Assembly: GCA_022393335.1 (NCBI GenBank)
Contig: JAJEKB010021353.1
Location: 881,717 to 945,716 of the forward strand
DNA: 64,000 nucleotides
Origin: Macrotrachela quadricornifera
Taxonomy: Eukaryota > Rotifera > Eurotatoria > Philodinida > Philodinidae
Direction of reading: 5' to 3'
The notes under the pieces were generated by a model, which searched no databases, was not told the DNA's origin, and was given only the letters and a program-made list of their open reading frames with translations. Each line of letters opens with the position of its first letter. Positions within the stretch are counted from its first letter, which is position 1. Positions 1 through 64,000 of this stretch are shown piece after piece. Both the position numbers and the translations under genes were made by a program.

Positions 1-170
1 CAAAACTTATGAACACTTTCTTGAAAAAATTTTTTTCCCACAGAGAATAAAGTCCATATTCCGGGCTATCGAATCGTATAACTGAAGTCGGGAAAATATT
101 CGTTCTTCGTTGTAAAATTTGCTGTACAAAATAGATATCACAAGTATCCAAATAATTATATTTGACATAC

Positions 171-608
171 TCTAGATGGCACTGTTGTGGTTAGAATCGG
201 AATGGAGACAGTGGAATTTGTAGATATAGCTGTATTTCTCTTGGATGATATAGCTGTTGAAGCTGTGACCACCACAGTGACAGTTAGCGGGATTATATAC
301 TCACATATGGGTTTTGTAAAATTTTGTATTTCTTTAGCTTTTTTTACATAAATAACCACGGGTACAACAGCAGCAATGAGTACAATAATGCACAAAATCG
401 CCAATAACCATCGACGTGTATTGCACTCTATCGAACAGGTACAATGACATAAAGAAGAACATTTACAATCGTTGCACAAGCTTAATCGTTCATTATGGTG
501 GCTAGAATATTCTCTAGAGTTTTGACGGCTTGGTGCAAAATTGAAATCTGTTTTCTGTTCAGCTAATTCGAACTGCTGAATGTTATCAGGATTGGCTGAA
601 CACCGCAT
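171..608 (-). CDS. single-pass membrane protein, first exon (partial)
   Basis: I do not recognise this protein. It starts at ATG 608 and reads about 145 residues. A Cys-rich stretch of eight cysteines (residues 45-62) lies just before a strong membrane helix (about 67-88). A Ser/Thr-rich tail follows. The polar N-terminus and single helix suggest a type II membrane protein. The frame stays open to 156, but a consensus donor GTATGT follows position 171, so this is probably a first exon whose remainder lies beyond the window edge or in the first 150 bases. Function unknown. Confidence 0.5.
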
Positions 609-610
609 CT

Positions 611-894
611 GTAGAAAAGGAGTTTAATAGGGTTTTCAGGTTAAAGGAGCCCTTGGATGTGCCTCATGATCAGATATGTGACGAACCGAGCAAATTGCCA
701 TGTTCGGTACAAAGAAAATCGTGAGAATGAATGTTCGTCTCAAACGTACAACGATTAGATTCTACTATGATCAGAGAGAGAGCTGTTCGGTACAAAAAAT
801 GTCTAGTGCGGCCATGCTGGGACTGAACATTTTCATTTTGTAAGATTCACCGCATAACTAATCATGATCACTAGGATTAATGTAGTGTCTTCAG
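611..894. other. intergenic, no gene seen
   Basis: This stretch separates two minus-strand genes. It has no convincing open frame and no recognised repeat. It may hold promoter sequence of the membrane-protein gene below it. Confidence 0.3.
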
Positions 895-1358
895 TCACAC
901 TACTAATGTATTCGAACTTGCTTGATGTGTTCTAACTGAATTTGCTGTCTTCTGCATACCACAATAAACACATTCAACACGTGCACTAATCGCTCTTGAT
1001 CCTGGTACACCTATAAGAAAAACCATGTAAATCATACCTTGATGTCTTTACCCATTAATATCATACTCTTACCATTTCTAATAGATTCTGAAGGAGCATT
1101 AGGCCGTATACTTTCTCGATTCTGGCTTTTGAAATCATCTACCGCATTTTTGATTGCACGATTTGGCAGTAAACGACGCACATTCAGCTGTTCTCTCGTA
1201 AATGGACTTGTTCCATGTTGTTGTATCCACTGAATAATTGCACTTCGCTCATACGTTATACCATCTTCAGCTAAAACCGGGTCATCGAACAATTCTAATG
1301 TAATTGTACATCGCAGATGCTGAGGGTCAGTCATTTCAGTGTTAAAAATTAAATTCAC
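895..1358 (-). CDS. U-box domain protein, probably two exons
   Basis: Exon 1 (1038-1358) encodes a U-box of about 65 residues, visible as CTITLELFDDPVLAEDGITY, then IIQWIQQHG, then a PNRAIKNAVDDF tail. U-boxes are RING-like E2-binding folds of E3 ubiquitin ligases. The domain sits at the N-terminus; the start may be the first ATG or the later one beginning MTDPQ. A donor AAG|GTATGA closes exon 1. A good acceptor (TTCTTATAG) opens a second exon at 1010. Two frames are open there: the phase-matching one ends within 36 codons, and another has a CxxC...H zinc-like pattern and stops at 895. The U-box is clear; the tail is uncertain. Confidence 0.65.
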
Positions 1359-1766
1359 ATTCTATTATATTTTTCAATGATATTTATGCGTATGAAATTC
1401 ATAGAAGATTGCTTATCTAAGTTGGAAAAAATATTCTTCTTCTCCATCTTGTTTTCTTTACTCATTTTTTTGTTATTTAAGGTGATATTATTTACTTTAA
1501 AAAGAGTGAGAAGATAATTCAGGTGTTGTAAAATTGCCATTTTCTCAGCATAGGTAGAGCACAGTGAGATCCACAAAATGATAATAATATATATGAGAAA
1601 ATATGCTGTGCTCGATTTTTTCCAAAGACCGCACTGTCCATATCCTATGTGACAAGAATAGGATGGGACAGGTCAGTCTAAAAGATATTTACTATTTCTC
1701 ATAGAACCAGCATCATTTTTTGAGCATAGATAGGGCTTACTGCGACCTACAAAATTATATTAATCT

Positions 1767-1808
1767 ACAAGTAACGTTCGTCGTTTCGACTCACTTAGCC
1801 CTCGACTG
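1767..1808 (+). repeat. dispersed motif S, copy 1
   Basis: Begins ACAAGTAACGTTCGTC and ends CCCTCGACTG. The same start and end recur at 32238-32279 (reverse), 60138 and 62474. In the 32238 copy CAAGT and ACTTG can pair as a short stem. The surrounding 1360-2037 holds no convincing gene. Confidence 0.6.
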
Positions 1809-2037
1809 TGGAGGGCAGAAGTATTTTTTTCGCAAGTACCAATGCGGGAGGAATTGATCTAGACTCTTTATACAGATAAGTAATTCAAATGTCTTTCCTT
1901 AAATCGTAACATTGGAAAAAAATGACTTAATCTATTTTCTAAAATTCTTTGAGATGGAACATTTTTTATTAAAAGCTTGTAATATAATATTATAAGTACT
2001 AACAATTACATGCAGATTTTGTTAAAGAGAAAAAAGG

Positions 2038-2337
2038 TTAGAACCATTGAGCAAAACGCAGTTGTGTTTCTATATATAGTTTATCTAGTCTTCCTATCTC
2101 AGCAAGTTGCGACTTGGTTGATTTCATTAATAAAGTTTTGTAATCAAAATCTCTTAAAATAATTAAATCTGTCAAACGTTTCACACGTGATAATGGTACA
2201 TAAATTGCGGTAAGATCATCAGTTCTGCTTGGTAGTTTTAAATCAATAACAACATTATTCAAAGTTTGACCTTGACTTTTATGTGTTGTCATAGAATATA
2301 CAGGTTTTACCAAAACATCATGGTTTCCGAGGCGCAT
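2038..2337 (-). pseudogene. Helitron/PIF1-type helicase, C-terminal remnant
   Basis: About 99 residues remain. They carry the last two helicase motifs of the PIF1/Helitron superfamily: YSMTTHKSQGQTL (motif V region) and IYVPLSRVKRLTDLIIL (motif VI region). The Walker A and B parts, and the Rep domain expected in a Helitron, are absent upstream, where the frame has stops. It is a 5'-truncated relic of a rolling-circle transposon or of a PIF1 gene. The CTAG-type Helitron terminus was not found downstream. Confidence 0.6.
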
Positions 2338-3291
2338 TATAGCATATCTATGTTAACCTTAAAACGATCCGAATAACCCCATGTTTCGCCTGTACAATAG
2401 TGGCAACAAGCAAGCTTATTTTGATTTGCTGAACCCTCCCTTTGTTGAGGAATTATACCAGTGTTCGTTTCTACACTTTTGTTACTATTCACTTAAAAAG
2501 ATATCACATTGTAAAAATGAAAGACGAAAAAAATTTTCTTATAATTACAAGTAACGCGAACCCTATAAATTCGCTGACCCTTTTCTGAAAGAAAATTCGG
2601 TGTGATTATCATTGAAAACAATTTTCATTTGGGTTGTCTTATATCTCAATCTCCTTGATTGCATGAAAGCTACAAAACAAAACATCCACTCTAGCGATGA
2701 TCGTTTTATAGAAATATCCCTATATAGATTCATATGTAAACGACAAGCAAACCTCAAGTTCGTGTTCTTCGACTTTGATTGAGTTTGATCAAACCTAATA
2801 CAGATATCTGACCATATTCAATAGTTTGGGATGTCAGATTTTCTAATCCTGAACTCTGACTTGTTTGAACAAAACGAAGAGACAAACATTCATATTTTTT
2901 TAAGCCCAATATTTATCGGTATACAACTGGCTCTTTAAGAAAACGGAAATAGATACGATTTAGATGCTTCAGCTTGTTCATCAGATTCAGTAGCATGATC
3001 AGGTGGCGATCACTCCAAACCACAATTCTATGAAGATAATATCTTTTTCCAAACTAGAGAGTCTCGGACAGCTTCTTAAAGTTTTATGACGACATGACTA
3101 CATAAATGTTTCTGCTTACGCTACAATAGGCAAATAACACAATATTAGTATTCACAATTCCTTTACTGGATATGCAGTGTTACATAAAATGTGTAATAAA
3201 AAATGATTTTTCCTCATGAATCGAGTTATTTGAGAATCCATTAATGTACTCCAAATCTCACTTATTGCACTTATGATAAACTTTTTAAATC

Positions 3292-3345
3292 AACGACTAG
3301 TCGTTCGTCGGCCTCCCTTAGGCCGGCCACTCACGACTAGCCGTT
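3292..3345 (+). repeat. dispersed hairpin H, copy 1
   Basis: Outer arms are CGACTAGTCG and ACGACTAGCCG. An inner stem GGCCT/AGGCC encloses CCCTT. One of eight copies in the window. Confidence 0.75.
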
Positions 3346-3622
3346 TCTATGTACAGTTTATTTTTCTGTCTATCTTCTCTCACATTAGGATTTTCATGCG
3401 CACATAAGTAGCCTACTCATAACATATCGATACGTAATCGAAAACTTCCAATACTTAGATAGCATTATGTAGTTTTCATCAGTTTTCAATTTCTGTTTTG
3501 TTTTTAGAAACTGATATTTTGCCGGATTCGTTTCCAAACAAGATTAATTAGGCTCTTTGGAGAATCGACTTAAATTACTTGAAACTTATTTCAAACTATG
3601 CTTTAAAATAACGTTTTAAGTC

Positions 3623-3676
3623 AACGGCTAGTCGTTCGTCGGTCTCCCTCCGGTCGGCCACTCACGACTAGCCGTT
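3623..3676 (+). repeat. dispersed hairpin H, copy 2
   Basis: Outer arms AACGGCTAGTCGT and ACGACTAGCCGTT are perfect 13-bp complements. The inner part differs from copy 1. It lies 331 bp after copy 1. Confidence 0.75.
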
Positions 3677-4652
3677 TCCATATTCAACACAGCTACATCC
3701 TTCACTATTAGTTTATGTTTGAACCGAATAGATGCATCTCGTTTGAATTCCTCTCAAAAAGTTGCTGAACATTTGTTAGTACATTCATTAAGGAACTAAA
3801 AAAGAGAAACTATTCAAAAACTACTACCAGTATAGTACACTACATTGTGGTCTAAGAAAAATCTTCGCCTAGTTTGAATGTTAATTCAAGGTTGATGTTA
3901 ATGAAGACTTAACAACAGAACATCAAACAGCCACCTCTTTTTTTTTCACATATTTCTGTATAAATCTTTCTCAAAATTCTGACGTATAGTAATGTACAAA
4001 GAAAAATGTTTCTATTAGAATAAATGTCCAACATGGATTCATGACCATCGATTATTCTTAGTTCAACCTTAAAATAACAAGAAGTTCATTAAAAAGCTAA
4101 GAAATAGATCAAAAAAGCTTTTATTCACTTTGAATTCGGATTTTCCGTACTTTTTAAGAGTCAGTCAAGTTTTATCAAAAGCTATAATTCATTCACTTAT
4201 CGTTAATTAATAACTAACAATATTGAAAAGCTAACCTCAGATTTGGGTTTCCCATAGCAAATTATATTTGGTGACTTTTCACTGCATACAGTTTATATTA
4301 TTTATTATTAATTATTTGGTAACAGCCATTCAGTCTTGATTTATCGATCTTCGGTTAGCTTCAATCAATCTTTCTAAGAAAAATGCAAAAAAAACTATAA
4401 ATTGCATATTTACTTGCTTTTAACCTCAAAATTGTCTCGAAATTTCAAATCTATACCTTCGACAACCGCTCAAAGAGTTTTTTTATAAAACATCATAGGT
4501 TTTAAATATTAATCTAGGCGACACCATTTTCCTATTGGAGTGAAGACATAAATATGCGGACAACCTTTCGAAACAAACATATCTGCAAAACTACAGACTT
4601 ATTTTATACGATATGATCCATGCTTCAATTCGGGAAACAAATTGTTATTATC

Positions 4653-5250
4653 TTAACACATTCACGGCGATTCGATTTTCATAGGAAGTAACATCTCTAA
4701 ATACAGTTTATCAAAAAACAAAATATACTAGAAAATGCAGCGTGAAAAGCTCTACAATCTACATCATAAAACTTATTTCAATTGTATAATTTTTATTTTC
4801 AAAAAAGCAAAACTCTTTGCGACCCATCTTTGAAGTTGCGAAAATTGATTGTACAGAATATTTTCTTTTTTCGAAAACAAAATGTACACAATTAAAATAA
4901 ATTTTACAATGTAAGTTGTAGAGCGTTTCACGCTGCACTTTATGGTATAATTTATTTTTTCTTAGGAAATCATATTATGTGAGAAAAAGGCGAAAAAAGA
5001 AAAATGAAAGTTTACATTCGTGTAGAAAAAAATGATCATTCCGCAACCTTGAAAACTAGTCGCACAGAGTTTTACTTTGTTTGAAAACAAAAACTACACA
5101 ATTAAAATAAGCTTTATTATGGGAATTGTAGAGCTTCTCACGCTGAATCTTATAGTCTGTGCTGATTTTTTAGTAAGACGTATTTAGAGATTAAAATATG
5201 CAATGCAAAGTGAGGCCCACCGGTGGGCCCCATCGCGTCGAATGTGTTAA
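4653..5250 (+). mobile_element. piggyBac-type non-autonomous element
   Basis: Both ends are TTAA followed inwards by CACATTC and a GCGAT block: left TTAACACATTCACGGCGATT, right (reverse) TTAACACATTCGACGCGATG. The right end carries the palindrome GGCCCACCGGTGGGCC at 5214-5229. Inside are repeated segments with a run like TACACAATTAAAATAA (near 4890 and 5100) and an inverted pair around AGCTCTACAATCTAC. Length 598 bp, no coding capacity. The left end could instead belong to the neighbouring piggyBac transposase copy. Confidence 0.6.
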
Positions 5251-5433
5251 TGTGCTGATCGACATTTTCGATGTATAGGAAATATCCTAGTGACAAATAT
5301 GGATTATTCCAATAAAATTTATCATGCTGGTTTTTTCCCATCCTCTGTTCTTCTGTAATACATTGGATTTTTTCGACTTGTCCATGCATGTCCATATAAA
5401 TACATACATCACTATAATCGAGATACTGAAAAA
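5251..5433 (-). pseudogene. candidate host exon next to a piggyBac insertion
   Basis: On the minus strand an excellent acceptor (TTTAGCTTTTTTTCAG) is followed by about 60 protein-like codons, including YLDYSDVCIYMDMHG and KFYWNNPYLSLGYFLYI. The frame runs straight into the TTAA of the piggyBac-type element. Bridging the 4653-5250 element would give only about 10 more codons before a stop. I infer a host gene fragment broken by insertions; the family is not recognised. It could be a chance frame. Confidence 0.35.
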
Positions 5434-5468
5434 AAGCTAAAGACACATTCTTAAAATTTGCAATATAC

Positions 5469-7158
5469 ATGCTATTCGAAGCAACGGATACAGAGGAAAA
5501 TGACGACTTGCAAAGTGATGTGAGCAGTTTGGGTGATGAGTTCTCCAGAACGTAATTCGAATCTACAAGCTCCAAAGACGTTACGGATGATGGTGATGGT
5601 AATGATGATGTGGATTCACAAGTATGGGACGAGATAGAATCCGAATCGAATATCGAATTCACGGAAGATTCTGGAATGATGGAAGAGGTGCCAGGAAACT
5701 ACGAAGATAGTGCGATCAATCCTGTCGATTGTTATCGATATTTCATCACTGATGAAATTATTAATCTCATGGTTCATGAAACTAATCGATACGCAAAACA
5801 ACATTTACTAACTCAGCAGCTTACCAAAAGATCGAAAACTCTCCAATGGAAACCAACTAATAATGAAGAAATGCTCGAATTTTTTAGAATTATCATTGAA
5901 ATGGGATTAGTACAAATGCCAGAAACAGATTATTACTGGAGTAAAAGCAAGCTGTTTGGATCTGAAGTCATTCGAAATATGATGTTAAGAGATCGATTCG
6001 AATTATTTCTCAATTTTTTTTCATTTTTCGAACAACCAAGAAGAGCATGCAGACAAAAACAGGTTGTTCAAGCTCAGACCGCTTTTAGATTTATTGAGAG
6101 ATAGATTCAAGTCAATTTACGTGCCTGGCTCCGTTATTTCTATCGACGAAACAATGGTACCATGGAAGGGGAAGCTTTTATTCAAACAACACATTCCTGG
6201 AAAAGCACACAAATATGGAGTCAAGATATACAAGCTGGCAGCTACTAACGGATACACTTGGAATTTTATGATTTACACTGGTAAGCGGGATTCAATGGCA
6301 GGTCTTGGGCACGGTCAAACTGTCATACTCGATCTGGCAGATGGTCTTCTCGAGTGTCATCGAACTGTAGTAGTTGACAACTTCATTACAAGTATTTCCC
6401 TCGCAGAGAACTTATTGCAAAATGATACTTATCTTATTGGAACATCGAGAAGCAATCGCGCTGGATCAGGGCACGAAGTGGCTTAGAAAATGCTCAAACA
6501 TGGTGAAATTTATGGTTTCCAGAGTAATAATGGTGTAAAACTAATCAAATGGAAAGATAAAAGAGATGTTTTGATGATATCAAGAAAGCCATCGCATTCG
6601 ACAACGTTGATAGACACTGGAAAAACCAATAAAGCCAATCAACATATCATGAAACCATCAGTTGTTCTCGATTACAATAAGGGAAAACAAGGTATAGATT
6701 TATCTGACCAATTATCAACATGCTATACATGCCTTCGACGGTCAAAAAAATGGTATCTCAAAGTGGCATTTGAGATGGTATTTGGACTGTCAATTGTAAA
6801 TGCCTATTTGATTTACAAACAATATTATGGCACGAACTTTATGACGATGTTACAATTTCGCGAAAGTCTCGTGGGGTCTTTACTTCTGGGTGTGCCATAC
6901 GAGAATCTACAACCTGGTCCAAGAGGACGTTCAACAAGCCAAATGAAACGCAAGCTGGCGGATCACAAGCTTGAAAAAATGGAAGGATCTGCACGTGATG
7001 TCAGAAGACGATGTATTGGTTGCTATGAGAAGATTAGGCAACAACAATCAAGAGAAGCAAGTGCGATCGCAGCAAAGAGGATAAAAACTTTCTGTCCTGA
7101 CTGCGACAAGTTTTTCTGTCTTGATTGTTTTAATGAAAAACATTCCTCTAAACAATAA
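5469..7158 (+). pseudogene. piggyBac transposase, broken
   Basis: A cut-and-paste transposase acting at TTAA sites. The coding frame starts at ATG 5469 with an acidic leader, has a TAA stop at 5553, resumes to about 6050, shifts frame near 6050-6064, and has a TAG at 6484 before continuing to 7158. The DDD catalytic core is visible: SIDETMVPWKG, then VVVDNFITS, then GIDLSDQL. The C-terminal Cys-rich zinc domain is complete (CIGCYEK ... CPDCDKFFCLDCF ... H). With two stops and one frameshift it cannot make a full protein, yet all domains survive, so decay is fairly recent. Confidence 0.9.
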
Positions 7159-7261
7159 AATAGATCAACCTGTGGCAAAGATAAAGTAACTTTGTGTCCC
7201 TTGTTACTTAAAGAAAAGAGGAAAGTCTACTTTTTCATCATTTTTCTGGTCAAAATACATC

Positions 7262-7300
7262 ATGAGCCACCAGTGGCTCATATCGCCGTGAAAGGGTTAA
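7262..7300 (+). mobile_element. piggyBac right end with palindrome
   Basis: TTAA at 7297-7300, preceded (reverse sense) by CCCTTTCACGGCGATATG. A palindrome ATGAGCCAC-CA-GTGGCTCAT occupies 7262-7281, centred about 25 nt from the TTAA. It closes the transposase copy on the right; the matching left end is not certain. Confidence 0.75.
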
Positions 7301-7730
7301 ACATATCAATCTTAGTTTATTAACATTCATACAACATAGGAGAATCAAAATGATAGCATTTCGGAAAAGACATCAGCGAGAATTTTAAAAAAACCATGTC
7401 GTATCTTGTGAAAATTGCCGATAAGAACTTATCTGTAGTCGAGAGATATTTCGAAATTGTTTTTGAAAATAGTATTCCAAAAATTGGAAATGGATGTTTT
7501 CCTATGTAACTCGACAAGCACTATCCAGCTATGTCGCAAAAGGGGAGAAAAAGTCTTGTTCAAACTTCCAGTCACCGATACTGTACAATGTATAAAAGCA
7601 AAAAAATTCTTTTCAGATTATTTTTGAAAGTCTAGCTAGTCAATCTGATTGTTAGAAAAGCTATTTTTATATGATACAATAATGAAACATAAATCAAGAG
7701 AAAGATGATACTAATGTCTATTTCAATAAA
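7301..7730. other. intergenic, nothing identified
   Basis: AT-rich sequence between the piggyBac end and a foldback MITE. No supported gene. Confidence 0.3.
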
Positions 7731-8377
7731 CACTGCACTCCACTATAAGTTGAATAACTCCGAATAAGAAATAGTTAGAAACCTACGGTTTTCAGTTTTG
7801 GAAAGAGTGGCATCAATTTTATATGGAAACCTGAAAAAATTGAAATCACGCTGAATCTCGAAATCGTTTTTATATAATTTTCAAGAGACACTTGATTTGT
7901 GTAACCTATCTTCGACAACTAGTCATTTTTTGAAAATTGAATATCTCAAGAAAGAAATATTCCTTTCGGCTGAAACTTTCAATCGATTCTAATGACTAGT
8001 AGTTCTATCTATGGGCGAAATTTCAGATCAAAATTCTTGAATTTTATTTTTCCACAAACTCCTTGCTACAGGCCCAAAATTCAGTAAAACGACCATAACT
8101 CTCTAACAGTAAAAGCTAGAAATGTGGGGTTGGTTTCAAACAATAGGCAATCGTCTGCTCTATGAAACCTATGTCAAAACAATCGGATGCTAAACGGAAT
8201 TAGGATGCTTAGGTGGACTGCTAAAATTTTCACAAATAGGCGACCCCAACATCCGATATGATACCGTTTTGTTTCATATTTCCATATAAAGTTACTGCTC
8301 CTCTTTCCAATGCTGAAAATCGCAGGTTTATAGCTATATCCTAGCCGGAGTTATTCAACTTACAACCGAGTGCACTG
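7731..8377. mobile_element. MITE with long inverted repeats
   Basis: About 110 bp at each end are inverted copies: CACTGCACTC ... AAGTTGAATAACTCCG on the left against CAGTGCACTC ... AAGTTGAATAACTCCG (reverse) on the right, continuing through TTTATATGGAAA. Length 647 bp and non-coding. No clear target duplication. Part of its interior (around 7915-8045) resembles, in opposite orientation, the segment at 15440-15540. Confidence 0.65.
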
Positions 8378-8410
8378 TTCCTTGAAATGGATAATAGTTC
8401 AGTTTGTAAA

Positions 8411-9445
8411 TTATGGACAAATAATATTTCTTGTCGAGCGATTTTTTCCTAGTTGTGTTAACATAACAACATGTTTTACATTTTCGAGGTGCCACTGTTG
8501 ATTTGGTGATATTGTTGTGTGGGAGTAATTTTTAGGAATCATTGCAGTTAACCAGTTTTGCATAATATCTATGGAGCAGACAATACCAAGATACAAAATA
8601 GAACAAAGGGCGATGATGTACGGTACCCAGGTAATTCCAAAAATACTCAATATGCGACTGAGTCCGATATTTGGTAGCAGATATGTTACAAGAATCAGTC
8701 CAGTTAGTGCCCAAAGACCAATGTGATCAATCCACATGATAACTTTTAAGAACAATATCGACGGTCGACAATAACGACTACAGTGGTGACGGGGCTGATC
8801 ATTGTCACAAAACATAGCCCATCGAGTGAAACAAATGTATTTGATAATTAAATAACGAAGAGCAATGTACCAACTAAGAAGTCCAGATCCCATTGTAATT
8901 ATATTTTTCGACTCAAACCGATAATGAAGACATTCAAGAACGATGGTACTGTCTGTGGTTGTATTGCAAGGATTTATTTGACTTTCACACCAGACAAGAA
9001 CAGATTTTAACTGGTCAGAACTACGACAATCAACAATCAATTCATTGTATTCAGTCCATAATGTTTTCGCTATGATAAGAAAAAAGAATTGAATATGAGC
9101 AACAAAAATCCAAATGATTGATTGATTTGCATTCGGAACACGCGATAGACGTTTGTCGAATCGATGACATGTCATCAGTTGTTTTGGTCGAGAAAGAAAA
9201 GCAATCTGAACTATCCCGAATTTTCCATCTGAATAGAATTCGTTAAAATATGCCAGGATATTATGGATTCGTTCATTTTTCCAGAACGTCTGTACGATGT
9301 GACAAAAAAGTGCAATACAAATAATTATTCCCATTATGATTTCTAATATTCGATTGAAAGATTGAAACTCACGATGAGATCGATATAGTGAAATATTATT
9401 CACGTTTTTACAAAAAGACGCATAAAAGGAATCCGATGGTGCCAT
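8411..9445 (-). CDS. multi-pass membrane protein, unknown family
   Basis: An intact single-exon frame of 344 residues. About five hydrophobic segments are visible: residues 33-53, 109-128, 187-205, 230-257 and 264-291. The loop between helices 2 and 3 (130-187) holds four cysteines and an NTT glycosylation site. No GPCR signature (GN, DRY, NPxxY) is recognisable, so I do not assign a function. The stop lies only about 34 bp from the MITE at 8377. The start is the first ATG, followed by a polar N-terminus. Confidence 0.6.
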   Translation of the reverse strand: MAPSDSFYASFCKNVNNISLYRSHREFQSFNRILEIIMGIIICIALFCHIVQTFWKNERIHNILAYFNEFYSDGKFGIVQIAFLSRPKQLMTCHRFDKRLSRVPNANQSIIWIFVAHIQFFFLIIAKTLWTEYNELIVDCRSSDQLKSVLVWCESQINPCNTTTDSTIVLECLHYRFESKNIITMGSGLLSWYIALRYLIIKYICFTRWAMFCDNDQPRHHCSRYCRPSILFLKVIMWIDHIGLWALTGLILVTYLLPNIGLSRILSIFGITWVPYIIALCSILYLGIVCSIDIMQNWLTAMIPKNYSHTTISPNQQWHLENVKHVVMLTQLGKNRSTRNIICP

Positions 9446-9982
9446 TTCCTACCACTTTTGTCAGGTGAATAAAACACGGTGGCTAGCGCTTGCAAGTCAA
9501 TAGACAAATATGAATTATTATATTCAGTTGACATCTGCATGTTATTTGACATACGTGTCGTTTGACTAGCATTGAGCAATAAAAATGTCATGCTTCATTG
9601 TTAAATATTACTAGTCAACCGAAGAGCTCTTTCAAATTAAAACAAAGACAATATCACGACTCAACCAATTTTGTTTTCAGAAATACTTGAAAAAATCGAT
9701 GAAAAACTTGGAAATTGATATTTAGGAGCAACAACTTTGTGCATTATGAGAATGTTGAAGATAATACTTTTCTGTTGAATCCAAAATGAATGAAGAGAAA
9801 ACAGACCTCTTAAGCAGTGTAAGATAGTCGAAAAAGCCAGAACAAACATGTGTTGTCACTGATTCACAAAAGCTTGCCTATTAACGTGTGTGTCAAAATG
9901 AATGAGCCTCTCAGTATTTTGCATATTTCTCACTCATTTTCCAGTGTGTACGAGAAACATCATTTTAGGACATTCGATACAA
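9446..9982. other. intergenic, nothing identified
   Basis: Small open frames only, without motifs. It separates the membrane protein from the mariner relic. Confidence 0.3.
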
Positions 9983-10846
9983 TCAATTCGTCCAAGAACT
10001 ACAACTTTCAAACCTAATGTCTTGCCGAATTTTTTTCACAGCGATTTTTAGTTCTTGGATTAGAGTTGCTTTAGATGTCACTTTGTTCCAGTTGATGACC
10101 TTCATAAATTCATCCCCAATACAGTAGTCCAATGGATTGAGATCGGAACTGTTTGGAGGCCAATGGTCTTTATCGATAAACCCTGGAAAATTGTCATGAC
10201 ACCATTGTTGTGTTAAGCGATGGGTGTGCGGTTTTGCACCATCTTGTTGGAATGTCCAATCATTCCCAAACACATGATTTCCATATTTTAGCGCCACAGG
10301 AAGCATCTCTTTGATATATCGGGCATGATCGACCGTTCCCTTTTTCGAAGATGACCAATGGAGATATACCTTTAGCACAAACAGCAAGCCAGACCATCAT
10401 CTTTTCAGGAAATGCTTTTTTCGGATGAACACCATCTTGCTTGTCAGCTTCATCGCGGCTCACTGCCCAAATGCGATCATTTTGGATGTTGCAAACTCCA
10501 TCAATGTCGAACATCTTTTCGTCAGAAAATAAAATTTTCAATGTTTCCTGCTTTCGAAAATTGGTCCGTATCCAGTTAGCAAACTTTCTTCTTTTTACTT
10601 TGTGTTCCTCGGTAAGTGATGGTTCGATCAACTGTTTATACGGTCGACACCCAAGATCATCCGAAGAATTCTGTGAGCACTTTTAGAAGATATACCGAGT
10701 TCAAGTGCAACTTTTCTAGTCGATATCTTCTTTTGTTGTAGCTTTTGCTTTACCTTCTGGATGTTGGTATTAGTTCGAGCTGCACGTGGACGACCTGACG
10801 ACACTGATAAATTGATAGAAGGGTGAATCCATGGAGACCAAACCAC
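9983..10846 (-). pseudogene. mariner-like transposase, DD37D (maT-like), broken
   Basis: A Tc1/mariner transposase relic in three frame pieces: 10846-10628 (N-terminal helix-turn-helix, with KVALELGISSKSAHRIL), 10631-about 10380, and about 10387-9983. Two frameshifts separate them. Catalytic acidic residues are visible in SDEKMFDID, WTFQQDGAKPHT and WPPNSSDLNPLDY. I count 37 residues between the second and third Asp, the DD37D spacing of the maT group. Terminal inverted repeats were not found. Inactive, but most of its length is readable. Confidence 0.85.
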
Positions 10847-11335
10847 TTTTTTGGAAAGGTCTTTTTTTTCGATTTTTTTTTTCTTCTACAATGCCGGTAT
10901 GGTCTAGAAAACACTTTTGATGAAAAAAAATCTAATCCTTTCTATTGAAAATGTCGAGTTTTCGAGCATTTTTTCGGTGTCCCTATGATACACTATATAC
11001 ACATAGGAAATCTTAGAAGAAAATCTAGGACTTTTTCGCGAATGATTTTTTTTGAATTTTTTTCTCCTTATAAATATTTAAAAAGTTTAAAAGCATATTT
11101 TCTGAGAAACATTTGACCTTTTCTATCGAAATTCTTGGAATGCTAAATCATTTTCTCTGAATACAACAGCCACAAGTGATCGTTAACTTGAGTTACAATG
11201 AATTAATTTGACAATTTTCAACTTCTCTTTCTCGTAGAGTTATGGATAATTGATGACATAGAATCTTGACGTAGAAATCATCATCAAACCTGACTCCAAA
11301 AAATTCGATCGACTAGAAAAGACATAAAAGGGAAG

Positions 11336-12981
11336 TTTATTTAAATGTAAATGTCCTGATCTGGTTTGATCGAGATGTCGAACGATAATGAACCATTGAG
11401 CGACTGATCGGTTTGAATTCATGCATAGTTCGGATCCCTTGTATTGTACCTAAACCAAGATCAATATAAAGGAGTAGAAACAATCATTTTTATCACCTGT
11501 TGTTCGAAGTTTCTCGCTTCTAGCTTTTAGGTAATTGGTTTTAACCTTTTCCACTTCATCTGCTTCAAGATAATATACATGAACACCAGGAGTATCTTTG
11601 TTGGATCTTCTTGCTGTCTCGAGTTGTTGTTTTTGTGAGAACTTGTAGAAGTCTTTTGCATTTGATATGAGAATGTTCTTCGAACGAGTAGCACGTCTAG
11701 CAGTGGATTTCAGCACCGCACCTATTCCATCACCAGCTCTTTTTCCATGACCTGTAGCTGTAAACGTTCAAGAAGCATCTAAATCGAAGTCGGTTTTATG
11801 ATTAATCAGGTTCACAATGCTGGCATTGTTCTTAAAATGAGCACTTGCTCCATCACTAAAAAAAAGAAGAGAGCTGATCTAGCACGTAGGCTATAACAGA
11901 AGTAAGACTTACCTCACATAATTAATCTTTTTTACCAGTGGAAAGTTCTTCTTGATGAATTGAACAAGAATTTTTTGTGCACAGTGCACAAATGCAGTTG
12001 TATGTTCCATATAATTACTGATGATCGCTAGGTTTCGTTGTTCCTTTCCAATGGTCAGATGGATTGTAAACAAGGTAACTTGATGCTGACTAAAAAATCC
12101 TTGTTGAACTTCGCGTTGATGTATCAACGTATAATTCATTGAGAAATCAATCTGAGCCACAACAAACGTCTTGTCTGATGATTGACAACGCAACTCTTTA
12201 ATATATTCACACTGTTGACGATTACAATACGTGTGAAGCAAGAATAAAGGCCATCTTTCTTCAATTTCCGTGAGTAGAGAATCAACTGAGCCAAACATCT
12301 GTTGAAGGTCGAACTTGTTATTGACTATCTTCCACAACGTCCATGAACATTCGTCATCCAAGTCCATTATGTTTTTATCAGTGAGAACATCTATGATATT
12401 TTCCGTTGGACAGTTGTCACATTCACCACTGAAGCACTTTTCTTCCGGTATAGTGCAAACCATTCGAGCGATCAGATCTTTCATATTGGCCTTGTCACTA
12501 GATGAGGAAGAAGCTACGCCGGTAGATTTTCGATAGTTGTTGCTCCAAGCCTGTAATAAAACTATGATAAAATCGTATCAATATACAACTAACACAAACC
12601 TTCAATAACAAATCCATGTTCTCGTGAATAATACACATGCACGTCTCAGGTGGTGTTGCAATTTTCACTTCTCGTGGTCGAAGGGCAGTGAAGGTTGATC
12701 TTGCAACAGCTCCAGGAAATCGTTCGTTAAATATTCGGTAGACATCCAAGACAGTCATCTCTAAAAAACGAACTGTGACTGGTTGTCCGTTGATTTTAAT
12801 TATGTCTTTGGAATTGGATGAGGTCCGACTGATACCATCCTCACTATAGAACTTGATCACAGCGTCAATTGTTGAATCAGTTAAAGGAATATTTCCTCAT
12901 AGACATTGTGGATAGGCTAATATCCCATTATTTTTTCGAAGAATGAGCCATCGTCGAGCCTGATTTTGCTTTGATTGAAAC
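11336..12981 (-). pseudogene. multi-exon DGA/HGK-family gene with two in-frame stops
   Basis: Four exons join cleanly: 12981-12600, 12550-11913, 11855-11497 and 11449-11336, all with GT..AG introns. Landmarks in order are RRWLILRKNNGILAYPQ, CMCIIHENMDLLLK, the CxxxCxxC of CFSGECDNC, VAQIDFSMNYTL, a spliced YVSDGASAHFKN, TATGHGKRAGDGIGAVLK, and a final exon ending FTFK. Uncharacterised invertebrate proteins share these blocks. The spaced Asp residues (QIDF, SDGA, DGIG) suggest an RNase-H-like, transposase-derived core, which is an inference. In-frame TGA codons at 12897-12899 and 11768-11770 break it, though all splice sites survive. Confidence 0.65.
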
Positions 12982-13054
12982 CTGATAAGTGAAAGACGTA
13001 TTTAGTAACATATATACAGAAAAATGCGAAGACATTGAAAGAAACAAGAATATA

Positions 13055-13280
13055 AGATTTTTTTTACGAAAAAAGTCACTTTCTTATATACACTGACCCA
13101 CAGCAAAACAAAGCGGTGAATGGATGCTGAACAAAATCTGGATTACTAGATTTGCAAGATTTATCTAAGATTTTTTTTACGAAAAAAGTCACTTACTTAT
13201 ATACACTGATTCACAGCAAAACAAAGCGGTGAATGGATGCTGAACAAAATCTGGATTATTAGATATGCAAGATTTATCTA
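13055..13280. repeat. two-copy tandem duplication, 113-bp period
   Basis: Two adjacent copies begin AGATTTTTTTTACGAAAAAA and contain AGCGGTGAATGGATGCTGAA. They differ at only a few positions, so the duplication is recent. Confidence 0.85.
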
Positions 13281-16200
13281 AGAATTTTTTTTTCACAAAT
13301 AACATATGGCAATAGACCGTCAGTTAAATTGACAATTGTTTGTTTTCGTAACCGATTATTTCTTGATGTACGTTGTTGTTCACTATAATATTCAGCACTC
13401 TTCATTGTCTCTAAAAGCTCTGGACTCATTGTACCTACATAAGTAGAAATTATGCAACAGAAATATCGTGAACTCATATATTACCTTTTCTGAATATCAA
13501 TTAGAAAAAGAAAATCACTATCTATTAAAAAACCAAAAGAGAAACATTTCGAAATTTTAATAAAAGACATTTCACATGCATATGTTTTGGAATACGAGAT
13601 ATCGAACACTTGCTCAAGATCTTTTTGGAAAAACTGCCAGATATTAATTTGTTTAACTTATAAACCATAGTACTTTCGATCGAACCAAATGCAGTGTCAA
13701 ACGAAATATGTCATTTAATAGCAGCAAAAGGTGAGCCTCTGTTAATCTCTATAATACTTATATTTTATTTATTATAAATCCACTAGAGAAACCTGTGACA
13801 CTTTATTCTTCCTGAAATATTCTTGATTTTTGCAAAATTTAGAATTGTATATTTTCTGTCCTTGTTCTGTTTACTAAAAATTTTCAGATTGTATTCTGTA
13901 TACATTAAGAGTACATGGTTTCTTTCCCGTCATTGAATACAATGATTTTTGAGTTGTGTTTGTTAAAATCCAGAGTGGACCTGTTACGATTGTACGATGC
14001 CATTGTTCAATGAAGCCTGTCTGGTATCTCGACTCTAATCAATATTCTCAATGCATTAATGATCCAGTGTTGAAGATGACATTGATAGAAATACAAATCT
14101 CCTGAAACATAATTTAATAATTTAAAAAAAATATTTAAAAAAGAGTTGAAAGTGGTATGAGTATGAAAGAATTAAATAAATGAAATGCTTTTTAATTTTA
14201 TTTCTCATCTTTCTAGAAATTTATCTTCTGTATGTGTAAACTTACGATAAACTCAATAACTTCCCTCATCTCTTTAACATGCATTGAATATTTCGACATT
14301 TGATAACGAGGAGTACATATTTGTCTTAAACAATACCTCGCTAGATGGGTCTTCGATTGGCCGCAGAGCATCAGTATTTCACACTAGTTACACTTTGTTT
14401 ATAATCGGCTTCAATCAATATAAAAGTTGTATCGTTTTTAAAAAGTGAGAAATGAAATTAGATTAAAATCAAAGATTTTGACTGATTATAATCAAATGTG
14501 AACCACTCATAATCAAATAGTGCCCATTTAAATTTATTTATAAAATGAAACAAAATTGAACGTCTATAAATTATACGGTCTATATGGATACAAAATAATC
14601 AAATATTGATATGCAGCTTTATCATAAAAGCTAATGTCGAAATCTTTTCAAACCTTTATCAATATGCTTTTCTTTATAAATAGTTCAGCAGACACACGCA
14701 ATCTATTCGACAGTATTAGTTTCGAAAAGGAAAAATCTCGTAAAAGACCTTAAAAAATTAACACATTGTAGAGTTCGCTAAAAAGATATTGAATATATTA
14801 ATATTGTTATAATTTTTTATCATGTTCAATGTAAAAGCTCGAGCGAAATTTTTATGTACGTAAAAACGCTTTTTGAAAATATTGGTTAGACATACATAAA
14901 CCGTATGATATTCATAACAAAATAACCAAAAGTATGCATAAATGAAAACTTTCTTATGAAGTAGTGATACCAATTACAAAATGTATTAATTAATACTTTT
15001 GCAACTTTTATCAGGTTTCGAAACAGTGTTGGGAAACTCAAATCTTTCAGATACTAAATCCTAGCTTTCTCATTCTAGTCGATGAGCGTGGGTTATCAAT
15101 GTTAACAACTGTTTACAGATGCATACGAAGTAGAACTCTGATTTCACATGAGATAGATATACCTAGCTTCTATAGTAATTTATGATAATATTTAAACGCT
15201 GTTTACTGTAATCCGGTTATTACGTCAGTCGCGAACGACGAACATTTACCGCTATAGTTTATTATTATCGTAATATAGCGTAAAGCATCGTATATGATTA
15301 CCGTAAACAGTTACCGTGAACAGCGACCGTTTTCTGCCGTATTTGATAGGTGTACGGTCGTTTACGGCCAGGCAACATTGACCTGGGTTTTGACCCATAT
15401 TGAGTATTCACGGAAAATATCAAATTATAAAATTTTGATTTGAAAATTTACCCATAGATAGGCCTGATGATGTGGGCAATATTCTGAAAGTTTCAGCCAA
15501 AAAGAATGCACTTTTCTCAAGATATTGATTTGTCGAAAATACTCAGACAGGAATAAGAATAATAATATGGCAATAAAATACCTTCAAATTGTAATAAAAA
15601 TAATGATGTAAAACTGTCACAAATATTAGAGGAATAAAATTTTATGTGATGCATAATAATGATCATTTCCAACCAAGTGAAAATGATTTCACAGGCGATA
15701 TATTAGCGAGTTCGGTAAGTTTGTGCAACTATCCTTGAGGTACATCCACGAGATTTTTCACCTATATCATTGCGCAGAGTGCAAAATTTTAGTTAGATTC
15801 ACTCTCATTTACATAGTTTGTGTTAAGCGATTTATCAAAAAAAAACATATATCCAACATCAAACTTAAGTGTGTTTCAGGAACGACAAAATCGAGTATTT
15901 GGAAGGATTTTTATCTGCAATCAGCTAAATAACGCCACAATCGCTGAGTAAATAGCAGATACTCATAAGAGATTTTCTCTAATGTTGTCTCAATACATTA
16001 CGCATAGGTGATTTTCGGTACTATTGCCCATATCAAAATATAAAGCACGTCGTTATTTTTTAGATAACTTTTGATAGAAATAAGATAAAGAGTTGCGGTT
16101 TTCACCGCTGAAAAGATGCTGAGACAGCACATTGGTTCATATAAAATTGTTGAGATTTATTTTATAAATAGGTAGTGATCCATGGTCATTTAGAAAGAGT

Positions 16201-17058
16201 AGTCTGTTAACCTATAAAGATGTAACAAATCTTAAAATTTCAGGAGTGAATTAGAATCCTTAGCTGACGAACTGCAAATCTACGAAAGGTCGAAATTTTT
16301 ATCTTGAGTTATTCAAATGTTATGGATCAAATACTAACGGGAACTGACCGAATTTTTGTTAATTTTATCTTGCGTAAAATATTTTCCTAATTATTATTAA
16401 TAGTGTTTTTCATCATGCTAGATCAACTGGTAATATTTATTTTGCTATATAATACTTCTTCTTCTGTCAAAATACTAATGCCAGCGATTGTACGGTGTTA
16501 CTTTCACATGTTACTATGTTGGTGATTTGGAATATCTACATTATTTTTGAAAAATACTTACAAACATAAGCATACATGCTTAGGTTTCATTCTTTTAATA
16601 ACAATTGTCGTTTTATATGCAGTCCATGACTTTAAATGATATAAAATCACGATAAGCAAAGTATGAACTGAGTATTTCAAAGTACTAAGGTCATGCTTTT
16701 TTCCTCTGTATAAGACTACAGTATTTATATGCAGCAGTAAGTTTTTTCATTGTTCCTAATAACTCCACACATGCAATGAAAATTTCAAATTGAATTTTTC
16801 GCTCGGTTAAAAAATCTAAAAGTAAGTCTCTATACCAAATGTATAATCTTGTTTATCTATAAATAATTTATATTTACACATGGTTATATATGATCAGTAG
16901 CAAATAAAGTTATATTCAAATTGTAAAACATCTGTCACATTAATTATAGATGCTGATAACAAAAGTAAATATAAATAAAATAGTTATACTCATCGAAAAT
17001 ACCTACTCAATATTTACGCAAACGTCATTTACAAGTAGTATAATTCAATTAAACTAGA
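13281..17058. other. long gene-poor stretch
   Basis: No convincing gene was found in 3.8 kb; the open frames at 14758-14973 and 15723-15932 lack motifs. It holds a TACGG/TTACCG-rich patch (about 15195-15380) and a partial repeat (15440-15540). The last kilobase is very AT-rich and leads into the receptor gene. Confidence 0.4.
15195..15380. repeat. TACGG/TTACCG-rich patch
   Basis: Short words such as TTACCG, CCGTAAACAG and TTTACGGCC recur in both orientations within 190 bp. Similar patches lie at 57440-57610 and 58855-58990, inside a TIR element. Confidence 0.45.
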
Positions 17059-18102
17059 ATGAATGTAACAAACTATTCAGTATCGCAAATGAACATTGAA
17101 TTGCTAGAAAACATTTGTAATAATTTGAATCGTTACATTCCTCTTGTCTATCTTCCATTTGGTTTAATAGGTAATATGTTAAATATTATAATATTTACTC
17201 GTCGTTCGCTCCGAACTAATTCATGTACTGTATTTCTTCTTTATTCATCTATAGCCAATATTTTCCATTTAACATTTGGTCTTATTACTCGTATTATTAT
17301 GGATCAATTTCATTTCGATATTGAAGGACTTTCATTACCTTTCTGTAAAATAAAATATTATATAATGTATGTTTCTGCCTCTCTCTCATTTTATTTCGTT
17401 TTACTTGCTTCAATCAATCGATATTATCACTCGAAATCAATTGGTAGAGAATGGTTTTTTATTCAGTTATTGAATCCTCATAGAATCAGTTTAATCATCA
17501 CATTAATTAATTTTCTGATTTTTATTCATATTCTTGTTTTATTCCGTATTGAACAAACAAAGACATCTTCTGGAAATTTCAAATTAACTTGTTATACCAC
17601 ACAAGCTTCTTATCGAATATTTCTTGATGTTTTTCTTATTATTACTTGGTGTTTATTATCGCCTTGTTTTATGCTTCTCTTTGGTATACTTACTATTCGT
17701 AATTTGCGTGTAACAAAGATTCGATCGTTTAGTACTGATTCGATTGATTCAAACGCTTATCAGCAAAGAAAATGTAGAAAAAAAACAGATGTACAGCTTG
17801 TATTTATGCTTTTTGTACAAATTATAATCATCTTTTGTTCAGCGCTGCCTTTTGGCTTACAAAAAATTATTGCAACACTTCGACCAGCTGAAACTGATTA
17901 TCAATTAGCTGTTGAATACTTTGTACTTTGTCTAACACGATATATTTCTTTTACAAATTCTACATTTTGTTTTTTCTTCTATATGTTTATCGGTAAGAAA
18001 TTTCGTACGGAATTAACCAATTGTACTCAACAATGTTTTTTATGGATTTTTAATGGAAACAAAATACAACAACAACAACAACAACAGCAAACTCATTTTT
18101 GA
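17059..18102 (+). CDS. rhodopsin-like 7TM receptor
   Basis: A single-exon receptor of 347 residues. The N-terminus carries glycosylation sites (NVT, NYS). Seven helices lie near 26-46, 58-80, 94-121, 143-163, 187-213, 244-271 and 286-311. TM1 has GLIGN. Cys96 at the top of TM3 can pair with Cys178 in loop 2. The DRY position reads NRY (120-122). TM6 has the central Pro of LPFG. The NPxxY motif of TM7 is replaced by NSTFCFFFY, a marked departure. Length and single-exon form fit lineage-specific peptide-receptor-like GPCRs; the ligand is unknown. The C-tail ends in about eight Gln from a CAA repeat. Confidence 0.8.
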   Translation: MNVTNYSVSQMNIELLENICNNLNRYIPLVYLPFGLIGNMLNIIIFTRRSLRTNSCTVFLLYSSIANIFHLTFGLITRIIMDQFHFDIEGLSLPFCKIKYYIMYVSASLSFYFVLLASINRYYHSKSIGREWFFIQLLNPHRISLIITLINFLIFIHILVLFRIEQTKTSSGNFKLTCYTTQASYRIFLDVFLIITWCLLSPCFMLLFGILTIRNLRVTKIRSFSTDSIDSNAYQQRKCRKKTDVQLVFMLFVQIIIIFCSALPFGLQKIIATLRPAETDYQLAVEYFVLCLTRYISFTNSTFCFFFYMFIGKKFRTELTNCTQQCFLWIFNGNKIQQQQQQQQTHF

Positions 18103-18109
18103 CAACTAA

Positions 18110-18115
18110 AATAAA
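18110..18115 (+). promoter_or_regulatory. polyadenylation signal of the receptor gene
   Basis: AATAAA starts 8 nt after the receptor stop codon, with a second overlapping one. The 3' UTR would be very short. Confidence 0.4.
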
Positions 18116-18149
18116 ATAAAAGATACGAATATACAAGCGTCCTAATGCA

Positions 18150-18335
18150 TAAAAGTAAACGCGTTTCAACGATGTTTTAAGGTGGCGTTTTAGTTCAAAG
18201 AAATGCGTCACAAACAAAAAAGATGCACTTCAACGCGTCGTAAATAAAAACCGATGCGTTTAGACGCGTTTCAACTAAATATAACGTGTTTAAATGCAAA
18301 AATAATGCTCTCAGAAATGTTTGCGTTGGAATGTT
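18150..18335. repeat. AACGCGTTT-like word cluster
   Basis: At least seven variants of AACGCGTTT/ATGCGTTT occur within 185 bp, some followed by CAAC. The words contain the palindrome ACGCGT. No regular period was seen. Confidence 0.5.
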
Positions 18336-18841
18336 TTTTTTTAATTTGTTTTTCATGGGTGAGATAGAAACCCACGATACTTGGAAAGAAACATGATGAG
18401 AGTGAAAAAACACTTCGACACTATCACAGGAAGAGAATATTTGAAAAATACCTGAGTGAAGGAATGAAAGAAAAAAAATATATGTATGTTATATGTTTCA
18501 TCGATGTAATAGGAGAAAAAAGAAATACCCAACATAAGTGAATCACACTATAGCAGATGTGTGCGTATTAAAATGATAAAGAAATAAATGCGAAAACTTC
18601 GGATTTTATCCGAAAGTTATGTGTACTGCAAAAAGTGTATGAGTCAGATGAGTCATTATAGAATGTATGAATGCTAAAATTATCAGGACAAATTGTCTTT
18701 ATGAGCACGATTTCTGTTGACTGTTGTTTATCCGAAAGAATTTTGGATCGAATACAACTCAGATTTGAAGCCTCCGCTTTCATGTACCCAAAGAAAAACT
18801 ATTTTTCTCATAACTTGATTTTTATTGATTACTTCTCTTTC

Positions 18842-20549
18842 CAAGGGCGTAAATAAGGAGGCCAGTGGGGACTACACATTGCCCCCGGCTCACGAAAAAT
18901 TAATAGAAAAGAACAGGGACGGCGCGAAGAGGTCAGGGCAGGGGGGGGGGGGTGATACCCCAAAAATCGGAGCCTCTGGTCGAAATGGTCAAAATCGGAG
19001 AAAATTTTCTCATTCTGCTTAAATTCGGAGGAAAACTAAGCTTTTTTGTTTGTCATCGCTTTCTTTTCGAAGCAAACTTTACGACATCCTTTGGACTAGT
19101 ATGAACGCACTTCATGCAATACGATATTGAGAGTTCCAACAAAAAATTTGATTATTTTAAAATTTTATTCTTCGTTCAGTTTTAACCTTACAACTTTGTT
19201 CATAAAATAACACTAGAAAAATATGAATATCAAAACTTACAAGAAACAATTTAAATACAAATACAACGTCTACATTTATTCTATGGCCATCTTTCCACGA
19301 CATTCTCCTTGAATATTTGCACGGTTTATTAAACGATACATAGGTTACTCAACCCGTTCGTACCGGATGTCTCATATACGAGATGGAGGCATGAAACCTC
19401 GACACACATGAGTTAAAAAAGAGGAAATGTAAAGAGTGTTCATTATGATAAGGCATCCAGTATGTGAAGTTGCTTGCTATGGCACTTATACTATATACTG
19501 AGCACAGGTCTGACTAGTTGCAGCGCTCTTATTTCATAATTACGACAACAATGAAACATCATTTAGACTCTTTAAAGTATTGAATATTCTTGAGAAATAT
19601 TCTTTTTGCATTAGCAACCCGTCAATCAGATTGTTTCGCGCTGTTGTTGACGTGAGAAAGAAATATTTATACATTAATCATTCATATCCATATATTACAT
19701 TACTTTTAATGCCAGATACATCTAGCTATAACACTAATTTCTCCCTTAAATCTCAAGAATTGAAAAAATTAGTGAAATAGATTTCAAACTTAGATTCTTG
19801 CCAAATTTAGGGTAAGTTGTCTACTGTAATGCTCCGAAGTCAGGGAAAATTGTTTACTGTAATTCTCCGAAACTGGAGAAAATTGTCCATTGTGGTTCTC
19901 CGAAATCGGAGAATTTTGACTAGTGTGGTCCTCCAACATCGGAGAAAATCATATAATGCTCCTGCAAATTTGGAGAAGATTGTCTATTGTAATACTCCGA
20001 AATCGGAGAAAAGTATTTACTATACTTCTCCAAAATTGGAGAAAATTGTCTGCTGTGGTTCTCCGAAATCGGAGAAAAGTGTTTACTATAGTCCTCCAAA
20101 ATTGGAGAAAATTGTCTGCTGTGGTTCTCCAACATCGGAGAAAATCACATAATACTCCTGCAAATTTGAAGAAGATTGTTTACTGTAATGCTCCGAAATC
20201 GGAGAAAAGTGTTTACTATAGTTCTCCAAAATTGGAGAAAATTGTCTACTGTGGTTCTCCGAAATCGGAGAATTTTGACTAGCGTTGTTCTCCAATATCG
20301 AAGAAAATCACATAATGATCCCGCAAATTTGGAGAAAATTGACGCTATCAAAATTTTCAAATTCGGAGAAAGCTTCAATCAAAATTTTTTAGAGCAGGGG
20401 GGGTGCTCACCCCTATCACCCCCTCGGTCGCGCCGTCCCTGGAAAAGAAAGATTTACCTCCTGCTTTTGAAAACTTGATTTTTTCTGGTCACCAAAATAG
20501 AAAAACTTAGGTTACGACCCCCTGCCCTAGTGCCTGACTTACGCCTTTG
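18842..20549. mobile_element. foldback element with palindromic minisatellite core
   Basis: Ends are inverted: CAAGGGCGTAAATAAGG on the left and CAAAGGCGTAAGTCAGG (reverse) on the right. A second inverted pair lies inside: CAGGGACGGCGCG at about 18913 and CGCGCCGTCCCTG at about 20430, next to G-rich runs. There is no transposase. Target duplications were not evident. The core is the minisatellite at 19815-20370. Confidence 0.6.
19815..20370. repeat. TCTCCGAAATCGGAGA palindromic minisatellite
   Basis: About 16 units of roughly 33-36 bp, each built round a hairpin such as TCTCCGAAATCGGAGA or TCTCCAAAATTGGAGA, with spacers like AAATTGTCTACTGTGG. A higher-order pattern appears: a CTGCAAATTTGGAG variant recurs near 19960, 20157 and 20322. 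Because of the periodicity several frames stay open on both strands; these are not genes. Confidence 0.85.
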
Positions 20550-23500
20550 ATTCAACCAATGGGATTTCGTGGTAAATAAAGTACAGATTCGAGTTCTTCG
20601 ACCCAGAAAATCTCGAAAAAACATATCTGTGATCGGAAGATAGAGCCCTAGTTGTGGGTCAATGAGATCGTTGACAACATTGCAACCATTTCCAGTATAA
20701 TTATGTTTGTAATATAGGTAACTTACGCTTCTTATTTCTTTATATATTATATATCATTTTGTAGTTCATAAAATTCTCTATCGAATGGTATATAACAAAT
20801 GGAGTTTTATTCGACTCTGATAGAAACGTTTCCTACGAGAACGGCGATATATCGATCTTCCTCTGGAAAAACCATAGGAAAGAATCAGTATTTTTGCAAT
20901 AACTCAGGAAGGGCTCATTCAATCAGGCTCATCTTCGAACTCGATCAAGATATTTATGAGACTAAATTGTGTAGAAAATTTCACCATGATCTGATTCTAC
21001 TCTCGGAAGCTATCGTGTAAACGGCCGGCCATACAAACCGATTCTATAGTATATGAGCTTTTTGAGTATACAAGAAGACTGTAGTAATAAAAACAAAAAA
21101 TATCAAGGAGGAAATTCAATTGGCCACCATAGTAGAAGATTCCTCAGATTCATATTCAAAAATAATACATCGATATGATTATAAATTATTAATAAAACTA
21201 GTTTAATTTTAACATAAACAAGCTACATCGATTAAAAAAATTAGAAAAGGTCATTATTTACATAGAAAATGAGAAGATTTTTGCCGTAACGCTGCAAATC
21301 CTTAACGAATTTCCCTCATTTTCGAATTCGACTGAGATATTGAGTAGATCATTCTATGTACAAAATTTCATGACAATTGGATGAGCCTTTCAAAAGCTAT
21401 CGTGTAAACGGACGGACGGACACACTGTCCGATTCTAGAGTCTATGAACTTTTTGAGTGCACAAAAAGGACTGTTTGGGTAGACCAACTCAATTATCTAA
21501 CGAGAAATTTTTATAGATATAAGTCAAGCTAGAGTAGAATGCATTATTAGTTATTAGCGCATGATTTATGTCACGACTAAACAGTAAAAAAGTAAAAATA
21601 ATTGACGACAAATTGATTTTGACCGAACTCTCTAAAAACTATCTAACTTGAGTATATGCTCAGCATTTTGACCTTATCTCGTGAACGAATTGGCCATTTG
21701 AGCTTTGGGACATCTCATTTGGACAGAAAACAGTTTAGTCTACAAATTCATTCCACTCAAGTGAGTAAGTTTTGAGATAAAAGAAGTGATAGTATTCAAA
21801 AACTGAGGAAATTCGAAGCAATATTACACTGCGGGAGGTAGTATTTTGGATTTTTCTCACCTGGTGCACGAGATCTTAGGCTTATTTTTTTATAAGACAT
21901 AGATCTCATCAACGACACATCTTTTACCACTGAATTGAAAGAATACAAAACCTAGGGAAGCAAGCTACTATGGATGATACTGTAGTCAACCCTATCTAGT
22001 GATCATTGATTCAACTCCCACAGTGATTGAATATCTTTAGAAATCACACAAATCAAGTTCAGATTTATGCTCAGCTTAGAAAATTGGGTAGGTGGAGTTA
22101 ATTAAGAATGGATTTGTGCTTATATCTACCGAGATTATGGTCAAAGGTAATCTCATGCATCTATGATAGATATATGATATACAGAGATATCGGTATTTTC
22201 ATAATAATGCACTAATATAAATAGCTATCGAGTTCGGATTTTTTCCATTTGATAACTCTTATTAGTACCGACAAAACCATGCTTCTAGAACACCCCAAAA
22301 CCACTATTCACCTGAGACATATTTACGTACACTGGCCTCAAGATACAGATTTTGTGCATTTTGGGACCCTGTTTAGTCAACTTTCACTTAAAAAACTACG
22401 ATTTCGTTCAAAACTAATATCATATTCGGAATCAGCGTTAACAACTGAGTCGATTAATATATATTTTCAATAGTTCTGAGAAAAAATTTTTTTTTGAAAA
22501 AATCCCTGTACTCCCCCTCAGGGATGGTCTGATGAATAATGGCAATTTTCTCGATAACTCAACTATTTCTTGCCACATCCTTCTCATCTTCGAACTCGAC
22601 CGAGATATTGATGAGACAATTCTGTGCACAAAATTTCAGCTCAATCGAATGTAATTGTGAAAAGTTATCGTGTAAACGGCCGGCCGGCCGGCCGGACGGA
22701 CACACAGACCGATTTTAGTAGCGTACTCACTTTTTGAGTACACAAAAAAGATTCACTCTCACAAACATTTTTGAAAAAATTCTGATTTCTCTTTTTTGAC
22801 GAAGCAGGCTTCATACTATCTCTAGTTATTTTTTTGAAAAACTGTTTTGTTAAGGTTTTGTGCAGAATTTTACTGGCTATTTTTTGGAAAGAAAATGAAG
22901 TAAAAAGACAAAAAACTTAGGGAGATATTCAAAAAATACTGAATAGGTCGTTTATCACAGGAAAACAGTAAAAAAACATCTGATAAAATTTTTCGGATAT
23001 TTTCTTCAACGTGGCATTTTCTTACAGTTGACACGAATTGAGTGAAACTTATGTTGGATGATAGCTTAGATGCTGCTCTTCAAAATGTATATATAAAAAA
23101 TTATTCCAACTTTAAATATGACAGAAATACAGCAAAAACTAAAAGGGGGTCGTTACTTATGAAATACCTTTTATGTTTTAAAAAACTGTTCCATTTGTGA
23201 TGAGTGCGTAGCTTAATAAAGATTCAAAACAAAATACTTCAAGTGCTACAGTAGACAACATTCAAATATTACCTACGACCACATGTTTATCGATCGATAC
23301 GATTTCTACCACCAAATTTAAAATTTGCAGTCTAACATCAATCGTTCACTCATTACACTACACAAATCCGCCAAGAAACAATCAACCATATGATAAATAT
23401 GATAAAAAAATTAACAAACCTTTCAATCCCTGTAGGGATGTGAAAAACACAAATTCCTGCAAATTATCCATTTAATTCAAGAATAAAACAATCGTAACTC

Positions 23501-25156
23501 AAAATGGAAACAAACCAAAACATATGACTACTCAAATCTTCAGCCAAAGTCCGGATCCTGTAAAGTTAATCCTTATACTCATTATATAGAAACCACATTT
23601 CCTGTTGTTTCCTTCAAAAAATACCAACTTGCATTGATCCAGAAAAATAACTACTGACTTTTAATTTATCTTATGTTGGTAATATTCCAATCATGAACTT
23701 CTCTTCCTTCAATAACCTAATCCTGCTCTCCTTTTAAAAAGGACGAAAGCCAGATGATCGCAATCAACTCTTGATACCAACATAATGATCTTTAAAAAGA
23801 TAGTAGTGATAATACTAAATGGTATTGTGGTACTCAAACTCACTTTCCCAAGCGAATAGACTATTCCTTATAAATAGACTAGAATAGTATTTGATATCGA
23901 TTCTTCAGAATCATTGTAATAATACTAAGTCACCAGATCACCTTTAAAAAGCTAGGACTGTTAATAATGAATGGTATTGCCGTAATCTAAGTCACCCTCA
24001 TTTGCTGCCTCTAAAACACTTCAGAATTTAATTCTATATAAATTTTATTCTGGAACTTTATGTAGTGTCTTTTCCATCTGATGATACTGATCTATTGAAT
24101 ATAGATCGATAATCTGGATCGTAGGAGTTTGTAATAATATACTCAGCCCACCTTCAATGGAAGTTATCATTCTTTCGATGCACCGAAAGTCCCTTAAACA
24201 AGAAGAAAAGCATGATCTGAGATTGAACTTCAGGGATCCACTTTATTCTTTGAAAGAATGTGGAGTTTATAAAATCTCTTTGAGGAAATAATTCTGTAGG
24301 TCGGAAAATTCGAAAACGCGTCGAAAATTCTCAAAAATAGAAAAATTGATTGCGGTCTTCTACTATATCTTTTTTGGTTTCCGAGGTTTTCGAGGTGGTC
24401 CGAGTTTCTCACGAAACGGATTTTTTAGAGTGTGGTTACTCAAGTAAAATGTTAACATTATGGTTGATCCGCTCATGCTCATGATTTTCGTAATCAGCAC
24501 ATCTGACTCTACTAAGTGATGCAAAAAAAGTGTCGAAAAAAACTTTACCCAAAGTTTGCCCTGCCGCCACCTTACTCATCCTCAAATCCTAGATGATGAG
24601 CAATAGTCGAAACATGTCGTATGATTGCTTTGAAATTATCAATTCTCATCTGTAATCTCATCCTTACCTTCAAGAAATGAATGCCGAAGAACTATTGGAC
24701 AGACTCCTCTTATTGATTCCAAAGAAAAAAGGAATCTGATACTCGAACAGTCTTTTCACAACGCACCAATTTATTTCTGTTGTAGTGGATTTTAATCATT
24801 ATTGGATCTCATTTTTTTTTCAATAACCTAGATAAAAAAATGTATGTTCATCTCGAACTATTTCCGATCTTTCGATATTTTTGTCATCGATATGCTCGCT
24901 CGTCGACGTGAATTACTTTCGACATTATACTATCGATCTTCTTCTAGCTACAACTTTTTTACGACACCTATTCCCGCTGCATCTTTTTTCGATATTTAAT
25001 CTTCAATTTTTTTCCTTCGACATCATTTCTTTCTACTTTATCAATGCATACCCCTGTTTCAATCAAAAAAAAACCTTTCACTTCGTCATCTTGATGAGGA
25101 TCATATATCTTTCCAACTATCAGCCTTATCTCTCATGACATAGAGGAAACGTCTCA
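20550..25156. other. gene-poor stretch with dispersed repeats
   Basis: No gene is supported. It contains three direct copies of an ACGGACGGAC-type repeat (next entry). A stretch near 23700-24000 repeats CTTTAAAAAG and TAATACTAA-like words. Open frames at 22249, 24881 and elsewhere are short and motif-free. Confidence 0.4.
20870..22755 (+). repeat. three direct copies of an ACGGACGG-containing repeat
   Basis: Copies lie at about 20870-21085, 21290-21475 and 22540-22755. Each has, in order, CTTCGAACTCGA (or a variant), GAGATATT, an AAAATTTCA block, CTATCGTGTAAACGG, a run of GGCC or GGAC units, CCGATT, and TTTTTGAGTA. The third carries a GGCC run of four units. No coding capacity. Confidence 0.65.
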
Positions 25157-25164
25157 TATATAAA
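25157..25164 (+). promoter_or_regulatory. TATA-like box of the lipase gene
   Basis: TATATAAA lies 25 nt before the first ATG (25189). If it is used, the 5' UTR is almost absent, or translation begins at the second ATG (25204). Confidence 0.35.
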
Positions 25165-25188
25165 ACAAAAACAACACCAATTCGTTTT

Positions 25189-27021
25189 ATGCTGAATCTG
25201 AAAATGATAACTACTCGTCTATTTTTCATTCTTTTGGTTTTTTTTTTGCATCAACGTAGCCGTGGTGACCAGTTGTCGGTGTATGATGAAGATACGAGTA
25301 AATCAGCGATGTTTTACGCAGCTGCTGCTTATTGTGATCCTCTAATATTACTTCAATGGAATTGCGGTACTGCTTGCTCGGCAAATCCAGGTGTTATAAC
25401 CGTACGTCCTATCATTTATGCATCGGCAAACAGTTATACATTCGGTTTCGTCACTTATAATCCTCTTACAAATAAAATTATTGTCGCCTTTCGTGGTACT
25501 AATGGTGTGCCAACAGACTTGGCAACATTTCGAACGTTACAAAGTTTTCTAAACTGGAAGACAAATATCGGTTATACACTGTCACTGTATGAAACCGGTG
25601 GAAAAGTTCACCGTGGATTTAATAGGGCATATAGTAGTGTCAAAACTCAAATTCGATCGTCAGTTAAGTTTCTGTTAAAAACATTTTCAGGAGCACAAGT
25701 CTTAGTTACTGGACACTCCTTAGGTGGCGCACTTGCAACACTAGCTGCTGTCGATTTAAAAAGACTACATCAAAGTGTACACATACAACTGTACACATTC
25801 GGTTCACCACGTGTAGGAAATCGAGCATTTGCCAAATATATTTACACCTTATTTCCGTTAGGAACCGTATACCGAATTGTAAACGCTGGTGATATTGTTC
25901 CTCATACGCCTACATTTCTTCAGAAATATGTTCATGTTGGTATTGAAGTGTGGTATCCAAATAGCAATACGGTAACCTATAAACAATGCGTTTTGCAACC
26001 ATCGGCATTGATCTTCGAAGATCCAACATGTTCAATTTCTGGAATTCTCGATTTAGATTTATCATCTCATTTGCAATATTTGATGTATCCTATTACAAAC
26101 CTCTGTTCATTCGAGGAGCCAATGGGCTGTGCGATAGATTCCAATGATATCTCGCTAATCCATTCAGTAATATCAAACCATGTCTTACCTCTTATCCATG
26201 CTAAAACGCAACATTCGATGCTGTTAAACATTTCTCATAGCAATGCTAGGTGCCTTGGACACTGCAATAGCCTAGGATGCAATAATAAAACTGGTATTTG
26301 TTACGACAGCTGTTCCGACGCTACAAAATGGTGGGGCCCACGATGTGATCAACCATGTTTGGGTCACTGTAACGGCCTTGGTTGCGATAAAGACAACGGT
26401 CTTTGTCGTGACNNNNNNNNNNACTGTAACGGCCTTGGTTGCGATAAAGACAACGGTCTTTGTCGTGACCGCTGTTCCGACGCTACAAAATGGTGGGGAA
26501 AACAATGTGATAAAGTTTGTGGTGGCCATTGTAATCGGATGGGATGTCGACAAGAAACCGGTTTTTGTCATGACGTGTGTTCAGATTCAACTAAATGGTG
26601 GGGACGTAAATGTTGTAATAATTCTTGCATAGGTAACTGTAATTCTTTGGGCTGCGATATTGAGACTGGCTTGTGTAAGGATTCATGCTCCGATTCCACA
26701 AAATGGTGGGGGCCACGATGTGATCAACCATGTCTGGGTCACTGTAACGGCCTTGGTTGCAATAAAGACAACGGTCTTTGTCGTGACCGCTGTTTCGACG
26801 CTACAAAATGGTGGGGAAAACAATGTGATCAACCATGTATGGGCCATTGTAATAGCCTCGGTTGCCAAAAAGATGATGGTCTTTGTTACGACGGCTGTGA
26901 AAAGAGTTTGTGGTGGGGACCTCAGTGTGCAATTTCCTGCTACAATTGTATTAAGCATTGTGGATGCTACAAAGCGACCGGAACTTGTGCTTGTGAGCCT
27001 CGTGGATCTGTCGTCAATTGA
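25189..27021 (+). CDS. secreted class 3 lipase with C-terminal Cys/Trp repeats
   Basis: A predicted signal peptide (about residues 1-26) is followed by an alpha/beta-hydrolase of the class 3 lipase type. Visible parts are the oxyanion-side FRGT (101-104), the nucleophile elbow GHSLGG with Ser177, Asp235 in NAGDIVPH, and a candidate His294 in SSHLQYL. It probably hydrolyses acylglycerols outside the cell. From residue 355 come about seven repeats of 35 residues, pattern CxGHCNxxGC...GxCxDxCxDxTKWWGxxC, ending in a Cys-rich cap. They resemble EGF-like modules and may bind a surface or substrate. The 10-N gap at 26413 falls in repeat 2-3, so the repeat number is unsure. Both ATGs at 25189 and 25204 are possible starts. 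Confidence 0.85.
   Translation: MLNLKMITTRLFFILLVFFLHQRSRGDQLSVYDEDTSKSAMFYAAAAYCDPLILLQWNCGTACSANPGVITVRPIIYASANSYTFGFVTYNPLTNKIIVAFRGTNGVPTDLATFRTLQSFLNWKTNIGYTLSLYETGGKVHRGFNRAYSSVKTQIRSSVKFLLKTFSGAQVLVTGHSLGGALATLAAVDLKRLHQSVHIQLYTFGSPRVGNRAFAKYIYTLFPLGTVYRIVNAGDIVPHTPTFLQKYVHVGIEVWYPNSNTVTYKQCVLQPSALIFEDPTCSISGILDLDLSSHLQYLMYPITNLCSFEEPMGCAIDSNDISLIHSVISNHVLPLIHAKTQHSMLLNISHSNARCLGHCNSLGCNNKTGICYDSCSDATKWWGPRCDQPCLGHCNGLGCDKDNGLCRDXXXXCNGLGCDKDNGLCRDRCSDATKWWGKQCDKVCGGHCNRMGCRQETGFCHDVCSDSTKWWGRKCCNNSCIGNCNSLGCDIETGLCKDSCSDSTKWWGPRCDQPCLGHCNGLGCNKDNGLCRDRCFDATKWWGKQCDQPCMGHCNSLGCQKDDGLCYDGCEKSLWWGPQCAISCYNCIKHCGCYKATGTCACEPRGSVVN
26413..26422. other. assembly gap (10 N) in the lipase repeats
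   Basis: The 47 bases on either side of the gap are identical, so it may be an unmerged overlap instead of missing DNA. Merging would remove one repeat unit. Confidence 0.8.
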
Positions 27022-27224
27022 ACCCAAAGCCATCCCTATATTGATTTATTTTCTTTGAAGGATACGCCTGCTTTATCCAAGAGCAAATTCCTAATAAAAC
27101 CAGTACGAAAAAATTGATGCGTCGGGTCTCATCAGTTTTGACATTTCTTATTGAAAGATGAACTCCCTGAACCAGGAGGGACCACAGATTTCTTATCAAG
27201 CTATCTTGAGGGTGAGAGTGGGGT
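27022..27224. other. lipase 3' flank
   Basis: Non-coding sequence between the lipase stop and the first ribozyme. An AATAAA lies near 27091. No other feature seen. Confidence 0.3.
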
Positions 27225-27290
27225 GAGTACAGCTTCCCAAGATCCAGATTTCGTCCTTGCTTAAGAAACTCATCAGTTGGCTTATAACTC
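27225..27290 (-). ncRNA. type I hammerhead ribozyme, copy 1
   Basis: On the minus strand all core parts are present in order: stem I strand GAGT...CCAA, core CTGATGAG (27269-27276), a stem II hairpin with loop AAGC, GAAA (27249-27252), a two-pair stem III AT-CTGG-AT, cleavage triplet ATC (27241-27243), and the return strand TTGG...ACTC. CCAA/TTGG and GAGT/ACTC pair perfectly, with an internal loop between them as in natural type I ribozymes. Cleavage is expected between 27241 and 27240. The very short stem III suggests it works best as a dimer. Confidence 0.85.
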
Positions 27291-27414
27291 TGCAATAGTC
27301 ATCTGAATGACTGCGAGAATCACAGATAGACTATTATAACCTATACAGGATTGAGTAATGGTTTCTCGAAAGGAACACAATTACCCAAGTGATAGATATC
27401 CCTGAATGAGGAGT

Positions 27415-27480
27415 GAGTACAGCTTGCCAAGATCCAGATTTCTTCCTTGCTTAAGGGACTCGTCAGTTGGCTTATAACTC
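27415..27480 (-). ncRNA. type I hammerhead ribozyme, copy 2
   Basis: Same 66-nt architecture, exactly 190 bp from copy 1. The core reads CTGACGAG; the changed base is the variable position 7 of the CUGANGA consensus. Stem I arms (CCAA/TTGG, GAGT/ACTC), stem III with loop CTGG, and the ATC triplet are kept. Stem II keeps its inner pairs but the closing pair is lost (GAAGAAA where copy 1 has GACGAAA). Same strand as copy 1, so one transcript would carry both. Confidence 0.8.
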
Positions 27481-28017
27481 TGTGCAAGTTAGAGAGAACT
27501 CTCAATAATAGAAAAAGGTTAGATTTTTTTGCAAGATTAGTTTTTTTGATTCGAATTCGTTTATGTTGCTGAGATTGAAATGAAATGTGTTTTGTGTTTC
27601 AGTATGGTGAACACGACTGTGAATAATTTGTTAGCACAAATTGTTTAAGTTTAGTATTTGCGATTCTAAGTTTGTTCTTTGATTCCGGATTTCGGTTGAT
27701 TTGCCGTTTTCCCTTTTTGTTTGGTTCATATGAACATCGACGAACTAGTTCTTTCGTAAGGTTTGGTCTCTCTCGAATTGCCACTATCAGTTTCTTGAGG
27801 GGTGAGTTTTGTCAAACTAGTACGCGTTTCGACTGTATCTCAATGGAAAGTTGAAGGCTATCAAGTTTCATAGTTAAATTAACTAAGGTATGTTAAATCT
27901 TTTGGTTTATTTTATAGATAGAGTTCATGATAGGAAAACAGAGAACGAGGAAGAAAATAATGGAATGAAATATGTGTATATGTCTTAGAAAAGTATGATT
28001 ATGTCATTGGTTGTTGA

Positions 28018-28498
28018 CTAATTTTTGTCATTAGCATTCTTTTTAGCTGTTGTAGTTGATTTGGGATGTTCAGCATCATTGTGATCTTCATATTCTTCAT
28101 CACTTTCAATGTCATTTTCGCCATTGTCGTCTGATTCATCATCATCATCTTCTTCATCGATCGTATTTTCTTCAGTATCTGTATCGTCGTCGTCTTCATC
28201 CGATTCTTCATTAATTTGACAAAAGTTAACGGTCGTGTCCTTGTTAATTAAATTACGATCGTTGACTAGTACTGCTGGATTGGGTAGATTTAAGATAACG
28301 TTGTTGTTGATTTTGATATTGATCGGCTTTTGCTTGCTATTGAAATCATTTTGAAAAACTTTTAACAGAAAGTATAGATTTTGCCAGAATGTATGTGACA
28401 AGTATTGCTTACTGTTAATTCTACTTACACATATTATTTTGAATGAGTGGTTCTTTGTTATGAAAGATGTTTTCCATATCTTTTTGGTATTTTGCCAT
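28018..28498 (-). CDS. small acidic two-exon protein
   Basis: Exon 1 (28498-28429) begins ATG with MAKYQKDMENIFHNKEPLIQ. A consensus donor GTAAGT, a 70-nt intron and a TTAAAAG acceptor lead in phase to exon 2 (28358-28018). The joined product is 136 residues. The second half is strongly acidic, with long Asp/Glu runs, and ends in a basic Lys/Asn tail. Such tails occur in nuclear and chromatin-associated proteins, but no domain is recognised. An upstream acceptor near 28530 leaves room for a further 5' exon. Confidence 0.5.
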
Positions 28499-28580
28499 TT
28501 GATTAAAATAAAAAATGAAAAGAATATCTGAAACACAAAAGAATATGTTAGATATTTACAAATGAAATGTGTGAGGGTGT

Positions 28581-28646
28581 GAGTTCAGCATACTACGATC
28601 CGGATTTCGACCTTGCTGAAGGGTCTATATCAGCTGGCTCTAACTC
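28581..28646 (-). ncRNA. degenerate hammerhead ribozyme, copy 3
   Basis: Also 66 nt and on the minus strand. Stem II is better than in the other copies (GACC/GGTC plus TT/AA, loop CAGC, one bulge). GAAA, stem III (AT-CCGG-AT) and ATC are kept. The core reads CTGATATAG where CTGATGAG is expected, and the inner stem I strands (CCAG and GTAG) no longer pair well. Probably inactive. Confidence 0.65.
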
Positions 28647-28653
28647 TGTTATT

Positions 28654-30560
28654 CCCTCGACTGTAGGGAGGGTCATATGAAAAAAAAATAGTTTGTGCGT
28701 GTGTGGCAGGGTCAAAAAAACATGCTCTCAGAAAGATCCATCAAAGATCATAGCTTTGACAAAAGTCAACAGTTAACCTTGGACCAAAAGTTTTCGGGAC
28801 CGGGGAATCGAATGGGACTATTAGTTTTTCGATTTTTTCAAGTAATTTTTTTTGCTAAAAAAAGAGTTTTTTTAAGAAAAAAATGATTTTTTATAAAGTT
28901 TGACCGAAGGTTTTCGAGGTCGGGGAGTCGATTGGTATGATTAGTATTTTAGTTTTCTGACCCAAAAAATTATTTTTTCACCAAGAATGTTTTTTTGACT
29001 CTCATGATCAGTTTTTTACCACAAATGTTTTTTGACCCTCATGATCAGTTTTTTACCAAAAATGGTTTTTTGACCCTCATTCCCTCGACTGAAGGGAGGG
29101 TCATATGAAAAAAAAATAGTTTGCTTGTCGTCGGAGTCAAAGGTCAAAAAAACATGTTCGTAGAAAAATCTCTCAAAGAGTCAAACTTCACGCTTGACTC
29201 AACGCTTAAGGTCTGACCAAGGGTTTTTGGGGTCGGGGAATCGAATGGCACTATCAGTTTTTGAATTTTTACAAATAATTATTTTTGCTAAAAAGGGCTT
29301 TTTTCAAGAAAATAATGATCTATATTATAATGTTCGGTGTGTATCTGTCTGTTACCGGGATCAAAAAAACATGGTTTTAGATTGGTGCGAGGGGTCAAAA
29401 AAACATGGTTATAGTTCGAGCTCTAGAGGAAAAAATAGGCTTGGCTATCTTCTTCTATATAATAATGTTGAGTGTCTCTGTGTGTGTTACCAGGTTAAAG
29501 GAGCAGGAGTGATGGTAAAGATGGGATCAAACGAGCATATGATTGTTTTCAAAGAAATTTTTAATATTGGCTACCTTTAAATAAGTTGAATATCATGTAA
29601 TAAGCTTTGTTTCCCAGCAGAGGTAGAATTCTAAAAGTGTCTTTAAGAATTCTCTCGCCAGCAGAAAAGATTTTCTTCACAGAGTGAAAGCAGCCTTGCA
29701 GCATGCACGGGTTTCCACTAGTTTCTTATAAAGTTTGACGAAAGGTTTTCGGGGTCGACGAATCGAATGGCACTATTAGTTTTTGAATTTTTTCAAATAA
29801 TTTCTTTTGCTAAAAAAGGGCTTTTCCCTCGGCTGTAGGGAGGGTCATATGAAAAAAAATAGTTTGTGGGTGTATGTGTGACAGGGTCAAAAAAACATCC
29901 ATATAAAAAATAACTAAAACATTCAAAATTAATCTTTCGGAAAACGTTCATTACACCGAGGCATGACAGTTAATCAACGGTATTGCTTATTTTGGTGGTA
30001 TCTGAATTGATCAATTGATGCGAGGAATTGGTGATGTTTTCTATTTTTCATCGAAAACAAGTATTTTATCACGAGTTGCTGATTTCACCATGGTGTGTAA
30101 TGAACACTTTTACTTGGTGTGGTGGTATTGGAATTGATGAATGAAGGTATATGGTAGTATTAACTTCGTTAGAGGGTTTTTTTCTTCGATTGAGTGGAAG
30201 AGCATACAAAAAAACTAAAATGAGTTTGTGTGCGTATCATCGGTCGCACGTCGAAGGTCCCATTTGAAACATATTTATTTGACCCAAAGATTTTCGAGAT
30301 TGAGGAATCCGAATTTGGTATTCATTTTTAAAATTTTTTTAAGAGTATTTTTTTCACATAGTATATGTTTTTTACGAAAACAAATATATTTTATAAAGTT
30401 TGAGCAAAGGTAATCGTAGTTCAGGAATCGATTGATGATGTGAATTTTTTAAATTTTCTTGGGATTATTTTTTCACACAAAGGACAGGTTATTTTACAAA
30501 AAAAATTTTCTTTGTAAAATTTGATCATAGGTAATTGAGGCTCACGACTTAAATCGAGTT
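28654..30560 (+). repeat. composite repeat block: motif C and 116-bp units
   Basis: Motif C (CCCTCGACTG, GGGAGGGTCATATGA, an A-run, a TGTG-rich stretch, CAGGGTCAAAAAAACATG) occurs at 28654, 29081 and 29825. Between the copies lie degenerate units beginning TTTGACC and containing GGTTTTCGGGGTCGGGGAAT, at about 28785, 28901, 29213, 29735, 30282, 30398 and 30515. Where adjacent they are spaced about 116 bp. The open frames at 28695 and 29194 fall in these units and are not genes. Confidence 0.65.
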
Positions 30561-30648
30561 TACTTTCTGTTACATTGTTTTCCTATAAAACTAGAAAGCT
30601 AACTCGTAGAAAAATAATCGTCACCTGAGAAAAAAGTTTGATGCATGG

Positions 30649-30703
30649 AATGGCTAACCATGAGTGGTGCCTCGAAGGGGCGCCGACGAACGACTAGCCG
30701 TTC
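30649..30703 (-). repeat. dispersed hairpin H, copy 3
   Basis: Reverse copy: ATGGCTAACCATGAGTGG on one side and CGAACGACTAGCCGTT on the other, with a GGCGCC-type inner part. The outer arms have mismatches. Confidence 0.65.
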
Positions 30704-30987
30704 TCTCTAATAGGCACAAAAGTTGTGTTTCAAAGAAGACTTAAAGAATTATGAGTTTTTATGGAACGCATTATCTCGGAGTTGCAATCTTAATTGGAGT
30801 TGAGCGGAATACTGGCGTACCGAAGCATCGGTAAATTGTTTCGGCACCTGATGTTTGGGCAGAATACTGTATTTTAATTACATAATCTAAGAAAAATTTG
30901 TGAGCCTTTTGGGAGAAGCGAATAATGGTCGAATTAAGTAGTTAGAAGGCAAAGCTTCGGTACCCTATAAAGTTTGATGCACGGAAA

Positions 30988-31039
30988 AGCTAGCCGTGAG
31001 TGGACCCCGAAGGAGCGCCGACGAACAACTCGCTGTTCC
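30988..31039 (-). repeat. dispersed hairpin H, copy 4
   Basis: Reverse copy with AGCTAGCCGTGAGTGG and GCGCCGACGAACAACTCG. The arms are more diverged than in copies 1 and 2. Confidence 0.6.
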
Positions 31040-31335
31040 TCTGTAGTTAGACATAGTAGCTGTCTTCTAATAGAGATATATAAAAATATCTCACAGGATA
31101 ATTTGTCACAAATTACGTGACATTCGTGGTGACAGCATGAGAAGACTGGGAGCATAGTGAAAGCGTGTAACTTTGTCTCAGATGCGAAATGCAGCAGGAG
31201 TCATTGTGTGATACTAGAAGTCAACTGATGGGTGGATTCTATGGTGATTTAACTTGTTTTTTGAAATAATTGAAACGTGCAAAAGGCGAATGAGAACTAT
31301 GAATTATAAGCTGCTCAATGAAGCCTGATAGATGA

Positions 31336-31349
31336 AACGGCTAGCCGTT
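31336..31349. repeat. dispersed hairpin H, copy 5 (arms only)
   Basis: AACGGCTAGCCGTT is a perfect 14-bp palindrome equal to the two outer arms of motif H fused, with the whole loop missing. Confidence 0.5.
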
Positions 31350-31612
31350 CTCGTGATTGATCGCAAAAATTGTACTTTAGTATAGACTCAAATGAATCAT
31401 TTGTAAATTGATTCTTAGCAGGTTAAACCAATGTCGTAAATGTGAAATGATCGCGATCATAATAAAAAGTTAGGCCCATAAAATTATGCGCTCTTCAAGC
31501 AAAATTTCTGTTTCATAAAATAAAATGAGAACTAATTGAAAGAGTTTTATATTCTTATGATTCTATATGAAATCAAGGGTTGGAAGATCTAACATGATTG
31601 GACAAAGTTTAC

Positions 31613-32039
31613 TTAACCCTTTGAAGACGGGATTTTTTTCGAACAAAAATTTCATTTTTTCTGTATATTTCATCATAAATCAACCTGAATTTATATTTTA
31701 CAAAAAAAATTTATGCAAACCCCTCCCCCCCTTTAGAAATTTTTTAAAGTGTGATATGGTTCAACATGCGTAAAATCAACTTACCGTATTCCTGTGGAGA
31801 CAGCAGTGTTTCTTGCAGAATTTTAGACTAGCAAAATTTTCGCTGAAAATCAACTGTGCTATATTTATTATTCACTATTGATTATCAAAAAAATTAATCT
31901 AATTATGATCCCAACCATACCAAAAAAGTCTCTAATAAGTGATTTAACAAAAACGAATCTCATATAAGAATCTTTGTGTTTCCAAATGCCAGAGAATCAC
32001 CATGGCCCCTTAAGGGGCCAACCGTCCCTAAAGGGTTAA
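31613..32039. mobile_element. piggyBac-type MITE
   Basis: TTAA at both ends with inverted termini: TTAACCCTTTGAAGACGG on the left and TTAACCCTTTAGGGACGG (reverse) on the right. The palindrome TGGCCCCTTAAGGGGCCA (32003-32020) is centred about 25 nt from the right TTAA. Length 427 bp, no coding capacity. Confidence 0.75.
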
Positions 32040-32237
32040 ATGTAGTGTTGTAACATTTCTCTGAGAAAAGGGTCAACGAATTCACAGGCTGAGCGCTACC
32101 TTGGTGAATTTTATTCTATAATAATAGTGTTAGGAAAGTATAAAAATCTTAAATGATAGAAGTGTTTCTAATTCGTGTTATGTGAAGAATGTAAATGAAA
32201 AATAGAGTAGGGAGAGATATTACAACTTTTCTTGATT

Positions 32238-32279
32238 CAGTCGAGGGTCAAGTGAGTCGTAGAGACGAACGTTACTTGT
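32238..32279 (-). repeat. dispersed motif S, copy 2 (reverse)
   Basis: Reverse reading gives ACAAGTAACGTTCGTC ... CTCACTTGACCCTCGACTG. It closes the reverse-oriented composite repeat that begins with motif C at 28654. Confidence 0.65.
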
Positions 32280-32625
32280 GTTTTATTTTATCGGGCTTTG
32301 TATTCTAAACTTTTATTATTATGTGCTTATTTATAATAGAGAATATTCTGATGAGTATTTCAATATTAATCAATAACAATAAACACATCTATGAGAGAAT
32401 TAACTCTCCATATCTTTTTCGATTTTGTTCAAATAAGTATAGTTGTCTTGAAATTATTCTCGATTTATTTTCGATAAAAGATCGATTGTTAAAAAAAAAA
32501 GAATATAGAATAGCAGACTGATTTATATTTTCAAATAACAGATCAGTCTGATTTATAATTGGTTACTTGACGCAATCGCATGACACTCTCAAATATCTTC
32601 TAGTGCAGTTTGATAGTGAAATCTT

Positions 32626-32831
32626 CTATTTTTGTTTATTCGCGCATGTTTCGCAGATGTCGAATTCTTCACTTGAACAAGGACAATGCCATGATAAGGA
32701 CCAACCACTTGCGGAGCATATGTCACATTCAAATTCAGTTTCATCATCTCGATAGACACGCATCTTTTTACGTTGCTCACCATTGCACAGCTTGAGACGA
32801 TGTCTTACAGGACATAACAGTTTATGTAAGC
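32626..32831 (-). CDS. orphan last exon with zinc-binding motif
   Basis: A strong acceptor (TTATTTTCTTTGCAG) precedes 68 codons ending at TAG 32626. The peptide has ordered Cys/His residues: LCPVRHRLKLC, then FECDICSASGWSLSWHCPC, then FDICETC. This fits a C1-like or ZZ-like zinc module. There is no start codon in the exon, so it is the end of a longer minus-strand gene. Only 218 bp upstream lies the 618-bp palindrome; an AG|...|GT segment at about 32940-32997 does not join in phase. The gene may have been cut by the insertion. Confidence 0.5.
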
Positions 32832-33048
32832 CTGCAAAGAAAATAATCAGAAAAATAATTATTAATTTATTTAGTAAGTTGAAAGAACTGAATATTTATA
32901 TCAAAGGCAAAATCGAATCATTATTTTTCAATTTAAATACCGTGTGCACCCTTTTTCATTCAGAAACAATACTTTATTCACTGGCATCGGTGTCTCAACT
33001 ACAAAACGAATGAAATTTTTTTAATTTGAGCTAACGACGGAACCTTTT

Positions 33049-33666
33049 CAGGTGCCTCCCTCCGATTGCAATGATTTTTTGCCTGTAGATAGTAAATCGT
33101 GTCCTAGTAATAACCCTAAAAGGGTTTGGGTTCCCATTAAGATTTGGCGAAACTACCAGATTTTCAATATGTCTAGTTCCAAGAGATCCTTGTGGGAGAC
33201 CTCAGGTACGAAAAAAATCGTTTTTTGAATTTTGGTCTGCAACTCCATGCATACAGAGGTGTCAACTAGACTAACTTGTGTAGAAAACTTTAGAAGTTTT
33301 CAACAAAGTCTCGCCAAGATACGAAGCTTTAAAAAAATGCATGTTATATACACTATCTATAGAGAAGGATTTAAAAATTGAAAGTTCTATATATCGCCGA
33401 GACTTTGTTGAAAACTTCTAAATTTTTCTACACAAGTTAGCCTAGTTGACACCTCTGTATGCATGGAGTTTCAGACCAAAATTCAAAAAAACGATTTTTT
33501 TTTCGTACCTGAGGTCTTCCACAAGGATCTCTTGGAAATAGACATATTGAAAATCTGGTAGTTTCGCCAAATCTTAATGGGAACCCAAACCCTTTTAGGG
33601 TTATTAGTAGAACACGATTTACTATCTACAGGCGAAAAATCATTGCAATCGGACGAGAGACACCTG
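33049..33666. repeat. 618-bp near-perfect palindrome (long foldback)
   Basis: Left arm 33049-33313 and right arm about 33398-33666 are inverted copies with only scattered differences; about 84 bp lie between them. The ends read CAGGTGCC and CAGGTGTC (reverse). Words readable in both arms include CCTCTGTATGCATGGAG and TTTTCAACAAAGTCTCG. It has no coding capacity and no obvious target duplication. A transcript would fold into a hairpin of about 265 bp. Confidence 0.85.
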
Positions 33667-33950
33667 CAAAGATTTCTTCGTAAGTTCAGGATTTTATTGA
33701 GCTGTAACTACTATATTTTATCGTTTCAAAGGAGATACTCTAAACAGATGATGTTCAAAGTGATTCAACACCACATGTCCTTAACAAAGACAATAATCTA
33801 TTTGATCTTATTAATTTTTAGCTTTGATTTTTTCAAAATTCAACGAACTTAGATATTTCAGTATAGTTTGTTTCCTAAAAATCTAATTAAACTAGCACAT
33901 ACGACTCCCTTTTTTCAACAGTTTTTCCAATTTAACATTGAAGATTTGAA

Positions 33951-35061
33951 TAGGGTCCGGTGGGATCGGTTTTTTTGTCTCAATCCCTGTAAAATATGCT
34001 TTCGAGACCCCCCTGTGACGGCACTGATCGTCACCTATATTCTCCTTCTCTTCTTTTTATTTCATGTTTATAATTTCTCTTGCTTATTCCTTTTCGCGCT
34101 ACATTGTCTTGTTTGCAATTATTCGTTTTCGCTAGTTACTTCTTCTTCACTTTTTCTCTCATATTCTCTGCTATTGCTCTCTTCTCGATTGTTTTGTACA
34201 GTCACCTTATCTCTTCACTTCGTACATTGTCTCGTTTCTTCCTCCTTCTTTATTTCCCATTTATTATTCTTTTCTTCTATTGTTCAACATTTTATTCAAT
34301 ATGTTAGTGGATCTTCATTCATCCACTGCTCTACTTATTTGATTTCGGCTTATTGCTATTTCATTGTGGCTCCTAGGATTGCATCTAGTTGCATCTCACC
34401 CCCGATTCCAATCCTGCTTTCTAACGGGGAAACCTGTCCCGACCCTGTCTAATCCCATTTTTTTCTGAATTTACTAGAAATAGTTCTCAAGCAGATATAT
34501 CGTATCAGACAGCATTCGGTAAAATTTCGCTAGTGTTATGATTTGTCAGTGGAAAGCTCACATCAAAGCTTATATCCTAACGTTCTAATTTGAGTCAGTT
34601 AGATGTCATATCAGACTAATCTGAGATGTATGGAAGGATGTGAGTATGGTTTCAGTAAGAAATCTCCAGATTCATATCTACTCACATCATCAAATATATA
34701 TAGTCACTTGCATACAAGTTATTAGCCATACTACTTTCGAATAGTGAAGTAAAAAGATTGTTTTCATTCTCCAGAATTGAAATAACAGATAATCGGATTT
34801 GACTTAGTGCAGAAAACCTTAACAAACTCATTTTTGGTCGCAAAAGTCTTCATTGATTAAGACAATTAGATGAAAAAAAGAAGTAATTAGTTGAAGATAG
34901 TCGAAAACGAAAGCTGACCGATAAACATGGATCTAACAACGAACATGAAGATAAACAACAGTTACTTTCTTCTATGCCAAGAAACATGTCTCGAAAAGAG
35001 CGATTCCGTCCCGATCGCTACTCTGGTCGTGACGGGATCGGGATAATCTCACCGGATCCTA
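33951..35061. mobile_element. hAT-type non-autonomous element
   Basis: The 8-bp target duplication GATTTGAA flanks both sides (33943-33950 and 35062-35069). The termini are inverted: TAGGGTCCGGTGGGAT on the left and TAGGATCCGGTGAGAT (reverse) on the right, 14 of 16 matching. Subterminal GTCCCGATC/GATCGGGA words recur near both ends and near 34430. The middle is pyrimidine-rich, which keeps the 33868-34452 frame open by composition. No transposase domain. Length 1111 bp. Confidence 0.75.
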
Positions 35062-35097
35062 GATTTGAAGATTATCAACTGATGGAAGTAGATGATG
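34885..35097 (+). pseudogene. open frame crossing the right end of the hAT element
   Basis: One frame reads LRQLDEKKK, a TAA stop, then about 70 codons containing EDSRKRKLTDKHGSNNEHED and RNMSRKERFRPDRYSGRDG, ending MEVDDG at 35097. Charge and codon pattern look coding. It runs through the right terminal repeat and the target duplication, which is odd for either a host exon or a transposon gene. It may be chance. Confidence 0.25.
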
Positions 35098-36922
35098 GTT
35101 AACATCTTTGATGAGTATGAGCTTAATAAGCTTAATTTAAATATAAAGATTTATTTCGGCACTGTTGGAAAAGCAACTTTAAACTATTGTATCAAAAATT
35201 TTGCATATTCTTTTGAGTCTCTTTGAATAAGAACATTTGCAAAGTCACTTATCAGAATGATGTATAACATTATAAATTGTGAGAATGGTATTCCTTGTTA
35301 CGATAATATGCTACGATACATATAGTAAAACACATTCGGAACGAAAGATATCTTATAGAGCACAAATACTAAAACTATATCGAATCTTTTCTAATATTAT
35401 GTGCGGTTCATGTTGATTTTTTTCTAATAGTAATTATTGTTTGCATTTCTTCATTTTCAAATCATTGCTCTACATCCATGTGGGTCAAATCGCTCGAAAA
35501 TCAACGATCAGCTACAATCTTTCAATTTAATTATTTTTTTGTATTGTAATGGATAAGTATTTTAAGAATCTTAAAAAACCATTAGATTTCGATCGAGATC
35601 GTCATTTCTTCCATTTATCACTGTACTGAAGTTGCCGATAGAGTCGCATTATCTAGATTCTCTTAGTTTTAAGGTTCGACTTTTTATTAAAGATAGCTAT
35701 TCATTAATTAACTTCATCGGTAAAAAAATATAATTTCAATCAAAAAGAAGTCAATGAATAAAGAGAAACGGCTTCGGATCATTGGTTTTCTTAACATATT
35801 CTCGGCGACATGAATATCGTATTTTTTTATAATCTGTAAAAAGTTCCATTTCTTTGTGCATGACAGTTATAATGCTTCAAAATAGATTTTGTCAACATTT
35901 CTCTTATAGATATGGACTATAAATACTCTTTGATCAGTGATAAAAGAATGAACGTTTTTGGTAAAATATGGCAAAAATATTTAATTTTTTCTTCGGTAAA
36001 GAGACAGTAGGATCACTCAATGATTGGTTCTATCAAGGTAGAAGTGCAACAAATCCAAGACCTTGGATTTGGTAAAATACATTGCCACCAACAACAACCC
36101 AATTTACTAAAATTTTGCCATTGTGTATTTGAAATAGTATTGTCATTGATTAATTTAGTCTTTATTCATATTTTATTATTTTGTATTCATAAAAAGAATG
36201 TTGTATGCTTTTTCGTTGTGAAAGTAATGGATGAATGTGAACTCGATTGGGATAAAATGAGATAATACAATATGATATACGGAAAAATTTAGTAGTGTTA
36301 GTCAATTCGATAGATATGTTCGGAAATTGCACTAGTTTTAAAATATATAGATGAATATAAAGTTCCGTAGGATATTTTATTTCATGAGGTGAGTTCACAC
36401 TAGTTCAGTCTGATCCCTGCGAAGTCCTGTTTGATATTGCTTCATGCAAAATATACTTTGATATATTCAATTGAAAATGTTCTACTACAGTTCATAGAAT
36501 AGTATTGTTGTGTGGAAGAAAAGTTCATTACTGTGCTTTATTAATTCGAATAAAGAAAATGGGCCCACTCATATTGATTCTTTAAGAAAATTAGGTACAT
36601 TATGTTGATACATCGATGATATATTTGCGTCAATTGACGGCAAAAGTTTTCGATGTAAGTTTGAATATATGAATTCGGAAAGGACACTATCCTAACATTA
36701 AAATATTGATACTATTTCAAATATTATTTATAGTGACATAAAAATGAGATTTTCGATGAAATCTCATTTGTATTATTTGTCAATAGCAAATGACTTAGAT
36801 TATTTTTGCATCGAGGAATATTTTAAAACATAAGATTCATATTTTCGATTCTCTTACCATTGACATCTAGCTGGATCGATATCTAAATAAAATTTCGAAA
36901 CTTACCATCATAATGAACAAAA
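35070..36922. other. intergenic, nothing firm
   Basis: Apart from the open-frame tail ending at 35097, no gene is supported. The small frame at 36020-36265 has a hydrophobic segment but no motif. A short stretch near 36000 reads GSLNDWFYQGRSATNPRPW in another frame and may be a coding relic. Confidence 0.3.
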
Positions 36923-39086
36923 TTAAGAAAAACTGACCTTTTTATCTTGTTTAGCATCCATCAGACATTTTGCACCTGAAGATTGGATTTTATTCCCACG
37001 GAGTTGGAGCGTAACAAGTGACTAAAAGAAATCATGAAACAAAAGAGTCATATTTTCAAAATGTTTTAATGTCACCATATTATTTTTTATCGCATCTGCA
37101 AGATAAAGAGCTCCTTCATTGCCAATATTGTTTGATCGGAGATCCAAACCAACGAGCGTCTGTTATCGAATTAGAATATAAATACAAGATACATTAGAAA
37201 AGCAAAATAATTACCGTAGAATTTCTTATTATTGAAGCTAAAATCTGTGCACCTCTATTACCTATTTTATTTGAAATAAGGCTAATTCTTTTAATTGCCT
37301 GAAGAAAGCCAAAATACATGTATATTGAGCATGAAATTGATCGATTATTACCGTATTTTGTCGTAAAATATCTGGCAAATACTCGACAATGTTGTCTTGG
37401 ATTCCATAAAAATCCAACACTAATCCAGTGTTGTTCTAGAGAAGAAAGCAATGAACAATTAATGATACTACGCAATATATATATAGATTACAGAATCTCT
37501 ACGCATATCACTGATAACAGAAATAACTTCACAATCAGCAGCTCTATTGCCACGAAGTGAAAAGCACTTGAGAGTCTACATTAGAAAGTTAGTAATCACT
37601 ACTAAAAAGAAAATGCAATCAAAAGTCTGACCATATTATTTTGAAGTACGTCAGCAAAATATTTGGTCCCTGAATCTTCGATATGATTGTTTGAGAGATC
37701 AAGCGTGGTTAGTACCTATAGTAGACAAAAAAGAAATGAAAAAAAGAGACATAATCATTTATAATAACTGTGTTAGTTTCTAAAGTGTGAGCCAAATGTT
37801 GAGCTCCTTGATCTCCAATATGATTTTCATTAAGATATAGTGTAGTAAGTACCTATAAGAGATAAAAGTGAAACGAAGAAACGTTAGCCCCTAATAACTA
37901 CCGTATTGGTATTTAATGCATGAGCCAAATATTGAGCTCCTTGATCTCCAATATGATTTTCATTAAGATATAGTGTAGTAAGTACCTATAAGAGATCAAA
38001 GTGAAACGAAGAAAGGATAGTCCCTAATAGTTACCGTATTGGTCTTTAAAGCATCAGCCAAATATCGGATTCCTTCATCTTGGATTTTGTTATTTCGAAC
38101 CGAAAGATAAGTGAGAATCTATTGATAAAATAAGAAATTTAGAGAAATCAATAATGAAAAATTAATGAATGATTACGTACAGGATGATGTTGTAATTCTT
38201 CAGCTAGATATCGTGTTCCTTCGTTTCCAATTTGATTGTGTTCTAGACTGAGCTTGGTTAATGCCTATTTTTGTACAATGTGGAAAAAATGATATTCATT
38301 GAAACATTTGATGAACACTTACCTTTGCTTTATTTAATGCATCGGCTAGAAACTTTGCTCCTTGCTCTCCAATATCATTATAACTTAGATTTAATTCAGT
38401 GATAGTCTAAGTTATATGAACTTAGAAAGAGAGTAAGTTACGACAGAATTTTACCATATTATGTTGTAAGGCGGAGCTTAGATATTTTACTCCTATGTCT
38501 CCTATTTTCTTCCAGGCTATGGATACTGTCTTCAACTCCTGTGGTAACGATAAGTATATAGCAACATAAAGATTGAGTAGAAACTAGTAATACCTTGTCA
38601 TGTTTTATGCTTACAGCCTTTTCTAGTGCCTCAAATAAAACACTTGGATTATTTATTAAACTGATTTTTTTAAGTGTCTGGAAAAAAGAACAATAATATG
38701 TAACAGAAAAATATAATATAAAGTACAATTAACTGTATTTTTTTCTATTGCAACAATAAGACTTTCCATTCCCTTGTCTTCGATTTTATTCACACTTAGG
38801 TCTAATACAGTAAGAATCTGCAAAGAAATAAAGATATAAATGAGAAGGAATTATTGATGATTTTTACCATGTTTTCCATTAATATATCAGCTATATACTC
38901 TGCTCCTATACTACTGATGAAATTATGACTTAAGTCTAATATACGAAGAGACTATGAAAAGCAAAAAAATGAACTTATGAGTAAATATTAATTGACACTG
39001 ACTGTATTATTTCTTAACCAATCAATCAGATATTGTACCCCTTGATCTCCAATTCTATTGTGTGATAGATAAATTGATGTAATGAC
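36923..39086 (-). CDS. LRR exons 19-34 of the F-box/LRR gene
   Basis: Sixteen exons: 39086-39003, 38951-38868, 38817-38734, 38677-38594, 38538-38455, 38406-38323, 38264-38181, 38118-38035, 37985-37902, 37852-37769, 37715-37632, 37575-37492, 37435-37352, 37298-37215, 37159-37076, and the last 37021-36923 with the stop. Exons 37985 and 37852 are almost identical (VLTTLYLNENHIGDQGAQ), introns included. Two exons (37575 and 37435) have diverged from the consensus but keep length and phase. Confidence 0.85.
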
Positions 39087-42000
39087 CTAATAATAAAAGA
39101 TAGAAGAAAACTACTATAAATAAGAGATAATAATCACCCTAGTCGACTCTCACCTACGAAGTCACCGGTGAGTCCCTTGATAAATGCGAATTCCCGGGTG
39201 AATCCTCCAGAGGATTTTTTCGGAAATTCCTAGATTTTATGAAAGAAGGAGAAAAACCAAACTTCCAGAGAATCCCTCTGCGGGGGACTCTCTGAAGAGT
39301 CTGTTTTGTGCGACTATGCGTGAGAAACTGCATAAATATTTGATTTTATGCTACATTATATTTGTTCATAATCGAAAGATATAAAGAAATATTGAATCCA
39401 TAATGTATTTCCATGATATTTCCACTGGAATTTTCCTTCCAAGAGCATCATATAAGGCATGACAGATAGGTAAATAGGTAGAGAGACAGATAGACAGATA
39501 AATAAATAGATGGATAGGTAGATGCATAACTGAGTAAGTAGGTAGGTAGGTAGAAAAGTAAGTAGATAGATAAATCTCTCAGTTATGATGCCACTGATAA
39601 GTTTCATGCACTACATTTTTGGATTACGAAGCTGTTTCCCCGACAATCACTGGTGACTCCCGATAAACTCCCTCGAAGTTTCCCAGGAATTTCCCTAACT
39701 CCCTTGCATTCTCTGGGGAATCCCCCAACTTCCCTGCAAATCGCTGGTGATTTTCCGGTGGAGTTTTCATAGGAACTCCCCAGGGATTTCGTGGGTGAGA
39801 AGTCGACTAAGACAACACAATGATTTCTTTTTGCTTGAATAAGAGATTATATTTGCTGTTGACAAATATACGCCATTTTTTTGGAAGAAAAAAAATTATG
39901 TTTAATTGTTGTGTGAAAATCATGGGCAAACTATATTAATGCAAATAATTATAACTTACGGTGTTATTTCGTAATGCTTCAACTAAATATCGAAGTCCAT
40001 TATTTTCTATGTTTGCTCTTGAAAAACGTAGTTTTTTTAGAGTCTATTTAACACAAAAACCATGAAAATATATCAAATAAGAAATAGAATTTAAAATGAC
40101 CTTCTTTTTTTCTACGTAAATAGATCTCTCAATATCAATACATTCAGAACTTGTATTTTTAGTGAAATAGAATTTCTTCAAAGTCTATATGAAATAAGAT
40201 CAATTTTAAAAGAAAAGAAAATAGTTCGGAAAAATGACTTGGTTATTTCGGACTGCATTATAAAGAGCTTGTGCTCCCTTGTCTCCAATATCGTTTGATC
40301 GTAAATCAAGTTTTCTTAATGTCTAAACAGAAGGAGAATTGAACAAAAAAAACAGTGATCATCACTTACAGTGTTATTTATTAAAGCATCTGCGATATAT
40401 TTGGCTCCCTTGTCTCCAATATCGTTTGATCGTAAATCAAGTTTTCTTAATGTCTAAACAGAAGGAGAATTGAATAAAAATAACGGTGATCATCACTTAC
40501 AGTGTTATTTATTAAAGCATCAGCGATATATTGGGCTCCTTTATCTCCGATATTCTTCTGTTGAAGTTCTAGCATCACGATTTTCTACATCCAAAGTATG
40601 GAAATAAGTTTGAAAATGTTATGATGTGAATGAAACTCACCCTATTGTTACGTATTTGGAAATTTGCTTCAATAGCAATAGCATCGCATTTATCATTGCC
40701 TTTTAAGTCAAATATTACAAGTTTCTATATCAAAAATTTCGATGTATTGAATAAGTATAAGTAATATATCAAAGTTACATTTTTATTTTGAAATAATTCA
40801 TAAAGATAATCTGCAGTTCTTGTACTAATTCTATTTGAACTAAGATTTAACATTCTTAGTACCTGTGAATAACAAAAATAAAATTATGAAGAAAAATGAA
40901 TCAAAATACAATGTTACCATATTATCTTGTAAAGCATTAGCTACACATAATGCTCCTTTATCATCGATTTGATTATTTCCAAGATCAAGCATAGTTAACT
41001 CCTTTTTGCAGATGAAATAAAAAGTAACAATAAATTATATCGTTGTTTTTAACCATGCAGTAAACATTTCTATGTCTATTGAGATGATTTAATTGAATGA
41101 AAAAAAATCTATACAGAACTTAATAGTCATTTTATCAATGATAGTAGTGCTATCTAGTGAAGATAAAACAGACTTCAGGTATAATCAAGGGGGAAAGTGC
41201 GTGGCAGGTGCCGCCAGCACCTCGGCACCTGCTCAGCACCTGAGCAGCTCTTTCAAGCACAGTGACTGGTACTGGATGGAATATGTTTAGGATGGGTGAA
41301 ATAGGCAAAGGAAAGTTTAGTTGGACGAGATAGGTGGGGGCGGCTGTAACTCGATTAAAGAGGTTGGAAATAGGTTTGGGTGAGTGAAATAGGCTGCGGA
41401 TGAATAGGAGTTGGTGGAACAGTTTGAGAGTAGATAAAACGGGGTACAGATGAATAAAATTGTTGGAGGGTGGGTGGAATAGCCTGATGATAAATGAAAA
41501 TGCGTCGAACATCTTGAAGATGGTTAAGACAACTTTTGAGTATACGAAATTGGGTTGAAGTGAATGAAACATGTTGAGGTTTGATAGAAGTTGGTGGACA
41601 GGGTGAATGTGTATGCAGAGTAATAATTGTGAATGGGAGCTTTGCATTCTTATACGCCCAGAGCCACCCAAACGGTCAATTAGACTTACACTTAAGATCT
41701 CATTCTCAATTTATATAGTCCAAAAACATTTTGGAGTACACCGAGTTACAATCGTAGGAGATTATAGTAATAACGCGGTACGATTGAAGTGGGAGGGAAA
41801 TACATATGGACTACGGTGGAGTTTGCACGGAGTACGAGCGTAGTAACGAAGTACTGTAGTAAAGCCTTTACCTACTTGAAAATGAATCGTCTTTCACAAC
41901 TCCGACAAAACGAGAGTCTTTTGTGTGAATACGTGATGGGGACGTATTTTCCTTATAAAGCACGAACCTCAGGCTTCGTAGTGGCTCTAGATTTTCTATA

Positions 42001-45000
42001 TTTTTAGAATCAGTTCTACAATATTCTATTTTGTGGAATTCACATGTAAAAATGTGAGTATAAGTTTTCAGGTGAAGTTTATACCTCCTCTCCCACTCTC
42101 TCCATTACAGATAGGCACAATGCAAAAATTGATTCCTATGTTTATTTAGATGGGGTACAATTGTTTAAAGATATGTGAGATCCACATTTTAGCCCCTTAA
42201 TGGGTTGCGCTGGCAAGTTTTTTTCCTAAAATCTCCTATATTTTTCCGAAAAAGTAAGGTTTCACTTATAAAAAAGACCGTATATTCCTAAAAACCATGA
42301 TGTTAGATATGTTTTCAAGAGTTCGATTAATAAATGTAATAATTGCCGAGGATGATAGCGGCATGTATTTATGTACAAGCTTTTTCTTTTGTTCTAAATC
42401 ATCCTCCCCAAAATAGACGGCCACCCCCTGTATAAGGTCGTATTCGAGCAAAAATTTAAATAACTTATTAGAAATTCATGCACTAATTAATTAAAATACT
42501 CCAAAAATATCGAATTGTTCTTAATTATTAATTAATAATTAAAAAAATATAGCTGATTTTCTAGTGCTTTTTGTGAAATTTTTCTTGTTCTGGCGTAAAT
42601 ACTACATTCCTTACATAAAACGAGTGTTTCCAGTAAAAGCATTTAAATTAATAATTGGCCAAAAAACTGATCCTCAATAGGAATTCACCAAAAAAGTAGC
42701 GATATATTGAGACATCGTATGAGGGCATGTCCTTTTATTCTAGAGGGAGGGGAACTTATTTACTGTTTGAATGATTCAATTCTTATATATGTAATTGTCA
42801 TCGTCCATTTCTTTCTTTTTCTTTTTGATTTACCAGAAATTCTCTATAAAAATAAAGAATATTTTTGAGAAAATATATATGGAATATAATAACATACATA
42901 TAGTAAAACCTCCCTATAGTAAACACCAATAGAACCGTCCAAAAAGTGTTCTCTAAGGGATGTATTCATTATATAGAGGTTTACGTTGACTGAACTCAAA
43001 ACAATTTCTTTTATCTAGAGTACATATTATTATCAATTTTTTGTGAAAAGTGTTCATCACGACACGTTCACTATTAAATATAGAGGATAACTAAGGTGAT
43101 GTTTGAGAGAAGCTGCAAGATAAAACAATACACTCATTGTCCTTAAGGAAAGCTCATAGGCAGGAAGGTAAGGTAGCGTATTGTTTATCGATATGTGATC
43201 GATTTTGCTCCCCATGAATTATTGATGATTACTGCACGTTGCATTCCGTACAAATGACCAATTTCTTTGTAATGTGCAGGATAACGATGATTTGATTTAG
43301 AATCGTTCTAGAATGAATGCTGGGTCTTTCTTTCATTTCTCGTACGTAAGCTCACAGTTTTTTGTTAATCTGTTCACTATATAAGGGTTTTCTTTGTCGA
43401 AGAGACCAAAATTCGTGTTCATTGTTCAGAGTTGGGAGGTGTTCGGTAGTCGACGTTTTACTATATATATGATCCTTGAAAATAAGTTCAATGCAACAAC
43501 CTTTATATTTCTTCAGGAAAAGTATATTTTTTTAAAATTATCTTTACCGATCTAATGTTATGTTTTTGTGTAAGTTATAAGATAGGGTGCAGAAGAAAGA
43601 GTGCACCTTCCAGTTCTATTACTGCATTAATTAATTTTTCAATAAATTTCCACTAAAAAAATTTGAATCCAAATCTAAATTGACGTCCTATAAATGTTCT
43701 ATATAGGAATAGGTGATCCTATATAATCCTACATTTTTACAAAGTGTCGCTACGAAGCCAGGTGAACCATAATATTAGTTAAGGAGAAAATTTTAGACAA
43801 CACAACTTTTTAATATGAATATATGCACCAAATGCCAGGATTCTATGTTTAGAGAAATTAAAATAGAAAGCTATCAAGATCTGAGTGTGTTATTTTCTAA
43901 CAAATCGTATTAAGAAAATGGATATATGAAAATGACTTGACAAACAATGATTTAGTCTATGATGTAGCATCAACTTAGTTTATAAGCAACGCTCGTCAGT
44001 CGGCTTGCTCGACTCTTTCTCGTCAAAATCGTATTTCTAAACTATCACAAAGCTCTTCATTTATATAATTAAAAAAAACTAACATCATATCCATGTTTCT
44101 CGATCTCGATTGCCCTTCAGTCAAGTTTTATGTAGTATAGTCTCTTATTTTTATCTTACTTTTGGTCCCGTCAGTGGTGTGGACACACAAGCAAACAAAC
44201 AAGAAGATAACTTATGTTCTCTAAACTTTTCTCTAAGAGAAAGAGAGTATAGGCCTCAGAAATTAGTTGGTTCTTCAACATTTATGCGGCACCTACCATC
44301 TGTTTTAGGTGTCCAGGTGCTCACACTTTCCCCTTTGGGTATAATTCAAAACCTACATGTTCTATACAAGAGTGGGTTTCACTAAATATATAATTAAGTT
44401 TTGAAAGGAAGATCGATGAATAAATACCTTTTTGTTTCGGAATGAATCACTCAGATATTGTATTCCATTCGTTCCAATCTTGTTTTCACTCAGATAAAGT
44501 GAAAAAAGTGTCTTTTTTTGGCAAAAAATAAATCGGAAATTATATATGTATGTATGTATGTATGTAGAAACCGCAGTAGAATTACCCTATTATTGTTTAA
44601 GGCTTCACTAAGAAATCGTGCACCTTCTTCTCCAATTTCATTACGTTCTAGATGAATATGACGGATTATCTATGTAAGAGTTTATTAATCGACTTTATGT
44701 GTATAATGGGAATAAATCAAAATTACCATATTATTTTTTAATATATCGCATAGATATTTTGTTCCTTTGGGTCCAATCTGATTTCCTTTGAGATTAAGTG
44801 AAATGATTGTCTTTTTTTTATTATAGTAAAAATAGATAAATGTTAAATGAAAATACAGAACAGATCCATAGACAATTACTTTATTATTTGTTAAAGCTTC
44901 AGCTATATATTTTGCACCCTCTTCTCCAATTTCATTATCTTCCAAATAAATATGACTGATTTTCTATGCGAAAAACATGAATCAATTTTCTGAGTATGAC

Positions 45001-47640
45001 AGAAATGATTAATAGTTACCATATTGTGCTTTAATGCATCACTCAGATATTGTGCTCCACGTGTTCCAATTTGATTGTTTCCCAGACTAAGTGTAGTGAG
45101 TGTCTTGAAACGACATAAGATTAAAAATTAATTCAATAAGTATATAGTGTAGATAAACAATTACTTTATTATTCTTTATTGCTTCACTTATAGATTGTAT
45201 ACCTTTCTCACCAATTCTATTGTTTTTTAGATAAATACGTTGAATTGTCTGTTTAATTAATAAGAAATCAATAATTTTATCTATTTGAAAATAGTTGTTA
45301 AAATGTACCATGTTATTTTGTAATTCATTGCTCAGATATTGTATTCCTTTAGCTCCAATCTGATTGTCTCTCAGGTTAAGTGAAATCAATGTCTTTTTAT
45401 TTTTTGAAAAAATAAATAATAAAATGAGATATTGAACTTACTATATTATTTCTTAAGATTTCAGCAATGAATTGTGCACCTTCTTCTCCTATTTGATTAC
45501 TTCCCAGATGAATATGATTGATCGTCTATATAGTAATAATAAATCAATTGTCTATGTGTGTGTGATAAAAGGACATAATAGTTACCGTATTATTTCGTAG
45601 TGCGTAAGCCAGATATTTCATCTCATGTACGCCCAATTTCTGACGCATTAAATTTAATTTTGTGAATGTCTATGAAAAAAAAATTAACACAAAGATACTA
45701 TCAGAACTTTTAATATTAATTGATTTTGTCTTAATACAGTGAATATCTTTTAAAATTATGTTATTCCATTGTCATTGACTAGTAATTCATTAGGTATAGA
45801 ATTTTCAAGGTAGTTATAACATTTTTAATGGTAATATAGGGAAATGGCAAGTGAACACGTACATTTTCATGACAACATGAAGTTTCACTTCATTTTAGAG
45901 TCTTACACACTAAATTAAAATGTGTCGCAAGTGTCGCGTTTTACGACATATTGTACGACACATTAAAACGCGACACGAGGTGCTCACTGCGACACATTTC
46001 TTCCAGCGGACCGACGACACATTTTTTTGCGACACATTCGACATATTTTTCGGCACGTGGTTTTCTCTTTTTTGAAAAATCGAATTATTAGTATTTTTTT
46101 TGTATTTTAATTCGAATTACTGGTATCTATTCTTGTACCTGAAGACGATCAGATCTCTATAGAACTACTTCGAGGCAGTCCATTCTTTACCAGCTAGCGA
46201 CCTCTTAAGACATTCTCGAATCATAAATGATCGCGAAACAACTAAAAAAAAGTATACGAAAATGTATAAATTTAGTGTATTAAATCGGCTCAGTTATATG
46301 TATCGTCACATGCGAAACAAAACGGTGAAAGAACAGTTGACATATAGACTACGACACATTAAAAGTGCGACGCATTCGAGCACGACACATTTTATTTTAG
46401 TGTGTAATAATATTATGAAAATCAATGATCACTTTCTTGGCAAAGTTTTACTATATACCTGTGATTCGGTTATATCAATGTTGCCATGTATCAAACAAAA
46501 TATTGGATGATAATCATTAATCGTCAATGATGATTTTATCCTTATTTTGAGAGAAGAACACGGAACTTGTTCAATTGGTTCTAATTGTTTTTCGAGAATT
46601 GTTGTGCACATTGGTGTTGTATAAAAATTGATAATTCTTTGCTTTAAAATATAGTCACATGTTATAATCCACTTTTTATCATATAACCAGAACGGGATCC
46701 GAAATTGATTAATAAGTAAATCAAGATCTTTCGCATCGTCTTCTTGACGCAAAGTATAAGAAAAGAAAAATTGAAATGTTTTAAGGTTAGGTAATTTATT
46801 TTCAATTAAAGATTTCCAATCAGAACCATTCAAAATTGAATCTAAGCTTGATCTGTAAGAAATCAATTTTAGTTGAACAAGTGATGGTGTTAAAGAAAGA
46901 ATTAATTCGAAATCAGTCATTGACAACAACTTATTGCCGATCATTAATAACTTCAGTTCTGGATATTTTCTAGAAGCAAAAGATGATGAGACTAATTCAA
47001 TGGATTGATTAATGGTAAAGTTTGCCGTTATGAATGTTCGTAAATAAGGCAAATTTTCCAAAATACTACTGTATTCAGTAAGTGAACATGATTTAATCGT
47101 AAGAATAACTATTCCATATGCAGTTGACAAAGGTATTCCTTTAATAGTATTAAGTGATGTCGATAGGTGTAGTTTGCAAAGAGTTGATTGATTCATCACC
47201 TTAGTAATAAAAGGTAATGTCTTATTACTATATCTCTCATCTGAATTAATATTAAGTGAGATTAAGTTGGAAATTATTAGATGTTCGAAAAGTTGATAAT
47301 CATTGAAATTTGTCATTCTACCTAATGTAATTGATTGAAGCCGAATGAATTGACTGACATCGAAGAGTGAAAAGAACAACTTGATCCGAACTGATTGATT
47401 CGATCTGTCGTCAAATACTAATGAACATATGTTTTCTGGCCGAATAAAACGAGAAATCTTTTTCAAGTTAGACGTTGACATCACATCAAGATCTAATTCA
47501 TATTCATCATATACATTAGTGATTAGATAGAACCGTTTGCATACATAGCGAAACGAAAATATTATGGAATGTCCATCGAGACTTTTCAAAATACGATGCA
47601 ACACTTCGACGGGTAATGTGAATAGAGATGCGTCCGACAT
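36923..47640 (-). CDS. F-box protein with 33 one-exon leucine-rich repeats
   Basis: I reconstruct one gene of 34 exons and about 1322 residues. Exon 1 (47640-46459, 394 aa) carries an N-terminal F-box (LPVEVLHRILKSL ... VCKRF), the part that binds SKP1 in SCF ubiquitin ligases. It ends at donor CAG|GTATAT in phase 0. Then come 33 exons of exactly 84 bp, each one 28-residue ribonuclease-inhibitor-type repeat (LxLxxNxIGDxGAxYLAxALxxN), all in phase 0. The last runs on to VSFS and TAA at 36923. Most introns are 47-74 nt; three long ones hold mobile elements. The LRR array should form a curved solenoid for binding a substrate. Joining exon 1 across the 789-bp intron is inferred from matching phase. 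Confidence 0.8.
39137..39811. mobile_element. TIR element in the intron between LRR exons 18 and 19
   Basis: Inverted ends CCTAGTCGACTCTCACC and CTTAGTCGACTTCTCACCC (reverse). Subterminal blocks repeat GTGAGTCCC, CTCCCCAGGGATTT and similar words. It is related to the 57139-59357 element. The middle (about 39461-39575) is a TAGA/TAGG microsatellite. No transposase. Confidence 0.6.
39960..41001 (-). CDS. LRR exons 11-18 of the F-box/LRR gene
   Basis: Eight 84-bp exons: 41001-40918, 40862-40779, 40724-40641, 40584-40501, 40453-40370, 40322-40239, 40184-40101 and 40043-39960. Two adjacent exons share TLRKLDLRSNDIGDKGA and nearly identical flanking intron sequence, a recent unit duplication. Two donors read GTCATT, weaker than consensus. 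The 40184 exon (KKFYFTKNTSSECID) has lost most LRR consensus residues. Confidence 0.8.
41280..41620 (+). repeat. degenerate GGATGAATGGAATAGG-like minisatellite
   Basis: Purine-rich units of roughly 22 bp recur, such as GGGTGAAATAGG, GATGAATAGGAGTTGG and GGGTGGAATAGCC. The strand bias keeps the opposite frame open at 41150-41671; it is not a gene. Confidence 0.5.
42901..43463. mobile_element. pogo/Tigger-like MITE nested in the hAT element
   Basis: TA duplications at 42899-42900 and 43464-43465. Inverted ends TAGTAAAACCTCCCTATAGT and TAGTAAAACGTCGACTACCG (reverse), each followed by an AACACC word. Length 563 bp, non-coding. Confidence 0.7.
44428..45669 (-). CDS. LRR exons 2-10 of the F-box/LRR gene
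   Basis: Nine 84-bp exons: 45669-45586, 45525-45442, 45392-45309, 45248-45165, 45103-45020, 44963-44880, 44810-44727, 44669-44586 and 44511-44428. Repeats alternate between two types, for example TLISLNLRDNQIGAKGIQYL and KISHIYLEDNEIGEEGAKYI. This suggests amplification as exon pairs. Confidence 0.85.
45906..46404. mobile_element. TA-flanked MITE in the first intron of the F-box/LRR gene
   Basis: TA on both sides, with ends CACACTAAATTAAAATGTGT and CACACTAAAATAAAATGTGT (reverse). Inside, the word CGACACATT or its complement recurs at least seven times in both orientations. Length 499 bp. The open frame at 46262-46510 overlaps its right end and is not supported. Confidence 0.75.
46459..47640 (-). 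CDS. exon 1 of the F-box/LRR gene
   Basis: ATG at 47640. The F-box occupies roughly residues 6-45. The rest (to 394) has scattered Leu-rich strands, such as LQSITLGRMTNF and LKLLMIGNKLLSM, typical of degenerate LRRs in F-box proteins. The frame stays open eight codons past the donor, so an unspliced form would end KTLPRK. It could be a complete gene by itself if the splice is not used. Confidence 0.8.
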
Positions 47641-49050
47641 CGGATGTTTATTCTACAAATGAATAGTAAAAGTTGTCGATGATATTTCTATGAATATGCA
47701 GTCAGTCACTGATGGTAACACCGTTTATGACTTAAGTTTTTTTTTCCTGAAAAAAACCTTTGTCCTCACATGTCATAAAAATAAACTCATGTTGTTATTC
47801 TTACTTCTTTTCCTTGAAATAGGGACTCTCTTGATTATGAATTCAGCAATAATAGATATCACCTTGTATTTGTTTTTAGTTCTTCACAGAAAACGAACCA
47901 GTTGCTAAAATAAATCTAGTTTGTTTGATATATAATTTGTTTCGTAGTGATTGACAATCTGAAATATATATGAGCCTCGCATCTCTTTTCTATCTTTTCC
48001 TTATTCATCCTTTGATCATTCAACCCATCAGAAATTTTCTACTCTCCTTTGTCTTATCGATTAACATGACATGAAGATGACAATGAGTTTCCATAATAAG
48101 TAAGCATGTTTAGAATTCAGATAGTCTGGGTTTGCTGTTTTTTTGTGAAAGACACCTAATAATAAAATTTAATTATCGCCATGATTTTTGCTCTGTTTTA
48201 AAATATAAAATATATATGTAAAACGATGAAGGAAAAAGACGATAAAACGGCAATAATGACTATCGATCTGTATTGAATGATAATTCATTTTTTCTTATTT
48301 CTTTCTCAATGCAAGACGATTGAGTCTTATGAAAATACATTGACCTTGCATTGCTTCATTTTTACAATGGAGATGTGTTTGCTATAAATCAAGAAAACTA
48401 GATATATTTGAATCAAATTAAAGATTTAACTACTAAACTAATACAGGGTGTTACATAACGATTAGCCCCCCCCCCTCCCTTTTCAACATAATAGACAAAT
48501 AATAGTACAAAGTATTTTATACCAAATTAAAGCCCGTTAAAAACTGCATCTAGGAGTATAATTAGAATAAATATTGTCTATGAAATTAGTCATGTACCAT
48601 GTGCTGGATATCAGAATGTCATAAATTACAAGGTCGAAAAGGAGGGGGCGCATAAGAAGGCAAATCGGTCCCTCTTCAAAATCGTTTTTATCGTTCTCAA
48701 AGTGTCACCAGAAGCCTCAAAAATTACTTTTTAGTCAATTGAGACATTTTCGTTTGATTTTGGCTGTACACGGCTGACTGAAAAATCGATGTCACCTGGG
48801 TCCTAAAGGACCATAGTGTGTGTATGCTACTCATATGAGAAGTCTTTGCACTTATGCTCTGTGCTTTCAGTTTGATTTATATATCAGATGAAAGCTCTTT
48901 CTTTCCTCTATCGAATGGTATATAGACTTGTTAGAAAATATTGTTCCTTTGGAGTTTTGTATGGACAACATCCTCAAGATGGTGCATCTGGAGTGCGAGT
49001 ATTCATGACTAGCTAGCCATCTTACTTTTCGAGATGGTAGCGATCCAGCC
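47641..49050. other. upstream flank of the F-box/LRR gene, no gene seen
   Basis: It should contain the promoter of the minus-strand F-box gene; no clear TATA was picked out. A TACAGGGTGTTACATAACGA word at about 48444, followed by a C-run, resembles a mariner-type terminus but has no partner. Confidence 0.3.
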
Positions 49051-49450
49051 NNNNNNNNNNNNNNNNNNNNNNNNNNNNNNNNNNNNNNNNNNNNNNNNNN
49101 NNNNNNNNNNNNNNNNNNNNNNNNNNNNNNNNNNNNNNNNNNNNNNNNNNNNNNNNNNNNNNNNNNNNNNNNNNNNNNNNNNNNNNNNNNNNNNNNNNNN
49201 NNNNNNNNNNNNNNNNNNNNNNNNNNNNNNNNNNNNNNNNNNNNNNNNNNNNNNNNNNNNNNNNNNNNNNNNNNNNNNNNNNNNNNNNNNNNNNNNNNNN
49301 NNNNNNNNNNNNNNNNNNNNNNNNNNNNNNNNNNNNNNNNNNNNNNNNNNNNNNNNNNNNNNNNNNNNNNNNNNNNNNNNNNNNNNNNNNNNNNNNNNNN
49401 NNNNNNNNNNNNNNNNNNNNNNNNNNNNNNNNNNNNNNNNNNNNNNNNNN
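49051..49450. other. assembly gap (400 N)
   Basis: Unknown sequence. The frames that appear to cross it are artefacts. Confidence 0.99.
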
Positions 49451-49539
49451 CGTATACCTCGTACCAATATCTAAAATAAAACAAAATTTTTTTAAAGGAA
49501 AGGATTTTATCGCAAAATCATACTTCTCATTATTTGGCA

Positions 49540-50720
49540 TATAATCGATTAAAATCGATTTGGGTTGGTTTTTTAAAGTTACGCATCATAGAAAAATATA
49601 AGTTTTATATATATATACTTGTCCTTACACATGCCGTTTTATTGCGTATAACCGATTAAAATCGATTTTGACTGGATTTTTAAAGTTATGTATCATAGAA
49701 AGAGATGAGTTTTAAATATAAAGTTGTCCTTACTCATGCCGTTTTGTGCTTTTTATTACATAATCGATTAAATTTAATTAAAGGATTTTAATCAATTGTA
49801 ATCATGTTGTCATCGTTTTCCAGGTAAAACTTTCACAATAACAAAGTAATAATATCAAGGACTTTACAGAAAAAGCACTGCTTTTCGAAACTCCCAATCA
49901 TAAACACTGTTTTTTTTCCTTTTCCAAACCTAGTTCATAATTCATAAAGTTTGTGTTATTATTTTGTCTATTAAAAAGTTGAAAAAAAGTTTCTTTTGTC
50001 ACACAAACAAGATCAAAAGCTACTGTTTACGCGCTATCAAACATGCAAAAAGATAAGGTATGTTGAACATACCATGCACCATAGGAGATTTTTCACTATG
50101 ATAACTGATTAAAACTTACGATGGTAAAATCAATCTTACAATTTAACCAATCAAATTGAGTAAACAAAAAAGGAGAGATAGGGTAGTCAAAGTCAAACAC
50201 ATGATGTATTAGGTAAAAATTTGTTACCAGCTGATTTTACAACGTTTCATACAATTAAACCAACGAAAATATGATTTTGTTTCTTTCTCTAGTAGCTTGA
50301 ATCCAACTGAAATACTCAAGTTGACTTTTCCTTCAACCCATATGTTATCGAATATCAGATAATTGATTATAATCGATTAAAACTTCTAAATCTGATTTTA
50401 TTTAATTGAGGATTCTGATTGATTTTAAGAATTATAATCAATTTTACATATAAATCTGATTTAACATAAGATAATTGATTAAGAATCTTAAATCTGATTT
50501 TATTTAATTGAGGATTCTAATTGATTTTTAGAATTATAATCAATTTTACAAGTAAATCTGATTTAACCTAAGATAATTGATTAAAAACGATTAAGTTTTT
50601 AATCAATTATCAAATCATAATCGATTTCAATCGGATTTATCTGAAAAATAGCGGGTTTTTCACAAAAAATCAGATTAATTTGACAATAATCAAGAATAAT
50701 CGCGATTTTTGATTAAATAT
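49540..50720. repeat. AATCGATT/AATTGATT-rich block with 102-bp tandem repeat
   Basis: The self-complementary words AATCGATT, AATTGATT and TAATCAATT recur dozens of times. At 50388 and 50490 two units of 102 bp start AAATCTGATTTTATTTAATT. Similar words reappear at 51765-51830. Non-coding. Confidence 0.65.
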
Positions 50721-53700
50721 TTTTCAATGGGACTTGATACGTGTGTGTAACCCCCCATAACTGTGCCTTTCCTATTGTAGCTATACTTCAAATTCGAATA
50801 GCTATATCTCTCCATCGCTAATAAAGTGTAAACTCTTATATCTATACTAAATCACCTATTACTAGCAGTTAGCGCTTATATCTATATCCAACTCAATAAA
50901 ACAGTGTCCAAACTCGACTTGTGTGCACAACAGGAAAGTTTAAAAAAATGTTAAAACTTTTGTGTTTGCTCAAAAAAAATGTTTCGCGTTCTTCCGTAAG
51001 TTTCAAAAAAGATTTAATGTTTTAGCATTCGTATGAAGTTAGCATTAGCACAATAAACATTTATCTTACTCACGTGAGGTTCATTTGAGTATATAAGTAG
51101 AGTTATAATGTGCAAAGAGAACAAAATTGTTGTGACACTGAGGACAAATGTTCAAAAATGTAGCAAGTATAGTGTTATATTGTTAGGAGTAGTAATTGTT
51201 TGCATAATGCCGATGCTAACTTAATACAATTCCGAAAATATCCAGTTACTTGGTTAACAATAATAGAGACGTTTTGCATTCGTTTTTCAATTTTAATAGA
51301 GAAATATTAGAGATAGTGTTAAATAATGAAATCCTGTAGCTAAGACGATGGTACTGCTCTACTCTCTCATATCTATTATCTGAGGGCCTTTCACCTAACT
51401 ATATAGAAGCCTTTATATTCGATCTTAGCATATTTACTGATGTCAATCCACTTAAATCTGACAATAATCTGATGCATATGTTTCAACTCTCAATATCTAT
51501 TTCCATCTGGCTGCACTATATGTATCTTATGTCTTTTTTTATTTCGATATTCATGAATGTCTCCTGATATGAGACCGACACGAAAGTAATCACATCAATA
51601 GTAGAAATTTATTTTATGAATAATCATTTTTCACACAACGAAGTTACTGATTTGGATCGTCAATGCTTCGTTTAAAATTGCTGTTTACTCTTTTTTGAAT
51701 TAAAAAATATTAAATTCAATAAATCCGTGATTTAGCCGCAACTTAGTACCAACATAACAAAATCGTCGATTGATCGCGATTCATTATTGAAGCCCAAAAA
51801 ATAATCGTCGATTAATCGCAATTTATTGTTAAAGCTTAAGTAACTTGCTCTAGGTACCTTATGGACACTTAATATTTTATATTTGTTAGTTAAGTAGTTA
51901 AATCTTTAATTTGACTCGAATATTTTTAGTCTTCTTGAGTTACAGCACATACAACTTCATTGTTAGTGGAAGAAAAACTTCTGTCAGAAAGCAAAAAAAC
52001 TGTTCTGTCCATTTGCTTTTAGATGAAGTGTTTTTATACAGGTAAAAACAGTTCCTTCGAAACAGCATATACAAATAAAACGCTCTCTCATACAGGACTA
52101 ACATTTTTACTCTATTTTGTTCTAAAAACGAAGAGAAGTGCAACAGAAGATGCGACATATGTGAAAGTACCCTTGAACAAATCGCTTAATTATAATAGGC
52201 AAGAACTCTTCATCACATATCCTCAGAAACTGCTGCATCTCCCACGTTCATATATATCTTGTCTCCTATGATAGCTTTTTTTTTAAGGCTAGGTCCTCTG
52301 CATGAGATGCATATCTAACAGGAAAATGACCAGCATATGTGACACCTTCCAAAGAGATATGATGAAGATTTCTTACCTTCAATAATTAAACGATCTATTA
52401 AAAGGATCTTTGGGATAGGTTGCATGTTCCAGTGCATATTCAACATCTTAGATTTCATAGGTATGTCACATCCTTTTTTCGCATCACAGAAAGAGCTAGG
52501 TCTTTGGTATTCTTTTTTTCTTTATAAAAAGAAAGTTTTAAAATTCAAAAGAAGACACAAGGAAAATGAAAGTAGATAAGAAAAATTTGAAATAAAGTAA
52601 TACAAATGTAAAAACAAAATATTAAAAAGCGAGATAAGTCAACAATGTTAACTTATTTCGTTCTTTACTTTGTTATTCTGTTTTTTTGTGGGTTTTTAAC
52701 ACATTCGCCACGATATGAATTCAGCGGCGTAATCAGAAAATGACAAATAGGCAATTACCCATTTCATTTGGAGATTTACCCATTAAAATTTTACTTTTTC
52801 AGAATTGTGTATTTATTTATGAGTTAGTTGGTAACTATATTTTTTTTTTCATCTAAATCTCGCATGGACTCCTTGCTAATTCTTGTTATCATGACTTAAG
52901 AAAAGAAGAAGAAAAGAATTGCTTCTTGTATTTTAACTTATACATACTTTTTTGTTTGTCGATGTGTATATGTATACTTTTATAAAACCTGAAAAAATAA
53001 ATGAATGATCTAATTAAAGAAACAGAATATATTATAACCAAATATCTTCTTGGTAACATTATCAATATGAAAAGCTTCTCCTGGCAGAAGTTTTGGTCAA
53101 TTCTCAGGAATTAAAATTTATTGTCGGTCTACAATGAAACACAATAGACTAAAATACTACTGACTCAGGTATGAAATCTGAGTTTGATACATGTTTGATA
53201 ATAAGGATCACATCTCATTTTTTGTTTTTTTTCTATATTATCAGTACAATATTAGAAAAAATAGTTTTTTTAAGGAGCAATGCTGAGGTTTCGAACAGCA
53301 TTAGCGACGAATTATTTTATACCAAATCAAAGCATATCAAAAAATGGGATTTATCCATAAGAAATAGTTAGAGTTATGCCAACTTTAGTGTTAAAATCAG
53401 AGAATTTCCAGAATTTTACGTTAAATTGAAGTAGAAACATTCTTCTCTTGGGAAACTTCAAATTAGATCTGATTTAGAATGAAGAATATGGTAAGTAATA
53501 TTTATTTTTTTCAAAGACCTGTTGAATGTCATTAGTAGTTGGTATGACGATCATTAGAGTTCCTCACAGTCTAAAGATGAGACATAAAGAATATAAAAGA
53601 GTTCCGCATAACTAAATTTTTCTTTTTCTTCATCAAAAAATTTGAAATATACTTTGTCAGTGTTTCTTCGTGATAACGACTAGGCTCATTGTTAATGGCA

Positions 53701-53799
53701 TTATTTTAAATATCACATTTGACTATTTGCGCGTGTATTTCCAAATCCAATGTCGCTTTGTAATATTCATTATTTTATGTAAGATTCAGTTTGAACTTC
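50721..53799. other. gene-poor stretch
   Basis: No supported gene in 3 kb. At 52696 a solo piggyBac-like left end occurs: TTAACACATTCGCCACGATA. No matching right end was seen before the next element at 53800. Confidence 0.4.
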
Positions 53800-55750
53800 T
53801 TAACACATTCAACGCGATTCAGCTTTCCTTGAAAATTCTATCAAAATATTGATTTGTATCACGAGTTTACATATAATAAATGCATCTAATATACTTTACA
53901 TTCTTTTCTAACAACTGATCATCGTTACTTTTTTCTATCAGCACATAATGAGTCATGCTTTATCTTGAAAGGAAAAATCCCTTCTATAACTTTTTCTTAT
54001 TTTTTTCATCTTATCTGTAGTATACGTAATATAAGAGAAGGAAATTTCCAGACTTTTCCTCGTTGTTCTACTCTCTCGAGCCTTTTGTTGTACGTATAAA
54101 ACTATCCAAAATGTTGTAATTATTCACATGTCATTCGAAAAATCTGATGCAGAATTTGTGGAAGATTATAGGCTCATTCAAGAAATTACTTCTGCATCAG
54201 GAGATAATACAATACTTTCCATCGATCGCTATCGCCATGTCATTACGGACAAAATTATTGACCTTATAGTGTACGAAACTAATCGATATACACAGCAATA
54301 TTTGCAAACGCATGATATTAGCCGACGATCAAGAAGTCATCAATGGAAACCAACCAATGATGTAGAGATGCTCAAGTTTTCTGGAATTATTATCGAAATG
54401 GGGTTAGTACAAATGCCAAATTTAGAATACTACTTGAGCAGTAGCCAACTATATGAATCCAAAATCGTTCGAAATGCAATAGCAAGTGATAGATTTCAAT
54501 TACTCCTCAAGTTCTAGCATTTTTCGGATTTATTGAAAACCATATTTTCATCTGTATATGATCCTGGTACAGTAATTACAATCGATGAAACAATGAGACC
54601 ATGGTGTGGTAGGCTTTCGTTCAAACAATATGTACCTGAGAAGACGTATAAATATGGAATAAAGATGTACAAGTTAGCGGCTACTAACGGATTTACGTAG
54701 AATTATTTGATCTATACTAGTGAGCAAGATCCAGTGGCAGGTGTTGGACATGCTGAGAGAGTCGTGATGAATTTATTGGATGGTCTCTCGGGATGTTATC
54801 GGACTGTGGTTGCTGACAACTTCTTTACCACTATTTCCCTTGCAGGACGTTTGTTGGCACATGATACGTATCTTCTTGGAACACTGAGAAATAATCGTGC
54901 CGCATCAGGAAAAGAAATTCTGCAGAAAAAGCTCAAGCGTGGCGAAGCGTATGGACTTCAGAATAAAGAAGGTATCAAGTTGATCATGTGGAAAGACAAA
55001 AAAGATATTTCAATGATATCCACAAAACCTTCGCATTCAGCAGCTGTGGTAGACACTGGAAATACCAATTTTCCGAAATGAGTCAATTACGAAGCCACAA
55101 GTTGTATTATATTATAATAAAGGAAGACAAGGTACTGATTTATCTGACCAACTATCAGCATATTATACATGCCTCCGGCGATCTATAAAATGGTACCAAA
55201 AGGTAGCATTTTAATTGGTTTTTGGGACGGCTATAGTGAATAGTTACCTGGTATACAACGAACACTATTCAACAAACAATATTACCATCCCGAAGTTTCT
55301 TGAAAGTCTTGTGAAATCTTTACTGCTCGGTATACCATTTGAGAATCTGAAGCTGGGAGAGAGACAATGGTCAACAAGTCAAAGCAAGCGCAAACTTGCT
55401 GATCACAAGCTTGAAGAAAAAGAAGAATCTACTCGCGATGTTCGAAGACGCTGTGCTGGCTGCTACGAGACAACCAGTCAGCAACAATCAAGAGAGGCCG
55501 GTCATGCAGCTGCAAGGAAAGTAAAAAATTTTGTATCCAGATTGTGATAAAGTCTTTTGTCTTAATTATTTCAATGAGAAGCATCGAACTTTCCAATAAA
55601 CGATTAAATAAAAATAAAAGGCAGAACTGATGACATTTAATGTGTGACTTCTAGCTAGGTAAAAAATGGGAAAAAAGTATCTCTCTATTGATTTTCTTGT
55701 AAAAATAATGTGGGACCCACCGGTGGGTCCCATCGCGTCGAATGTGTTAA
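53800..55750 (+). mobile_element. piggyBac element, second copy
   Basis: TTAA at 53800-53803 and 55747-55750. Ends are CACATTCAACGCGATTCAG (left) and CACATTCGACGCGATGGG (right, reverse). The right end carries the 20-bp perfect palindrome GGGACCCACCGGTGGGTCCC (55712-55731). Length 1951 bp. Its ends match the 4653-5250 element better than the right end at 7300. Confidence 0.85.
54128..55600 (+). pseudogene. piggyBac transposase, second broken copy
   Basis: Similar throughout to the copy at 5469-7158. Fragments in order are 54128-54517 (N-terminal half of the core), a shifted piece from about 54530 with ITIDETMRPWCG, a TAG near 54697, 54707-55081 with VVADNFFTT, a shift, GTDLSDQLSAYYTCLRR, a TAA near 55211, then 55215-55547 with RRCAGCYE, and a last shift before CPDCDKVF. 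DDD core positions remain, but at least three stops or shifts disable it. It is more decayed than the first copy and its acidic leader is short. Confidence 0.9.
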
Positions 55751-57138
55751 TGAGAAGAATTGTTCTGTATCGATGTGGCGTACAACTCTGGAAATGTCCT
55801 AAATTCGATATTATATCGATCAGCATATCGAACATGGTTTGACGAAGTTAAAATTGTTGTATTTTGTTTATTTTATGTAAAAAGATTACTTTTTGAATAT
55901 TGTAGAATCTGTTTCATAAAAATAACTAGAAAAAATATAGATTTTTTCTTTATCAAAAAAAAAAACTTAGAGAGAGAAAAATTGTCAATAATAACATACT
56001 AAAAAAAGAAATGATAAAGCATGTTCGATAGTTTTGTTAAAATGAATATAAATCAGTTGATATGGTTTGAAAAGCGAGAGAAATAAGAGTTTTTGTCGAT
56101 GTCATATTATATGTTTTACTGATATGTCATAGAAAAATATATATTTTTATTCAACACAATGTTATTATACGGTGAATATAGCAAATAAAGATATAAGGTG
56201 ATGAGAGATATAATGTTTGAAGATTCATATTAATTTAACAAAGTTATCAAGGAAGAAATCTAAATGACTGAACTTTGATTATCATATAATGTAAGACGAT
56301 AATTCATTCGATTTTTGTGTACTTGTTAGAAAAGATCATTTAGGACGACATTTTATTTCCTTTATGTGAACTTGTTCTGATAATCTTGTAAAATAGCAGA
56401 TAACTATAATTATCTATCGGCTTACAAGATATTTTGAATAAGCTTAGCTAAAAAAATGCAATGACAAATACGAATATTATACTGTTCGAAAGAGAGGAAA
56501 ATTTGGTATCAACTACAGTAATAAGAAAAAATATCTTCCAGTATGTGTTTATCGAAGAGATATAGGAACGAAGATATTGTGTTGCTTGGTCAAATTTTTT
56601 GAAAAATATAGATCTTTTTAAGAGTGCATCTTTTTTTATCGTTGCATCATTTCGTTTATAAATATTTAATAAAAATGAATTATGCACACTTTGAAAGAGA
56701 AGAAATGATTCTATATTGTATTAAAAAATTTCTTTTAGATATCTTTTTATTGAAGGGAAACAAAAGTTCACATTTGTTCAATCTGTTTTCTACTATATTT
56801 TATGAAAAATGCTTTTTATTTTATTAAAAAACAGAACATCACGGATGTGATGATACATTTTTATAATATTCTAGTTCGACAAATGACATTAATTGTCAGC
56901 ATTCAGCAACAACTTAATATTGGCACAGAACTTATGCGTTACGAGTCTTATATCAAAATAAAAATAACCAACTATCAAATAAATTTTACTTTATTTATAT
57001 GAAAAACATCTATTCTCTGTTTTTCAAACTAAAGAGTGAGAGTTTGTCTAAATTCTTGAGCTCGACCTATTAAGATCACATTTTTCTTCATATCTGATAA
57101 CTTTTGTTAAATTTTTCATTTATTTTACATGAACATAT
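55751..57138. other. intergenic, nothing identified
   Basis: Very AT-rich. Short frames at 55760, 56448, 56624 and 56802 have no motif and biased composition. Confidence 0.35.
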
Positions 57139-59357
57139 CCCTAGTCCATTCTCCCTCGTAAAGTCCCCAGTGAGTCCCTTAAAAACTGCGAAATCCCCAG
57201 TGAGTCCTCAGGGAATCCCTAAAGTACGGGGACTCCCCAGGGATTCACTTGGTGACTCTCTGGGGAATTCTCCATTTTTAAAGATTATGGAGCAAGTTAA
57301 AAACTCCCTAGAGAGTCACTGTACGGGGACTCCCTAGGGAGTTTTTTTTCGATAGATGGATAAATAGATAGATCAATATGTAGGTCGATCGATAGATAGA
57401 TAGATAGGTACCCAGGTCTATATGAACGGTTGAGAGTGAGGGTGGGTAAACCGGTAAAAACGGCATGTCTACGGTGATCCGATATTTTTTATTGACGACT
57501 ATTGACTAAGCACACATATACAGATACATTACGGAACATTTTACGGACCGTGTATCGTACATTATTTACGACACCGTAACGAAACACCGTTTACATGGCG
57601 CTTTTAGCGGTTTTTAATATGTATCTTATTATAAGATGTTAAAGTAAATCTAACAAGATTCTTAATGCAAGATTCTTATAAAATTTTATGATTAGAATCT
57701 TGCAAGATCGTATTTGATCATAAACAACTAAAGCCTTTTTCATCAAACCAATATTTTGGACCACATTACTTGTCTGCATTTAGATATTTTAGCAATATCA
57801 TCAAATAGGCAAGTATAAATCTTAAAGATGAAATTTTTATTTTTTTAATTTAGATATTTGAATTATTGCGTCGAATAGATAAGTATGAGTTTTGTATATG
57901 AAATTTTTCCTTTTCTTTTCTAGATATTTTGGCAATATCGCTGAAAAACTTAGCATTAATTATATATATATAAAACTTTTATCTTTTAGATAATTCAATA
58001 AAACCATCCAATAGGCAAGTATGTAATTTATATATAAAGCTTATATTTTTTTTATTTAACTAGTTTCAATTTTATCAACGAAAAGGTAACTGAATTTTAT
58101 ATATATTAAATTCTTATGTTTTTAGATCTATTAATAATCCCATCGAATAAACAGGTATAAATTTTATATATAATTTTTTTTATATAGATGCTACAATGAT
58201 ATTGTCGATAAGGTATGAATTATATATATATAAAGTTTAGATTTTTTCGTGTAGACATTTCAATCAAAATTTTGACTAGGCAAGTATTATTCTAATATAT
58301 AGAATTCTTATTTTTTCATTTAGGTATTTCAATAATACTGTAGCGTAGATAAGTGTGAATATTAAAAATGAAACTTATTTTTTTATTCAAATATTTGAAT
58401 AATATCATCGAATAGGCAACTGGAACTTTGTATATAAAGTTTAGATTTTCTTTTTAGATATTTAAATTTTATTGTCGAATAGACAAGTATGAATAGAATA
58501 TATATAAAATTTTTATTTTTATTTAGATATTTTGATAATAGTTTAGTACATGTAAGTATAAATTTGATATATTAAATTTTTATTTTTGTTTTTATTTAGA
58601 TGTGCTTTCCCTAACATCATCAAAATGGTAAGTATAAATCAGATGTATGACTGGTGATGTTTGTTGAAATGTGATGAAAAGCGAGAGAAGGTGATGAAGA
58701 ACGGCTAGTTAGGGAAAGAAAAAGGTTAGAGATTAGACTAGAGCGACGAAAAACTCTATTGAAGCCCTATAGAAGTTTGTATCAGTAAAAGAAGATCTTG
58801 CACAATCTTAGAATACAAATCACACAAGAATAATACCTTAAGATTTAAATTTTAGCCGTAAACGGCGAGAAAACGACCAAATACGGTGCGTTTACCATAC
58901 AGATACAATACGGTGCGTATTTCTGCGCCAGGAAATACGGACCGAGATCGGTCCGAATCTATCCAATATACTGTCGTAAAGACTCCGTTTTGACCACTTT
59001 TATAGTTCATTTTTGGTTCGAAAACAACACTGTTTTGATAGACCTGGGTAGGTAGGTAGATAGGTAGGTAGATAGATAAATAGATAGATGGGGAGGTAGG
59101 TAGATAGATAGATAGATAGGAAGGTAGGTAGGTAAACATATTGGTAAGTAGGTCCAAAGAACGACAATTGGTTACGACCTAGAAAGTCTCTTTGAGAATT
59201 AGACACTCACTATTCGCTTTTAAGGCCACTCCCTGAAAAATCCCTGGGGATTCCCTCAGAACTTCCCGTTAAATCCCCGGGGAGTCCATGTCGGGAATCC
59301 CCGGGGAGTTTTAGCGGGGGACTCCCCAGGGATTTCATAAGGGAGAATGGACTAGGG
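57139..59357. mobile_element. 2.2-kb TIR element with minisatellite core
   Basis: Perfect ends CCCTAGTCCATTCTCCCT on both sides (inverted). Subterminal blocks repeat GGGGACTCCCCAGGGA-like words. Inside are TAGA/TAGG microsatellites (57355-57415, 59040-59150), two TACGG patches (57440-57610, 58855-58990) and an array of about 65-bp units (57760-58640). No transposase and no clear target duplication. Confidence 0.7.
57760..58640 (+). repeat. array of intron/micro-exon-like units
   Basis: About 13 degenerate units of roughly 60-70 bp. Each has a T-rich tract ending TTTAG, then about 27-30 bp like ATATTTGAATAATATCATCG plus AATAGGCAA, then GTATAAAT. The pattern copies acceptor, micro-exon and donor, but the short segments hold stops and no shared reading frame. 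Confidence 0.55.
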
Positions 59358-60137
59358 ATTGTTCTTTATAGTTTTTTATCACAAATCTAAATCAAGAACT
59401 ATTGTTACATCTAAAACAAAAGTTTATTCAATTTGAAAACAGTTATACATTCTCCATTTTTTCTTCACTTTTACATCTTGAAGATAATCGATAATCAATA
59501 TCTGTACACCATGGTAGCCTGGACTTATCACTGTGATAAATAAATATCCATTATTTACTGCATACGCTTTTTGTGTTCTTTTGCATGAAGTCTGTATAGA
59601 ATGTGGTGGTTTCTTTGTGATTTTTCTCTTGAATCACTCTTAAATAGCTATAACAGAGTTAAAATCATATGACGAGTGTTTTACCCAACATGGAATCTGA
59701 ATCATGTAGCTCGGACTATTTTATAACTCCTAGTTGTCTTATTTTAGTTATTTGTTGATTTCATCATGCGCTTGCGGTTAAATAGTAACCTGTGTCTTGG
59801 ATTTGTTTCTGTTTACAGTTTTACCATCCATAAACGTTGCTACTATCGAGTATTCTCTGATGCTGAAGGTCTTGTTCTTCTATCGTTTTCTTCTTCTTCA
59901 TGTTGTGACAGATTTTTCACGATTGTAAATTCCAAAGGTGTAACATGGCAGCCAATACTAACAATAGTTGACAAAAATGGAATTTATAAAAAAAAACAGT
60001 GCCGTTCATTACATCGAAAAATAGTAATTTAAAAAACGAAAACTTATTTCAAAGTACATTTGAGTGGGTCCTTTTATCTTAGACATACATTCTTTTCTTA
60101 CTAACAAACATTTTCAAATTTCTTTTACAATAGTAAA
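59358..60137. other. possible coding relics, unresolved
   Basis: On the minus strand, frames near 59440-59620 read KRTQKAYAVNNGYLFITVI and, one frame away, NHKETTTFYTDFMQKNT. Near 59860-60000 a further minus frame contains HVTPLEFTIVKNLSQHEEEE. A plus-strand frame (59766-60032) overlaps the last. I cannot decide which, if any, is real; the frame shift suggests a decayed gene. Confidence 0.25.
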
Positions 60138-60180
60138 ACAAGTAACGCTCGTCTCTATGACTCGCTTAATCCTCAACTGA
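60138..60180 (+). repeat. dispersed motif S, copy 3
   Basis: ACAAGTAACGCTCGTC ... GACTCGCTTAATCCTCAACTGA. First element of the forward-oriented composite repeat at 60.1-63.8 kb. Confidence 0.65.
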
Positions 60181-60493
60181 ATTCTATTTCACATTATCTC
60201 TTGCTGGTCGCTAGATTCTGCTCTGTTAACTATGCTGGATACATGTGCACGTATACACGGATTGCTAGTGACGACTGTTCTATAAGATCCAGTCTTTAAA
60301 CTTTTTGTTACGGCTTTTGTGTGACAATGTAAAGCACAGTTCGTAGTCGATCATCGTTACCTCTGCTTCGCTTCACTCTTAACTTCTCGGTTTTTTTATA
60401 TAATTTCAGTATAGACCAATGTAACATCTCATTCTCTTGCTCAAAAAATCGTTCACGGGTAATATAAAAACTAAAGCAAATTTGAGAAAATGG

Positions 60494-60548
60494 CGATTAG
60501 TCATTCGTCGGCGCTCCTACGCGTCGTCATTCACGACTAGTCGCGTCC
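60494..60548 (+). repeat. dispersed hairpin H, copy 6
   Basis: Arms CGATTAGTC and GACTAGTCG, with an inner GCG/CGC stem round CTCCTA. Confidence 0.65.
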
Positions 60549-61000
60549 ATGTTGAAGTCTATTTTCACATGAGTTCACTGTCTTGTGTTCAAACCCACAC
60601 TCATTCACGTTCCACTAACTCAAAAGAATTACAGGATCTGGAACAGAAAAAGCCTCTCTAGGAAATTTGAAGAAAAACGAGTAAAGGTACAAAAATCTAT
60701 AAATAAGTGGACCATGACTAAGTTTATGAAACATCGCTGCGAAATCTTAATTATTTTTTTTTGCAAATAACGAATATTTTAGATGCATGAGTTTCTCAAA
60801 ATCTGATTGGATGAAAGATAGATTTTAGGAAGCATTTCATTGACTGAAATTTTAAACAGATAGAGTCTGACTGATCAAAAGTTCGATGTAAAAAGTTTAC
60901 CACTGGCTGAGTTCACAGACTCAATAATCTGATTGAACGAAAGCCGTATAGTGCAAATAACTGAGTCGTGATCTTTAAGCCGATATTCGTTTGACTCGGT

Positions 61001-62474
61001 AACAAGCAAGCTTATTTTAATTTGCTCAACCCTCCCTTCGTCGAGGAATTATACCAGTGTTCGTTTCTACACTTTTGTTACTATTCGCTTAAAATGATAT
61101 CACATTTTAAAAGTGGAAGACGGAAAAAATTTTCTTATAATTACAAGTAACGCGAACCCTACGAATTCGCTGACCCTTTTCTGAAAGAAAATTCGGTGAG
61201 ATTATCATTGAAAACAATCTTCATTTGGGTTATCTTATATCTCAATCTCCTTGATTGCATGAAAGCTACAAAACAAAACATCCACTCTAGCGATGATCGT
61301 TTTATAGAAATATCCCTATATAGATTCATATGTAAACGACAAGCAAACCTCAAGTTCGAGTTCTTCGTCTTCGATTGAGTTTGATCAAATCTAATACAGA
61401 TATCTGACCATATTCATTAGTTTGAAACGTCATATTTTCTAATCCTGAACTCTGACTTGTTTGAACAAAACGAAGAGACAAACATTTATATTTTTTTAAG
61501 TGCAATATTTATCGGTATACAACTGTTTCTTTAAGAAAACGGAATTAGACACGATTTAAATGCTTCAGTTTGTTCATCAAGTTCAGTAGCATGATCAGGT
61601 GACGATCACTCCAAACCACAATTCTATGAAGATAATATCTTTTTCCAAACTAGAGAATCTCGGATAGCTTCTTAAAGTTTTAGGGCGACATGACTACATA
61701 TATATTTCTGCTTACACTACAATAGGCAAATAACACGATATTAGTATTCACAATTCCTTTACTGGATATGCTCTGTTACATAAAATGTGTAATAAAAAAT
61801 TATTTTTCCTCATGAATCGAGTTATTTGAGAATCTATTAAGGTACTCCAAATCTCACTTATTGCACTTGTGATAAACTTTTTAAATCAACGACTAGTCGC
61901 TCGTCGGCCTACCTCCGATCGACCACTCACGACTAGCCGTTTCCATATTTAACACCATTATATCCTTCACTATTAGTTTAGGTTTGAACCGAATAGATGC
62001 ATCTCGTTTGAATTCCTCTCGAAAAGTTGCTGAACATTTGTTAGTACATTCATTAAGGAACTAAAAAAGAGAAACTATTCAAAAACTGCTACCAGTAGAG
62101 TACACTACATTGTGATCTAAGAAAAATCTTCGCCTAGTTTGAATATTATTTCAAGGTCGATGTCTATGAAGATTCAACAACAGAACATCATGCAGCCATC
62201 TCTTTTTTTTCACATATTTCTGTATAAATCTTACTCAAAACTCTGACGTAGAGTAATGTACAAAGAAAAATGTTTCTAATAGAATTAATGTCCAACGTGG
62301 ATTCATGATCATCGATTATTCTTAGTTCAACCTTAAAATAACAAGAAGTTCATTAAAAAGCTAAGAAATAGATCAAAAAATCTTTTATTCACTTTGAATT
62401 CGAATTTTTCGTACTTTTTAACGATCAGTCAAGTTTTATCAAAAGCTATAAGTCATTCATTTATCGTTAATTAA
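61001..62474 (+). repeat. long non-coding dispersed repeat, copy B
   Basis: Same ends as copy A (2405-4210) but about 332 bp shorter. The missing part is exactly one hairpin-to-hairpin interval. The left half of its single hairpin (61888) resembles copy A's first hairpin and the right flank resembles that of its second. Confidence 0.85.
61888..61942 (+). repeat. dispersed hairpin H, copy 7
   Basis: AACGACTAGTCGC ... CACGACTAGCCGTTTCC. The single hairpin of copy B. Confidence 0.7.
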
Positions 62475-62515
62475 CAAGTAACGCTCGTCGCGGACAACTC
62501 GCTTGACCCTCGACT
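62474..62515 (+). repeat. dispersed motif S, copy 4
   Basis: ACAAGTAACGCTCGTCGCGG ... CTCGCTTGACCCTCGACTGA. It abuts the right end of copy B directly. Confidence 0.7.
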
Positions 62516-62899
62516 GAATCTTTTTTCATATTTTATGTCTTCGTTAGATATATTGTTGATATTTACGCTGATGGTTCAGTTAGTTCACTCAAACCTACCA
62601 CGTTTTTTGATTTTGAAAAGCGAGGCTGTTAATCTCGTCTTTGATAATAAGCCAGCTCTTTTAATCTTCACATCACAGAGGACATTTATAAAATCTTTAA
62701 GGATTGATTAGGGATTAGTATCAGTCACATACATTATGTTTTCGACTATTTCCTCAAAAGCTTCAGGTTTGAAAACGTTTCTCATTGAAAGAGATCTTCC
62801 AAAGAATTGTACAATCGTTTCATTCACAAATATTTTTGATAATAGCTGAACTCAACAGTTCTCTGGATAAGCTTTTTGATATCTTCCATTAAAAATAGT

Positions 62900-62952
62900 T
62901 CGCAGTCAGTCGTCGGCGTCCCTTCGGTCCGCCACTCCTGACTGCTCGTCTA
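62900..62952 (+). repeat. dispersed hairpin H, copy 8
   Basis: GCAGTCAGTCGTCGGCG ... CCGCCACTCCTGACTGC. The arms GCAGTCAG and CTGACTGC are complementary though their sequence differs from other copies. Confidence 0.65.
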
Positions 62953-63210
62953 CATCAACTGTGTAGATCTAACTCATTCACTATCCCATGTTCTTACTGC
63001 AAATAATTTCTGGAGATATCAGGTTTATAAACGAAACACACGTCAATTACATGGACTGCATAAACTACTAATAAGAGGGTGATGACGGATTCAATAACAT
63101 CTCTTCTTGCAAACATTAAGTTTTTATTTAAAATACATCTTTTTTACCCTTGAGTTAGAATAGGCCAATCCTTTTTTGATTGCTGAGACCAAGCTAAGTC
63201 TATGTTTTTC
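62953..63210. other. part of the composite repeat, no gene
   Basis: Sequence between hairpin 8 and the first reverse motif C. Nothing else identified. Confidence 0.3.
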
Positions 63211-63280
63211 TGACCCTGACACAAACATACATACGCACACGCAAATTTTTTTTCATATGACCCTCCTTTCAGTCGAGGGA
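63211..63280 (-). repeat. motif C, reverse copy
   Basis: CTGACCCTGACACAAAC, an ACGCAC-rich stretch, TTTCATATGACCCTCC and CAGTCGAGGGA. Reverse of the motif at 28654, 29081 and 29825. Confidence 0.7.
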
Positions 63281-63744
63281 GCAATTGATGTCACTGCAGC
63301 TCTTGATCATGTAAACTTTCTTCTAGACTGTTAACCTTACCCTTTCCATCTGATAAACAGCTCCTCAACCCACGTACAGGAAATGTTTTCGAATTACAAA
63401 AGCGCCGTGTATACTGTACGGCGATCATTCTCATTGTAAAAATATTTCTCCGAGTGCTGAGAGAAAAATGACCGACCACATCGAATGTGGTTAAGAATGA
63501 ACGAAGCTAGACCTTCTTCCTCTTTGGTAAAAGTCACTCGCGACCGCCCCAACAATCTTTTGGAATAGATTAGTACACTTTTCCCTACACTACTCAAGTG
63601 AACTAAAGGTAAAAGAGCGATCATGTTCTTCACCACTAGACCATACCAACAACTACCATCAATTCCTTTGTCCCCTACATACGATCCAAAGAAGTGGTGT
63701 TCCTTTAACTCTTATATGAGAGCCAGGATTAAGATGTTTTTTTG

Positions 63745-63846
63745 ACCCCTATGAGTCATCCGGTAAAAAGATGTTTTTTTGACTTGCGACAAACCCACAA
63801 ACGCATTTTCATGTTTTTCGTATTAACCTTCCTTCAGTCGAGGGAA
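63745..63846 (-). repeat. motif C, second reverse copy
   Basis: TTTTTTTGACTTGCGAC, an AAACCCACAAACG stretch, and CCTTCAGTCGAGGGA. More diverged (the CATATGA word is lost). The frames at 63291-63636 between the two copies lack motifs. Confidence 0.6.
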
Positions 63847-64000
63847 TTAGTCATAAAACTTTTAATATAAATATTCTCAGTTGCAATACAAGCTCTTAGT
63901 GCTCATGTAGCTATTCTATGAGACAATGCAACTACGATGATACATAGATCTGACTAAAAACATATTCATAAAAGTGTAATTTCGATTGATGTTAGGAATA

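Follow-up and report, generated by a model that had tools for sequence, protein, structure and literature searches.

Why do two hammerhead ribozymes stand in a row on the minus strand of this DNA, and are they an element in their own right or the end of a larger one? The window, by which we mean the whole stretch of 64,000 nucleotides that was analysed, covers positions 881717-945716 of its contig, which is 2.6 Mb long and belongs to an assembly of 450 Mb; the copy treated here lies about 0.9 Mb inside that contig. Reading the sequence, we consider it probable, at roughly 80%, that the pair forms the 3' end of a Penelope-like retroelement, now truncated, of the Athena/Terminon kind that attaches to telomeres, and that its ribozymes would cut as a pair joined through stem III. 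We prefer to see it as the end of an element because the family to which the pair belongs often sits behind reverse transcriptase genes and before telomere-type repeats. The pair consists of the following parts, scored with Rfam and with a covariance model of our own, R2:

27410..27482, minus strand: hammerhead motif A, upstream member of the pair (R2 85.9 bits, E 2.7e-24; Rfam Hammerhead_1 16.9 bits, E 0.39)
27430..27431, minus strand: predicted cleavage site of A, after ...GGATC, placed according to the hammerhead scheme
27293..27409, minus strand: spacer between A and B, conserved with the loci L016, L017 and L018, with GGATATCTATC or a one-base variant of it near its start
27220..27292, minus strand: hammerhead motif B, the 3'-most (R2 88.1 bits, E 5.3e-25; Rfam Hammerhead_1 22.3 bits, E 0.0061)
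27240..27241, minus strand: predicted cleavage site of B, placed in the same way

The two units are 73 nt each and 91.8% identical (89% if 80 nt are compared), and their starts are 190 bp apart, which confirms the preliminary description of two minus-strand hammerheads at these places and this distance. Each of them has CTGANGAG, a stem II, GAAA, ATC ahead of the cut, an inner stem I of CCAA/TTGG and an outer stem I of GAGT/ACTC, all as had been described. They are thus of type I by their CTGANGA/GAAA/ATC core, their stems I-III and their open stem I, with the exception of one stem II pair, the closing one, which is broken in A (G-A); the remaining conserved core positions of A are all intact. 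For the words CTGANGA..GAAA the window has 8 occurrences where 6.9 are expected, which is not significant alone, and single units fold no better than shuffled sequences (z -0.59 and 0.27); neither figure was used as proof. A comparison with the Rfam hammerhead models, which had been suggested at the outset, came out divided: there is no match at A or B at the gathering score of 34, and below it Hammerhead_1 is the sole family at both units in the 501 bp searched.

The observation was accepted because other members of the family in this genome preserve every helix by compensatory changes. A DNA search of the 450 Mb genome with the pair gave at least 42 places (77 candidates, 40 of them scored), which after merging make at least 40 sites including the window's own; of the 39 other sites, 20 were examined with flanks of about 2 kb on each side and 19 with about 300 bp, and for 15 the 10 kb upstream were read as well. 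The covariance model finds 96 matches in the window and 54 loci, and 74 copies are left when overlapping loci are merged. Two further copies lie in the window itself:

28576..28648, minus strand: hammerhead motif C, decayed, with the core CTGATATA and a broken inner stem I (R2 70.1 bits, E 3.3e-19); ACTCACACCCTCACAC comes next
59654..59723, plus strand: remote decayed hammerhead, a weak fourth copy (R2 27.3 bits, E 1.6e-5)

In motif C we likely see the 3' terminus of a further element, the next one upstream. Inverted repeats had suggested one more copy near 24.08 kb on the plus strand, which reached 9.7 bits (E 2.3) and was dropped. The phage records that were searched for the motif gave no match; scans of viral contigs with two patterns returned 2 and 5 stretches, whose surroundings look by eye like phage coding sequence, and these were set aside as chance.

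Model R2 was built from 47 copies outside the window, and since A, B and C had supplied the model by which these were collected and aligned, the R2 scores show membership of the family and not full independence; proof of the RNA structure lies in the covariation. Among 70 distinct rows, 90.0% of the cells are paired, against 75.5% in shuffled alignments and at most 48.1% in slid ones, doubly changed cells number 139 against 44.8, and all 15 of the 15 pairs have changes on both sides. When the window copies are removed (46 distinct rows left) the values are 91.3% against 79.7%, 71 doubly changed cells against 20.8, and 11 of 15 pairs. The alignment was fitted to the structure, a bias in its favour, and it is the slid and shuffled controls that carry the weight; A, B and C alone are too few for covariation to be counted.

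The part of the structure that says most about how these ribozymes may work is stem III. Between GAAA and the cut there are 4 or 6 bases, plus two from the end of the cleavage triplet. Parsing on core and stem I alone succeeded for 49 of the 74 copies (25 could not be parsed), and four rows were dropped, namely L026 and L034, which are 93-94% identical to L024 and L025 over about 4 kb, and L051 and L052, which we took as duplicates of L029 on account of identical motifs and spacing. In the 45 copies that remain the stem is fully self-complementary in 43, with differing sequences such as TCTGGA, TCTAGA, TCGCGA, TCATGA, CCGG, CGCG and CATG; the two strings that are not were kept in the count, and one of them (CGGTCG) is probably a wrong parse. 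The innermost, adjacent bases are able to pair in 44 of the 45 (26 Watson-Crick, 18 G-U) and in 13 of the 14 distinct strings (binomial 2.6e-5 against 6/16). Adjacent bases in the middle of such a stem cannot pair in a hairpin, which points to pairing between two ribozymes. The "two-pair stem III" of the preliminary description holds for a lone ribozyme, but the segment is better read as 8 self-complementary nucleotides (AUCUGGAU) that would pair between copies, and the paired ribozymes, not the single one, are likely the catalytic unit. The earlier classification as type I with a very short stem III, the sort that is linked to Penelope-like elements and for which dimeric action is predicted, is supported, and the arrangement of A, spacer and B recurs at further sites.

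The computed energies of the window pair favour the double form, at -14.3 kcal/mol for the bare double hammerhead against -4.0 for two monomers, and -48.8 against -35.9 kcal/mol when the remainder is free to fold. In the unconstrained optimum (-60.9 kcal/mol) both outer stem I helices still join A to B, with 8 of 8 pairs, and stem III has zero pairs, with neither catalytic core formed. In a consensus fold of three copies of the A-spacer-B arrangement, stem I likewise forms between strands of A and strands of B, and the spacer has a hairpin ahead of B.

Upstream of the pair are the remains of a gene:

27713..27811, minus strand: 33 residues (QNSPLKKLIVAIRERPNLTKELVRRCSYEPNKK) that match the C-terminus of a reverse transcriptase, about 230 bp upstream of A

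By tblastn the 33 residues match the C-terminus of the L022 gene (51% identity, E 1.4e-4) and the bdelloid protein P0121 (E 2.1e-4); the match is short, at E about 1e-4, and unrelated places reach E 1e-3 in the same search. At the DNA level the window matches the same gene end at L018 (77%, E 4e-12) and at L024 (78%, E 2e-15). At L018 a longer reverse transcriptase, which holds a stop, precedes an A-spacer-B end by 1.2 kb, and with database proteins as queries tblastn detects the gene in 10 of the 15 upstream stretches of 10 kb. The whole genome has at least 140 reverse transcriptase matches (136 of 1056 candidates scored). Among the matches listed, a reverse transcriptase is found within 6.5 kb and on the same strand upstream of the ribozyme at at least 14 of 40 sites and downstream at none of 40; the 14 include likely alleles or duplicates (C1480/C4631 and C4120/C3045/C1658). 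There is no gene upstream at 26 of the 40 sites among those matches, and three sites were added otherwise (the window, L041 and L044). The best named relatives come from Rotaria, Adineta and Didymodactylos (best 120 of 128 matches, many of them unnamed), and the nearest named ones among the matches listed are bdelloid reverse transcriptases that bear no element name. Together with the nearest named relative of the lipase gene beside the pair (from Didymodactylos carnosus), these matches make it likely that the genome is a bdelloid rotifer's, one that has no close representative in the database. Three of four database relatives match Pfam RVT_1 with scores that stay under its cut-off, and the window family's own fragments do not match it; a profile search of the Protein Data Bank gave weak matches, the best being bacterial antiviral reverse transcriptases (E 0.0095). 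On the point of a GIY-YIG endonuclease, which elements of the Athena/Terminon kind lack, the observation is one of frames at L022: between the reverse transcriptase and the ribozyme, the sole frame of at least 80 aa on that strand is one of 82 aa. The window copy is a relic, and as it keeps only the end of the reverse transcriptase it could move only with help from outside.

Downstream the pair runs into repeats of the kind that Athena-type elements carry:

27205..27228, minus strand: telomere-type C-strand stretch ACTCACCCCACTCTCACCCTCAAG, with two TCACCC units that are not contiguous, and whose first bases double as the 3' strand of the outer stem I

In the window it is B that ends in such a stretch, and there is none behind A. 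Over the family, [T/A]CACCC occurs within 45 nt past the last base of the model in 29 of 74 copies against 2.7% of random windows, and two or more such units in 8 of 74 against 0.6%; a telomere-type unit stands on the upstream side of the ribozyme in 3 of 74, G-strand units are found in none of the 74, and 45 of the 74 have no strict unit past the motif. An earlier, looser count, in which the last 12 bases of the motif were allowed, had given 45 and 20 of 74, and is superseded by the 29 of 74; split by position it comprised 35 of the 52 copies that are last in their row and 10 of the 22 upstream members. The motif CCTCAAG(A/G) closes the telomere-type tail in 20 of 74 copies, against 1.2% of random windows. 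Junctions of hammerhead, telomere-type repeats and a 5'-truncated reverse transcriptase are present in two of the 10 gene-bearing upstream stretches, those of L046 and L045. At L046 four units come after a weak hammerhead (20.5 bits), and 4 positions behind them starts the match to a reverse transcriptase that lacks its front part; at L045 a hammerhead-like stretch, decayed as judged by eye, is followed by two units and directly by a C-terminal piece of the gene. The 20 ends of 10 contigs were also fetched; one consists of N and the other 19 have no run of telomere repeats, and TCACCC thus stays a putative telomere repeat of this species.

The arrangement within the pair is found again at L016, L017 and L018, where two ribozymes have a spacer of the identical type between them (at L017 the upstream ribozyme is decayed), and where the bases behind the A-type ribozyme lead into the GGATATCTATC motif or its one-base variant, with no telomere repeats. 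The common spacer means that A-spacer-B has been copied as a unit at least once. The other close rows differ: at 17 of 40 sites the model has two or more matches within 400 nt on one strand, at spacings of 84-260 nt, a count that takes in weak matches and in which three sites look mutually duplicate. At L023 (2208-2347 and 2390-2529) there is a true hammerhead tandem, in which 140 nt of a 182-bp unit repeat at 97%; this is possibly a retrozyme-like tandem inside a telomere-type element end, and is the best case for a retrozyme-like form.

The copies at L016, L017, L018 and L023 bear directly on the other ways in which the pair could be explained. That it is a chance resemblance, or dead sequence with no RNA function in any copy, is hardly credible: the sub-threshold Rfam scores and the ordinary folding of single units are what chance would give, but covariation in every helix over 70 distinct rows and the scores of the family-wide model are not. 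A more serious proposal is a metazoan non-LTR retrozyme: the tandem unit would code for nothing, and its two hammerheads would set free a 190-nt RNA, to be closed into a circle and reverse transcribed by the enzyme of another element. In its favour are the type I form of the hammerheads and their spacing, which falls in the 150-450 bp reported for metazoan retrozymes (PMC7229834), the recurrence of A-spacer-B at L016, L017 and L018, and the true tandem at L023. At L016 and L017, moreover, likeness to the window ends close to A on its 5' side, and the 10 kb upstream gave no reverse transcriptase. A retrozyme should however be non-coding and have no reverse transcriptase of its own, and here a gene end lies 230 bp upstream of the pair and a longer gene before the L018 pair; in the window there is also no second copy of the spacer or the flanks. 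As for tandem monomers of 150-450 bp, the window offers a single interval of 190 bp and L023 a repeated unit of 182 bp. The last ribozyme moreover has a telomere-type stretch behind it, and the spacings vary from 84 to 260 nt. We find this explanation quite improbable, and with it the free-standing small ribozyme retroelement of the preliminary description loses its support.

The pair could also be two stacked elements, A ending one and B ending a second that is truncated to about 110 bp, in which case the pair as such would have no function. Stacking of truncated copies head to tail is a published habit of such elements (in the part of PMC6431247 that deals with their ends) and is present at L045 and L046; in the window, motif C and its telomere-type stretch precede the next unit in the same manner, and A is followed by a degenerate ACTCACTCCTCA. 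We hold it for possible but unlikely, as A and B are joined by one spacer at L016, L017 and L018, an arrangement that was copied as a unit, and as what comes past A at these loci is the spacer motif and not telomere repeats. A single 3' end with two ribozymes, from a truncated Penelope-like element, remains the reading that we favour.

The closest published counterparts are the Athena/Terminon elements of bdelloid rotifers, described in PMC6431247 as having a 3' hammerhead followed by (ACACCC)n or (TCACCC)n, with 5'-truncated copies stacked head to tail through telomere repeats. The present family resembles them, as far as that description goes, in its 3' hammerhead with a TCACCC-type tail, its upstream reverse transcriptase and its stacked 5'-truncated copies, but the genome is a different one, the copy in the window is a relic that lies deep within a contig, and its end has two ribozymes with repeats only after the last. 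The assignment to Athena/Terminon is likely and is made by the anatomy of the 3' end. Minimal type I hammerheads that act as dimers are known in Penelope-like elements from Cervera and de la Pena 2014 and Luense et al. 2017, as cited in PMC7761336, and share with the window pair the type, the very short stem III, the tandem order and the predicted dimeric cleavage; the difference from what is cited there is that the dimer is here read from covarying stem III palindromes, and that the pair lies in the 3' region, any pseudo-LTR around it being hypothetical. Metazoan non-LTR retrozymes, in the account of PMC7229834, have tandem type I hammerheads at 150-450 bp, low GC and circular RNA; the tandem, the spacing of 190 bp and the low GC are the same here, whereas those elements are described as non-coding and as having no attached reverse transcriptase or telomere-type tail. 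The newt and axolotl hammerheads treated in the same source have a one-pair stem III with a palindromic tetraloop and are efficient only as dimers, much as predicted here, but are presented as satellite repeats of about 330 bp and not as retroelement ends. Terminon hammerhead ends, tandem minimal Penelope-like hammerheads and dimeric action are thus already in print in what these papers report (PMC6431247; PMC7761336).

The region upstream of the gene end is shared with other sites of the family:

27846..28570, minus strand: region 79-83% identical to L018, L020 and L035 (shorter there); a hammerhead lies downstream of it in every case
28018..28536, minus strand: acidic frame of 172 aa (QNDINSKQKPINIKINNN...CQINEESDEDDDD) inside this region, conserved at the window, L018, L020 and L035

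Motif C and its own telomere-type stretch stand before the region 27846-28570 in the window, and at L020 a decayed ribozyme-like stretch and ACTCACCC lie at its border, which L018 and L035 lack (both judged by eye). No Pfam family matches the acidic frame above cut-off, and its residues 30-120 have no database match. A splice-acceptor-like TTTCAG is present ahead of it in 3 of the 4 sites, and at L035 it runs on from what we take to be a carboxylesterase-like frame. Beyond motif C, at 28650-30530, follow degenerate repeat units of 430-545 bp with GGTCAAAAAAACATG and ATTCCCTCGACTGTAGGGAGGG blocks, which return in the opposite direction at about 63.2-63.8 kb. On the other side of the pair, at 25189-27021 on the plus strand, is an intron-free lipase (class 3) gene with a C-terminal cysteine-rich repeat array of units of about 105 bp, which has a gap of 10 N inside. 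Its nearest named relative among the matches listed is from Didymodactylos carnosus (52% identity), and beside this one bdelloid the named relatives among the 120 listed include an amoeba, trypanosomatids, fungi, algae and corals, so the gene may have come from outside the animals. The window also contains a broken piggyBac-type transposase in two frames (5610-7158, plus strand; Pfam DDE_Tnp_1_7), and at L044 (6015-7697) two long frames, presumably piggyBac-type transposase-like, stand upstream of reverse transcriptase remains and ribozymes. A near-perfect inverted repeat at 57290-57355 (CTCCCTAGAGAGTCACTG..CGGGGACTCCCTAGGGAG), where Rfam has a microRNA-like hairpin below cut-off, is likely a short inverted-repeat element, and an array of 33-bp repeats at 19802-20341 (TTCTCCGAAATCGGAGAAAA) has CTCC-GAAAT-CGGAG hairpins.

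How such an end might work can be sketched from these parts. The RNA of an intact relative would end in a folded ribozyme that leaves the (TCACCC)n tail single-stranded, and this tail could pair with the G-rich overhang of a chromosome end, where reverse transcription would begin. A lone ribozyme, having a stem III of two pairs only, should cut poorly, and as a cut at B would remove the tail, a single terminal ribozyme would be better left uncut, as the weak stem III predicts. Where two ribozymes stand in one transcript, either from head-to-tail elements or in an A-B tail, their stem III segments may pair, and the double hammerhead would cut both sites and so trim read-through RNA to unit length; in the window copy, cuts at A and B would free an RNA of 190 nt. 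In the experiments on a lizard Penelope-like element that PMC11167929 describes, the ribozyme cut only together with protein, and ribozyme mutants had no effect on insertion in vitro. It is a bolder thought, and rather unlikely to be true in full, that pairing acts as a switch, by which the single terminal ribozyme keeps its tail uncut and paired ribozymes cut stacked elements, and that A-spacer-B ends and the L023 tandem are the source of free retrozymes.

A family of ribozyme-ended retroelements of the telomere type has thus been identified in a large bdelloid-like genome, and its covarying palindromes, 14 distinct stem III strings, are evidence at the level of sequence for ribozymes that would work in pairs. 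The role of the ribozyme at the end that binds the chromosome was called a mystery in a review from 2020 (PMC7761336, where it touches on this end), and the comparison of single with paired ribozymes makes the question of what the terminal ribozyme does a testable one.
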